Made by a program: the position numbers and the translations under genes
Shown here: piece after piece, positions 1-48,286 of the stretch
Numbering within the stretch: the stretch's first letter is position 1
Layout: every line of letters starts with the position of its first letter
The notes under the pieces: model-generated
Database searches by the model: none
What the model was told of the DNA's origin: nothing
What the model saw: the letters and a program-made list of their open reading frames with translations, nothing else
Assembly (NCBI RefSeq): GCF_007692705.1
Contig: NZ_REBN01000148.1
Coordinates: forward strand, 1-48,286
Length of the DNA stretch: 48,286 nt
Origin: Mongoliibacter sp.
Lineage (GTDB): Bacteria > Bacteroidota > Bacteroidia > Cytophagales > Cyclobacteriaceae
Direction: 5' to 3'

Positions 1-1899
1 GCCATCTATAATGGTCCAGATAACAGTGTTCTGACCGAGCGGGAATTCCGACGGCGCATTATTTGTCAAAGAGGCAATGCTGCAATTGTCGGACATTTCG
101 GGAGTACCCAATTCTACATTGGTTGCCACATCTTCGTCTTCTCCTATCAGAACAGTCACATTGGCTGGTGCAATTATTATTGGATTCTGTGTATCGTTGA
201 CAATGACATTAAAGCTCCTTGTTGAGGAGTTTCCACTTGGATCAACCGCAGTCCAGGTGACCAAGGTCGGACCTAATGGGAATACCTCAGGGGCATCATT
301 GGTCAAGGAGGATATGCCACAATTGTCGCTGGCAGATGGGGTAGTCAGATTGACTCCTGTAGCCGAACATGCATCCTCATCGGTGTTGACTATCAGATCG
401 GCGATTTCAGGAATTACTGGCAACTGTGTGTCCTGTACTGTGACCAACTGTAGGAATTGTGCAGTATTTCCACCCACATCAGTTACTGTCCAAAGCACTT
501 CATTCAATCCAACAGCAAAGCTGCTAGGCGCATTGTTGACCACCGAGCCGACTCCACAATTGTCATCAGTGATTGGTGTACCAAGGTTGACTCCGGTAGC
601 AAAACACTGACCGGGGTTGGCTTCCACGATGATCTCCGCAGGAAGGCTGATGGTCGGCGGTGTGATATCTTGGATCACAATGTTTTGGGTTTGGGTGGTT
701 TCCAAACCGTTTTCATCGGTGTAAGTCCAGGTGATAGTCGTAGTCCCCTGTTGGGAAATCGGGAAGATGCTTTCATCCGTAGTTCCCGTCAGGCTGCTGC
801 CGTCAGCAGCAGTAGCGGTTGGCACATCTAGAGCACTAAAATCGACCAAACATTCTGCATTCAGGTCAGGAAGGGTTTCCAGGTCAGGTATTGGTGGATC
901 TCCAGGAGTGGGTTCACCAACTGTAAATTCCCGGGTTTCCACAATGCTCCATAGACCTTTGTTATTTTTTATTCTCAAAGAAATAGTATGTTCACCTTCC
1001 TCCAAAGCTGCAACCTCAATCAATTCATCCAAATCTATATTGGAAGCCGCTTCATCCAAAGGAATTTCAATTGCTTGACCTAAACCAGGATCATCATCAT
1101 CAAAGAAATATTCGATAAAATCAACCAAAGCCGGATCTGTAAATCCTTCGTTTTCTACAAAAAACAATTTGGTCGTAACCAAGCCCCATTCATTGGCCTG
1201 ATTACGGAACCTTACCGAAAGTCTATGGAAACCTCTAGGCAAATCCCCTACATTGATAACCCCTTCCACTTGGGGATTGGGTCCTTGTGTCACCGCCAGG
1301 GCGGTTCCATTACCAAAACCCGGATCGGTATTTATAAAATATTCCGCGGCTACAATTGGTGAAATTTGATCCGGATTTGTTCTACCAATCCAAAAAATCC
1401 TGGTTTGGATTAATGACCAGATATCATTTTGATCTCTAACCCTAAAAGATAGACGGTGAAAACCCTCAGAAAGCCCAGCAGTGGACACCACTGTAGTAAA
1501 ATCAACGGTAAGCCCTGAAGAAACCGCAACGGCTGTCCCATTTCCAAATCCGGGATCAGCATTAAAAAAGTATTCTGCCGCAACTATAGGGACTGCCGTC
1601 AAGGCCGTAACCCTGCCCAACCAAAGGGTTCTGGTGGAAACTTGACCCCAATTACCGATATTATCCAAAAATCGCACCGATAAGCGGTGGAAACCTAAAC
1701 CCAAACCTGTGGTACTGACTTGAGTCTGAAAACTCACATCAGGTCCGGAGGTGATAGGTATATTCGCTCCATTTCCAAAGCCAGGATCGGCATTGAAAAA
1801 GTACTCAGCACCTACTAAGGTCGGTTGCTGTGCCCGTGCTTTTAAGGGCAGCAAACAAAGCCCTAATAGGCCAAACCATATTAAGAGATACGCTTTCAT
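1..1899 (-). CDS. Secreted repeat protein with four EYFF repeats and HYR domains (3' end outside window)
   Basis: The frame is open from an ATG at 1897-1899 to the left edge, so 633 codons are visible and the C-terminus is missing. It begins with a signal peptide ending near ARA|Q (residue 24). Four repeats follow, each opening with a motif like EYFFNADPGFGNG; their first Glu codons lie at residues 32, 109, 186 and 263, an exact 77-residue period. After a linker come HYR-type immunoglobulin-like domains with motifs such as VTDVGGNTAQF, DNCGVGSV and NNAPSSFAVG. HYR domains are known from extracellular adhesion proteins. A cell-surface or secreted adhesin role is inferred, and a sorting domain could lie beyond the edge. 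It starts 11 bases after the beta-helix gene on the same strand, so the two are probably co-transcribed. The 77-residue repeat is not one I can name. Confidence 0.8.
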   Translation of the reverse strand, partial: MKAYLLIWFGLLGLCLLPLKARAQQPTLVGAEYFFNADPGFGNGANIPITSGPDVSFQTQVSTTGLGLGFHRLSVRFLDNIGNWGQVSTRTLWLGRVTALTAVPIVAAEYFFNADPGFGNGTAVAVSSGLTVDFTTVVSTAGLSEGFHRLSFRVRDQNDIWSLIQTRIFWIGRTNPDQISPIVAAEYFINTDPGFGNGTALAVTQGPNPQVEGVINVGDLPRGFHRLSVRFRNQANEWGLVTTKLFFVENEGFTDPALVDFIEYFFDDDDPGLGQAIEIPLDEAASNIDLDELIEVAALEEGEHTISLRIKNNKGLWSIVETREFTVGEPTPGDPPIPDLETLPDLNAECLVDFSALDVPTATAADGSSLTGTTDESIFPISQQGTTTITWTYTDENGLETTQTQNIVIQDITPPTISLPAEIIVEANPGQCFATGVNLGTPITDDNCGVGSVVNNAPSSFAVGLNEVLWTVTDVGGNTAQFLQLVTVQDTQLPVIPEIADLIVNTDEDACSATGVNLTTPSASDNCGISSLTNDAPEVFPLGPTLVTWTAVDPSGNSSTRSFNVIVNDTQNPIIIAPANVTVLIGEDEDVATNVELGTPEMSDNCSIASLTNNAPSEFPLGQNTVIWTIIDG

Positions 1900-1910
1900 G
1901 TTCTGCGTTC

Positions 1911-2936
1911 TTAATTATTGGCCTTACCTTCTATACGGACATTCAAATTGCCGTTTTGCGGTACGATCGGATTCAGGATATTGAATAAAGTTACCTCAGG
2001 AATCGCCGGTGTGCCGGAAACTGTATATCCTGCTCCACCAAACAATCCAATGTCTGTGTTATCCGTACCTGCATTGATCCCTGGTGAACTTCCTTGAAGG
2101 TTGAAATCTTGATTGTAATCAAATGTATTATTAGGGACATTCACAAACTGAGGATTAGCAAAAATATTGTCCTGTCCGCTATTTCCATTTATGGTAGGTA
2201 GAGAAGTAGGGTTACTTGATCCAAAGAAAATATTATTGTTGAAGGTACAATTCTGAATTCGGGCATTAGTAAAATCAGAATTCAGGTCATTCTGAAAGAA
2301 AATATTATTGGAAAAAGAGTTGAATTGGATTGTAGAAAAAGCTCCAGCAAATGTCGCAGTAAATACATTGTTTGTAAACAATGAATACCTCAAATTACTG
2401 ATACTACTAGTGATAATATTGTTTCTGATAATTAAGTTTTCTTCAAAAGTGATTCCTGAAGATGAACTTATACTATTTATGATATTTTCCTGAATAATCC
2501 ATTCTTTGGAGTTACCATTAATAGCAATACTTCCAATATTATTTCTTTGAAGATTGATGTTATTTATTACATCAGAAGGATTAGACCAAGAGATGCCAGC
2601 TATTCTAAATCCAATTATCTCAGAACCTGAAGACCCAGTCACCAGAGTAACTGATCCCAATTGACTAACCAATCCATTGTCATTGTCAGGGTTATGTCCT
2701 GAACCTACCAAAGTCAGGCGCTTGGCCAAAGTAAAACTCCCATAAGAAGTAGCGGAACCACTGACATAGATGATATCACCATCTGCTGCTGCATTAATAG
2801 CATCAGAAATAGATGTGAAATTGGCAATGTCACCAGGCCTGTTGCTTACTGTAATCACAGCTGCTTGTACATTGTACACTGCCATAAAGCAGCATAGGAC
2901 GAAAAGTTTGTAGCATGTTTTCATGGATTTTTTCAA
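1911..2936 (-). CDS. Secreted right-handed beta-helix (pectate-lyase-like) protein
   Basis: 341 residues. The N-terminus is a signal peptide (KTCYKLFVLCCFMAVYNVQA|A); translation may start at Met1 or Met5. The mature part opens with ITVSNRPGDIANFTSISDAINAAADGDIIYVSG, the usual cap of parallel beta-helix proteins, split here over residues 28-61. It continues with many short Asn/Ile-rich rungs (NNIITSS, NNVFTA, NNIFFQN, NNNIFFG). Late residues read GINAGTDNTDIGLFGG, a common end to such helices in Bacteroidota surface proteins. There is no recognisable catalytic signature, so an enzymatic role is not claimed; binding or structure at the cell surface is more likely. It lies just upstream of the HYR protein, as the first gene of a probable two-gene unit. 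Function unknown beyond the fold. Confidence 0.75.
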   Translation of the reverse strand: MKKSMKTCYKLFVLCCFMAVYNVQAAVITVSNRPGDIANFTSISDAINAAADGDIIYVSGSATSYGSFTLAKRLTLVGSGHNPDNDNGLVSQLGSVTLVTGSSGSEIIGFRIAGISWSNPSDVINNINLQRNNIGSIAINGNSKEWIIQENIINSISSSSGITFEENLIIRNNIITSSISNLRYSLFTNNVFTATFAGAFSTIQFNSFSNNIFFQNDLNSDFTNARIQNCTFNNNIFFGSSNPTSLPTINGNSGQDNIFANPQFVNVPNNTFDYNQDFNLQGSSPGINAGTDNTDIGLFGGAGYTVSGTPAIPEVTLFNILNPIVPQNGNLNVRIEGKANN

Positions 2937-3417
2937 TTTAATTGGTGAAAGAATTTTTATGTAAAGAATTGAATTGATTCAATAGTCAATGTTTAAATTT
3001 CCTGATATGGCCTTTTAAAAAAAATACCCCAAAAGGAGTATTGTAAACTATGGCTATGTTGTCGAAATACCGCTTAGGGGGTAGGGATTGGGGGGAAGGG
3101 AGGATTGTAAGATGTGAAATTGTAAGACCTTAGCGGAAGGTTGAGGGGGAATTGTCCACGTTAAAGGTATTTGGTCTCTTGGTCATTTCGACCCTAGCAG
3201 CTGTACAGAAGTAAATCTAAAACCCAATGCATCAGACTCCTCCTTCGTCGGAGTGACAAGGAGAAAGTATGGGAAGTAGCTGTCCATGTTTTTAGATGGA
3301 GAGATTTTGACTTATTACTTCAATCGAATGGATACATCCCTCAAATCCTTTTTTAAAATATCGAATATCGATTGTTGAATAATGAAGTGAAAAAAATGTC
3401 TTGGCTCGCCAGAAATC
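2937..3417. other. Intergenic region, no gene seen
   Basis: About 480 bases between the beta-helix gene start and the response regulator stop. No coding sequence is convincing. It holds a short G-rich stretch near 3075-3105 and the inverted-repeat element at 3182-3257 listed separately. No match to the TAnnTTTG box was found upstream of the beta-helix gene. Confidence 0.6.
3182..3257. repeat. Small inverted-repeat (REP/MITE-like) element
   Basis: GTCATTTCGAC at 3182-3192 is matched by the inverse of GTCGGAGTGAC at 3247-3257 (9 of 11 positions). An internal hairpin, ACTCC...GGAGT, lies close to the right end. Short intergenic elements with ends of the GTCATTTCGA type are, from memory, common in Bacteroidota genomes. 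Only one copy is in this window, so repetition across the genome cannot be seen here. Confidence 0.4.
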
Positions 3418-4062
3418 CTACAACCCCGGATGCTCTTTGATCAAACTCAGTAAACCAGAAACATTGTGCACCCGAAGCTTTCTGTAAATATTTTTTCGGT
3501 GGGTTTTGACTGTTAATGGACTGAGATGTAGCTTGTAGGCTATATCCTTGGTTTCGCATTGGTTTAGCACCATTTGGATGATTTCGGTTTCCCTGTCTGA
3601 AAGTCTGTAAGCTTCTCTCAATTTTTGGTACAGACAATTCCAGTGACCGTTAAAAATATTCTGATGACTGCTGACAGATTGAAAATACTCTCCTCCCCCT
3701 GCTACTGTATCCAATGCTTCATGAAAACTTTTAAAACAGGAATCCTTTCCAATAAACCCGTTTGCTCCCAGGTTTTTGCAGGCCTCCATATTGCTCTTGG
3801 TATGCTCTCCGCTGAGAATCAATTTTTTCAATTTGGGGTATTTTCTGTTGAGATAGGATAACACCTGCATCCCATTCATCACCGGCATATTAAGATCTAA
3901 TACCAGCACATCTACATTTTGGTTTTTTTCAAGAAATAAAATCACCTCATATCCGTTTTCCACTGTACCCACCAATGCATATTCAGGAATGAAGTCGAGA
4001 ATTCTTTTGATTCCTAATGCAAAAAGCCTGTGGTCATCAGCTAATAAAATAGAAACTCCCAT
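3418..4062 (-). CDS. LuxR/NarL-type two-component response regulator
   Basis: 214 residues from ATG 4062. An upstream in-frame start would add 22 residues before the receiver core, so the ATG just before GVSILLADDH is preferred. Residues 1-120 are a receiver domain with the acidic pair in LLADDH, the phosphoacceptor Asp56 in VLVLDLNMP, and a conserved Lys in GFIGKDS. Residues 150-210 are a LuxR helix-turn-helix (LSDRETEIIQMV, IAYKLHLSPLTVKTHRKNIYRKL). The protein should bind DNA when phosphorylated. No histidine kinase gene is adjacent, so its partner is elsewhere and the regulon cannot be read from context. The family call is firm. Confidence 0.9.
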   Translation of the reverse strand: MGVSILLADDHRLFALGIKRILDFIPEYALVGTVENGYEVILFLEKNQNVDVLVLDLNMPVMNGMQVLSYLNRKYPKLKKLILSGEHTKSNMEACKNLGANGFIGKDSCFKSFHEALDTVAGGGEYFQSVSSHQNIFNGHWNCLYQKLREAYRLSDRETEIIQMVLNQCETKDIAYKLHLSPLTVKTHRKNIYRKLRVHNVSGLLSLIKEHPGL

Positions 4063-4312
4063 AACAGAATAAATATTTATAAAAGAGAGTAAACAATCAA
4101 TAACTTTTAATAATAGTAATAAAAACAAAATAAAAGTTGTAAAAAAGCGAAAGTAGAGAATCTATTTATATGTATTCCTATGATAAAAAGAATTATACAT
4201 CTATTCAATAACACTTTGAAGAAATAAAAGAGAATTTAGATGCTTTAGTCAGGTCATACATTTCACAAAAGCCTATTCAATAAATGGTCATGTTTTGAAT
4301 TTCATGGAACAA

Positions 4313-5170
4313 CTATCCAGAAAAATTTCTTTTAAGTTCCAATTCAATTTCAGAATTGATATTGAGGTATAATTGCAGGTATTTTTTGGGTGTCATTCCC
4401 ACAAATTGTTTGAAATCTTTATGCAAATGGGAATTATCGGAATATCCAAACTGGAGCGCCAATTCTAAAATATCCGGCATAGGGTTCTCATCCAAAGCAA
4501 GCAAAAGCGCATTGAACCTTATAATTCTACAAAACAATTTTGGAGATAAACCAATTTGATTTTTAAAATGATTTTGAAAAGTTCTAAAGCTGACTTCCAA
4601 GCGTTCCACTATTTCTGCCAAACCAATGAGTCCATTTCTTTGTAGCATTTCATTGACAATTGGCGCCATGTTTAAAGTGACATTTTTTCGGATACAACTG
4701 CTGAAATGTGCGATCAATATCTTGTTGACATCCGAAATGCAGTTCTCAGGCTTAGCATTAGATTCAAATAGGTTTTTGAGCTTTTGAGAAAGTCCATTAA
4801 GCCCAAAATGTTCCATTCTTTCAAACCTGTCTGTAATTTGGCGAGGTGAACCTTCCATGAAGTGGAAAAGACCTGTGGGGTTGAACACAATCACAAAGAC
4901 ATCAAACTGCCCCTCAATATGCGATTTGCCCATCCTACTCATCTGGCCACAAAGGTATGGGACAAACCTATCGAAATAGATTTTTGATGATGGATCTGGG
5001 TATTCAAGGTACGAGCTCGAGTTTATCTCCAAGAGAATAACTATTGCTGCACTTCCTTTTGGTGTAAAGAAAGGTTTTTCGATACCATTTATCCTATGTC
5101 TAGAATATAAATAGCCGTAAATAAAAGGAGAAAGGGATTTATCAGGAGGAAAAAAAACAATCTCATTCAT
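4313..5170 (-). CDS. AraC-family transcriptional regulator
   Basis: 285 residues. The C-terminal 90 residues form the two helix-turn-helix AraC DNA-binding domain: LAEIVERLEVSFRTFQNHFKNQIGLSPKLF near 198-227 (split here), then LALQFGYSDNSHLHKDFKQFVGMTPKKYL near 237-265. The N-terminal part (PPDKSLSPFIYGYLYSR, SAAIVILLEIN, LCGQMSRM) resembles the sensory domain often paired with AraC domains in Bacteroidota (DUF6597-like), a cupin-type fold with unknown ligand. It stands alone, with about 250 bases before the response regulator, so its target genes are not evident. The upstream bases contain CAAATTTTA on the plus strand, one base longer than the inverse of a TAnnTTTG box. Confidence 0.88.
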   Translation of the reverse strand: MNEIVFFPPDKSLSPFIYGYLYSRHRINGIEKPFFTPKGSAAIVILLEINSSSYLEYPDPSSKIYFDRFVPYLCGQMSRMGKSHIEGQFDVFVIVFNPTGLFHFMEGSPRQITDRFERMEHFGLNGLSQKLKNLFESNAKPENCISDVNKILIAHFSSCIRKNVTLNMAPIVNEMLQRNGLIGLAEIVERLEVSFRTFQNHFKNQIGLSPKLFCRIIRFNALLLALDENPMPDILELALQFGYSDNSHLHKDFKQFVGMTPKKYLQLYLNINSEIELELKRNFSG

Positions 5171-5452
5171 AGTTAAACTAAATCAAATTTTACCCCTTCT
5201 CTTAAATTGAAATCTTGATAATGATACTTCTCCCCTAATCAAATGTGATTTGGGTAATTCCGGAATTGCTTGAAAATAATTCACTTTAAAAAAAATCAAC
5301 AAAGCCTTCATAAAAGCATTACTATAAAAACCCTAAGAAATAAACCTTCTAAATATAAATATATTCATCTGATTTACAATGAATTAACATATTCGTTGAA
5401 ATTAAAAATATTTACTAATGATAAAAAAAAACAGATTCAACTTAAAATAAAA
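5171..5452. other. AT-rich intergenic region between divergent transcription ends
   Basis: Very AT-rich, with runs of A and T. A plus-strand open frame at 5270-5500 lacks a convincing start, has low-complexity Lys/Ile-rich composition and runs through the hppA terminator, so it is not taken as a gene. Confidence 0.5.
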
Positions 5453-5479
5453 AAAGCCCCTGATCAAATCAGAGGCTTT
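5453..5479 (-). terminator. Rho-independent terminator of hppA
   Basis: A stem pairs 5453-5464 with 5468-5479 (12 positions, one C-A mismatch) around a CAA loop. On the minus strand it is followed by a U-rich tract, from the A-run at about 5446-5455. It lies just past the hppA stop codon. Confidence 0.8.
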
Positions 5480-5500
5480 GTGTTGATTACTAATCTTTAA

Positions 5501-7729
5501 TTACCTAAGAACCACTACTTCTGGAGCACTGTGATCTTCTGGAATTTTATCCATGGTAATTTCTTTTGCTTCAACCTCTGGAATTACCTTTTCAGCGAAT
5601 TCACCATGTGGTCTTTCGGAAATATGAGGCGCAATAACCAAGGCTACAATGGATGTCAACTTGATCAGGATATTCATAGAAGGACCTGAAGTATCTTTGA
5701 ATGGATCACCAACAGTATCACCTGTTACTGAAGCCTTGTGTGCTTCTGAGCCTTTATATTGCATCACCCCATCAATCATTACTCCTTTTTCAAAAGATTT
5801 TTTTGCGTTGTCCCATGCTCCACCGGCATTGTTCTGGAAAATACCCATCAAAACTCCTGATACGGTAATACCAGCCAAAAGACCGCCTAAAACCTCTGGA
5901 CCAAAGGTAAACCCTACAATAATCGGAGACAACAAAGCAATAGCACCTGGAGCTACCATTTCTCTGATAGAAGCCTGAGTTGAAATCTCTACACACTTTT
6001 CATATTCAGGTTTGGCCTTGTATTCCATGATACCAGGTATCTCCCTGAACTGTCTTCTCACCTCATTTACCATATCCATGGCTGCCCTTCCCACTGCTGC
6101 AATACACAAGGAGGAGAAGATAAACGGAATCATGGCACCCACAAATAGACCCGCGAGCACATCGGCTTTGTAAATATCAATTGAATCTATTCCTGCCAAT
6201 CCAACATAGGCTGCAAAGAGAGCCAAAGCAGTAAGCGCTGCAGATGCAATTGCAAATCCTTTTCCTGCAGCAGCAGTAGTGTTACCCACTGCATCCAAAA
6301 CATCTGTACGCTCTCTCACTTCTTTTGGTAATCCTGACATCTCAGCAATCCCGCCTGCATTATCAGCAATAGGGCCAAAAGCATCAATGGCCAATTGCAT
6401 GGCGGTCGTAGCCATCATTCCCGCAGCAGCTATGGCTACTCCGTATAAACCGGCAGCAAGGAAAGATCCATAAATACCGGCAGCCAAAACCAAAATTGGC
6501 AATACTGTAGACTCCATTCCAACAGCAAGTCCACCAATAATATTGGTCGCATGTCCTGTTGAAGATTGTTTGATTATGGAATTAACAGGCCTTTTGCCCA
6601 TAGAGGTATAATACTCGGTTATCATACTCATCAGGGCGCCTACAATCAGACCGATCACTACCGCTCCAAAAATACCCATTTTGGTAAAGGAAATAGAACC
6701 CCCACGGCTAAGAACCAAATCACCATCAGGCAACATGTACATAATAATAGGATATGAGGCTGCTACAGTTAGCAAAATTGATATCCAGTTTCCTTTATTC
6801 AAGGCATTCTGAACACTGTCAGTTTCCTTGCTGATATTTACGAAGAAGGTTCCTACAATAGAAAACATCAAACCAAGACCGGCGATAACCAGCGGCAATA
6901 AAACCGGGGCAATTCCTCCAAAATTATCATTGGAAACTATTTCTCTTCCCAATACCATCGAAGCCAAAATGGTAGCCACGTAAGAACCGAATAGATCAGC
7001 TCCCATACCAGCAACATCACCCACATTGTCTCCAACATTATCTGCGATTGTAGCCGGATTTCTTACATCATCCTCTGGAATACCTGCCTCAACTTTTCCA
7101 ACAAGGTCAGCACCCACATCAGCAGCTTTGGTATAAATCCCACCACCTACACGGGCAAAAAGAGCAATAGATTCTGCCCCAAGTGAAAATCCAGCCAATA
7201 CTTCTAATGCAGTTTCCATGGCAGCACCATTGACATCACCGCCTGTAGAAAGCACAAACATGTTATAGAAAACAATAAATAATGAGCCCATTCCTAAAAC
7301 TGCCAAACCAGCCACACCAAGTCCCATTACCGAACCGCCAGTAAAAGATACTTTTAAGGCTTGCTTTAAACTTGTTTTGGCTGCTTGTGTAGTTCTGACA
7401 TTGGCTTTGGTCGCAATATTCATCCCCATATACCCAGCAAAAGCTGAGAGCACCGCACCTATAATGAAGGATATGGCAATGACAGGGCTGGAGGTTTCTA
7501 CCAAAGTACCTGACCAACCTAAAATAATAGCGGCAATGACAACAAAGTATCCGAGTATTTTCCACTCGGCTTTCAAAAATGCCATGGCTCCTTTGGCAAT
7601 ATGTTCCGCCAATTCAGCCATAGTACTGTCACCTGCTTCCTGCTTGGTCACCCAAGAGGATTTAAAAGCCATTACGATCAGTCCAATTATTCCCAATAAG
7701 GGCACCACATAAATAAACATTTGTTCCAT
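5501..7729 (-). CDS. hppA: K(+)-dependent membrane-bound pyrophosphatase, probably proton-pumping
   Basis: 742 residues with about 16 membrane helices, the usual size. It hydrolyses cytoplasmic pyrophosphate and pumps cations across the inner membrane. Signature sites are present: [20 protein letters not shown] (195-214), IPEDD, and [18 protein letters not shown] (230-247). [10 protein letters not shown] has Ala where K(+)-independent enzymes carry Lys, so potassium dependence is expected. The helix-6 gate segment reads [10 protein letters not shown], without the Glu of Na(+) pumps (DLFESY) or the Glu of plant H(+) pumps (GSYAE). Helix 5 instead reads GAESIALF with Glu186 where others have Ser. 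As I recall, this relocated Glu marks the Flavobacterium-type H(+)-PPases, so proton transport is inferred. It has its own promoter (7769-7798) and terminator (5453-5479). Confidence 0.97.
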
Positions 7730-7768
7730 AGAGCTATTTTTGAGTTTTCTGTCAATTAATCAATCTGA

Positions 7769-7798
7769 CAAATATATTACTATTCAAATATCTCGCAA
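7769..7798 (-). promoter_or_regulatory. Bacteroidota-type promoter of hppA
   Basis: On the minus strand this reads TTG, 19 bases, then TATATTTG. That is an exact fit to the TTG-N19-TAnnTTTG consensus of the primary sigma factor in this phylum. The start codon of hppA is about 40 bases downstream, so the leader would be short. Confidence 0.65.
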
Positions 7799-7893
7799 TC
7801 AAAATAGATAAAAGTCATATAATTTTGATATCAGAAGATTATTTGGTGTTGAATGGTGGAAAAATACTGCTGAATGAACTGTGCCTAAACAAA

Positions 7894-7925
7894 AAAACAG
7901 AAGCAGTTTTCACCACTTCTGTTTT
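7894..7925 (-). terminator. Terminator of the 7948-9912 gene
   Basis: AAAACAGAAG at 7894-7903 pairs with CTTCTGTTTT at 7916-7925 (10 bp, 12-nt loop). The A-run at 7891-7897 gives a U-tract on the minus strand. It follows the stop of the minus-strand gene by about 20 bases. Confidence 0.7.
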
Positions 7926-7947
7926 ATCATTCCTTCAAGTTTAATGT

Positions 7948-9912
7948 TTAGGAACCAAATGCGGTCTCACCGTCACGGTTTACAGCTTTCAACAGCTGAC
8001 CTGTATTTTTATCAACAAACAAGTATCCCCCTTGCCTGTAGGGCCCATGCCCAGGACTTGGAGAGAGCATAAAATTAAGGAGCATGTGTCCGTCTCCAAA
8101 ATCTTTGTGCTGCAGTGCGATTTTATAAGCTTCTTTTCCCTCAACGGCTACAACCTCAACAGCTTCCAATAGGAATTCGGCTTTCACAGGATACACGTTT
8201 CTTTTTTGGATTACCTGAGTTCCTCCACCGAATCCCGAACTCGCACTTGTGGATTGGGTTAGTTTGTAATCGTAAAAATCAAGCTGGTAAACCTTCCCAA
8301 GATCAAACTGTATCCCACCCACTAATTGTAAAAACATAGCCATATCGGGAAGCGAATTGAATTGTTGGGTCTTTAGAGATTGTCTACCTTGTTCTTCATT
8401 TTCAGCGATAAATTCTAAAATTTCACCATTCCTATTGAGGACCATTTTTGCTTGGGGAATCTGCAAAAAATACTCCCGTGAAACCAACTTACCTTTAGAA
8501 TCCAACTTCGCAGTTAATTCTACAGGCTCAGAGAATCTCTTTCTTCCTCCTCCGCATTTCTGCGCGGCTATAGCCATCAGCTTATCTTGAATTTGATCTG
8601 CATCCAAGTCTGAGACATCTCCGATATCAAGTCCTTCTTTAGCGGCCATCTCAGCATAAATCCGCATCATTTCTGTTTCTTGATCCCTGCTAGGGCCGTC
8701 AGGACCATACTTTTCTTCTACAACTTTCTGAGCAGCACCAAATATCCTATCACAATCCAACTTCTCCTCTTCCTCTCCATTTGGGAGTATAGCAGTAAAA
8801 ATTTGATCATCCCCCTGCTTTTCCACAAAACTGAATTCTCCACTTTGATGCTTAAGACTCACTTCAGGAATCTTTCTCGCTTTATAAACTTCCATGGCAG
8901 AAGGGTATACTTCTTCTTTAAAACCCTCATATGGTTCATAATGATATCCTTCTCTCAGAGCCAAACCAGGGTCTATCCTATATGCGCCCAAGTAACTTAC
9001 CCTATCAAAACCTTCTCCAATTTCCCTTAAGGGGCCCTGAACATTGATTTTGGACACAGGCTTAAATTCATTCATTAAAATCTCCCCGATAGCAAAGTCA
9101 AAAAACGTCTTTGACTGTACTGCTTTAATATCTTCAAAATCAAAGGTATATATATCGAAATCTATAGCTGAATCGCTTACTTTATTAAAAACCACAAACC
9201 TATTGCCCATTGTACCCAATCTGCTTACACCAGGCTTTCCATCAAAGTCAGTAAGAGAAAATCGATTTACTTCTTCATCATCAAATTCAACGTGCAAGCC
9301 AGCTTGTCTATTGGTTTCCTGATCATATGTATGAGAAAAAATAACATGCCCTTGAATCTCTCCATTCGAGGTCTTATAGGCAACTTGCTCTATTTCCTCT
9401 TTTTCAACTTCCCTATACAAAGCCTCCCCCAACTTACCTCTTATTGTGGTAAGCCCATCAGCTTTAGCATTAAGGTACAATTCCACTTCATAAAAACTTT
9501 CTATGGCCTTTTTGATGGAAATACTTCGGTCATAACGCATACCGGACCTTCCAAAGTCTTTCTCTATTTCCATGCAATCAATGGACTTACTTGTAAAGTC
9601 AACATTTCTGATATCATGATTCCCTTCGGGTGATTTCAAATCCTTGTCAACAAAACCGGAGACGTTTAAGAAGATTGGGTTTTCACCGAATTCATTTTCC
9701 TCAAAAAAGGTGGGGAGTTCCAGGCTGATAAATTCTCCATTTTTGATCAAAAGAGCCTTTTCAAAATAAAAAACACGGGTGAGATCATTATTGCTGACTT
9801 CAATCATATTAGGCCACTCAGGATTCCCATAAACTAATTTTCTTGGACAATCTTGAGCAAAAGTTTGAAAGGCAAATAAAAGTCCAAGGATAGTAAGTAC
9901 AGTATATTTCAT
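7948..9912 (-). CDS. Secreted protein of unknown function
   Basis: 654 residues. Residues 1-19 are a signal peptide (MKYTVLTILGLLFAFQTFA|Q), so the protein is exported. The rest is soluble, mixed beta-rich and acidic; I recognise no named domain. Visible landmarks are two Cys in a middle helical part (LDCDRIFGAAQKVVEEKYG near 388 and AAQKCGGGRKRF near 465) and a C-terminal part with SPSPGHGPYRQGGYLFVDKN. The middle segment rich in Asp/Glu (LDIGDVSDLDADQIQDKL) is probably helical. It is downstream of the small DUF4870-like gene by 29 bases on the same strand, so they may share a transcript, but their products suggest no common task. Probably periplasmic or outer-membrane associated. The existence of the gene is firm, the function open. 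Confidence 0.8.
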   Translation of the reverse strand: MKYTVLTILGLLFAFQTFAQDCPRKLVYGNPEWPNMIEVSNNDLTRVFYFEKALLIKNGEFISLELPTFFEENEFGENPIFLNVSGFVDKDLKSPEGNHDIRNVDFTSKSIDCMEIEKDFGRSGMRYDRSISIKKAIESFYEVELYLNAKADGLTTIRGKLGEALYREVEKEEIEQVAYKTSNGEIQGHVIFSHTYDQETNRQAGLHVEFDDEEVNRFSLTDFDGKPGVSRLGTMGNRFVVFNKVSDSAIDFDIYTFDFEDIKAVQSKTFFDFAIGEILMNEFKPVSKINVQGPLREIGEGFDRVSYLGAYRIDPGLALREGYHYEPYEGFKEEVYPSAMEVYKARKIPEVSLKHQSGEFSFVEKQGDDQIFTAILPNGEEEEKLDCDRIFGAAQKVVEEKYGPDGPSRDQETEMMRIYAEMAAKEGLDIGDVSDLDADQIQDKLMAIAAQKCGGGRKRFSEPVELTAKLDSKGKLVSREYFLQIPQAKMVLNRNGEILEFIAENEEQGRQSLKTQQFNSLPDMAMFLQLVGGIQFDLGKVYQLDFYDYKLTQSTSASSGFGGGTQVIQKRNVYPVKAEFLLEAVEVVAVEGKEAYKIALQHKDFGDGHMLLNFMLSPSPGHGPYRQGGYLFVDKNTGQLLKAVNRDGETAFGS

Positions 9913-9941
9913 AATTTAACTATTAAATAAAAAACCAGATT

Positions 9942-10271
9942 TTAAAGATTCTTAAACCACTCTTCATAATTTTCACCCAAAAATGGCAGTGGTTTCATTT
10001 CCCCATTTACCGCTGCCATTAATCCGACAATCCACATATAAATGGTCACAAAGAAACCAACCATAGCTATAAACCAACCAATAAATGGAACCCAACTGAC
10101 AAAACCCAAGACAAGTCCTGTTACAAAAAGACCCAGCATCTGCCGGATATGAAATTGGGCAAAAGCTGCCTTTTTTTCCATATTCATTATAAAAGCAGCG
10201 ATCAAGCCTATCACTGTCAAATAGGCGATCACACCGATTTGCTTTCCTTCAATTTCGGGGTTAAATGTCAT
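9942..10271 (-). CDS. Small membrane protein, DUF4870-like
   Basis: 109 residues from ATG 10271 (MTFNPEIEGKQIGVIAYLT). A longer in-frame start at 10364 would add 31 residues of poor quality and is not preferred. Three or four hydrophobic helices are visible: IGVIAYLTVIGLIAAFIM, MLGLFVTGLVLGFVSWVPF and IGWFIAMVGFFVTIYMWIVG. The tail GEMKPLPFLGENYEEWFKNL is cytoplasm-like. The pattern, with FAQFHIRQMLGL between helices, matches DUF4870/YtjA-type small inner-membrane proteins of unknown function. It lies 29 bases upstream of the secreted protein at 7948-9912. Confidence 0.75.
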   Translation of the reverse strand: MTFNPEIEGKQIGVIAYLTVIGLIAAFIMNMEKKAAFAQFHIRQMLGLFVTGLVLGFVSWVPFIGWFIAMVGFFVTIYMWIVGLMAAVNGEMKPLPFLGENYEEWFKNL

Positions 10272-10560
10272 TGCTTTGTGAGTTAGAATATTATTAAAAT
10301 GTATGCGCTCAAAAATGGTGAAAAGAATAAATTTTAAGCTCTTTAAAGTTGCTTCAAATTTCAAAATAAAGATTCCTTTCCTAAAATTGATGTTATAATT
10401 AGAATTATTACTAATCCAATGAGCATTCCTAGCATTCTGGACAGAAGAACTCTAGCATTATATTTTCCTGAATTGTTTGAAATTTAGGTGAAAGGTTTGA
10501 ATTGAATTCTTAATTCTTGAACTTGAAAGTAATAAGTAACCTATTAGACAAATATTTTCA

Positions 10561-12504
10561 ATGAGTAGACTCTTCAAGATTTTTCTATTGCCTTTTTGTT
10601 TGTCATTGGCTTTTTTTCAAACTGGTTTTTCAGATATCAGGCTTCCTAAATTGATCAGCGATGGCATGGTTCTTCAAAGAGATGCGCCCTTAAAAGTCTG
10701 GGGATGGGCTTATCCTGGTGAAAAAATTCAAATCATTTTCATGAAAGAGACTTATCAAACTGTGGCAGATGAAAATGGAAACTGGTCATTACATCTAGGT
10801 CAGTTTGAAGCAGGAGGACCTTACCAAATGCTTTTAAAGGGTCAAAATGAAGTACTGCTGGAAGACATCCTGATTGGGGATGTTTGGCTTTGTTCTGGTC
10901 AATCCAATATGGAAATCAATATGCAAAGGGTAAGTCCCTTGTATGAAAAAGAAATTGAGGAAGCAGATTTTCCAGAGATCCGCTATTTCGAAGTCCCCAA
11001 GAGATATGATTTTAAAACTGAAAATATTGATTTCCCAGGAGGCAGTTGGGCAGCAGTAGGTCAGGACAATATCCTAAGTATTCCCGCTATTTCCTTCTTT
11101 TTTGCAAGATCCATTCACGAACGCTATGATATACCGATAGGAATAATCAGTTCGGCCTTGGGAGGGTCACCGGTTGAAGCATGGCTTTCTGAAGATGCCA
11201 TTAGAGAATTTCCAAAATACTATGAAGAGTTACAAAGATTTAAGGATGATGAATTGATAAGGGAAATCGAAAATAGGGATGCTAAAATAGCTGCAGAATG
11301 GTACATGGAACTCAATAATAAAGATAAAGGCTACCAAGGAAGTATTTCCTGGAGCTCTATTGAACTTGAACCCGAAAATTGGATGGAAATAGAAAATCCA
11401 ACTTTATGGAAAGGTACGGATTTGGATGGAGTTAACGGATCAGTCTGGTTCAGAAAAGATTTTGAACTGAAGGAAGAGTCAGTGGGTAGAGCAGCCAACC
11501 TCAACCTAGGTATGTTGATAGATATGGATTCAGTTTTTCTCAATGGAAAGTTCGTTGGAAGCACATCCTATCAATATCCACCTAGAAGGTATGTCATTCC
11601 GGAGGGTCTATTGAAAAAGGGAAAAAATACGCTTGTTGTCAGGCTCATAAGCAATATTGGTGAAGGAGGTTTTGTTACGGAAAAACCCTATGAGTTACTG
11701 ATAGGAAATCAAAAAATTGATTTAACAGGAACTTGGAAGTATCAGTTGGGCGCTATCATGGAACCGCTACCACAACAGACTTTTATCAGGTGGAAACCTG
11801 TAGGCTTATTCAATGCCATGATTTCACCTTTAAAATATTATGCTACAAAAGGAGTCCTTTGGTATCAGGGAGAGTCCAATGCGGAAAGGCCCGAGGAATA
11901 TGCTCAATTATTCCAAAGTATGATCGAAAACTGGAGAACTGAATTTAATCAGAAAGATTTACCTTTTTTATATGTTCAGTTACCCAATTATCTTAAGGCA
12001 GACCGTGAACCATCAGAAAGCAATTGGGCAAAATTAAGAGAAGCGCAATTACAGACTCTGAATTTGCCTCACACTGCCATGGCTATCACCATTGATATTG
12101 GAGAGTGGAATGATATCCATCCTCTCAATAAAAAGGATGTAGCATACAGATTAGCTATATTGGCTAGAAAGAATGTATATGGAGAAAATGAACTGGTTTC
12201 TTCAGGCCCAATATTTAGGTCATATCACAAAGTGAAGGATAAAATCATTCTGGAATTTGATCATGTAGGAGATGGCTTGATCATTCAACAGGGAGATAAA
12301 CTGAAAAACTTTGCCATCGCTGGAGAGGATGGTAAATTTATTTGGGCTGATGCAAAAATTGAGAATAACCATGTTGTGGTATGGCATAGAAGCATCAAAA
12401 ATCCAACGTCCCTGCGTTACGCATGGGCAAACAATCCTGAAGGAATAAACCTTTATAATAAAAATGGGCTGCCGGCCTCACCATTTAGAGTTGACCTTGA
12501 GTAA
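10561..12504 (+). CDS. Sialate O-acetylesterase-like SGNH/GDSL hydrolase
   Basis: 647 residues with a signal peptide (MSRLFKIFLLPFCLSLAFF, cleavage near residue 24), so it acts outside the cytoplasm. Family landmarks are GDVWLCSGQSNMEIN with nucleophile Ser115, GSPVEAWLSE, GVLWYQGESNAERP, and DIGEWNDIHPLNKKDVAYRLA carrying the catalytic Asp/His. Between the two halves of the catalytic domain is an inserted jelly-roll, about residues 285-390 (WFRKDFEL, DMDSVFLNGKFVGST), as in the SASA family and similar to GH2 sugar-binding domains. The family removes acetyl esters from sialic acids or from plant polysaccharides such as xylan; which one applies cannot be told here, because no sialic acid or xylan genes are adjacent. 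The next gene, ppc, follows after 65 bases on the same strand. Confidence 0.9.
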   Translation: MSRLFKIFLLPFCLSLAFFQTGFSDIRLPKLISDGMVLQRDAPLKVWGWAYPGEKIQIIFMKETYQTVADENGNWSLHLGQFEAGGPYQMLLKGQNEVLLEDILIGDVWLCSGQSNMEINMQRVSPLYEKEIEEADFPEIRYFEVPKRYDFKTENIDFPGGSWAAVGQDNILSIPAISFFFARSIHERYDIPIGIISSALGGSPVEAWLSEDAIREFPKYYEELQRFKDDELIREIENRDAKIAAEWYMELNNKDKGYQGSISWSSIELEPENWMEIENPTLWKGTDLDGVNGSVWFRKDFELKEESVGRAANLNLGMLIDMDSVFLNGKFVGSTSYQYPPRRYVIPEGLLKKGKNTLVVRLISNIGEGGFVTEKPYELLIGNQKIDLTGTWKYQLGAIMEPLPQQTFIRWKPVGLFNAMISPLKYYATKGVLWYQGESNAERPEEYAQLFQSMIENWRTEFNQKDLPFLYVQLPNYLKADREPSESNWAKLREAQLQTLNLPHTAMAITIDIGEWNDIHPLNKKDVAYRLAILARKNVYGENELVSSGPIFRSYHKVKDKIILEFDHVGDGLIIQQGDKLKNFAIAGEDGKFIWADAKIENNHVVVWHRSIKNPTSLRYAWANNPEGINLYNKNGLPASPFRVDLE

Positions 12505-12569
12505 CCCGAGAAATAAACTATTCCCGAAATAAAATTTCCTAAATTGTTTACATAATTAATCAGAAGAAA

Positions 12570-15260
12570 ATGAATAAGCTTAAACCAGAATTTATTTTTG
12601 AGAAGATTTCAACCGATATGGCTTTTTTAAAAAACTGTTTTAAAAAAGTCCTTGTAGGTCTTGGAGAAGATAAACTCGCTGCCATTTTAGATCAAAAACT
12701 TGACAAAGACCTCATATTAAAAATGGGTAGTGAAACGGAGGAAAAACATATTCAGGTTTTGAGTATCTATCTCCAACTGATGAACCTGGTCGAAGAAAAT
12801 GCAGCAGTTCAATATAGAAGGAAGATGGAAGATCAAAAGGGAATGAACTCCATACGGGGTTCATGGAGCGAAACTTTTGAAAGACTTAAAAATAAAGGGC
12901 TTAGCGAAAAGCAAATCAAGGATATCTTAAAGCAAATCAGGCTTTCTCCAGTTTTGACTGCTCATCCTACCGAGGCTAAAAGAATTTCTATTATTGAACT
13001 TCACAGAGACCTATATCTAGAACTTGTCAAATTGGAAAACACAGCTTTTTCCAAAAAAGAAAAAGATAAAATCACCCATGAAATAATAGCATTGCTTGAA
13101 CGCTGGTGGCGTTCCGGAGAAGTATATCTGGAAAAACCCACTGTGAAAACAGAAAGGTATAATGTGATGCATTATTTCACGAAGGTATTTCCAAAAATTC
13201 TTGAAAAATCTGATCAACAATTAGAGCTGAGCTGGATCAATTCAGGTTTTGATTCAAAAAATCTAAACCTTCCTGAAGATTTCCCTCTGGTCAATTTTGG
13301 CAGTTGGGTGGGAGGTGACAGAGATGGACATCCATATGTCAGTGCTGAACTTACCTCTGAAACCCTACTGGAACACCGTAAGGCTTCTTTGGATTTGATC
13401 AAAAGCAAAATACTTGAATTAGGATCAAAGTTGAGTTTTTCTGAAATCAGAAATCCTATACCGGAGCACTTCAGGAATGAAATCAAATCCAGAGCTGAGG
13501 AATTGGGAGAACTTGGGGAAAAAGCCTTAAAGCGCAATACTTTAGAGCCTTGGCGGCAATTTATCAACCTGATTATGGTAAAACTAGAAGAGACTGAAAA
13601 AGGCTTTTCTGAATTTCAGTACCTCAACTCAGAAGAATTGAAATCTGACTTAAAGCTATTGAGAAATAGTTTGTTGGAAATTGGTGCTGACAAAATTGTC
13701 AGACAGTTGCTATTTCCTGTTGAAAGATTGGTTGACTGTTTTGGTTTTCATTTGGTAAAATTGGATATCAGGCAGAATTCTGAGTTTCATGACAAAGCCA
13801 TGGAGCAAATACTCAATAAGACTTTTCCTGACAAAAAGCCTTTCAGACAATGGTCTGAGGAAGAAAAGCTTTCCTTTATCAATGAAGAGTTGAAAAGTAA
13901 CAGACCCTTTGCGATAGCCGGTGAACAGTTTGGTGAAGAAGCAGATAAAGTACTGGATTGTTACCGAGCCGTCAAAACCCATACTGACCGTTTTGGCAAT
14001 GAAGGCATTGGAGCCTTTATCGTGTCCATGACTCGGAGTTTAAGGGATTTATTAACAGTTTACCTCTTGATGCGAGAAGCGGGGCTAAACCGAAAAACCT
14101 TTCAGGTAGTACCTCTTTTTGAGACCATCGAGGATTTGGATTGTTCTGATGCCATTATGGACAGCTATCTAAGCCATTCAGAATATGCAAAGTCAGACAT
14201 ACAAGAGATCATGCTGGGGTATTCTGACAGCAATAAAGATGGGGGAATAATTGCAAGCCGTTACAATATTTACAGAACAGAAGACAAGCTTGCTAAAATC
14301 GCCCAAAAACATAACATCAGATTTAGGTATTTTCACGGAATAGGAGGTACAATCAGCCGTGGAGGAGGAAAATACCATCGCTTTTTAGAAAGCATGCCTC
14401 CTGGAAGCTTAAGTGGTGAGATGAAACTCACCGTACAGGGAGAAACCATAGCGCAGCAGTTTGCCAATTTACTCAATGGTACCTATAACATGGAAATGCT
14501 GCTTTCTGGAATGTTGCAACAGACTGCCTATTGCCACTACCCCAACACTTCCGACCAATATCCCCTGGACTCCCTTCAACTACTTTCAGGTTATTCACTT
14601 AATTATTATAAAAAACTGATAGAACACCCTTCATTTATAGAATTTTATGGACAGGCTACTCCTATTGATGTTTTGGAATTGAGTAAAATAGGTTCAAGAC
14701 CTTCAAGAAGAACTGGAACAAGGTCACTTGCTGATCTGAGAGCCATTCCCTGGGTATTTTCCTGGAGTCAGTCACGATTCAATATCACAGGGTGGTATGG
14801 AATAGGCTATGCCTTATCTAAAATCAGAGAAGAACAACCCGAAGATTACAATAAACTATTGGGAAATGCCGATTCTTGGCCATTGCTGCGCTACATCTTA
14901 ATCCAAGTAGAAACCAACCTTATGAATGCAGAAACAGGCATCATGAAAGCTTATGGAAACCTTGTTGAAAATGAGGAAATCAAAATAGAGATGATAAATC
15001 TATTAATGGAAGAATACAAACGCAGCCTGGATGAAATTCAGCTCATGTTTGAAAAACCAAGAGAAGTAAGAAGGACCAGTCAGATGGATAATATGAAGAG
15101 GAGAGGAAATGCCCTCCAAGCCTTACACCAACTTCAAATCCACGAACTCAAATCTTGGAGAAGCATAAAGGAATCAGAGCCGGAAAAATCTGAAATACTA
15201 ATCAAACGCTTATTGGAAATCACCACTGCCTTAGCCAGCGGTTTAAAAAATACTGGCTAA
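12570..15260 (+). CDS. ppc: Phosphoenolpyruvate carboxylase
   Basis: 896 residues. It carboxylates PEP with bicarbonate to oxaloacetate, refilling the TCA cycle in the cytoplasm. Motifs in order are SPVLTAHPTEAKR with catalytic His132, GGDRDGHPYV, LVKLDIRQNSEFH, EIMLGYSDSNKDGG, FRYFHGIGGTISRGGG, RAIPWVFSWSQSRFNITGWYG, and the C-terminal KNTG, which is the family's usual ending. Length is close to the bacterial norm, and the sequence is of the divergent type common in Bacteroidota. The 3' end is followed by a perfect 12-bp inverted repeat (15288-15327). The enzyme uses bicarbonate, and a carbonic anhydrase with a SulP transporter lies about 9 kb away (24046-26413), but no direct link is visible. 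Confidence 0.97.
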   Translation: MNKLKPEFIFEKISTDMAFLKNCFKKVLVGLGEDKLAAILDQKLDKDLILKMGSETEEKHIQVLSIYLQLMNLVEENAAVQYRRKMEDQKGMNSIRGSWSETFERLKNKGLSEKQIKDILKQIRLSPVLTAHPTEAKRISIIELHRDLYLELVKLENTAFSKKEKDKITHEIIALLERWWRSGEVYLEKPTVKTERYNVMHYFTKVFPKILEKSDQQLELSWINSGFDSKNLNLPEDFPLVNFGSWVGGDRDGHPYVSAELTSETLLEHRKASLDLIKSKILELGSKLSFSEIRNPIPEHFRNEIKSRAEELGELGEKALKRNTLEPWRQFINLIMVKLEETEKGFSEFQYLNSEELKSDLKLLRNSLLEIGADKIVRQLLFPVERLVDCFGFHLVKLDIRQNSEFHDKAMEQILNKTFPDKKPFRQWSEEEKLSFINEELKSNRPFAIAGEQFGEEADKVLDCYRAVKTHTDRFGNEGIGAFIVSMTRSLRDLLTVYLLMREAGLNRKTFQVVPLFETIEDLDCSDAIMDSYLSHSEYAKSDIQEIMLGYSDSNKDGGIIASRYNIYRTEDKLAKIAQKHNIRFRYFHGIGGTISRGGGKYHRFLESMPPGSLSGEMKLTVQGETIAQQFANLLNGTYNMEMLLSGMLQQTAYCHYPNTSDQYPLDSLQLLSGYSLNYYKKLIEHPSFIEFYGQATPIDVLELSKIGSRPSRRTGTRSLADLRAIPWVFSWSQSRFNITGWYGIGYALSKIREEQPEDYNKLLGNADSWPLLRYILIQVETNLMNAETGIMKAYGNLVENEEIKIEMINLLMEEYKRSLDEIQLMFEKPREVRRTSQMDNMKRRGNALQALHQLQIHELKSWRSIKESEPEKSEILIKRLLEITTALASGLKNTG

Positions 15261-15287
15261 TTTAGCTTGGTGCGAGTAACTGGAACT

Positions 15288-15327
15288 CTGCTCAAATAAA
15301 GACTATTTATAATCCTTATTTGAGCAG
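15288..15327 (+). terminator. Hairpin after ppc, probable terminator
   Basis: CTGCTCAAATAA at 15288-15299 is repeated inverted and perfect at 15316-15327 with a 16-nt loop. The downstream tract (AAAATTCAAATCTTC) is not a clean U-run, so termination is likely but not certain. Confidence 0.5.
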
Positions 15328-15371
15328 AAAATTCAAATCTTCTTCTTTGAAATATTCCTTAAAAAAAAGAA

Positions 15372-15671
15372 GTGATTGGCTGTGTATTTTTGACTAAAAA
15401 ATCCCAGAAAAATTTTGACAAAACCTTACAAAACCATTTCATTTTGGGAACCTCACGAACCTCTCAGCAGGATATGGAATTCTCCATTCATCAGATGGTA
15501 GAAATTGCATCGCGTGCCCTTTCTCCAGGAATCAACGACCCCTATACCGCGATTTCCTGTATTCACAACCTGAGCTCTACTTTATCCTACTTATGTACAG
15601 TAGAATTACCCTCACCACTCCGATTTGATGAAGAAAAAAAAGTGGCGCTTCAGATAACAATTAACCTTTAA
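15372..15671 (+). pseudogene. Remnant of a DUF2254 membrane protein gene
   Basis: The 99-codon open stretch starts with GTG and encodes SRTSQQDMEFSIHQMVEI, then ASRALSPGINDPYTAIS, then VELPSPLRFDEEKK. These are the most conserved signature of DUF2254 (COG4325) predicted membrane proteins. Full members are roughly 400 residues or more, with N-terminal membrane helices and a further C-terminal part; both are missing. The frame breaks soon after the signature and overlaps the end of ppx, on the other strand, by 11 bases. No matching upstream part was found in the 110 bases after ppc. This looks like a gene decayed by deletions on both sides. It is unlikely to be expressed as a working protein. 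Confidence 0.75.
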
Positions 15672-17193
15672 TCACCTCTATTTTCATATCCAAAAACTTA
15701 GCTAAGGTATCTGAAAAGCGCTGTGCTTCCCATATTTCAAGATCCATATTGCCTTCTCCGAAAATACGAATGGTCAATTTATTCTCTTCTGGAAGACAAT
15801 AAACATTTTCCACCCATTGGTTTTTGGTTTTATCCAAAGCCACAGCGATCCTTAACATTCCTGCAAGACCTTTCACAATACGCCTATTTTTGGAATTCAG
15901 CTTTTTAAAGGATTTATGCCTCTTTTTTGGACCTGACTTTCGATGATACCTGGCTAGATTTGCCAAAATCAAAATTTCCGCATTATTGAAACCTCGCATA
16001 CCTCCCTGCATAATCAGGTATTTGGAATGCTTATGGTAATCCTGAAAATTCACATAAGTACCGACATCATAGATCAAGCAGGACTGATACAATAAGTCCC
16101 TTGCATTATCTCCCATTCCATGAAGCTCTTTTAATTGATCAAAAAGCTGCATGGCAAGCCTTCCCACTTGTTTGTTTTCCTCAATATCTGCATCATATCG
16201 CTTCGCCAAAAGCAGGCTGCTCTTCTCTCTGACACTTTTACCTTCTACAGACTCTCCAAGGTACTGTCCATTTTTCTCTATATAATCAATGATCAACCCA
16301 TCCCTCAAAGAAGCATCAGAGAGCGTCAATTGCTTTACATCTGCCAATTTGAGCAACTCAACCAATAATAACCCTCCCAAATGAATGGCGTCAACCCTAT
16401 TTTCGCTGATCCCTGGAATTTCGCTTCTTTTTTCAGGCTCCAAATCCAATAATTGTGAGGTGATTTTTTCAAGATCTTTGACTTTGACCGACTCAGCATT
16501 CACTGTATTGATAATATTTTTACCGTTCATCTGAAGGGCAGCTTCACCCAAAGTCCGGATACTACCAGAAGTCCCAATTACTTTTGAAAACCCGACGGCT
16601 TTGGCATCGGTGAGAATCTTCATGGCAGTATTTTGTATGTGCTGAAGAAGATCATCCTTTTCCTCATTTGACAATGAACCCTGATGCCCTACCCTATCCA
16701 GAAGTCTCAATACTCCCAATTTCATGGAACTTTTAAAAAGCACACTACCTTTATTGCCTACCACTGCTTCGGTACTTCCTCCTCCAATATCAATGACCAT
16801 GGCATTATTTTTACCTAAGTCAATTGCTTTTCTTACTGCCAGAAAAATCAACCTTGATTCTTCCTTTCCAGATATCATTTGAGGAGATAAGCCAACTTCT
16901 TCAATCAACCTATCCAAAAACTCCCGTCCATTTTTGGCTTCCCGGGTGGCTGAGGTAGCAGCTGTAATGATATCTTCGACACCATATTCATCAGCCAGTT
17001 GAACATATCTTTTGATGGTTTCAATTCCATTATGAAAAGCTTTCTTACTCAGCATCTTATTGGCAAAAACACCAACTCCTAATTTTACCATTTCTTTTTC
17101 CTGCACCAGCACCTCAAAAGTTTGTTGGGAGGTGACTTTTACGATAATCATGTGGATGGAATTGGTACCGATATCTATTGCTGCTAGATTCAT
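15661..17193 (-). CDS. ppx: Ppx/GppA family exopolyphosphatase / pppGpp phosphohydrolase
   Basis: 510 residues. The N-terminal two thirds are the actin-like Ppx/GppA fold: LAAIDIGTNSIHMIIVKV at 3-20, TAATSATREAKNG near 77-89, and VIDIGGGSTEAVV at 133-145 with phosphate-binding Gly/Ser. A C-terminal HD-like domain follows (QSCLIYDVGTYVNFQDYHKHS, split near residues 368-388, then MRGFNNAEILILANLARYHR), as in the long Ppx of E. coli. The family removes terminal phosphates from polyphosphate or from pppGpp; which substrate is preferred cannot be decided from sequence. It stands alone with its own leader. Length matches the long type. Its 3' end overlaps the DUF2254 remnant. Confidence 0.9.
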   Translation of the reverse strand: MNLAAIDIGTNSIHMIIVKVTSQQTFEVLVQEKEMVKLGVGVFANKMLSKKAFHNGIETIKRYVQLADEYGVEDIITAATSATREAKNGREFLDRLIEEVGLSPQMISGKEESRLIFLAVRKAIDLGKNNAMVIDIGGGSTEAVVGNKGSVLFKSSMKLGVLRLLDRVGHQGSLSNEEKDDLLQHIQNTAMKILTDAKAVGFSKVIGTSGSIRTLGEAALQMNGKNIINTVNAESVKVKDLEKITSQLLDLEPEKRSEIPGISENRVDAIHLGGLLLVELLKLADVKQLTLSDASLRDGLIIDYIEKNGQYLGESVEGKSVREKSSLLLAKRYDADIEENKQVGRLAMQLFDQLKELHGMGDNARDLLYQSCLIYDVGTYVNFQDYHKHSKYLIMQGGMRGFNNAEILILANLARYHRKSGPKKRHKSFKKLNSKNRRIVKGLAGMLRIAVALDKTKNQWVENVYCLPEENKLTIRIFGEGNMDLEIWEAQRFSDTLAKFLDMKIEVIKG

Positions 17194-17350
17194 AAAAACA
17201 TTATTTCGGGTTTTATTAAAAGCATATTATCCTTTTAATTTAAACTTAATTATTCTTTTATGCGAATACCTTTCAAACAAAATAATGTACACCTATTCAA
17301 AATGACATCAATAATAAAATCTGTAGAACTGAAATTTGGCTAAAACCACG

Positions 17351-17358
17351 TAAATTTG
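17351..17358 (+). promoter_or_regulatory. TAnnTTTG -7 box upstream of the YfiT-like gene
   Basis: TAAATTTG matches the -7 consensus exactly. CTG at 17329-17331, 19 bases upstream, is a near match to the TTG -33 element. A possible in-frame TTG start at 17356 lies inside this box, which favours ATG 17377 as the real start. Confidence 0.45.
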
Positions 17359-17376
17359 ATTAAACTACTATTTAGC

Positions 17377-17892
17377 ATGACAATGGATCCAAGGTTTCCA
17401 ACCGGCAAATTTCAAGCGCCTGACACCATTACCAAAGAGGAAATACAACACTTCATTCAGGATATCAAAGCTTTTCCGGGACAGGTCAAAGCTGAGGTTT
17501 TTAGATTAGGAGAAGCCGGTTTAAAAAAGCCTTACAGAAAAGGTGGCTGGACAGGCAATCAAGTAATTCACCATTGTGCCGATAGCCATTACAATAGTTT
17601 TATCCGATTCAAGCTAGCCTTGACGGAAACGGTGCCCACCATCAAGCCTTACTATGAAAACCTATGGGCCGAACAAGTGGATTATGAGTTGCCTGTAGAA
17701 ACCTCAATGGCTATCATGGAGGGCCTACATACAAGATGGGCAGCATTATTAGAAAGTTTAAGTTCTGAAGATTTGAAAAGAACTTTTTATCATCCTGAAA
17801 TGAAAAGAGAAATCAGTCTGGATTTATCCATTGCACTATACTCCTGGCACTGTAGACATCATTTAGGACACTTACAATTGATTCAGGTGTAG
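17377..17892 (+). CDS. YfiT-like DinB-superfamily protein, putative bacillithiol/metal-dependent transferase
   Basis: 171 residues from ATG 17377. The protein closely follows the pattern of B. subtilis YfiT/BstA: PTGKFQAPDTITKEEIQHFI, PYRKGGWTGNQVIHHCADSH, NSFIRFKLALTE, LHTRWAALLESLS, FYHPEMKREISLD, and YSWHCRHHLGHLQLI. The His residues in VIHHCADSH and in SWHCRHHLGH form the metal-binding set of this four-helix-bundle family. Family members have been linked to thiol transfer (bacillithiol S-transferase), and Bacteroidota can make bacillithiol, so a detoxification role is plausible but inferred. It is a single gene with a good -7 box just upstream, and the neighbours give no pathway clue. Confidence 0.85.
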   Translation: MTMDPRFPTGKFQAPDTITKEEIQHFIQDIKAFPGQVKAEVFRLGEAGLKKPYRKGGWTGNQVIHHCADSHYNSFIRFKLALTETVPTIKPYYENLWAEQVDYELPVETSMAIMEGLHTRWAALLESLSSEDLKRTFYHPEMKREISLDLSIALYSWHCRHHLGHLQLIQV

Positions 17893-18166
17893 GCTTATCA
17901 GTTGTACAATTTTAGATTGTAGATCTAAGATTTTAGATTAAGGTTAATTTTAAGTTTAGGGTTTAGCCTCTGTATTTCAATGGATCAATTAATCACTTAA
18001 ATTTTACACTAATTTACTACCCTGCTACTCAACATAAACCCACTTTTAACCTTTAACAATTTTAACATTTAACGAATTGGTGTTCAGGTATCAGTTAAAC
18101 AATTAAGAGACTCACACAATTCATCAGTTTTTTGCAAAAACCAATTACCCCATTTACCTTCACCCC

Positions 18167-19015
18167 ATGATTAAGTTGATTGAATGTCCCAGAGATGCCA
18201 TGCAAGGCAAGGCTGAATTTATAGATACTGCCATAAAAGCTGCTTACATTGACCAATTGATGAGAGTAGGCTTTGACACCATAGATTTTGGAAGTTTTGT
18301 CAGTCCAAAAGCGATCCCTCAGATGCGGGATACTGCTGAAGTCTTGTCACTATTAGACCTTTTCAAATCCAAATCCAAGCTTTTAGCTATAGTTGCCAAT
18401 ACAAGAGGCGCTGAAGATGCTTTACATTTTGAAGAAATTGATTATCTCGGTTTTCCGCTTTCTGTATCGGAGACTTTTCAGCAACGCAATACCAATAAAT
18501 CCATCGCTCAGGCATTGGAAACTGTAGAGGAAATCCAGAACCGTTGTGAAACCAAGGGTAAAACTTTAGTCACCTACCTCAGCATGGGCTTTGGAAACCC
18601 TTATGGAGACCCTTATTCTCCCGAGCTTATTGCTGAATTTGTAGCAAAGTTGGATCAATTAGAGGTCAAAATCATCTCTTTCGCTGATACCGTTGGGACT
18701 GCTGCTCCTGATCTTATCCAATCTTTATTTGAAATCAATGCTTCCACTTACCCGGAAATTGAGTTTGGGCTGCACTTACATACCAAACCCGATGATCTAC
18801 AGGCAAAAATTGAAGCTGCAATTTTAGCAGGATGTAAAAGATTTGATGGTGCTTTGAAAGGCTTTGGTGGGTGCCCCATGGCCAAAGACGAACTTGTAGG
18901 TAATGTAGCAACTGAAAACCTGATACAAATCCTGGAGAATAAAGGACATGATCTTCAGCTGGATAAGGAGCAGTTGCATGAAGCCATGAAACTTGCCAAT
19001 GTGGTTTTTGGCTGA
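18167..19015 (+). CDS. HMG-CoA lyase-like enzyme (HMGL/DRE-TIM aldolase family)
   Basis: 282 residues, one TIM barrel. The active-site motifs are ECPRDAMQG with Arg9 and Asp10 at strand 1, GFDTIDFGSFVSPKAIPQM, TYLSMGFGNPYGDPYS, SFADTVGTA, FGLHLHTKPDD with the two metal-binding His, and GFGGCPMAKDELVGNVATEN with the loop Cys. These fit 3-hydroxy-3-methylglutaryl-CoA lyase, which splits HMG-CoA into acetyl-CoA and acetoacetate at the end of leucine breakdown. Length is slightly short but normal for bacteria. No other leucine degradation genes are adjacent, so a different 3-hydroxyacyl-CoA substrate is possible. The family call is firm, the exact substrate less so. Confidence 0.85.
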   Translation: MIKLIECPRDAMQGKAEFIDTAIKAAYIDQLMRVGFDTIDFGSFVSPKAIPQMRDTAEVLSLLDLFKSKSKLLAIVANTRGAEDALHFEEIDYLGFPLSVSETFQQRNTNKSIAQALETVEEIQNRCETKGKTLVTYLSMGFGNPYGDPYSPELIAEFVAKLDQLEVKIISFADTVGTAAPDLIQSLFEINASTYPEIEFGLHLHTKPDDLQAKIEAAILAGCKRFDGALKGFGGCPMAKDELVGNVATENLIQILENKGHDLQLDKEQLHEAMKLANVVFG

Positions 19016-19072
19016 TAGACGTTCGAATTCGACCGTTTACATGAATTCTTAAAGTAGATTACCACAGTTGGG

Positions 19073-19080
19073 TATTTTTG
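19073..19080 (+). promoter_or_regulatory. TAnnTTTG -7 box upstream of the PepSY gene
   Basis: TATTTTTG matches the -7 consensus 14 bases before the ATG at 19095. No clear TTG is found 17-21 bases upstream, so only half of the promoter is supported. Confidence 0.4.
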
Positions 19081-19094
19081 TCTGAAATATTCCC

Positions 19095-19658
19095 ATGAGC
19101 AAAAATACCAAGACAGCTTTCAAAACCAGAATACATCGAAGGATTCACCGATGGATAAGTATTCCTTTCTTTCTGTTTTTTGTTATCATCGGAACAACTG
19201 CCATCCTATTGGCATGGAAGAAGGAACTTGGCCTTATTCCAGAAACCCAGAGCAGCAAAGTTGATGAAGCAAGTCCTTGGCTTCAGGTTGAATCTATTTT
19301 AGAGATTGCTGCCAACTATGCATCCGACAGTTTACAAAAAGAACAGGGAATTAACCGCTTGGACTTCAGGCCTGATAAAGGGATTGTGAAAGTAATTTTC
19401 AAGTATCACTTTACAGAGATTCAGATAGATGGATTTTCAGGGGAGATTCTTTCGGTTAAACAAAGAAATTCTGACCTGATAGAAAAAATACATGATGGCA
19501 GTATAGTAGATTTCCTGTTACCGAGTGGAAAAGAGCATTCAAAACTGTTCTACAGTACATTTACATCACTGGGATTGATCATGTTATGTATCAGTGGTTT
19601 TTATTTATGGTACAACCCCAAATTGATGAAAAACCGAAAACATAGGGTTAATAGCTGA
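19095..19658 (+). CDS. PepSY-domain membrane protein
   Basis: 187 residues. An N-terminal basic segment (RIHRRIHRWISIPFF) leads into a membrane helix, about residues 20-40 (FFLFFVIIGTTAILLAW). A periplasmic part of about 110 residues includes a PepSY-like stretch (EQGINRLDFRPDKGIVKVIF, then EIQIDGFSGEILSVKQ). A second helix, about 155-173 (FTSLGLIMLCISGFYLW), ends with a basic tail. This two-helix PepSY arrangement is a reduced form of the PepSY-associated membrane proteins often linked to iron uptake or reduction in Bacteroidota. No TonB receptor is adjacent, so the role stays open. It precedes the Na/Pi transporter by 60 bases, and that gene has its own promoter. Confidence 0.8.
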   Translation: MSKNTKTAFKTRIHRRIHRWISIPFFLFFVIIGTTAILLAWKKELGLIPETQSSKVDEASPWLQVESILEIAANYASDSLQKEQGINRLDFRPDKGIVKVIFKYHFTEIQIDGFSGEILSVKQRNSDLIEKIHDGSIVDFLLPSGKEHSKLFYSTFTSLGLIMLCISGFYLWYNPKLMKNRKHRVNS

Positions 19659-19668
19659 TTTTTATCAG

Positions 19669-19698
19669 TTTGATTATAAGAGCTACTTTTTATCTTTG
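19669..19698 (+). promoter_or_regulatory. Promoter of the Na/Pi cotransporter gene
   Basis: TTTG at 19669-19672, 18 bases, then TATCTTTG at 19691-19698 is a full two-box match to the phylum's consensus. The ATG at 19719 is 20 bases downstream. Confidence 0.62.
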
Positions 19699-19718
19699 CT
19701 TTAAGCTGTACAACAAAA

Positions 19719-21371
19719 ATGGTAGAAGAGGAGATTTTTGATTTCTGGAAATTTTTGGCCGGAATAGGCATATTCCTTTGGGGTATGCACCAATTGGAAA
19801 ATGCCATCAAGGAATTGGGGGGAAAATCATTTAGAAACCTCCTACAAAAGTCAACGGACACCGCATTTAAAGGTATTTTGATTGGCGCTTTTATCACCGC
19901 TATCCTTCAAAGCAGCTCATTGGTCACATTGATGGTTTTGGCTTTTTTGGGTGCGGGTGTCATCAATCTCAAAAACTCTATCGGGGTCATATTGGGTGCT
20001 AATCTCGGAACCACCATAACGGCATGGATTGTCGCTACATTAGGCTTTAAGTTGAGTGTGGCTGATTTTGCCATGCCATTTTTGGGTTTAGGAAGTTTAC
20101 TATACTTATTCAGTTCTACAAGACCTGTTTTAAAAAACATAGGAGCCTTTGCTGTAGGTTTCGGATTACTTTTTTTAGGATTGGATTTCATGAAGACTTC
20201 CATAGAATCTGTTGCTGATCAGGTAGATTTAAGTGCCTTTCATGCCTATGGCCTTTCGGTTTATTTATTGATCGGTATAGTGGTCACCGCCTTGATACAG
20301 TCTAGTTCAGCTATGATTGTCATTGTCTTATCAGCATTGAATGCACAGGTAATCGGACTGATGGAAGGTGTTTCCTTAATCATTGGTGCAAATATCGGAA
20401 CTACAGTGACAGTGGGAATTGGCGCTTTGGGAGGCTCTGCCGATAAAAAAAGATTGGCACTTGCCCACTTCATTTTCAATGTAGGGACTGGCATGCTGAT
20501 CTTTATATTTATTCACCCATTTGTGAATCTATTTTCTAAAGTTTTTGATATTGCTGACCCCCTTATTGAATTGGTTTTGATCAGCACATTTATCAAAACT
20601 ATTGGAGTGATCATTTTTTTCCCACTTATCCCCAGATTAGAGAAATGGCTTGTGAACAGATTCAAAAAATCTGAACCGATAGGCGTTTCAAAATACGTCA
20701 AAAATGTAAGTTCGAAAATCCCGGAAGTAGGAATAGCTGCCTTGGAAAAAGACATTCTTTTTACTTTTGAAAAAACTGAGGCATTTATCATCAATGTGTG
20801 GAACAATGGTTCTAAACAACAGAGACACTTGTCTATATGGAGAAAAATCCTTCAGCAGCCCACGGACTTAATGGAACAGTACAAACAAATAAAAATTTTG
20901 GAAGATGAGCTGACCAACTACCATACAGATCTACAGGAAGAAAACCTAAGCCTGGAAGATTCAGAAAAGCTTACTTCTCTTATGATTACGCTAAGAACAT
21001 TGGTGTATGCTGCCAAAGATCTCAAAGATGTCATGCACAATATTAGGGATATGGAAGAGCATGATGATTTTTTTACAGAGAGTTTTTACAAAGAAATCAA
21101 AAGTTATACTGCCTTATCGCTAACCAAGACAAGACGTTTTTTAGAAAATGAAGCTGAAATTGATATAGCGCCGGCTTGGCTGGAAGAAAATGCGCATCAA
21201 TATGACTTATGGATAAAAAAAATCTATCTGGATGTAAGAAGCCAAAGCCCCGAATTCCCAATTTCCACACTTACAAACGTAATCAAACAGGTGATTTCTT
21301 GCATGGATAACCTTGGGAGTGCCGCCATTCATTTCAAATTAAATAAGAGGAAGGTTTTGGACAAAGAATAA
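19719..21371 (+). CDS. Na/Pi cotransporter (NptA/PNaS family) with C-terminal PhoU-like domain
   Basis: 550 residues. Two inverted membrane repeats carry the family's QSSS and GANxGTT motifs: ILQSSSLVTLMVLAF with GANLGTTITAW in the first, and LIQSSSAMIVIVLSA with GANIGTTVTVG in the second. About eight helices end near residue 310. A helical cytoplasmic tail (about 340-545, with EDELTNYHTDLQEENLSLED and DLKDVMHNIRDMEEHDD) has the PhoU-like look usual in this family. The family imports phosphate with sodium. Neither pst nor phoB genes are adjacent. Start choice is clear: promoter 20 bases upstream, and ATG followed by a charged N-terminus. A strong terminator overlaps its stop. Confidence 0.93.
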   Translation: MVEEEIFDFWKFLAGIGIFLWGMHQLENAIKELGGKSFRNLLQKSTDTAFKGILIGAFITAILQSSSLVTLMVLAFLGAGVINLKNSIGVILGANLGTTITAWIVATLGFKLSVADFAMPFLGLGSLLYLFSSTRPVLKNIGAFAVGFGLLFLGLDFMKTSIESVADQVDLSAFHAYGLSVYLLIGIVVTALIQSSSAMIVIVLSALNAQVIGLMEGVSLIIGANIGTTVTVGIGALGGSADKKRLALAHFIFNVGTGMLIFIFIHPFVNLFSKVFDIADPLIELVLISTFIKTIGVIIFFPLIPRLEKWLVNRFKKSEPIGVSKYVKNVSSKIPEVGIAALEKDILFTFEKTEAFIINVWNNGSKQQRHLSIWRKILQQPTDLMEQYKQIKILEDELTNYHTDLQEENLSLEDSEKLTSLMITLRTLVYAAKDLKDVMHNIRDMEEHDDFFTESFYKEIKSYTALSLTKTRRFLENEAEIDIAPAWLEENAHQYDLWIKKIYLDVRSQSPEFPISTLTNVIKQVISCMDNLGSAAIHFKLNKRKVLDKE

Positions 21372-21407
21372 GGCTACCGAAAAATTTCCGGTAGCCTAGC
21401 TTTATTT
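21371..21407 (+). terminator. Terminator of the Na/Pi cotransporter gene
   Basis: AGGCTACCG at 21371-21379 pairs perfectly with CGGTAGCCT at 21389-21397, followed by AGCTTTATTT. The stem begins at the last base of the stop codon. Confidence 0.75.
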
Positions 21408-21424
21408 ATGGGTGATCAAACAAC

Positions 21425-22252
21425 TTATCCGACTTTTACACTCAGCACGGGAAGCTTGGATTTGAATAATACCGTGTCAGTTACACCTACCATATAAGAG
21501 TTTTTTCCCTTTCTATTGGTGGATGCTATTCCTATAAAACCCATTTTATTGTTTTCAGAAAATTCAACTATCCCATTCTCTGCCTCTCTGTGGTTATAGA
21601 CATGTTTATGAATCACCATATCTTCAAAACCTTTGGCATACTTATCCATTTTCTTTTGGGCATCATCCGAATTGGTGAAGTCCGAAGGGGTATTGACATA
21701 AAGGAAATGAACTGAAGTCTTGAAATCTTTCAAAACAGCTTTCATGCGCGTAAAGGCAGGTCTGGAGTCCTCATCAAACATTGAAGCAAAAGCCATTTTC
21801 CTGAGGGCATTTCCATCCATAGGATTTTTTACTGCCAATACAGGACAATCTGCATCTCTGAGTATTTTTTGAAGATTAGAACCCAAAAACTTTTCCTTGG
21901 TATGTTCTTTACCATAAGCTCCAATGACAATCAAATCAGCTTTTTGCTTTTCTGCCACATCGAGTATTACGTTGTAAGGAAATCCGACATCAACAAATGT
22001 TTCAACGGGGACTCCTCCCAATTTATGGTCCATCACAAAGGCTTTGAGTTTATCCTTTGCTTCCGCTACAGCATCAATGATATTTTGGTTTTCATTTTTC
22101 TTTTTTTCAGTCAATTTATCCCAGTCCAAAGTGGATCCCACCACATTGATACAGGTAATACTACTGTTGGTTTTGTCCGCAATTTTCAGTGCAGTCAAAA
22201 AGGCGTTTTCTGCATATTTGGAGAAATCTACCGGAACAATGATTCTTTTCAT
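21425..22252 (-). CDS. Tandem universal stress protein (UspA family)
   Basis: 275 residues made of two Usp domains. Domain 1 (1-145) opens KRIIVPVDFSKYAENAF and contains the ATP-binding signature IGAYGKEHTKEKFLGSN (Gly-x2-Gly-x9-Gly-Ser). Domain 2 (about 150-275) has lost that pattern (IGIASTNRKGKNSYMVGVT) but keeps the closing strand VLFKSKLPVLSVKV. Such two-domain proteins are common in Bacteroidota; they bind ATP in one half and are thought to help during stress, though the molecular job is generally unclear. It is a single gene, convergent with the Na/Pi transporter and divergent from the SDR gene. Confidence 0.92.
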   Translation of the reverse strand: MKRIIVPVDFSKYAENAFLTALKIADKTNSSITCINVVGSTLDWDKLTEKKKNENQNIIDAVAEAKDKLKAFVMDHKLGGVPVETFVDVGFPYNVILDVAEKQKADLIVIGAYGKEHTKEKFLGSNLQKILRDADCPVLAVKNPMDGNALRKMAFASMFDEDSRPAFTRMKAVLKDFKTSVHFLYVNTPSDFTNSDDAQKKMDKYAKGFEDMVIHKHVYNHREAENGIVEFSENNKMGFIGIASTNRKGKNSYMVGVTDTVLFKSKLPVLSVKVG

Positions 22253-22368
22253 AGCTTTGGTTTTTTGGTTATCAGAAGCCCAAAATTCATGAATTCCCCG
22301 TCCCCAAACCCTGATAAAAATCAGCTAATAACTTGATTATTATCTCCATAATTTAAAATCATACATGC

Positions 22369-22376
22369 TAGCTTTG
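22369..22376 (+). promoter_or_regulatory. TAnnTTTG -7 box upstream of the SDR gene
   Basis: TAGCTTTG matches the -7 consensus 22 bases before ATG 22398. An upstream in-frame ATG at 22365 lies before the box, which supports 22398 as the start. No TTG at the right distance was found. Confidence 0.42.
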
Positions 22377-22397
22377 GATTCATTCAATAATACAGAT

Positions 22398-23159
22398 ATG
22401 GAAATTAAAGGTAAAAACGCAATCATAACTGGAGGAGCCGGAGGTATTGGAGAAGCCACTGCAATTCGGTTTCTGAAAGAAGGAGCATCGGGCATTCTAT
22501 TGGTTGACCTGAGTGAAGACAATTTGGATAAAGTCTCTAAAAAGATCAATGATGACCGAATTCATACATTCGCTGCTGACGTAAGTCAATCAGACCAGGT
22601 AAAGGCTTACACAGATTTTGCCATCGAAAAATTCGGGAAATTAGACATTGTCTTCCTCAACGCAGGATTTGAGGGTGTTGTGAAGTCTTTAAGTGAATAT
22701 CCTGAAGAAATATATGACAAGGTAATGGCTGTAAATGTAAAGGGTATCTTCCTGGGTTTGAAGCATTCCTTTCCTCACCTACAAGATGGTGGGGGTTCAG
22801 TAATCATTACTTCATCTGTAGCGGGACTTAAAGGTTTTGGCCAAATGATAGCATATACCACGAGTAAACACGCCATAATTGGAACCATGAAGGTTGCAGC
22901 TTTGGAGGGAGCTCCTTTTCAGATCAGGGTCAATTCCATTCATCCTTCACCTGTAGATAATCGAATGATGCGCTCCCTGGAAGAAGGTTTTGCACCCGGT
23001 GCTGGGGGTGAAGCCAAAAAAGGTTTTGAGAAAATGATTCCCTTAGGGAAATATGCAAGCAATGAAGATATAGCAGACTTGGCATTATTCCTTGCATCTG
23101 ATAGAAGTAAGTTCATTACTGGTTCAGTACATATCGTTGACGGAGGTTTTTGTATTTAA
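22398..23159 (+). CDS. Short-chain dehydrogenase/reductase (classical SDR)
   Basis: 253 residues from ATG 22398. A Rossmann fold carries the NAD(P)-binding TGGAGGIG at 11-18, an acidic residue at the end of strand 2 (LLVDLSE) that favours NAD(H), LNAG at 87-90, and a catalytic set with Ser in IITSSVAG (139-140), Tyr153 and Lys157 in YTTSKHA. The C-terminus FITGSVHIVDGGFCI is typical. The substrate cannot be told. It resembles 3-oxoacyl-reductase or glucose-dehydrogenase-like members, but none of the fatty acid or sugar genes that would decide this are near. The Crp/Fnr regulator gene follows after 112 bases on the same strand and might respond to the same signal, which is inference. Confidence 0.9.
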   Translation: MEIKGKNAIITGGAGGIGEATAIRFLKEGASGILLVDLSEDNLDKVSKKINDDRIHTFAADVSQSDQVKAYTDFAIEKFGKLDIVFLNAGFEGVVKSLSEYPEEIYDKVMAVNVKGIFLGLKHSFPHLQDGGGSVIITSSVAGLKGFGQMIAYTTSKHAIIGTMKVAALEGAPFQIRVNSIHPSPVDNRMMRSLEEGFAPGAGGEAKKGFEKMIPLGKYASNEDIADLALFLASDRSKFITGSVHIVDGGFCI

Positions 23160-23271
23160 TTAATAGGTTTTGTGTGTAAAATGGGCCGGGTATGTATCTG
23201 GTCCTTTTTCTATGTGACATATATTACTAAATTGCTTTATATGACTTTTTAATTTTATAAAAAATCAAAAA

Positions 23272-23928
23272 ATGAACGTAGAAGCTTTAAGACAAATACT
23301 CCCCAATATCACAGACCCTTCATTACTAAAAGCTTTATCAGAGCACGGAAATATTCATGAGTTTCAAGCAGGAAAAGTAATTACAGAACCCGGTCAATTC
23401 ATCAAAATGGTTCCAGTGGTTCTAGAAGGAGCCATCAAAATTCTCAGAATGGATGAAGATGGGAAAGAGCTTTTTTTATACTATTTGGAACCCGGGGAAA
23501 CCTGCGCACTTTCCCTCACCTGTTGCTCCGCTTCCAGGCCTAGTGAAATCAAGGCAGTAGCAGAAGAAAACACAGTTATTTTGGGTGTCCCGATTCAAAA
23601 GCACGAGGAGTGGTCAGACCAGTTTAAGCAATGGAAGGACTTCGTTTCTATGACTTACCAAGCCAGATTTCAGGAAATGCTTGTCGCCCTCGATGCTGTA
23701 GCATTCAAAAGAATGGATGAGAGGCTAATGCGCTACATTGTCACAAAAATGAAGCAACAAAAAACCAATGAATTGCATACAACCCATCAAGAAATTGCAA
23801 ATGAGTTGGGAACTTCTAGAGAAGTGATCTCTAGGTTACTCAAGCAACTCGAAAAGAAAAAATGGATTGAGTTAGGCAGAAATGTGATTTACATCAGAGA
23901 TGATTTCGAAGAATTGATCAGCAATTGA
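23272..23928 (+). CDS. Crp/Fnr-family transcriptional regulator
   Basis: 218 residues. Residues 25-140 are a cyclic-nucleotide-binding-like beta barrel (FQAGKVITEPGQFIKMVPVV, VLEGAIKILRMDEDGKELFL). A cysteine cluster C-x5-CC (Cys78, Cys84, Cys85 in GETCALSLTCC) sits where the nucleotide pocket would be. This motif recurs in Crp/Fnr proteins of Bacteroidota, and a redox or metal role is possible. The arginine/glutamate set for cAMP is not evident. The C-terminal winged helix (THQEIANELGTSREVISRLL, then KQLEKKKWIELGRNVIYI) binds DNA. The SDR gene lies upstream. The target genes and signal are unknown. Confidence 0.9.
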   Translation: MNVEALRQILPNITDPSLLKALSEHGNIHEFQAGKVITEPGQFIKMVPVVLEGAIKILRMDEDGKELFLYYLEPGETCALSLTCCSASRPSEIKAVAEENTVILGVPIQKHEEWSDQFKQWKDFVSMTYQARFQEMLVALDAVAFKRMDERLMRYIVTKMKQQKTNELHTTHQEIANELGTSREVISRLLKQLEKKKWIELGRNVIYIRDDFEELISN

Positions 23929-23938
23929 TTTTAAATAC

Positions 23939-23975
23939 AAATGGCTTCTCAAGATATATTTTTGAGAAGCCATTT
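23939..23975 (+). terminator. Strong hairpin after the Crp/Fnr gene
   Basis: A perfect 14-bp inverted repeat (23939-23952 with 23962-23975, 9-nt loop) begins 11 bases after the stop codon. The stem itself ends in TTT, but the following bases (AAACAAAT) are not a U-run. It probably terminates or stabilises the transcript. Confidence 0.6.
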
Positions 23976-24045
23976 AAACAAATATTATATTCTATAACTC
24001 AGGAAATGTTTCATTCATTTTCGGGATACTTAAGGTCTACTGATG

Positions 24046-24663
24046 TCAAACTTGAACAGGTTTTCCTTTGTATTTTTCCTTCAGATCATGAACCAAGCCG
24101 GTAGAAAAATCAAATACCCAAGCATGAAGTTTTAAGTCTATTCCTTTATCTAGCGCATTTTTGTATACAGAAGTTTGCTTAATATTTTCTATTTGTTCCA
24201 AAGTGTTAAGTTCAACAAGCTTTTGAAGTTTTAATTCTTCATCCTCAATAAGGTTCAATTCGTTTTGATGATGTCGTATTACATCTTTTATATTGGCCAA
24301 CCAGTTGTCAAGCATGCCATTGGATTTATCCTCATAGGCTGCTTTCACACCACCGCACCCATAATGTCCATACACTATGATATCCTTAATGTTAAGATTT
24401 TCAACTGCATATTGCATGACGGAAAGAAAATTAAGGTCTGTATGTGATACCACATTTGCGATATTCCTGTGGATGAATAATTCACCCAATTCTATTCCCA
24501 GTACTGTAGACGGGGAAACTCTAGAGTCGGAACACCCCAAAAGTAAAGCAATGGGATGCTGACCTTCTTGCAGGTGTGAAAAATAATCAGCGTCAGACTT
24601 GTTTAATTTCTTGGCCCAAACCTTATTGTGATCGAGGTATTTATTCAGATTTACTTGGCACAT
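24046..24663 (-). CDS. can: Beta-class carbonic anhydrase
   Basis: 205 residues from ATG 24663; an upstream extension to 24732 would run into the preceding SulP gene and is not preferred. It interconverts CO2 and bicarbonate with a zinc ion. Zinc ligands and the Asp/Arg dyad are visible: Cys44, Asp46 and Arg48 in GCSDSRVSPS, His100 and Cys103 in GHYGCGGVKAA. No signal peptide is present, so it is cytoplasmic. The start codon follows the stop of the SulP transporter gene by one base, so the two are almost certainly translated together. The pairing implies that the transporter moves bicarbonate or that the enzyme feeds or drains it. Confidence 0.95.
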   Translation of the reverse strand: MCQVNLNKYLDHNKVWAKKLNKSDADYFSHLQEGQHPIALLLGCSDSRVSPSTVLGIELGELFIHRNIANVVSHTDLNFLSVMQYAVENLNIKDIIVYGHYGCGGVKAAYEDKSNGMLDNWLANIKDVIRHHQNELNLIEDEELKLQKLVELNTLEQIENIKQTSVYKNALDKGIDLKLHAWVFDFSTGLVHDLKEKYKGKPVQV

Positions 24664-24664
24664 T

Positions 24665-26413
24665 TTATTTATTGGTTTGAGAGGCGTATGGATAATATTT
24701 TTCAAACAGATCCTGATCAATGTCATTATCAAAAGCAGATAGAGCTAGGTTATCATCGAGGAAAATATGATCTCCACCGATACATTCCAATATCGCCCAC
24801 CTGTTTAAAACATCCCTGACAGGCCCCTTAATACTACTCATACAAACGTCTACCCCATTCTTTCTCCAAGACAAAATCCATTCATTTAGCTCATGGGCAC
24901 CGGTACTGTCCAGGTTGGTTACACTTTCCATATTAAAGACAATCATCTTTACCTTCTCATCCTTTTCTTCGATCCACTTATCAATTTTATTTTTGATATA
25001 TTCTACATTAGCGAAATAAATGGGCCCATCAATCCTCACCATCAGCAGGTCTTTTCTGCTTTCCAGGTCGGGGAATCTGGCAATATTTCTGAAAATATTA
25101 GTACCCGGAACCCGGCCCAATTGAGCCATGTGAGGTGTGGAAGCCCTATAAATAACCACCAAAAGCGACAAAACCATTCCTGCAATTATTCCGATTTCAA
25201 TTCCCAAAGTCAGGGTGATCAGGAATGTGGCAATCAACATGGCAAAATCTGCTTTATCTTTCTTCCAAAGGTGCATGGGCTCTTTAAAATCAATCAAACC
25301 AGAAACAGCCACTAAAACCACAGCAGCTAAAATAGCACTGGGTAGGTTATAGAATAAGCCCGTAAAAAATAAAAGTGTCAGTACGATCAAAACTGCTGAA
25401 ATAATGGATGCCATGGTGGTTTTAGCCCCTGCTTCATTGTTTACAGCTGTTCTGGAAAATCCACCAGTAACTGGGTATCCTTTGAAAAATGCAGCCCCAA
25501 AATTTGCCATTCCCAGTCCTATCAACTCCTGATTAGCATCCAGTTTATAGTTTTTGTGTTTGGCTTGAATGGTTTTTGCCACCGCAAAACTTTCAGCAAA
25601 TCCCACTAATGAAATAGTAAGTGCTATGGGAACCAAACTTCTCCAAACCCCCATGTCAAAAGAAGGTGAAGAAAAGGAAGGAAGGCCACTTGGAACATCG
25701 CCAACGATCTTCACTCCCATGGAGGTCAAATCAAATCCTGATACCAAAGCAATTCCAATAATTACAGCAACCAAGGGTGCTGGAAAGCTTTTATGAATCT
25801 TTTTCCCATACTTGATAATAATGATTCCAATTATGCCTATCGCGAAAGTTATCCAATGAATATCTCCTATGTTTTGCCAGATGGCCACAAACATTTCCTG
25901 TATGTGTTCAGAATTAGGCAAATTGATCCTTAAAAGATGTTTGACTTGGCTCAGTCCAATGATTATTGCTGCGGCGGAAGTAAATCCGTTGATGACAGGA
26001 TGAGAAAGAAAATTAACTACGAAGCCTAGCCTCAGCATTCCCATACCAAATTGGATCAGGCCTACCATAAAAGCCAGACTGAGTGCGTATACCAGGTATT
26101 GTTCAGGTGATTCAGGGTTCAAACCAGCTATTCCGGCTGCTGTCAAAAGGGAAACCATTGCAACAGGACCAACTGCTAGTTGCCTCGACGTTCCAAAAAT
26201 AGCATATAGCAGTAAAGGAACAGTAACCGCATACAATCCATGAATCGGTTCTAATCCCGCTAACATGGCATAGGCCATTCCTTGGGGAATTAACATTATC
26301 CCCACAGTCAGTCCTGCGGAAAGATCACCTTGCAGGTCTGTTTTTTTATAATTAGGTAACCAATCCAAAATTGGCATAAAGCCTTTTAAGGTCGTACTGA
26401 TACTTTTGTTCAT
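24665..26413 (-). CDS. SulP/SLC26-family anion transporter with STAS domain
   Basis: 582 residues from ATG 26413; an upstream TTG start is possible but adds an unlikely tail. The membrane domain has about 14 helices, with the SulP signatures LSAGLTVGIMLIPQGMAYAM at 28-47, VGPVAMVSLLTAAG, and FRNIARFPD at the linker. A cytoplasmic STAS domain covers about 455-565 (MVRIDGPIYFANVEYIK, IVFNMESVTNLDSTGAHELN). The family transports sulfate, bicarbonate, molybdate or dicarboxylates. The carbonic anhydrase gene begins one base after its stop, which favours bicarbonate (as in BicA-type or SulP-carbonic anhydrase fusions), although sulfate is not excluded. It is the first gene of the pair. Confidence 0.93.
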   Translation of the reverse strand: MNKSISTTLKGFMPILDWLPNYKKTDLQGDLSAGLTVGIMLIPQGMAYAMLAGLEPIHGLYAVTVPLLLYAIFGTSRQLAVGPVAMVSLLTAAGIAGLNPESPEQYLVYALSLAFMVGLIQFGMGMLRLGFVVNFLSHPVINGFTSAAAIIIGLSQVKHLLRINLPNSEHIQEMFVAIWQNIGDIHWITFAIGIIGIIIIKYGKKIHKSFPAPLVAVIIGIALVSGFDLTSMGVKIVGDVPSGLPSFSSPSFDMGVWRSLVPIALTISLVGFAESFAVAKTIQAKHKNYKLDANQELIGLGMANFGAAFFKGYPVTGGFSRTAVNNEAGAKTTMASIISAVLIVLTLLFFTGLFYNLPSAILAAVVLVAVSGLIDFKEPMHLWKKDKADFAMLIATFLITLTLGIEIGIIAGMVLSLLVVIYRASTPHMAQLGRVPGTNIFRNIARFPDLESRKDLLMVRIDGPIYFANVEYIKNKIDKWIEEKDEKVKMIVFNMESVTNLDSTGAHELNEWILSWRKNGVDVCMSSIKGPVRDVLNRWAILECIGGDHIFLDDNLALSAFDNDIDQDLFEKYYPYASQTNK

Positions 26414-26586
26414 GTGCGTAAAACTTGAATTGAAATTACTAAAAATCAGGTAGAATTCGCTACTACCCAATTACAGGAACAAAAGTCATCACAATTCAAG
26501 TAGGTTTTGGTGATGTTTGTTACATCTGTGGATTAAAAATGGACCTCAAAAAGCTTCTTGTGCCAGACTTAAATTATAAAAATTTT

Positions 26587-26611
26587 AATTATAGAAAAAC
26601 CTACTATAATT
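26587..26611 (-). terminator. Weak AT-rich hairpin after the NamZ-like gene
   Basis: AATTATAG at 26587-26594 pairs with CTATAATT at 26604-26611. It is downstream of the minus-strand gene at 26634, with a T-rich minus-strand tail. The stem is AT-rich, so the call is tentative. Confidence 0.3.
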
Positions 26612-26633
26612 CCCAATGAAACATACAGGCGGA

Positions 26634-27833
26634 TCAATACATCAAATACTTTTCCCTCATTTTTTTGTACTGATTCAAATCCTCCTGCCAAGTTGCCCTG
26701 ATCTCTTGCTCTGATTTACCAGCCAGGATATCTTTCCTCAGTTGATCAGTACCAGCCAACTTGTCAAAAAAGTTATTGAAAAACTTCTCTTTTTTGCCCG
26801 ATACTTCAAAGGCATGAAGCAAATATTCCAACGTGAATCTATGATCTAAGCTTTCATTCCTCAAATCGACACCATAACACTTCTTGCCTTTTTGAGGTGG
26901 GTTTTTGGACATTCCATCAATACTTACCGGAGTGAATGTGAAATCTCCAAACTTAGGATCAGGATAACCATATACCTGAAATGGAAATGTGGTACCTCTT
27001 CCCAATGAAACATCCGTTCCTTCAAAATAACAAAGGGATGGATAAAGTCTTATAGACAAGTCATTGGGGAGATTTGGAGAAGGTTTTACCTGAAGGCTAT
27101 ATGGATCTGCATGTGTCCAATTACTTACGGGAATCACTTGAATATCTGCCTTCACTTTATTTTTAAGCCAACCTTCGCCATTGATCATATTGGCAAGCTC
27201 ACCCACACTCAAGCCATGTACTACAGGTATAGGGTGCATTCCCACAAAACTCTCAAAACCTTTTTTCAAAACAGGTCCATCTATATAATCTCCATTTGGG
27301 TTAGGTCTGTCCAAAATCAAAAGGGGCATTTTATTTTCCGCACAGCTTTCCATTACATAATGCATGGTGCTGATATAGGTGTAAAACCTGACCCCAACAT
27401 CCTGAAGATCATAAATCAGAATATCTATATCAGCAAGCGTCTGAGCCGAAGGTTTTTTTTGATCTCCATACAAGGATACTACAGGAAGCCCTGTGGTTTT
27501 ATCAATTTCAGATTTCACAACTTCCCCTGCATCCGCATCTCCCCTAAATCCATGCTCCGGTACAAATACCTTCACCACATCAATCCCTTCCATCATAAGG
27601 AAATCTACCAAGTGCATATTATTCTGCGAGGAGAGAATGGATGTCTGATTGACGACAAGTCCTACCCTTTTACCTTCCAAAAGATGAAGGTATTTATCGG
27701 GTTGGTCTGCTGCAGGAAGAATGTTATCTTCTACCGATTCTCTTGAATGGTCTGTATTATCTTCTTTATTTTTACAAAAAGCCAGGGTATGGAGTAAAAA
27801 AGTGAAAAGAAACATCAATTTGAATACCTTCAT
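26634..27833 (-). CDS. namZ: Exo-beta-N-acetylmuramidase NamZ-like protein (DUF1343, GH171)
   Basis: 399 residues. The N-terminus MKVFKLMFLFTFLLHTLAFCKNKED is an export signal; Cys20 could be a lipoprotein anchor, although Phe before Cys is unusual. The DUF1343 motifs follow: LLEGKRVGLVVNQTS at 51-65, VFVPEHGFRGDADAGE, DIDILIYDLQDVGVRFYTYIS, and LLILDRPNPNGDYIDGPVL. Then come HPIPVVHGLSVGELANMING, PSPNLPNDLSIRLYPSLCYF and FEGTDVSLGRGTTFPFQ. Characterised members (B. subtilis YbbC, Tannerella NamZ) release N-acetylmuramic acid from peptidoglycan fragments. Here it should work in the periplasm, in wall recycling or scavenging. It is divergent from the permease gene, 48 bases away. No MurNAc catabolic genes are next to it. 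Confidence 0.88.
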   Translation of the reverse strand: MKVFKLMFLFTFLLHTLAFCKNKEDNTDHSRESVEDNILPAADQPDKYLHLLEGKRVGLVVNQTSILSSQNNMHLVDFLMMEGIDVVKVFVPEHGFRGDADAGEVVKSEIDKTTGLPVVSLYGDQKKPSAQTLADIDILIYDLQDVGVRFYTYISTMHYVMESCAENKMPLLILDRPNPNGDYIDGPVLKKGFESFVGMHPIPVVHGLSVGELANMINGEGWLKNKVKADIQVIPVSNWTHADPYSLQVKPSPNLPNDLSIRLYPSLCYFEGTDVSLGRGTTFPFQVYGYPDPKFGDFTFTPVSIDGMSKNPPQKGKKCYGVDLRNESLDHRFTLEYLLHAFEVSGKKEKFFNNFFDKLAGTDQLRKDILAGKSEQEIRATWQEDLNQYKKMREKYLMY

Positions 27834-27855
27834 ACTTATTTTGCGCTAGATTTTA

Positions 27856-27879
27856 ACTAAAATACTAAAATACTAAAAT
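27856..27879. repeat. Three perfect 8-nt tandem repeats (ACTAAAAT)
   Basis: ACTAAAAT occurs three times without a break between the divergent NamZ and permease genes, ending two bases before the TTG start of the permease gene. Confidence 0.8.
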
Positions 27880-27881
27880 CC

Positions 27882-29099
27882 TTGAACCTTTCTTATTTCA
27901 TTGCTAAAAGAATCAGTTTTAAACGTACCGGCGGTTTTACTGGAACCATTCATAGGATTGCTGTGGCTTCAGTGGCCATAGGTATAGCTGTATCTCTGAT
28001 TTCATTTATGATCTTGGGAGGTTTCCAACAAGAAATTTCTGACAAAGTTTTTTCATTTACCGGGCATTTTCAGGTCATGAAATTTATGTCCAGCAATGCC
28101 TTTGAAGAAAGTCCAACTTCCAAGAATTCTGACTTTTACCAAAACTATCCTCAGAATGAACACATCAAGCATGTACAGGTCTTTGCACATAAACCAGGTC
28201 TACTCAAAGGAGAAGATGAGGTAGAAGGCGTACTCATGAAGGGCGTAGGGCCTGACTTCGATAGCCTTACCTTTAAAAGTTCTCTGGTGAAAGGGCGCTT
28301 TATACAGTTCAGTGATTCTTCTGCAGTCAATGAAGTAGTCTTGAGTACCAAAATAGCAAATAAGTTGCTTTTGGATGTGGGGGACCGTGTCATCATGTAT
28401 TTTGTGCAGGATCCTCCAAGGTTCCGAAGGCTGGAAATAGTGGGGCTATATGAAACATTTTTGGAAAACTTCGATGACAAGATCATCTTGGGAGATATAC
28501 AAACTATCCGAAACCTAAATGGCTGGACAGAAGATCAGGTAGGTGGATTTGAAATATTTGTCAATAACCCGAATCAATTAGAGTCCATACAAAGGCCTAT
28601 TTATGACAAACTGGATTATGACCTAAGGCTTATAGACATCAAAGATAAATACCTGGAGATATTTGATTGGCTTCAGTTGCTCAATAATAACGTTTATGTT
28701 TTTCTTAGCCTGATTCTTTTTGTAGCCGCATTCAATATGGTATCCATCCTTTTTATCCTCATCATGGAAAGAACACAAATGATAGGAATTCTGAAGGCAT
28801 TGGGTACTCGGAATAAACAGATAAGAAGAATTTTTGTGTGGAACGGGGTGAGGATCATTGGCAGGGGCTTGGTTATCGGTAACTCGCTGGCACTGACCCT
28901 AGGTTCCTTGCAGGATAAATTCAAATTGATCCCATTGGAACCCGAAAGCTATTACATGAGCTTTGTTCCCATATTTTGGAACTGGCCTGTATTTATTTTG
29001 ATCAATATTGCTGTGCTCGTGGTTACGACCTTGGTTCTTTTCATACCCGCAATGCTCATTAGCAACATACATCCAATCAGGGCGATACGGTTTGATTAG
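27882..29099 (+). CDS. LolC/LolE-type ABC transporter permease (FtsX family)
   Basis: 405 residues. The start is TTG: MNLSYFIAKRISFKRTGGF matches the usual beginning of this family, and no ATG gives it. Membrane helix 1 (IAVASVAIGIAVSLISFMIL) is followed by a periplasmic MacB-like domain of about 200 residues (LLDVGDRVIMYFVQDPPRFRR). Three more helices close the protein (VYVFLSLILFVAAFNMVSI, GVRIIGRGLVIGNSLAL, FILINIAVLVVTTLVLFIP), and the end is NIHPIRAIRFD. This is the lipoprotein-releasing (LolCE-like) permease layout. The ATPase partner LolD is not adjacent. Its 3' end overlaps the convergent glycosyltransferase gene by 23 bases. Confidence 0.9.
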   Translation: MNLSYFIAKRISFKRTGGFTGTIHRIAVASVAIGIAVSLISFMILGGFQQEISDKVFSFTGHFQVMKFMSSNAFEESPTSKNSDFYQNYPQNEHIKHVQVFAHKPGLLKGEDEVEGVLMKGVGPDFDSLTFKSSLVKGRFIQFSDSSAVNEVVLSTKIANKLLLDVGDRVIMYFVQDPPRFRRLEIVGLYETFLENFDDKIILGDIQTIRNLNGWTEDQVGGFEIFVNNPNQLESIQRPIYDKLDYDLRLIDIKDKYLEIFDWLQLLNNNVYVFLSLILFVAAFNMVSILFILIMERTQMIGILKALGTRNKQIRRIFVWNGVRIIGRGLVIGNSLALTLGSLQDKFKLIPLEPESYYMSFVPIFWNWPVFILINIAVLVVTTLVLFIPAMLISNIHPIRAIRFD

Positions 29100-29829
29100 G
29101 CTTATACCTTTTGAAAAAGCTTTTGAATTTCATGTACAAAACACCGAATACGGCTTCTCTAAAAATATGAGTACTCATTTTGGAAGTTCCTTTGGTCCTG
29201 TCTGTAAAAATAATGGGTATCTCAAGGATTTTAAAGCCAAGCTTCCAGGCTGTAAACTTCATTTCAATCTGGAAAGCGTATCCGATAAACTTGATCTTTT
29301 CCAGATTCATTGAAGCCAAAACTTTCCTGGAATAACATTTGAAACCTGCTGTGGCATCCTTGATAGGCATCCCGGTGACAATCTGCACATATTTGCTTGC
29401 GAAAAATGACATCAGCACCCTTCCCATTGGCCAATTGACCACATTCACACCAGTAATATAACGGGATCCAATGACCATATCCACATCAGGATCTGCACAT
29501 GCCTCATAAAGTTTTATGAGGTCTTTGGGATTATGAGAAAAATCGGCATCCATTTCAAAAATATATTCATATCCATGATTCAATGCGTATTTAAAACCCT
29601 CTATATAGGCAGTTCCAAGTCCCTGTTTCCCCTTTCGCTCCATCAGAAACAAACGGTTAGGAAAAGATTTCTGTAGTTCCTTAACTAGTGCCGCAGTACC
29701 GTCCGGAGAACCATCATCAATAACCAAAAGCTCAAATTCCCCCATCAATTCCATGATTTCCAGTATAATATCCTGGATATTCTCCTTTTCGTTGTAGGTA
29801 GGAATGATGACTAATTTATCTTTCTTCAT
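29077..29829 (-). CDS. Polyprenol monophosphomannose synthase-like glycosyltransferase (GT2)
   Basis: 250 residues from ATG 29829; a start at 29838 adds three residues. A GT-A fold shows VIIPTYNEKENIQ at the N-terminus, LLVIDDGSPDGTA, GKQGLGTAYIEGFKYAL, and the metal-binding EMDADFSHNP. Further on are DVDMVIGSRYITG, DATAGFKCYSRKVL and IFTDRTKGTSKM. These match DPM1-type enzymes, which move mannose (or glucose) from GDP or UDP sugars to a polyprenyl phosphate at the inner membrane. There is no C-terminal membrane anchor. The sugar is likely mannose and feeds surface glycan or protein glycosylation, by inference. It is convergent with the permease gene, sharing 23 bases of coding sequence at the ends. 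Confidence 0.9.
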   Translation of the reverse strand: MKKDKLVIIPTYNEKENIQDIILEIMELMGEFELLVIDDGSPDGTAALVKELQKSFPNRLFLMERKGKQGLGTAYIEGFKYALNHGYEYIFEMDADFSHNPKDLIKLYEACADPDVDMVIGSRYITGVNVVNWPMGRVLMSFFASKYVQIVTGMPIKDATAGFKCYSRKVLASMNLEKIKFIGYAFQIEMKFTAWKLGFKILEIPIIFTDRTKGTSKMSTHIFREAVFGVLYMKFKSFFKRYKPNQTVSP

Positions 29830-29842
29830 AAAATACAAAAAT

Positions 29843-29850
29843 CAAAAATA
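29843..29850 (-). promoter_or_regulatory. TAnnTTTG -7 box upstream of the glycosyltransferase gene
   Basis: On the minus strand this reads TATTTTTG, 13 bases before the ATG. No TTG at 17-21 bases was found; the nearest is at spacing 14. Confidence 0.35.
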
Positions 29851-29935
29851 AGATTTCTAAGACGCAATTTCTGCTTTGAGCCTGTAAAATGCCAAAATCA
29901 CACTAATTTTACTAAAATTTAACAATGGGATACAT

Positions 29936-30814
29936 ATGAAAATTGGAGTGGTTTCCTATGAAGCAAGGGGTTCTTCTTACACTGCTTCTTCAGTGGTAGA
30001 CGAGGATTTGGTACTGGAAGAAATTTTAAATGAACTGGGTGTAAATTTCAAATTTGAAATTTGGTCAGACGATTCTGTTCGATGGGAAAATTACGATCTT
30101 ATATTGATCAAATCTCCATGGGATTATTTTGACCGCTATGCTGAATTTTTGGATTGGTGCAATAAAATAAAAAGTCTTGGACTCCCTGTGTATAATAACA
30201 TAGATACCATTATCTGGAACTCCGATAAGTGGTACTTGAAGGAAATTCAGGAAAAAGGTTACCCAATAGTGCCCACACAATTTATAAGAAAATCCGAAAT
30301 GCCAGATATAAGAGGCGCTTTCCATCAGTTTGAAACTGATAAACTTATATTTAAGCCAACAGTGAGCGGTGGGGCCAAAAATACCCTTAAAATATTAAAA
30401 GAGTCATGGCTTGAAAATAAAGAACAAATTCTCTCCCTAATTAAAGAGGAGGATTTCATGCTTCAGCCCTTTGTCAAGGAAGTTGCTGAAATTGGAGAAT
30501 ATTCTTACATATTCTTTAAGGAGAACTTTTCCCATGCCATTCTCAAAACTGCCAAATCAGGTGATTTCCGAGTACAACATTTTTTTGGAGGCAGTATTCA
30601 AAATATAGTTCCAGACATAAAGGAGTTGACATATATTCAAAAACTGGTAGATGAATTTGCCAAAAACAGCCTTTATGCCCGTGTAGATGGTGTATGGATT
30701 GAAGGTGTTTTTTACCTGATGGAATTAGAATTGATTGAACCCTATTTGTTTCTCTTCACTTCCGACAAAGCAAGGGAAAATTATAAAAATGCTTTGAAAG
30801 AGGTTTTTAAATGA
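29936..30814 (+). CDS. ATP-grasp superfamily protein
   Basis: 292 residues. The pre-ATP-grasp part shows DLILIKSPWDYFDRYAEFLDW and PVYNNIDTIIWNSDKWYL. The ATP-grasp domain contains KLIFKPTVSGGAKNTL (ATP-binding Lys and Gly-rich loop), EDFMLQPFVKEVAEIGEYSYI, AILKTAKSGDFRVQHFFGGS, and YARVDGVWIEGVFYLMELELIEPYLF, which supplies the magnesium-binding Glu pair (split across residues 243-268). This is the RimK/glutathione-synthetase-like layout, close to orphan proteins that join a carboxylate to an amine or amino acid. Neither substrate is apparent and no peptide or siderophore genes are near. It is a single gene with no partner; family certain, reaction unknown. Confidence 0.85.
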   Translation: MKIGVVSYEARGSSYTASSVVDEDLVLEEILNELGVNFKFEIWSDDSVRWENYDLILIKSPWDYFDRYAEFLDWCNKIKSLGLPVYNNIDTIIWNSDKWYLKEIQEKGYPIVPTQFIRKSEMPDIRGAFHQFETDKLIFKPTVSGGAKNTLKILKESWLENKEQILSLIKEEDFMLQPFVKEVAEIGEYSYIFFKENFSHAILKTAKSGDFRVQHFFGGSIQNIVPDIKELTYIQKLVDEFAKNSLYARVDGVWIEGVFYLMELELIEPYLFLFTSDKARENYKNALKEVFK

Positions 30815-30860
30815 AATATTGTAGAAATATGTTTCATGAAATATGCCTTCGGCGATATAG
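30813..30860. repeat. 48-nt direct repeat, copy A
   Basis: Matches 30975-31022 at 44 of 48 positions. It carries three GAAATA hexamers at 30813, 30824 and 30838, a perfect palindrome TTTCATGAAA at 30832-30841, and a hairpin-forming TGCCTTCGGC toward its end. Its first two bases overlap the stop codon of the ATP-grasp gene. Confidence 0.75.
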
Positions 30861-30974
30861 ACTGAGTTATGAGTTTTATTGATATAGATACTTATGGATA
30901 TTTGCTGGACGATATTGATGGATATTGAATTAAGGTATAACTAAGTTAATTAATGCTGGAATTATAATTTCTCC

Positions 30975-31022
30975 GAAATATGGTAGAAATATGTTTCACG
31001 AAATATTCCTTCGGCGAAATAG
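30975..31022. repeat. 48-nt direct repeat, copy B
   Basis: Second copy of the element at 30813-30860, with four substitutions and no gaps. GAAATA hexamers lie at 30975, 30986 and 31000, with a fourth at 31016. The palindrome is changed to TTTCACGAAA. Confidence 0.75.
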
Positions 31023-31047
31023 GATAGGATCGTGTTTATATCTATCT

Positions 31048-31179
31048 TATTTCAACCCTATTTCTACTTTATTTCAATTGTATTTCAACCCTATTTCTAT
31101 CGTATTTCTACTTTATTTCAATTGTATTTCAACCCTATTTCTACCGTATTTCTACTTTATTTCAATTGTATTTCTACTT
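31048..31179. repeat. Array of twelve 11-nt TATTTC units
   Basis: Twelve contiguous 11-nt units all begin TATTTC, with TATTTCAACCC, TATTTCTAYCG, TATTTCTACTT and TATTTCAATTG recurring as a 44-nt higher-order block. A degenerate thirteenth unit precedes it at 31037-31047. The inverse of TATTTC is GAAATA, the hexamer of the neighbouring 48-nt repeats. The array lies between the ends of two convergent genes, with no coding role seen. Confidence 0.85.
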
Positions 31180-31218
31180 ATATAAGCCCTAATATCAGCT
31201 AAAGGATAAAGTAAAGTT

Positions 31219-32004
31219 TCACCCACACCTTTCCAACCAGAGTTTTGCATACCAACTTCCTTTGGCAGCTGCCTCCTGTAAGTCTTTACAGCCTGAAGGA
31301 TCGTTGATATTGAGTTTGGCATTTCCCCTACGCGCCAATGCTTCTATATGGTCTGGCCTGACCTGTAGCACTTCATCAAAGTCTTCCACTGCCCAGGAAG
31401 AATAACCAATCAGCATCCTTACTACTCCCCTATTGTATTTGGCGGGAAGATTATCAGGATCATATTTTAAACTCATGTTGAAGGATCCAGCTGCACCCAG
31501 CAAATCTCCTATCTGAGACCTTGCCATTCCCTGATAATAGTGCACGCGTGCATCCTCTGGCATCAATTCCTTGGCAATTTGCAAAAATTCATCAGCTTGA
31601 GTAAAACGTCTGTTTTTGATCATAGACCTACCCAATAGAAAAAGTATTTCAAAATCATCAGGATCTTTTTGAGCAGCCCTTAACAAGTAGATTTCTGCAT
31701 TCTTAAAATCATTTTTTTTCCAATAAAGCTTCCCTATACCTGCATATGCCTGCGCATATTGAGGATCTAATTTTAAAATAGATTCGTAATCCTTTTTCGC
31801 ATTAATAAAATCCTCAATTTCTTCATAAGATCTAGCCCTCATGTGAAGCGCCTTGATATCAGTCACATTTAGAAATAAAGCTTTAGAAAACTGGGAAACA
31901 GCCTTTTCATACTCTTCCTGCTGAAAGTAATATTCACCCTCTGTGTAAGAATTAAAACAGGATGAAAGCAAGATCAATAGGGCAATCGGAAAAACATACT
32001 TCAT
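31219..32004 (-). CDS. Tetratricopeptide-repeat lipoprotein
   Basis: 261 residues. MKYVFPIALLILLSSCFNSY is a lipoprotein signal with lipobox LSSC (Cys16), so the protein is anchored in a membrane, probably the outer one. The rest is about six TPR units, for example GEYYFQQEEYEKAVSQFSKA, AQAYAGIGKLYWKKNDFKNA, FEILFLLGRSMIKNRRFTQA, ARVHYYQGMARSQIGDLLGA, and LPAKYNRGVVRMLIGYSSWA. The last, with EALARRGNAKLNINDPSGCKDL, ends in a Sel1-like capping Cys. TPR lipoproteins serve as scaffolds in envelope complexes; no partner is evident. It faces the ATP-grasp gene across the repeat region and is divergent from the HMA-like gene. Confidence 0.9.
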   Translation of the reverse strand: MKYVFPIALLILLSSCFNSYTEGEYYFQQEEYEKAVSQFSKALFLNVTDIKALHMRARSYEEIEDFINAKKDYESILKLDPQYAQAYAGIGKLYWKKNDFKNAEIYLLRAAQKDPDDFEILFLLGRSMIKNRRFTQADEFLQIAKELMPEDARVHYYQGMARSQIGDLLGAAGSFNMSLKYDPDNLPAKYNRGVVRMLIGYSSWAVEDFDEVLQVRPDHIEALARRGNAKLNINDPSGCKDLQEAAAKGSWYAKLWLERCG

Positions 32005-32141
32005 TACATATCAAGGATTTATTTAAAACTAACAAACTAAAAGTAAAAATGTTACTCAAATCCATTTTTTTCAATGAGTGGTCATAATCCAAAAATTATA
32101 ATGGGTTCGTAAATCCTTATCGAACGAAATTTATTAATGAT

Positions 32142-32567
32142 ATGATCAAAAGAATATTATTCGGAATAATTTCAATAGCGGCCTTTTTCACTGCCATACT
32201 AGCCGTTCACATTTACATGGTCACTCAGCAAAAAGAAGGTGCAGTGACTTCATTGACCATGAGTAGAATCGATTTTCCAGAAGCTATAGAACCTGAAAAT
32301 GGAAATCAGATCAAATTACACCTTGTCCAATTAGAGGGAGTCAAGGATGTTAGGGTTAATTTTTCAAATGGGCATATCATATGTCTTTACGACAGGAAAG
32401 CTCAATCACCACATGATCTTGTAGCGTCCATCAATGAGAATTTTATGGAGCAAGCGAGTTTGTTTCAACCATCGGAAGAAATGCTTGCGCAGAGCTGTCC
32501 GGCAATAGATAAAAATTCAATCACCTACAAACTTGGTGCTTTTTTTCAAAAATCTTTCCAAAATTAA
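32142..32567 (+). CDS. Small membrane-anchored protein with HMA-like fold
   Basis: 141 residues. One N-terminal membrane helix (ILFGIISIAAFFTAILAVHIYMV, about 5-27, split across this helix) is followed by a periplasm-side domain. Residues 60-110 look like a beta-alpha-beta-beta-alpha-beta HMA fold: IKLHLVQLEGVKDVRVNFSN, IICLYDRKAQSPHDLVASIN. The CxxC metal site of true HMA domains is absent (LVQLEGV at that place), so metal binding there is unlikely. A single Cys in LAQSCPAID is further on. It is 22 bases upstream of the globin-like lipoprotein gene and is probably in the same transcript, which suggests they act together at the inner face of the envelope. The fold call is from pattern only. 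Confidence 0.55.
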   Translation: MIKRILFGIISIAAFFTAILAVHIYMVTQQKEGAVTSLTMSRIDFPEAIEPENGNQIKLHLVQLEGVKDVRVNFSNGHIICLYDRKAQSPHDLVASINENFMEQASLFQPSEEMLAQSCPAIDKNSITYKLGAFFQKSFQN

Positions 32568-32589
32568 TCTTTAACTAAACAATACAATT

Positions 32590-33672
32590 ATGAAACAAAT
32601 ACATTCATGGCTGTTGGCCGTTTTAGCTTTTGTGGTTGTAGGCTTGAGCTCCTGTGAACAGGAAGAAATGCCAACACCGCCCATGACAGAAGAGCCTGAC
32701 GATTCTTTCTATGCAACCCAACTAGGTGGGGAAACCAGGGTGCAAGACCCTCTGAACCAAAATCAGATGATAGAACAAGGTTTCTTGAACTTGCGAACAG
32801 TAGTAATCAATACTGTCACGACCATTGCTACCAATGAAGATGGCAAATATGACGCTCTTCAGCCCTACTTCTCAGTTTTGCTATCAGAAGTAGGAAGGAA
32901 CGAAACATCAGGATTGAACATGCTTGTCATGGATTTTACCGAGTTTCTTGCAGAAGCAACTGGGGCGAAGAATTTTGAATACACAGGTTTAGAAATGGTT
33001 GCGGCGCATGATCCTTCAAGAAATTCAAGGATGAATGGACTTATCAATAATGCAGATTATGATTTGTTTGTTCAAGCTGTGGTTGAAGGTGCTGCACAGG
33101 CTGGAATTACTTCAAATGAGGTCTTGGGTCCTGTAGGATCCTTATTAGAATCTATAAGAGAACCAATAGTGCAGAGAGCAGATGGCGAGATGCTTGATCT
33201 CTATACAAGATTAGGTGGTTCAGGATTAGTGTCAGACCCCGATAATGAGGGAGAATTGATTGAAGCAGGTTATATTCCATTGAGGGCTGTTGTTACAGAA
33301 ACTGTATTGGTTATCGCTACCAATGATGGAGGAACTTACGATGATTTATTGCCATATTTCTCTGTCTTATTGGCTGAAGTTGGCGCTAATGACTTATCCG
33401 GCTTCGCAGCATTGGTAGGTGATTTCAGTGATTTCTTGGCCGCGAATATTGGATCTCAGAACATTCAATACACTGGATTGAATATGGTAGATGCACATAA
33501 CCCTGAGGTAAACTCTAGGATGACAGGTTTGGTGACAGAAGCAGATTATGATTTGTTTATCGGTGCTGTAGTGGAAGCCGCTACCAATCTGGGAGTACCT
33601 GAATCCATTATAAATGAGTTTGGAGGATTGTTACTCAGTGAAGGATTGAGAAGTGCTGTGGTACAAGGTTGA
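32590..33672 (+). CDS. Lipoprotein with two tandem truncated-haemoglobin-like domains
   Basis: 360 residues. MKQIHSWLLAVLAFVVVGLS with the lipobox LSSC (Cys22) marks a lipoprotein. Two copies of one domain follow, residues 39-193 and 203-358, with a constant offset of 163. Each follows group-I truncated haemoglobin order: LYTRLGG (helix A), LRAVVTETVLVIATN (B), LLPYFSVLLAEVG (C/E), DFSDFLAANIG, QYTGLNMVDAH, and TEADYDLFIGAVVEAATNLG (H region). YTG is at 131 and 294, and His140 and His303 sit at the usual proximal (F8) haem ligand. The Phe-Tyr pair of helix B is not kept, and about 16 residues are inserted between A and B. Haem binding is plausible, not shown. Gas binding, electron transfer or storage at the envelope are options. 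Confidence 0.72.
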   Translation: MKQIHSWLLAVLAFVVVGLSSCEQEEMPTPPMTEEPDDSFYATQLGGETRVQDPLNQNQMIEQGFLNLRTVVINTVTTIATNEDGKYDALQPYFSVLLSEVGRNETSGLNMLVMDFTEFLAEATGAKNFEYTGLEMVAAHDPSRNSRMNGLINNADYDLFVQAVVEGAAQAGITSNEVLGPVGSLLESIREPIVQRADGEMLDLYTRLGGSGLVSDPDNEGELIEAGYIPLRAVVTETVLVIATNDGGTYDDLLPYFSVLLAEVGANDLSGFAALVGDFSDFLAANIGSQNIQYTGLNMVDAHNPEVNSRMTGLVTEADYDLFIGAVVEAATNLGVPESIINEFGGLLLSEGLRSAVVQG

Positions 33673-33686
33673 TTGGTTTTATTAAT

Positions 33687-33722
33687 AAAAAACGGAGGGT
33701 TCATTTGAATCCTCCTTTTTTA
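33687..33722. terminator. Bidirectional terminator between the globin gene and hisB
   Basis: GGAGGGTTC at 33694-33702 pairs with GAATCCTCC at 33707-33715 (one G-T pair). A T-run follows on the plus side (33716-33722) and an A-run on the other (33687-33692), so it can end transcripts from both the globin gene and the his genes. Confidence 0.75.
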
Positions 33723-33799
33723 TTTATGTTCTCAGGAAGTTACCATTTGATACTCCCATAGCACAATTTCACTTATAAGAAGCACCGTCAACTGTTGTT

Positions 33800-34894
33800 T
33801 TAAAGTACACCTTTGGTGCTTGGCAATTGATTCAATGATTTCAAATCCCTTTTAACAGCCATTTTAATGGCACGTGCCAATCCTTTGAAAATCGCTTCAA
33901 TTTTGTGATGTTCATTGTTGCCTTCTGCCTTTATGTTCAAGTTGCACTTGGCAGTATCACTGAAGGATTTGAAGAAATGGAAAAACATCTCTGTGGGCAT
34001 ATCTCCTATTTTTTCCCTCTTAAATTCTGCATCCCATACCATCCAAGGCCTTCCTCCGAAATCAATAGCAACCTGTGCCAAAACATCATCCATGGGGAGT
34101 AAAAATCCATAGCGGGAAATCCCTTTTTTATCTCCCAATGCTTGAAGATAAGCTTCACCCAGAGCTAAAGCAGTATCTTCTATAGTATGGTGCTCATCAA
34201 TATGCAGGTCGCCTTTTACTTCAATCCATAAATCAGCAGCACCATGCTTTCCAAGTTGCTCTAGCATATGGTCAAAGAATGGTAATCCTGTAAAAATATC
34301 ACATTTGCCTGTTCCATCAAGATTGACGACTACATGAATGTCTGTTTCGGATGTTTTCCTTCTTACCTCTCCCATCCTTGAAGGCATTTTCAAATGCTCA
34401 AAAATTGCATCCCAATCAGTTGTAGAGAAATCTGCTTCCGGTAAATCCTCTCCAATAAAAATAGATTTGGAACCTAAGTTTTTTGCCAACTGCACATCGG
34501 TTTTCCTATCCCCAATCACGTAAGAATTGGCCATATCATACTCTCCATTAAGGTATCCTTTCAATAGTCCAATACCGGGCTTTCGGGTAGGTAGATTTTC
34601 ATGCTCAAAAGATTTATCAATATGTATGGCAGAAAAAATAATCCCTTCGTTTTCCAATGTCTTTAACATTTTATACTGAGCCGGCCAAAAGTCTGCCTCA
34701 GGAAAAGATTCAGTTCCAAGACCATCTTGGTTTGTAACCATTACTAACTCATAATCAGTCTCTTCAGCTATTCTTCTTAAATTAAAGATTGCTTTAGGTA
34801 CAAACTCTAATTTCTCCAAACTATCAACCTGAAAATCAGTAGGTGGTTCTTTGATAATGGTACCATCCCTATCTATAAACAATACTTTTTTCAT
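33800..34894 (-). CDS. hisB: HisB: histidinol-phosphatase / imidazoleglycerol-phosphate dehydratase
   Basis: 364 residues, a fusion of two enzymes of histidine synthesis. Residues 1-165 are a HAD phosphatase: [13 protein letters not shown] with Asp8 and Asp10, [32 protein letters not shown]. Residues 172-364 are the dehydratase: [58 protein letters not shown], ending LPSTKGVL. The Zn-binding loop of E. coli HisB-N (CPHLPADECDC) is replaced by a segment without Cys ([17 protein letters not shown]). The domain is therefore expected to lack that zinc. The gene ends the hisG-D-C-B series; hisC lies 10 bases upstream. Confidence 0.97.
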
Positions 34895-34904
34895 CGGGGT
34901 AATT

Positions 34905-35966
34905 TTATTTTAAGGTTGAACTGTAGGTTTTTAATGCTTGGATAAGGGCCATATTTTCTTCTCGCGTTCCCAACGATATTCTCAGACAATCTTCGCATAA
35001 TTGGACTTTCGATCTGTCGCGCAAGATAATCATTTGCTTAATCAGGTATTCGTATATTTCCCTTGCCCTATCCATTTTGACCAATAGAAAATTGGCTTGA
35101 GATGAAAATATTTTTTTTACAAAAGGAAACTGTGGCAATTCGTTTTCCAGGTATAATTTTTCTTCAAATACTTTATGGACCAGGTTTTTAATATCTCCAG
35201 ACATTTCCAATGACTCCAATACTTTTTGCTGAGTCAGTCCGGATATATTATACGGTGGCTTGATCAAATTTAGGATGCGGATTATATCCTTTGAGGCGAA
35301 TGCCATTCCAATCCGTAAATTGGCCAGTCCCCAAGCTTTGGAAAATGTCTGCATTACCAAGAGGTTGGGATACCTTTCCAACTCTTCAGTAAAACTCGGT
35401 TCGTCAGAAAAGTCAATGTATGCTTCATCGACCACCACCAAGCCATCGAAACCTTCAATAATTTTCCGGATGGCATTTCTATCCATTTTATTTCCACTTG
35501 GATTATTAGGAGAGCAAATAAAAATCACTTTTGAATCCTTATCTACCAAGGAAAAAACCAATTCAGGCTGAAGTTGAAAATCTTCAGTGAGGGGAGCCTT
35601 TTTGATGGCAATATCATTGATAGCGGCTGATACTTCATACATGCCGTAAGTTGGAGGCAAAAGTATGATGTTATCTTTCCCTGGATTACAGAAAGCGCGC
35701 ATCAGCAGATCAATTGCCTCATCGCTCCCATTACCAAGAAAAATCTGCTCAACCTTCACTCCTTTTATAGGTGCCAGCTTTTGCTTGATATCTGCCTGAT
35801 AAGGATCGGGATACCTATTGAAATCATCACCCGTCAGCGATCCATAAGGGTTTTCATTGGCATCCAAAAAGACCCCTATTTTTCCTGAATATTCATCTCG
35901 AGCTGAAGAATAAGGTTTGATATTCAATATATGGGGTCGAAGTAATTTTTGAAGTTCAAATGCCAT
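34905..35966 (-). CDS. hisC: Histidinol-phosphate aminotransferase
   Basis: 353 residues, fold-type I PLP enzyme. It converts imidazole acetol phosphate to histidinol phosphate with glutamate. Landmarks are [12 protein letters not shown] near the N-terminus, [40 protein letters not shown], and [14 protein letters not shown] with the PLP Lys. The close is [13 protein letters not shown]. It starts one base after the hisD stop and ends 10 bases before hisB, so translation is coupled with both. Length is normal. Confidence 0.97.
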
Positions 35967-35967
35967 C

Positions 35968-37257
35968 TTATTTTCCTTCCAGGTATTTTAGCCTAATTGT
36001 CACTGCATTTTTGTGGGCCTCCAAAAGTTCATTTCCAGCCATAATTTCTACTGTCGGTCCAAGATTTTTTATCCCCTCTTCTGTGATTTTCTGGTAAGTA
36101 ATCTTTTTGACAAAGCTGTCTAAAGATACCCCTGAATAACTTTTCGCATAACCATAAGTAGGAAGCGTATGGTTTGTTCCGGAAGCATAGTCTCCGGCAG
36201 ACTCCGGTGTATAATTACCAATAAATACTGAACCTGCATTTATTATTCTGGAAACCACTTCCTCTTCATTATTGACACAGATGATAAGGTGCTCAGGTGC
36301 ATAATCATTAATCAATTGAATGGCTTTTTCTTCATTACCTACAATCACAGTAACAGAGTTTTCTAATGCTCTTTTCGCAATTTCCTTTCTTGGAAGGAGT
36401 TCAAGCTGAGCTTCCAATTCCTTCATTACCTTATCTGTTACGATCTCTGAACTGGCCACCAAGATTACCTGTGAATCGACTCCATGCTCTGCTTGAGACA
36501 AGAGGTCTGATGCGACAAAAGCCGGTATGGCAGAATTATCTGCATAAACCAAAACCTCAGATGGTCCGGCAGGCATGTCTATGGCCAAACCTTTTTTCAC
36601 TGCCAACTGCTTTGCAGCAGTAACATACTGATTACCAGGACCAAATATTTTATCCACTCTAGGAACTGATTCTGTTCCATAAGTCATGGCTGCAATGGCC
36701 TGAGCGCCTCCTGCTTTAACGATTTTATCAATCCCAATCAGATCCGCCGTGAAGAGGATGGCAGGATGGATATTTCCCTCCTTATCAGGTGGAGTACACA
36801 ATACTATTTCATCACAACCAGCAATATTTGCAGGTATACCCAACATCAGTACTGTAGAGAAAAGGGGCGCTGTACCTCCCGGAACATAAAGACCAACTTT
36901 CTGAATAGCGACTGATTTTCTCATGCACATTACTCCTGGCATGATTTCCATCTCCAGGTCGGGAGCAATCTGTGCCTCATGAAATTTTTCAATATTATTC
37001 TTTGCTAGAATAATTGCCTCTTTAAGTTCTGGGGAAACTTTATCCTTTGCCTGTTTCACTTCTTCAGGACTTACCAAGAGATTTTTAACCTGTACATGAT
37101 CGTATTCCAAGGCAAACTTGATCAGCGCTTTATCTCCCTGACGTTTGACTTTTCGCATGATGGGCTTTACTATTTTCTCAATATCCTTGGTTTTCTGAAC
37201 AGGTCTTTTCAGCGCCTTCTTCCATTCAGACTTGGTAGGATTATATATTCGTTTCAT
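35968..37257 (-). CDS. hisD: Histidinol dehydrogenase
   Basis: 429 residues. It oxidises histidinol to histidine in two NAD-dependent steps, with zinc. Motifs are VGLYVPGGTAPLFSTVLM, GGAQAIAAMTYGTESVP, KIFGPGNQYVTAAKQLA, DMPAGPSEVLVYAD and SDLLSQAEHGVDSQVIL with zinc-binding Gln/His; NDYAPEHL and GDYASGTNHTLPTYGYAKSY are near the end. It is the second gene of the his series, but there is a 211-base gap to hisG upstream, longer than elsewhere in the cluster. One base separates it from hisC. Confidence 0.97.
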   Translation of the reverse strand: MKRIYNPTKSEWKKALKRPVQKTKDIEKIVKPIMRKVKRQGDKALIKFALEYDHVQVKNLLVSPEEVKQAKDKVSPELKEAIILAKNNIEKFHEAQIAPDLEMEIMPGVMCMRKSVAIQKVGLYVPGGTAPLFSTVLMLGIPANIAGCDEIVLCTPPDKEGNIHPAILFTADLIGIDKIVKAGGAQAIAAMTYGTESVPRVDKIFGPGNQYVTAAKQLAVKKGLAIDMPAGPSEVLVYADNSAIPAFVASDLLSQAEHGVDSQVILVASSEIVTDKVMKELEAQLELLPRKEIAKRALENSVTVIVGNEEKAIQLINDYAPEHLIICVNNEEEVVSRIINAGSVFIGNYTPESAGDYASGTNHTLPTYGYAKSYSGVSLDSFVKKITYQKITEEGIKNLGPTVEIMAGNELLEAHKNAVTIRLKYLEGK

Positions 37258-37468
37258 GTGTTTATAATTTGTTTTTCAGAGGTCATAACTTGTCCAGGTT
37301 TATCGGGACGGAATATTGCAATTTACCCCAATAACTACCGAGGCTCAAATGTGTGAAAATTTCATTTTACCTGCCTGAAGCGGAAAGGCCCGATCTCATC
37401 AATCAATGAATTATAAAGTATACTTAAATCATGCAGATTCATTAAACATACTCCTTTTTTAAAGAAAA
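37258..37468. other. Gap between hisG and hisD
   Basis: 211 bases inside an otherwise tightly packed his cluster. No gene and no full TAnnTTTG box was found. A weak hairpin (GCCT/AGGC around 37374-37390) is present, too short to call a terminator. It may hold an internal promoter or a regulatory leader. Confidence 0.4.
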
Positions 37469-38329
37469 TCAGATCACCATTTTTTCAATAGGAACCACAA
37501 GGATGCCTTCAGCACCTGCTGACCTAAGTTCTTCTATGTTTTCCCAAAACTGATCCTCAGCAATCACAGAATGTACGGAAGACCATCCTTCCTGAGCCAA
37601 TGGCAAAATCGTCGGACTTCTCATTCCAGGAATTAAACTGATTATTTTATCCAAAGCATCATTTGGAGCGTTTAAAAGCACATACTTGTTGCTTTTTCCT
37701 TTTTGAACGGCATTCATCCTAAAAAGAAGTTTGTCCACAATTTCCAGTTTCTCTGCATCAAGCTTCTTGTTACAGATGAGCACAGCCTCAGATTTAAAAA
37801 TCGTTTCCACTTCCTTCAGTCCATTCATCATCAGAGTAGAACCCGAACTCACAATATCACATATACCTTCTGCCAATCCTATGCTAGGTGCTATTTCCAC
37901 GGAGCCAGAAATTTCATGTATTTCTGCGTGGACATTTTGATTTTCCAGGAAATCACTTAAGATTTTTGGGTAGGAAGTTGCAATGTTTTTTCCTTGAAAA
38001 TGATGAATATTGGTATATTCCTCCCCTTTGGGAATGGCAAGTGAAAGCCTGCACTTAGAAAAACCAAGTTTTTTCAAAACATTGACATCTTTATCTTTTT
38101 CTACAAGCTCATTTTCACCAACAATACCGAGGTCGGCAACTCCGTCCGCTACATAGCCAGGAATATCATCGTCTCGAAGAAATAGAAATTCAATTGGAAA
38201 ATTGGTAGATGTGGATTTAAGTTTTCCCGTTCCATTGTAAAACTTAATGCCGCATTCTTTAATAAGGCTTAACGAGTCTTCGCTTAATCTGCCACTTTTT
38301 TGGACAGCAATTCTAATGATTGGATTCAT
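37469..38329 (-). CDS. hisG: ATP phosphoribosyltransferase, long form
   Basis: 286 residues. It performs the first step of histidine synthesis, joining ATP and PRPP. Motifs are RIAVQKSGRLSEDSL at the N-terminus, DDDIPGYVADGVADLGIVGENEL, and IATSYPKILSDFLENQ. ISGSVEIAPSIGLAEGICDIVSSGSTL is the PRPP loop (split near 141-167). Residues 210-286 are the C-terminal ACT-like regulatory domain of the long HisG (PGMRSPTILPLAQEGWSS, EGILVVPIEKMVI), so histidine feedback inhibition without HisZ is expected. It is the first gene of the cluster on this strand. Confidence 0.97.
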   Translation of the reverse strand: MNPIIRIAVQKSGRLSEDSLSLIKECGIKFYNGTGKLKSTSTNFPIEFLFLRDDDIPGYVADGVADLGIVGENELVEKDKDVNVLKKLGFSKCRLSLAIPKGEEYTNIHHFQGKNIATSYPKILSDFLENQNVHAEIHEISGSVEIAPSIGLAEGICDIVSSGSTLMMNGLKEVETIFKSEAVLICNKKLDAEKLEIVDKLLFRMNAVQKGKSNKYVLLNAPNDALDKIISLIPGMRSPTILPLAQEGWSSVHSVIAEDQFWENIEELRSAGAEGILVVPIEKMVI

Positions 38330-38744
38330 GTATGCAATATACGTTTAGTATCAAAATGAAATAAATAATTTTGGATAATAGGACTGTATGATATACCAAC
38401 AGCCTTCCTCGGGCGATATGTAAACAATATTCCTCCTCAGGAGGAATGATGGAAATGATGAACTGCAGCAGCCTTAGCGATTGCATAAAAATATGTCAGA
38501 TATGTAAGCATTTTGTCCATCGGTGAGCAAAGATAAAAGCAATAAAATAACATACAAAAACTTCGATTGTTTTGTTAGAAAGATATTCTTTCTGAAAAAA
38601 TGGATATAAGATGCTTTTTATTTCCTTTTGTTCTAGTAGTTGGAAATGAAAATCAAAGGAGTGAGGATTTTCTGTTTTAAGAATTCAACCATTGGTGAAA
38701 GGTATTTAAGCTTTAAAAGCTGATACGTATTTCTGAAAACTTTT
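38330..38744. other. Intergenic region between priA and hisG
   Basis: 415 bases with no convincing gene. The part at 38400-38500 holds a perfect hairpin, ATTCCTCC-TCA-GGAGGAAT at 38429-38447, and a segment CCTCGGGCGATATG that resembles the tail of the 48-nt repeats at 30813 and 30975. The rest is AT-rich. It should contain the hisG promoter, but no TAnnTTTG match was found. Confidence 0.5.
38429..38447. repeat. Perfect 8-bp hairpin with 3-nt loop
   Basis: ATTCCTCC and GGAGGAAT are perfectly complementary with loop TCA. It is followed by ATGATGG and sits in the priA-hisG gap. It lacks a U-run on either side, so it is not called a terminator. Confidence 0.6.
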
Positions 38745-41264
38745 TCAGTAAGGATCAACATCCACCACAAACCTTACCGACCTATATTCTTTTTGGGAAG
38801 TCAATTCATTGATCAAAATTTGTAAATCATGTTTAAATTGGGCTTGAGCATTTCCTGATTTATCCACTTTGACAATGCTTTCAAAAATAAATTGGTTCTT
38901 GATTTTGCCAATTAAACCTTTCTCTGGCCCCAGCATAATTTTTTTGACCGGAATATCCCCCATCAGGTTGTGCATGTTCCTTGCAGCCCGCTCCGCAGTC
39001 TTATAATCCTTATGTCTTGTAGTAACTTTAATGATCTTCACAAAGGGTGGGTAAAAGAACCGCTGACGTTCTCCCATTTCCTGAATATAGAAATTCTTAT
39101 AGTCTCCAAGAATGATCTGATTGAAGATCTGCTGCTCCGGTTTCCTTGTTTGAATGATTACTTTACCTTTTTTATCCCTTCTTCCTGCCCTACCGGCTAC
39201 TTGGGTAATCTGTTGAAAAGCCCTTTCCCCCGCTCTAAAATCAGGGAAAAACAAAATCCTGTCTGCATCCATTATCCCAACAACTGTAACTTTTTCAAAA
39301 TCCAGCCCCTTGGTAATCATCTGTGTTCCAACCAGAATATCTACATTACCCGCACCAAATTCTTCCAAAAGCCTCTGATATCCATATTTACTTCTTGTGG
39401 TATCCAAATCCATCCTGGCTACCCTTGCCTCTGGAAAGAGTAGCGAAATACTTTCCTCTATACGCTCCGTACCCAAGCCCACTGCACTCAACTTATTACT
39501 GCCACAAGCAGGGCATGTTTGAGGTACTTTTTCTTTAAAACCGCAGTAATGACAGCGCATTTCTTCATTAAACTGATGATAGGTAAGGCTCACATCACAA
39601 TGTTCACATTCTGGAATCCATCCGCATTCTTCACATGAAATATAAGGTGCATATCCCCTTCTGTTTTGAAAAATCAAAACCTGTTCCTGATTATCCAAGG
39701 CCTCCTGAATACTTTCCCTTAAAAGCCGGGTAAAATCTAATTTGAGGAGGTTCTTTTTTTTATCCACCAACATATCAGCCAATTGATACTCAGGCAACTG
39801 TGCTTCCCCATATCTTTCTCCAAGAGCCACATATCCATATTTTCCTGTGCGGGCATTATAAAAGGATTCAAAGGAAGGAGTGGCAGAACCCAAAATGGTC
39901 TTTGCCTGATGTAACCAAGCCAGCATGATGGCAGCATCTCTTGCCTGAAACCGGGGAGCTGGATCAAACTGCTTGAATGAAGACTCATGTTCCTCATCCA
40001 CCACTACCAGGCCTAAACTATCAAATGGCAAAAATATAGATGACCTGACACCTACCACAAAGGAAATCTTTCCACTTAATACGCCATTCCATACTTCCAC
40101 ACGCTCGTTATCAGAATACTTGGAATGGTAAACCCCCATATTACTTCCAAATACCTGCCTCAATCTTCCCACCATATGTGTGGTCAGGGCAATTTCAGGA
40201 AGCAGCAACAGCACCTGTGAACCACTAGCCAAAGCTTCCTTGATCAAAGTAATGTAAATCTCTGTTTTGCCACTGCCTGTTATGCCGTGTAGTAGTAATG
40301 TGTTTTTATCCTGAAACTGAGATTTTATCTGTTCTAATGCCTGCTCTTGTAATTCAGAGAGTACAACCTCCTCATCAGACTGTTCTTCTTCCTTAAATCG
40401 GCTGATAATGATTTTATATTCTTCCAGTATCCCCTTTTTAATAAGTGTTTTAAGGGAAGAAGCTGAGAGCCCAGCTTCTGAGAAAATAGATTTCTCAACT
40501 CCTTTTGAATTAAGTTCAGCTTTTTGGTAAACAGGAACCTCCTGAAGGTATTTGAGTAAAATCTCCTCTTGTTTGGGCTTAGAGGAGAGTTCCTGAAAAA
40601 TAGCTTCCAAGGCATTCTTATTAGCCACAAACTCTTTAGACATCCGAATCCGTGTTTCCACTTTAGGACTGTATTTTTCCCTTACCTGCTCAAAGACCAA
40701 AATAGCTTCTTTGATTACCAAACTTTTGATTATTCCATGAATAGACTTGATTCCCAATACAGTTTCGCAGTCCTCATAAGTCATTTCACTTTTATTCGCC
40801 AAAGCTTGGAGCAGAAGATCTTCCCTGTCATCCAAGGGATAAGGAGAAGTATCCGAGTCATAAGTTGGGTTTAATTGTATTTTACTTTCGCTGCTAAGTT
40901 TGAGTCCGGAGGGCAAAGCAGCATTCATTACCTCACCTATATTGCAACAGTAGTACTCAGCCATCCAAGCCCAAAACCTGATTTGAAGAGGATTGACAGT
41001 TGCATGGTTGTCCAATAAATCCAAAATGGGTTTGGCATCGTAGGCAGCCGGAGGTTTTTGGTGTACCTTAGCGATAATACCCGTCAAAATTTTCTTTTGT
41101 CCAAACTGGACGATTACCCTAAAGCCAATGCCTATATCATCTTTGATGCTTCTGGGTATTTTATAAGTGAAAAGCTTTGGAATAGGGACAGGGATAATGA
41201 CATCTGCAAAAAGTCCGGTAGACTCTGTTTCTTGTCCAATTGTTTCTCCAAAAAGATTTTCCAA
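38745..41264 (-). CDS. priA: Primosomal helicase PriA
   Basis: 839 residues, slightly longer than E. coli PriA. It reloads replication at stalled forks. The N-terminal DNA-binding part (about 20-110) precedes a superfamily 2 helicase: Walker A GITGSGKTEIY with Lys333, then VVDEEHESSFKQFDP, SATPSFESF, FQNRRGYAPYISCEECG. Eight Cys for two zinc sites follow (CEECGWIPECEHCDVS; MRCHYCGF; CPACGSNKL). Then come LGTERIEES, RMDLDTTRSKYGYQRLLEEF, ILVGTQMITKGLDFEKVTVV and QVAGRAGRRDKKG. It lies seven bases after the YyaL-like gene on the same strand, so the two are probably in one transcript. Confidence 0.97.
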   Translation of the reverse strand: MENLFGETIGQETESTGLFADVIIPVPIPKLFTYKIPRSIKDDIGIGFRVIVQFGQKKILTGIIAKVHQKPPAAYDAKPILDLLDNHATVNPLQIRFWAWMAEYYCCNIGEVMNAALPSGLKLSSESKIQLNPTYDSDTSPYPLDDREDLLLQALANKSEMTYEDCETVLGIKSIHGIIKSLVIKEAILVFEQVREKYSPKVETRIRMSKEFVANKNALEAIFQELSSKPKQEEILLKYLQEVPVYQKAELNSKGVEKSIFSEAGLSASSLKTLIKKGILEEYKIIISRFKEEEQSDEEVVLSELQEQALEQIKSQFQDKNTLLLHGITGSGKTEIYITLIKEALASGSQVLLLLPEIALTTHMVGRLRQVFGSNMGVYHSKYSDNERVEVWNGVLSGKISFVVGVRSSIFLPFDSLGLVVVDEEHESSFKQFDPAPRFQARDAAIMLAWLHQAKTILGSATPSFESFYNARTGKYGYVALGERYGEAQLPEYQLADMLVDKKKNLLKLDFTRLLRESIQEALDNQEQVLIFQNRRGYAPYISCEECGWIPECEHCDVSLTYHQFNEEMRCHYCGFKEKVPQTCPACGSNKLSAVGLGTERIEESISLLFPEARVARMDLDTTRSKYGYQRLLEEFGAGNVDILVGTQMITKGLDFEKVTVVGIMDADRILFFPDFRAGERAFQQITQVAGRAGRRDKKGKVIIQTRKPEQQIFNQIILGDYKNFYIQEMGERQRFFYPPFVKIIKVTTRHKDYKTAERAARNMHNLMGDIPVKKIMLGPEKGLIGKIKNQFIFESIVKVDKSGNAQAQFKHDLQILINELTSQKEYRSVRFVVDVDPY

Positions 41265-41271
41265 AATCAGT

Positions 41272-43296
41272 TTAACTTAAATCAGGGATTTGTTTTATGG
41301 CGTCAGAAACCGAAGATACAGGTTGCTGACAAGCTTTGTTAACACAAACGTAAATTAAAGCATTTCCTTCTTTGTCTGCACGTTTTTGAAATAGAAGCGG
41401 TATATTTTCATTGACACTTTCTGACGCAGCTACCACAATTCCAGTATGTACTTGACTCTGCAATGCCCTAGCTTTATCTAGAGCTCCTTTTCCAACAATG
41501 GCAATTTCAGCTTTTGGCAATAAGGCAGAAAGGTATAAAGATGCCCAATTACATAAAAACCCTGGCTCCTGGACGATCAGCTTTCTGATTGCACCCAACA
41601 TTTTTTGCGAGATTTCAGCATATGGATCATGGTAATAAAAAAGGGATAAATCCTGAAGGTTTTTGGCCATCATAGAATTGGATGCGGGAATGACATTGTC
41701 AAATAGTTCTTTCTTGTTGGCAATAAGTTTTTCTGCTCGGGGATTATTGAAAAAGAAAAATCCATCCTCTTTATCATAAAAATCATCTATTACCTTATCC
41801 GTCAAAGCCTTAGCATGATTCAACCATTTCACCTCAAATGTAGCTTGATAAAGGTCTATACATGCTCTGATCAGGGCAGCATAATCTTCTAAAAATGAAG
41901 GTGTGTAAGCTTTCCCATTTTTGTAAGAGCGGTATAACTGTCCGCTATCATGCATTTTCCGCAAAATAAATTCACCATTTTTCACAGCAAGGGAAAGTGC
42001 CTCAGGACAAGCTCCACTCAGGTATGCTTTTACCAATCCTGAAATCATCAAACCATTCCAACCACTTAGGATTTTATCGTCTAGTCCAGGGTAAATCCTT
42101 TGATTGCGAACTGTCAAAAGCTTTGTTTTGAGCTTGTTTAATCTTTCTATATATGCATTTTTAGTCAATCCCTCCTCAGAGGAAAGTTCATCATATGCTT
42201 TGGTTTGAAACAGTATATTGACTCCCTCCTCCCAATTGCCTGGATATTTCAAATTATAAAGCTTTCTCAACCAATCCATGTCTTCTCCAACATGGCTTTC
42301 AAGTTCCTTGTAGGTCCAGGTATAAAACTTCCCTTCTACCCCTTCTGAATCCGCATCTTGAGCAGCATAAAACCCTCCCTCTTCATGAAGCATTTCATGT
42401 TTGAGCCAAGCGACTGTTTCTACAACTTTTTCCTTGAAAAAATCATCTCCTGTAATTGCAAAAGCACTTGCATACAATTCCAACAATTGCCCATTGTCAT
42501 AGAGCATTTTTTCAAAATGTGGTGCAAACCACTCGCCGTCAACAGCATATCGGGCAAAACCACCACGCAGATGATCATAAATCCCTCCCATCCCCATTTT
42601 CTCCAAGGTAAAGAATACCTTGTGCAGGAGCGTGTCATCTCTTTTAACTTGTGCGTATTCCAATAAGAAAGACCAGATGGCAGGCATTGGAAATTTGGGT
42701 TTGCGGTTCATTCCTCCCCATTCAGGATCAAACTGATCTTCCAGCTTTTTCACAATGAGTTCCAATTCCAACTTTGAAAGTTGGAGCTCATCATGCGCCA
42801 AACCATATTTGTCAAACTCTGAGGTTTGGAGACTTTTACCAAAACCTTCCGCACTTTCCATCAGTTGCTCAAAGTGCTTTTCATATGCCTCCCCAATATT
42901 TTGAAGCAGAGCTTTCCATTGTTTATTAGGGAAGTATGTGCCGCCATAAAAAGGCCTTTGATCGGGCATCAAAAAAACGTTCAGTGGCCATCCTCCCTGC
43001 AGCCCCATTGCCTGAATCGCATCCATATATATATTATCCAGGTCAGGTCTTTCTTCCCTATCAATTTTAATGCATACAAAATACTGATTCATGATACCAG
43101 CAGTAGCCTCATCCTCGAAAGACTCTTTTTCCATCACATGACACCAGTGGCAAGCAGAATAACCAATACTAACAATGATTGGCTTGTTTTCCTTTTTAGA
43201 TTTCTGCAATGCTTCTTCTCCCCAGGGAAACCAATCCACAGGATTATTGGCATGTTGAAGCAAATAGGGAGACTGGGCGTTTTTAAGTCTATTCAT
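41272..43296 (-). CDS. YyaL-like protein, thioredoxin-fold domain plus six-hairpin glycosidase-like domain
   Basis: 674 residues. Residues 1-165 are the DUF255 thioredoxin-like domain: [59 protein letters not shown] with the CxxC pair, [12 protein letters not shown], and [21 protein letters not shown] (split near 95-118). The remainder is an alpha/alpha barrel-like region ([57 protein letters not shown]) found in spermatogenesis-associated protein 20. The family is cytoplasmic, conserved from bacteria to man, and its reaction is unknown. There is no signal peptide. The gene is 7 bases upstream of priA. Confidence 0.93.
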
Positions 43297-43389
43297 AATA
43301 ATCTATAAAGGCTATCTATAATGGAATATTCTCAAAAGCCTGGCAAACCTGATGACAGCCAATTTAAAGTACTACATCAGGCAAGAAAA

Positions 43390-44376
43390 TTATTTCCCTC
43401 TATACTGCAGTTGTTTTCTGAGTGCATCCAACTCTTTAGAAAAATCATAATCCCTACTATATCGTTCCAATTTCTTTTGAAGGTTATCCAAAAACTTCAT
43501 GTGAGCAGGACTATCAGGATTAAACGCTTTGTGTGCCAAGTCCCTCTTTATCCCTTCAAACTCCTGAATAAGTGGGTAAGAAGACGGATCAATCCAGGAT
43601 TTTTTGAATTTCTCCCAGATAAAATCCTCAGCTTGGGAATTGGGATGGATCAAATCGTCCTTATAAAACCTGTAATCCCTAAGTTCATCCACCATAATTT
43701 CATAGCTGGGGAAATATTTGATAAAATCATAGGTCTCAGTCAAATCGTGTGCAGCTAACCTTAAGATAGACTTACTAAGCTGATTTTCAGGGATACCATC
43801 TTTTACATGTCTCACGGGGCTAAGAGTAAGAAGTACTTGGACATCAGGATTGACTTGCCTCAGGATATTGAAAAATCCACTAAACGCCTTCTGAATCTCA
43901 TCAGGGTGAAGCAGTCTTTTTTCAAAGTTTTTGGCTGCTTGCTTATGGCAATTTGCCACCACCTGACCTGTCCCCAGATGTTCATACACCCAAGCCGTAC
44001 CAAAGGTCAGGAAAATATGAGTCGCTGATTCCAAAACCTGCTTGGTAAGCTGCTGTTTTTTATGAATCAGACGTTCCAAAGAGTCCTGACTGTAAGCCAC
44101 TACATCTGAATGCATACCATAGTGCAAATGAAGGCCATCTCGCACCAGCATAGCTTTCGCATTGATGGGCATTTCGAGAATTGAGTCTTCCATCAATTGC
44201 GCCAAAGCAATGGGATTAAAGATGGTTCCAAAAGGATTGTTCAGCACTTGAAATTTACGTTCAGAAAGCTTTTCTGAAATCATAGATGAAAAACAGGAAC
44301 CTATAGAAAATACAGAAGATTGGTGATTAATTTTAACTTCCCCTTCAGGGATATCAAACGAAGTAGTCCATTGCAT
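43390..44376 (-). CDS. GSCFA-domain protein
   Basis: 328 residues. Motif VFSIGSCFSSMISEKLSERKFQVLNNPFGTI (split across residues 22-52) contains the GSCFA-like start of this SGNH-related family. The conserved blocks THIFLTFGTAWVYEH, LTLSPVRHVKDG, YFPSYEIMVDELRDYRFYKDD and LIHPNSQAEDFIWEKF carry the Asp/His of the hydrolase triad. There is no clear signal peptide. The family is widespread in Bacteroidota with unknown substrate; an esterase or acyltransferase of cell-envelope glycans is a guess. It is upstream of the YyaL gene (93-base gap, same strand) and divergent from gldC. Confidence 0.9.
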   Translation of the reverse strand: MQWTTSFDIPEGEVKINHQSSVFSIGSCFSSMISEKLSERKFQVLNNPFGTIFNPIALAQLMEDSILEMPINAKAMLVRDGLHLHYGMHSDVVAYSQDSLERLIHKKQQLTKQVLESATHIFLTFGTAWVYEHLGTGQVVANCHKQAAKNFEKRLLHPDEIQKAFSGFFNILRQVNPDVQVLLTLSPVRHVKDGIPENQLSKSILRLAAHDLTETYDFIKYFPSYEIMVDELRDYRFYKDDLIHPNSQAEDFIWEKFKKSWIDPSSYPLIQEFEGIKRDLAHKAFNPDSPAHMKFLDNLQKKLERYSRDYDFSKELDALRKQLQYRGK

Positions 44377-44439
44377 GGCTTAAAAATAGAAATAAAGGAA
44401 TTGAAGTCCCGAATAAATAGCGACAAAATTTTTTTTTCA

Positions 44440-44447
44440 TAGTTTTG
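44440..44447 (+). promoter_or_regulatory. TAnnTTTG -7 box upstream of gldC
   Basis: TAGTTTTG matches the -7 consensus 22 bases before the gldC ATG. No TTG at 17-21 bases; a T-run precedes it. Confidence 0.42.
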
Positions 44448-44469
44448 CGGTCGAATTAAAAATGCACCG

Positions 44470-44811
44470 ATGAAAAATTCTGAAATAAAATTCAACATCC
44501 AACTGGATGAAAAAAATTTACCGAAGACCATTAAATGGGATGCTTCAGACAAGGAAAGTGAAGGAATGGAGGACACCAAGAGCATCAGCCTGAATGTTTG
44601 GGACAGTGTCAACCACAGTACCTTACGCATTGACCTTTGGACTGAGGAAATGTCTGTAGTAGAAATGAAACGTTTCTATATAGATGTTCTAGGAGGAATG
44701 GCGCAGACTATCCTCAACAGTACAGGAGACGAATACATGTCAGAAGAAATTAAAGAGCTTTGCGACAGACTCGTAAGACATGTAAATGCAGAAAATCAAA
44801 AGAAAAGCTAA
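44470..44811 (+). CDS. gldC: Gliding motility protein GldC
   Basis: 113 residues. EIKFNIQLDEKNLPKTIKWD, ASDKESEGMEDTKSISLNVW, TLRIDLWTEEMSVVEMKRFY and GGMAQTILNST match GldC throughout; the length is the family's normal size. No signal or membrane helix, so it is cytoplasmic. In Flavobacterium johnsoniae gldC follows gldB, and loss of GldC slows gliding only partly. gldB is not adjacent here, and the left neighbour is the GSCFA gene on the other strand. Presence of gldC does not prove that this organism glides, because many non-gliding Bacteroidota keep it. Confidence 0.95.
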   Translation: MKNSEIKFNIQLDEKNLPKTIKWDASDKESEGMEDTKSISLNVWDSVNHSTLRIDLWTEEMSVVEMKRFYIDVLGGMAQTILNSTGDEYMSEEIKELCDRLVRHVNAENQKKS

Positions 44812-45008
44812 TCTGATCATTTAAAATTTATTTGTCAGAAAATAAAAGAGAACATAGCCATTTAAAATTCGCATTCGTTTTGACAAGGTATTCTGAAATT
44901 TATTTGTCTTCCGATGGTGTTCAGTCAAGCCTTTAGGAACGCTTCGATTTAAATAGCATGTCTTTATTTATTTTTGGCACCACTTCCAAAGGCATCTTTA
45001 GTCAAGTT
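44812..45008. other. AT-rich region before the 45009 terminator
   Basis: No reading frame of any length fits a gene. AAATTTATTTGTC occurs twice, near 44825 and 44897. A strong terminator lies about 200 bases after the gldC stop, so either the gldC transcript has a long tail or a small RNA of up to about 150 bases is made here. Confidence 0.45.
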
Positions 45009-45043
45009 AAAAAAACCTGTTTCCAAAAAGAACGGGTTTTTTT
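45009..45043 (+). terminator. Strong intrinsic terminator
   Basis: AAAAAAACCTGTT at 45009-45021 pairs with AACGGGTTTTTTT at 45031-45043 (13 positions, one T-G pair), 9-nt loop, ending in a T-run. On the plus strand it closes the gldC region. Confidence 0.82.
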
Positions 45044-45251
45044 GCCCTTAATTCTTTCAAATAATTGAGCTTTTTTAGACTTCAATTTTTTTTATAAAAG
45101 TTTAATGAAATTGAAATAATGCGGTTTTGATTTTAAATATATAATGGATTTTTTAAGATTATTTCAATGTTTCCCCTTGAGAATGAATTGATTTCCAAAA
45201 TAATTTATTTTGGAGTTGAAAGATTCACGAAATTATTTTTCTGTATATCTA

Positions 45252-45280
45252 TTGATAATTAGGAAATTCATCTAAATTTC
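45252..45280 (+). promoter_or_regulatory. Possible promoter of the TonB-dependent receptor gene
   Basis: TTG at 45252-45254, 18 bases, then TAAATTTC at 45273-45280, seven of eight positions of TAnnTTTG. The start codon is about 60 bases further. Confidence 0.45.
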
Positions 45281-45341
45281 ACACTAATTAACAAGTTATA
45301 ATTGCTTTTAAGCAATATTCAACATTAACCCATTGTAGCTT

Positions 45342-48215
45342 ATGCAAAATTTTACAAAAAGTAATTGGCTTTCAGTTTTATTGCTGTTCGCCTTGGTTTC
45401 CTTCAGTACTGGGCAAGTGTATGCTCAGACTACTTCTATTTCAGGAACTGTGATAGAAGAAGGAAGCAACGAAACCCTTATCGGTGTGAACATCTTGGTA
45501 AAAGGAAGGGTAATAGGAACGGTAACTGACCTACGAGGTAACTTCAACCTAAGGGTAAATCAAGCACCACCCCTTACTTTAGTTTTTTCTATGATTGGTT
45601 TTGCACCCAAAGAAATTGAAATTACTGATGCCAATGTGAGCAACCTTAGGGTAACCTTGGCAGAGCAATCAATGCTTGGTCAAGAAGTTGTGGTTTCTGC
45701 ATCTAGAGTAGAAGAAAGTATCCTTCAATCTCCCGTATCGATTGAGAAAATGGATATTTTAGCTATTCGTGATACCCCTGCAGACAACTATTATAAAGGT
45801 ATTGCTAACCTTAAAGGTGTGGATGTGACCTCATCATCCATCAACTTCCAAATCATCAATGCCCGTGGATTCAATTCCACAGGTAATACAAGGTTTGTGC
45901 AGTTAACAGACGGAATGGATACGCAGGCACCTGCACTCAACTTTCCAATAGGTAACTTAAATGGTCCATCTGAGCTTGATGTGGAATCAGTGGAGTTTAT
46001 TCCTGGTGCAGCTTCAGCCCTATATGGTCCCAATGCTTTTAATGGTATTCTTTTGGTGAACAGTAAGAGTCCTTTTGAATACCAAGGTCTAAGTGCCTTC
46101 TACAAGCAAGGCGTCAACCATGTGAATGGCAGACCAGGAGAACCTCAAAGTGCTCAGCCTATGTATGAAGGGTCAATCAGATATGCCAAAGCATTCAACA
46201 ACAAAATCGCCTTTAAATTAAATGCTTCTTACATGGAGGCCATTGACTGGCATGGTACTGATCAAACAGATCTTGCAAGAGAAAATCAAGGCAATCTTGA
46301 TTTCAACCCAGGTGCAAATAGAGTTCACGTGTTTGGAGATGAAGTTGCTAATAACCTTGGTCTGTTAAGAAATGTAGCTGCTTTACAGCAAGCATTTGGT
46401 CCAGCCGTAAATAGTCTACCAGACCAAATAGTATCTAGAACGGGTTATGATGAAAGAGAACTGGTTGATTATAATGCTAGAAACCTTAAACTAAATGGTG
46501 CCCTTCACTACAGGGTAACAGATAATTCAGAGCTATCTTATACTGTTAATTACGGTGCGGGTACATCGGTCTACACGGGCGCTCAAAGATATTCTTTGGC
46601 CAATTTCTCGATTATCCAGCACAAACTTGAACTTAAAGCGGATAATTACTTCCTAAGAGCCTATACAACTATTGAGAATTCTGGTGATTCTTTTATAGCT
46701 GATTTAACAGGTGTCGCAATCAATGACAGATGGAAATCCAACAGCGATTGGTTTGGTCAGTATGCCGGAGCATACCTGACAAACTTATTACAAGGACAGG
46801 GAGTAGCTCCAGGTCAAATGGGAACACCAGAACAGCAGGCTGCTGCTCATAGATTTGCAAGAGGTGTGGCAGACACTGGAAGAATAATGCCTGGGACTCC
46901 TGAATTTGATGCCGCTGCGAGGGCCGTAAGAGGGGAAGTAATTCCTCAAGGATCTTTGTTTGACGATAGGTCTAGGATGAATATGTTGGAAGGTCAATAT
47001 GATTTCAAAAATGAAATTGACTTTATGGACCTTCAAGTTGGAGGCTCTTACAGGGTATATGACTTAAGATCCAATGGGACAATTTTTGCAGATACTGAAG
47101 GAAACGATATCACCATACAGGAAATCGGTGCATTTGCCCAAGGTGCAAAAAGATTCATAGATGATAAATTGAAAATTACAGGTTCCCTTAGGTATGACAA
47201 GAATGAGAATTTTAAGGGACAATTTAACCCAAGACTTTCGGGTGTATTTACAGAAGGGAATAACAACTTCAGGGTATCTTATCAAACAGGTTTCAGAAAT
47301 CCTACTACCCAAGGACAGCACATTGACCTCAACGTAGTTTCTGCAAGATTAATTGGTGGATTACCATTCTACAGGGAAAAATACAATATTTTCGAAAACT
47401 CCTTTTCTTTAGCTTCTGTGAACAATTATGTAGCAGCAGTTGGAGGTGGACTTTCTCCAGTAGATCCAAGGGCAACTGGTTTGCTTGAGAGAGTTGAATC
47501 TCTCCCAGAGCTTAAGCCTGAAAGAGTGCAGTCTTTTGAAGTTGGGTATAAGAGTTTGATAGCGGACAACAGGTTGTTGATAGATGCAGCTTATTATTAT
47601 AATATCTATAATGATTTCATCACACAAACAGCTGTAAGAAGAGCTCCAGGACCGGTTTTCCCAGGTGCGATGCCAAATACAGACCAAGGTGCTTTAAATG
47701 CTATTAATGCTCCTACCCTTTTGACTCCTATCACTACTCCCGGAATGGAAAATACATTCCAGACTTACACAAACATTGTAGATGAAGAGATAAGAGCTCA
47801 TGGTGCTGCAATTGGCCTTACCTATAGCCTTCCAAGCAATTTTACGCTTAGTGGTAATTATAACTTTAATAGGTTGATATCTAATATTGGAGATGATTTC
47901 TTAAACGATTTCAACACGCCAGAGCATAAGACAAATATTACATTTGCAAACAGAAAAGTAACAGATAAATTGGGATTTGGTGTTACCTATAGGTATCAAA
48001 GTGCATTCCGTTGGGAATCTACATTTGCAGCTGGTGACGTTCCTGAAATACACAACTTCGATGCTCAGGTAAGCTACAGATTGAAGGACTTAAAGTCAAT
48101 CCTTAAGTTGGGTGGATCAAACCTTTTCAATCAGAGGTACATCCAGAACTTCGGTGGACCAACGATTGGTGCGATTTATTACATCTCCATCACATTTGAT
48201 GAATTGTTAAACTAA
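45342..48215 (+). CDS. TonB-dependent outer-membrane receptor
   Basis: 957 residues. The signal peptide ends near VYAQ|T (residue 29). Residues 33-110 are a carboxypeptidase-D-regulatory-like domain (ISGTVIEEGSNETLIGVNIL, GTVTDLRGNFNLRV). The plug domain follows (QEVVVSASRVEESILQSPVS, GFNSTGNTRFVQLTDGMD, VEFIPGAASALYGPNAFNGI). From about residue 235 the protein is a 22-strand barrel with alternating aromatic strands, for example LKITGSLRYDKNENFKGQFN and RVQSFEVGYKSLIADNRLLI, closing with YYISITFDELLN. It imports a ligand with TonB energy. The plug lacks the hallmark TGAVSxV style of SusC, so a SusC call is not made. A lipoprotein gene starts 14 bases later, which suggests a receptor-lipoprotein pair. 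Ligand unknown. Confidence 0.92.
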   Translation: MQNFTKSNWLSVLLLFALVSFSTGQVYAQTTSISGTVIEEGSNETLIGVNILVKGRVIGTVTDLRGNFNLRVNQAPPLTLVFSMIGFAPKEIEITDANVSNLRVTLAEQSMLGQEVVVSASRVEESILQSPVSIEKMDILAIRDTPADNYYKGIANLKGVDVTSSSINFQIINARGFNSTGNTRFVQLTDGMDTQAPALNFPIGNLNGPSELDVESVEFIPGAASALYGPNAFNGILLVNSKSPFEYQGLSAFYKQGVNHVNGRPGEPQSAQPMYEGSIRYAKAFNNKIAFKLNASYMEAIDWHGTDQTDLARENQGNLDFNPGANRVHVFGDEVANNLGLLRNVAALQQAFGPAVNSLPDQIVSRTGYDERELVDYNARNLKLNGALHYRVTDNSELSYTVNYGAGTSVYTGAQRYSLANFSIIQHKLELKADNYFLRAYTTIENSGDSFIADLTGVAINDRWKSNSDWFGQYAGAYLTNLLQGQGVAPGQMGTPEQQAAAHRFARGVADTGRIMPGTPEFDAAARAVRGEVIPQGSLFDDRSRMNMLEGQYDFKNEIDFMDLQVGGSYRVYDLRSNGTIFADTEGNDITIQEIGAFAQGAKRFIDDKLKITGSLRYDKNENFKGQFNPRLSGVFTEGNNNFRVSYQTGFRNPTTQGQHIDLNVVSARLIGGLPFYREKYNIFENSFSLASVNNYVAAVGGGLSPVDPRATGLLERVESLPELKPERVQSFEVGYKSLIADNRLLIDAAYYYNIYNDFITQTAVRRAPGPVFPGAMPNTDQGALNAINAPTLLTPITTPGMENTFQTYTNIVDEEIRAHGAAIGLTYSLPSNFTLSGNYNFNRLISNIGDDFLNDFNTPEHKTNITFANRKVTDKLGFGVTYRYQSAFRWESTFAAGDVPEIHNFDAQVSYRLKDLKSILKLGGSNLFNQRYIQNFGGPTIGAIYYISITFDELLN

Positions 48216-48229
48216 TATTCCCAAATCTT

Positions 48230-48286
48230 ATGAGCATATTTAAAAATTACAAATATATAGTACTCGCGGCCTTAGTGGCTTCTTGT
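48230..48286 (+). CDS. N-terminus of a lipoprotein (gene runs off the right edge)
   Basis: ATG at 48230 opens a frame of 19 codons to the window end: MSIFKNYKYIVLAALVASC. It is a signal peptide with lipobox VASC, whose Cys is the last codon visible. It starts 14 bases after the stop of the TonB-dependent receptor, on the same strand, as expected for a co-transcribed surface lipoprotein that helps the receptor. Nothing of the mature protein can be seen. Confidence 0.75.
   Translation, partial: MSIFKNYKYIVLAALVASC

Follow-up and report, generated by a model that had tools for sequence, protein, structure and literature searches.

By the window we mean the whole stretch of DNA analysed here, 48,286 nucleotides of a contig from Mongoliibacter sp. 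One of its open reading frames was read in an earlier note, from the sequence alone, as a lipoprotein made of two truncated-haemoglobin (trHb) domains, which raises the question of whether this protein is a globin at all and, if so, what it does outside the cytoplasm. Neither Pfam nor NCBIfam gives a credible match to it; a Pfam phage_tail_N match (E 0.006) and a match to the NCBIfam sedoheptulose-7-phosphate isomerase model (E 0.04), both under the curated cut-off, were rejected as chance. The features of the locus are collected in Table 1.

Table 1. Features of the tandem globin gene, its upstream partner gene and their presumed promoter (positions in the window)
Feature	Position	Strand	Basis
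Presumed ECF-sigma-type promoter of the gene pair, AATCCA-N15-TCGTAAAT	32086-32114	+	Pattern scan
Partner gene, 141 amino acids; one presumed transmembrane helix and an HMA (ferredoxin-like) domain without CxxC	32142-32567	+	AF2 model, Foldseek, gene order
Codon of partner His23, in the presumed transmembrane helix	32208-32210	+	His in 26 of 27 rows
Codons of the invariant partner Cys119-Pro120	32496-32501	+	27 of 27 rows
Tandem truncated-globin lipoprotein gene	32590-33672	+	Open reading frame, 360 amino acids
Lipoprotein signal with lipobox LSSC and Cys22, acidic tail EQEE next	32590-32655	+	Resemblance to lipoprotein export signal
Globin domain D1, residues 39-195; proximal His140 codon 33007-33009	32704-33174	+	Domain alignments and structure matches
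17-residue insert in D1 between helices A and B	32746-32796	+	Alignment with canonical trHbs; short strands in model
Globin domain D2, residues 203-360; proximal His303 codon 33496-33498	33196-33669	+	Structural alignment of model residues 182-339
17-residue insert in D2 between helices A and B	33235-33285	+	Alignment with canonical trHbs

The two halves proposed in the note, at an exact offset of 163 residues, were recovered: without gaps, 78 of 159 residues are identical at this offset, against 24 at the next best offset in the range of 100 to 219 and a highest count of 24 in 1000 shuffles at offset 163. BLASTP aligns D1 with D2 at 52% identity (E 4e-54). Both domains keep the YTG motif (residues 131 and 294) and the histidine at the proximal position, as had been claimed, and His140 and His303 are the sole histidines of the mature protein. 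The Phe-Tyr pair of helix B is missing from both, positions B9-B10 being Thr-Val, and helices A and B are indeed separated by an insert relative to canonical trHbs; in the AlphaFold model, short strands are found at and within it. A second insertion, DP..N.RM, comes after the proximal histidine, and alignment with canonical trHbs indicates an extended C-E region.

By itself the window protein finds only a hint of its fold in the PDB, since the top phmmer match is truncated haemoglobin THB11 but with E 1.3. When an alignment of 25 domain rows (A1) was used as a profile, group 1 truncated haemoglobins came first, with E-values of 2.5e-7 to about 1e-6; the match spans the E-to-H part and a short piece of the A-helix and does not cover helix B, and the 22 sequences at E≤10 include three non-haemoglobins (E 0.67, 1.7 and 1.7). 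By hhalign, A1 aligns with an alignment of 13 trHbs sharing no row with it (A4) over 127 columns with a probability of 98.6%. The Pfam family of truncated haemoglobins, PF01152 (Bac_globin), matches none of the 25 A1 rows at E≤1, nor the window protein. L048 and L049, two insert-free lipoprotein relatives, pass the PF01152 cut-off (1.3e-12 and 2.2e-8, respectively) and also match the family profile, and in this way bridge the two. The AlphaFold model of the tandem globin has a mean pLDDT of 90.3 and a pTM of 0.80. Its D2 (model residues 182-339) superposes on Shewanella benthica trHb 9yg7_A with Z 16.9 and rmsd 1.4 Å over 116 of 116 residues (VIA), whereas for D1 (model residues 14-180) the best among the matches listed is a group II trHb, 2bkm_A (Z 14.1, rmsd 2.6, 124 residues aligned; VIA). 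Foldseek with the whole two-domain model places trHbN first (E 8.6e-4).

A non-globin fold, named in the note as one outcome that would refute it, was not met in either domain, by profiles or by predicted structure. The lack of any credible Pfam or NCBIfam match would still suit a helical lipoprotein with a merely chance resemblance to globins; this possibility, to which we assign practically no weight, is ruled out by the PDB matches of the A1 profile, the bridging relatives, the hhalign result and the D2 superposition. The assignment to group I stood only in part: it is supported by sequence (profile and hhalign) and by the structure of D2, which is nearest to group I rows, but the subgroup of D1 is not settled, because the structures among its listed matches belong to group II (Z about 14). 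On the alignments and the predicted model, the open reading frame is a lipoprotein of two group-I-type truncated-globin domains. They form a divergent branch of the group I trHbs and not a typical member, having lost Tyr B10 and falling under the PF01152 cut-off.

The Phe-Tyr pair of helix B, which contains Tyr B10, is typical of group I trHbs, though not universal, and in trHbN a polar distal cage stabilises O2. The haem site was compared across 49 aligned domains, 35 of them from this family (18 from doublets and 17 single-domain); the positions B10, E7, E11 and F8 are numbered as placed on L033. F8 is His in all 49 domains, hence in all 35 family domains, and CD1 is Phe in all 35. In the model, His140 and His303 occupy the F8 position just as the note had placed them, directly after a short F helix (helix 115-118 and then model residue 119; helix 278-281 and then 282), although the cavity itself was not inspected. 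We expect one b-type haem per domain, bound to the F8 histidine; haem binding is inferred and has not been shown. On the distal side, Tyr B10 is found in none of the 35 family domains: Val occupies B10 throughout the 18 doublet domains, and the 17 single-domain relatives have Ile, Leu, Val or Gly there, whereas two cytoplasmic group I and three group II comparison rows keep the Tyr. E11 is Phe or Leu, and E7 is Leu. Gln E11 occurs in only one of the five comparison rows, being missing from one of the two group I and all three group II rows, so that its loss alone says little. We infer that the distal pocket (Val B10, Phe E11, Leu E7) is apolar and unsuited to hydrogen-bond O2. Without the polar cage of the trHbN type, handling of NO, CO or peroxide is likelier than O2 storage.

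Since haem has not been shown, an apo-globin remains possible. The protein could be a haem-less structural or protein-binding globin recruited to keep the envelope intact under stress, alongside fasciclin proteins, and the changed pocket residues of the B- and E-helices would fit this; the invariance of the F8 His and of the CD1 Phe across all 35 family domains and the fact that the F8 histidines are the only ones in the mature window protein speak against it, and we consider it improbable, the least credible of the functional readings weighed here.

An order-level search matched nine of 241 genomes, the source genome included, and genome contigs gave seven loci. A profile search of the phylum, in which only the best eight candidate places were scored in most genomes, matched 18 of 395; one of these, G450, contributes an ordinary cytoplasmic trHb without the partner gene described below. 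Single-domain lipoprotein relatives are sparse; they come from eight further families of Bacteroidota and from one Flavobacteriales MAG. In a tree of 46 domains, all nine D1 form one clade (support 99/97) and all nine D2 another (97/96), the two being joined at 100/99. As D1 and D2 rows are each monophyletic, the doublet goes back to one duplication. Six named doublet genomes belong to Cyclobacteriaceae, and the other three (the source, G205 and G225), which share one family, are taken to be Cyclobacteriaceae too. The source genome yielded no further copy of the family: the sole extra profile match, G000:C253 (E 0.015), was rejected because it spans profile positions 1-42, the signal-peptide part only. 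It does encode an ordinary cytoplasmic truncated globin, apparently of group II (L002; G000:C217:71480-71833).

The note had called an exported double globin unusual, and this stands for the tandem doublet and not for export alone, which is met in single-domain lipoproteins and in signal-peptide trHbs of the phylum. What is unusual here is the tandem doublet, a fixed partner gene and an ECF-type promoter in common with hemA. Six group-1-like trHbs elsewhere in the phylum (L101, L103, L105, L108, L113 and L114) have an apparent signal peptide and no lipobox. Tyr B10 is absent from all six, and its loss thus goes with export in this small, hand-picked sample.

That the protein is a lipoprotein, as the note had it, is borne out by the lipobox LSSC with Cys22. 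Among the 28 relatives, 26 have a lipobox by pattern and the other two a fitting Cys by eye, and in 23 of the 26, acidic residues fill two or more of the positions +2 to +7 after the Cys. In Bacteroidetes, a lipoprotein export signal directs lipoproteins to the surface, according to the part of the source available (PMC5080379). The tail CEQEEM of the tandem globin is acidic, yet fits no published export-signal consensus exactly. Surface exposure is likely, its location being inferred from these residues.

Directly 5′ of the globin gene and on the same strand, a partner gene is present in 28 of 28 loci. The upstream gene falls into one cluster at 26 of them, and L048 and L049 have a diverged version. 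It is the sole constant neighbour; other clusters recur in some loci and have been identified in part. The AF2 model of the partner (pLDDT 88) consists of a helix at residues 2-28 followed by a beta-alpha-beta-beta-alpha order, and Foldseek matches it to the HMA domain of ATP7B (6a71_A, TMt 0.91) and to MerP (1osd_A, TMt 0.89). The L048-type partner reaches 23.8 bits against the Pfam HMA family, just short of the cut-off of 24.8. CxxC occurs in none of the 27 rows of the partner alignment (A2), on which the residue counts of Table 1 are based, and a classical HMA metallochaperone role was rejected on this ground.

A profile of the 27 partners matched 70 of 395 genomes at E≤1e-3. All 15 matches below 1e-20, plus that in G010 (2.5e-6), adjoin a globin match, and no match below 1e-20 without an adjoining globin was found in the 395 genomes. 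Because 12 of the 15 strong matches are themselves profile rows, the news rests with G408, G437, G453 and G010. The remaining matches (E 7e-9 or worse) cover mostly the central HMA part only. Seen from the other side, 16 of the 18 globin-matching genomes have the partner by profile; in G030 it was recognised by eye only, having been missed at 1e-3, and G450 lacks it. The partner's role is inferred, with no evidence of haem binding by it; most likely it aids haem loading or guards the globin in transit.

Several other observations concern the surroundings of such genes. After the globin gene of the window, histidine biosynthesis genes occupy 33800-38329 on the opposite strand, and the same cluster follows directly in L011 and L013. 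The region 29936-30814 encodes an ATP-grasp-like protein with a weak Pfam match only (GSH-S_ATP, E 0.04). A beta-barrel-like protein and a small protein belonging to one cluster recur near the pair (L054:10675-12542 and L049:4770-6803); the small protein of L054 has no Pfam match and contains a CxxCH motif, by eye that of a possible c-type cytochrome. Another HMA-globin neighbourhood was seen at L093:2190-2492, where a group II truncated globin has as a near neighbour an HMA protein that resembles a lipoprotein and contains CSSC.

The pair is preceded by a shared upstream element, which we take to be of the ECF sigma promoter type. Scanning 295-base upstream regions with A[AT]CC-N14..22-CGTA detected it in 22 of 28 loci, always with a spacing of 16 or 17, namely in nine of nine doublets, 13 of 17 singles and neither of the two insert-free forms; it is missing from the remaining six pairs. 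In 300 first-order Markov shuffles of the upstream regions the mean was 0.84 and the maximum 5. This figure overstates the case, as the pattern was written after the regions had been viewed and the genomes are related, and genome-wide counts are fairer. The strict form, AATCCA-N15..17-TCGTAWDT, has four sites in the source genome, every one with N15, against none in the reversed control. One each precedes the pair, a CMD (AhpD-like) gene and a DUF4394 gene, and the fourth has no fitting gene. In the eight other doublet genomes the strict form occurs at 32 N15 sites (control 1) and seven N16 sites (control 2). Inspection of 34 strict sites assigned eight to the pair, five to DUF4394 lipoproteins, four to CMD genes, three to fasciclins, two, in two relatives, to hemA and two to Rieske-like proteins (by eye), while 10, one of them in the source genome, have another or no coherent target. 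A ninth pair site, G624:C24:44243, lies outside the inspected loci and has the same sequence as that upstream of L014. With one mismatch allowed, the search becomes noisy, giving 16 hits where the reversed control gives 10; its source-genome sites include one 30 bases ahead of a fasciclin gene, one 31 bases ahead of a gene for a CHRD-like lipoprotein (by eye) and one 157 bases ahead of hemA. Pfam confirms CMD, HemA, fasciclin, RskA_C, ECF sigma and DUF4394 in the source genome; target genes in the relatives were equated with these by eye. The element's activity as a promoter and the identity of the sigma factor reading it are inferences. For the haem-less globin considered above, the element in common with secreted fasciclin and DUF4394 proteins is a point in favour, and its presence before hemA a point against.

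Two of the source-genome loci carrying the element deserve mention in their own right. At L123:2817-5827 (G000:C140), the CMD gene is followed by what appears by eye to be an arsenosugar-type set (radical SAM, glycosyltransferase and methyltransferase), and a hemF-like gene, also by eye, lies slightly upstream. The DUF4394 lipoprotein at L124:5293-6831 (G000:C232) is of unknown function, and such a site is found in five of the nine doublet genomes.

Seven of 28 loci, from four families, have genes of the hemA cluster at a distance of one or two genes from the pair (L017, L043, L044, L045, L046, L051 and L054). Three of these loci, all from genus g109, have hemA-hemC-hemD-hemE after the globin gene, for which Pfam identified hemA, C and E in L043 and hemD in L045. 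Genes for an ECF sigma factor and an RskA-type anti-sigma factor are within three genes of the pair in five of 28 loci (L016, L038, L040, L041 and L048), of which four each represent a different family and the fifth is from a Flavobacteriales MAG; Pfam was run on L040. Among the neighbours listed, no hemA was found in 21 of 28 loci and no ECF/RskA genes in 23 of 28. The source genome encodes a single RskA_C protein, next to an ECF sigma gene (G000:C105), and no copy of the promoter was found in the 9 kb inspected around this operon, so that the link between promoter and regulator rests on adjacency in other genomes. It is on the adjacency in five of 28 loci and the fasciclin target that we infer the sigma factor next to RskA to read the promoter at 32086. 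In mycobacteria, SigK/RskA controls exported fasciclin-domain proteins, as stated in the accessible parts of the sources (PMC10540498, PMC9861118). In the excerpt available, one of them terms the stimuli obscure, with work on redox sensitivity among its cited references (PMC9861118), and for a soil actinobacterium a partly available source gives a decrease of RskA under UV (PMC8965627).

These neighbourhoods bear on two further readings, both of which we regard as unlikely. First, the twin globin could be a surface protein for haem uptake or storage that captures or buffers external haem, the partner relaying it inward. Probable surface anchoring, a haem fold with an invariant F8 His, and the occurrence, in some loci, of hemA and further hem genes close to the pair are all compatible with this. 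However, only the partner is constant beside the pair, no haem-receptor or importer genes were noticed near it (not all neighbours having been identified), and control in common with haem synthesis suggests that haem made by the cell itself, and not imported haem, is in demand. In four doublet loci, an FtsX-type permease gene lies five to six genes from the pair. Second, and with no better prospects, the globin could be a gas or redox sensor that binds NO, CO or O2 and alters RskA activity through the membrane partner in a feedback loop. The ECF/RskA genes close to the pair, the ECF-type promoter before it and the membrane anchor of the partner agree with such a circuit, but no signalling domain was recognised in the globin or the partner, and ECF/RskA genes are lacking among the neighbours listed for most loci.

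We lean, though only slightly, to another explanation: that the locus encodes an exported, lipid-anchored and probably cell-surface tandem haemoglobin, made with its HMA-fold partner from the ECF-sigma promoter of a small, probably RskA-controlled envelope/redox stress regulon that includes hemA, and that this haemoglobin handles NO, CO or peroxide. It is built on the observed fold, tandem duplication, lipobox, F8 histidine, distal residues, gene pairing and promoter element with its genes. The apparent switch-on by a stress-type sigma factor alongside haem synthesis points to an unstudied haem protein of the envelope. Envelope stress would cause the ECF factor to start the pair and haem synthesis; Sec would export the globin in an unfolded state; the membrane partner would assist its haem loading or folding in the periplasm, before the outer membrane; and the finished twin haem protein at the outer membrane would react with NO, CO or peroxides. 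Each of these steps is an inference from the anatomy described, the first of the four being the best supported. A bolder proposal, which we hold only tentatively, is that of a dedicated assembly system for exported haem b, in which a stress-induced surface tandem globin would be loaded in the periplasm by the membrane-anchored HMA-fold partner, in which an invariant Cys-Pro and a conserved transmembrane His would have taken the place of the metal site, while the same sigma factor would raise haem synthesis. CcmE is a haem chaperone, and the partner would work like it, though unrelated.

To our knowledge, little is understood of how exported haem-b proteins are supplied with haem outside the cytoplasm, and there are hardly any descriptions of haemoglobins displayed on bacterial cells. 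Both questions become testable in culturable bacteria with this conserved two-gene module, given its constant partner, its defined promoter element and a hemA that carries the same element. A family scattered over Bacteroidota and unrecognised by Pfam and NCBIfam also acquires a fold and a partner, along with a probable regulator and a hypothesis to work from. Among the open-licence papers listed, judged by the listing and the opening of the abstract, none names a tandem lipoprotein globin of this kind or its promoter; this is a known fold in a new form, for whose constant partner and set of promoter-sharing genes no description turned up there either.

The tandem globin has the same fold as group I trHbs (TrHb1, PF01152; 9yg7, Tetrahymena 3aq5 and M. 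tuberculosis HbN 1idr), and shares with them LY.RLGG in the A-helix and YTG..M..AH with the F8 His, its Leu E7 being as in L033. It differs from them in the lipid anchor, the tandem arrangement, the A-B insert, DP..N.RM after F8, Val B10, Phe E11 and the absence of a Pfam match. The exported trHbs of the phylum (L101, L103, L105, L108, L113 and L114) and the insert-free lipoproteins (L035, L048 and L049) likewise have a signal peptide or lipobox (by eye), an F8 His and no Tyr B10, and the insert-free lipoproteins have a partner-like upstream gene, found by profile for L048, present for L049 and seen only by eye for L035 (none at E≤1e-3); unlike the tandem globin, the other exported trHbs are single-domain and have neither the A-B insert nor the F-G insertion. 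The lPHCtX proteins of cable bacteria, as far as the accessible part of the source describes them, are also exported and contain one or two trHb domains, but these are fused to a pentahaem cytochrome, whereas the tandem globin has a lipid anchor and no c-type haem motif by eye; O2 reduction has been proposed for the cable-bacteria trHb cytochromes (PMC11976967). The partner has its fold in common with the HMA domains of MerP, ATP7B and CopZ, and departs from them in lacking CxxC and in having a transmembrane anchor, a C-terminal helix and an invariant Cys-Pro. The likeness to mycobacterial SigK/RskA, judged on the portions of the sources at hand, lies in an ECF sigma factor with an RskA-family anti-sigma factor and a tiny regulon with exported fasciclin proteins (PMC10540498, PMC7509140, PMC9861118); the gene set here, for which the link between sigma factor and promoter is inferred, goes beyond that system with a globin pair, hemA, DUF4394 and AhpD-like genes.
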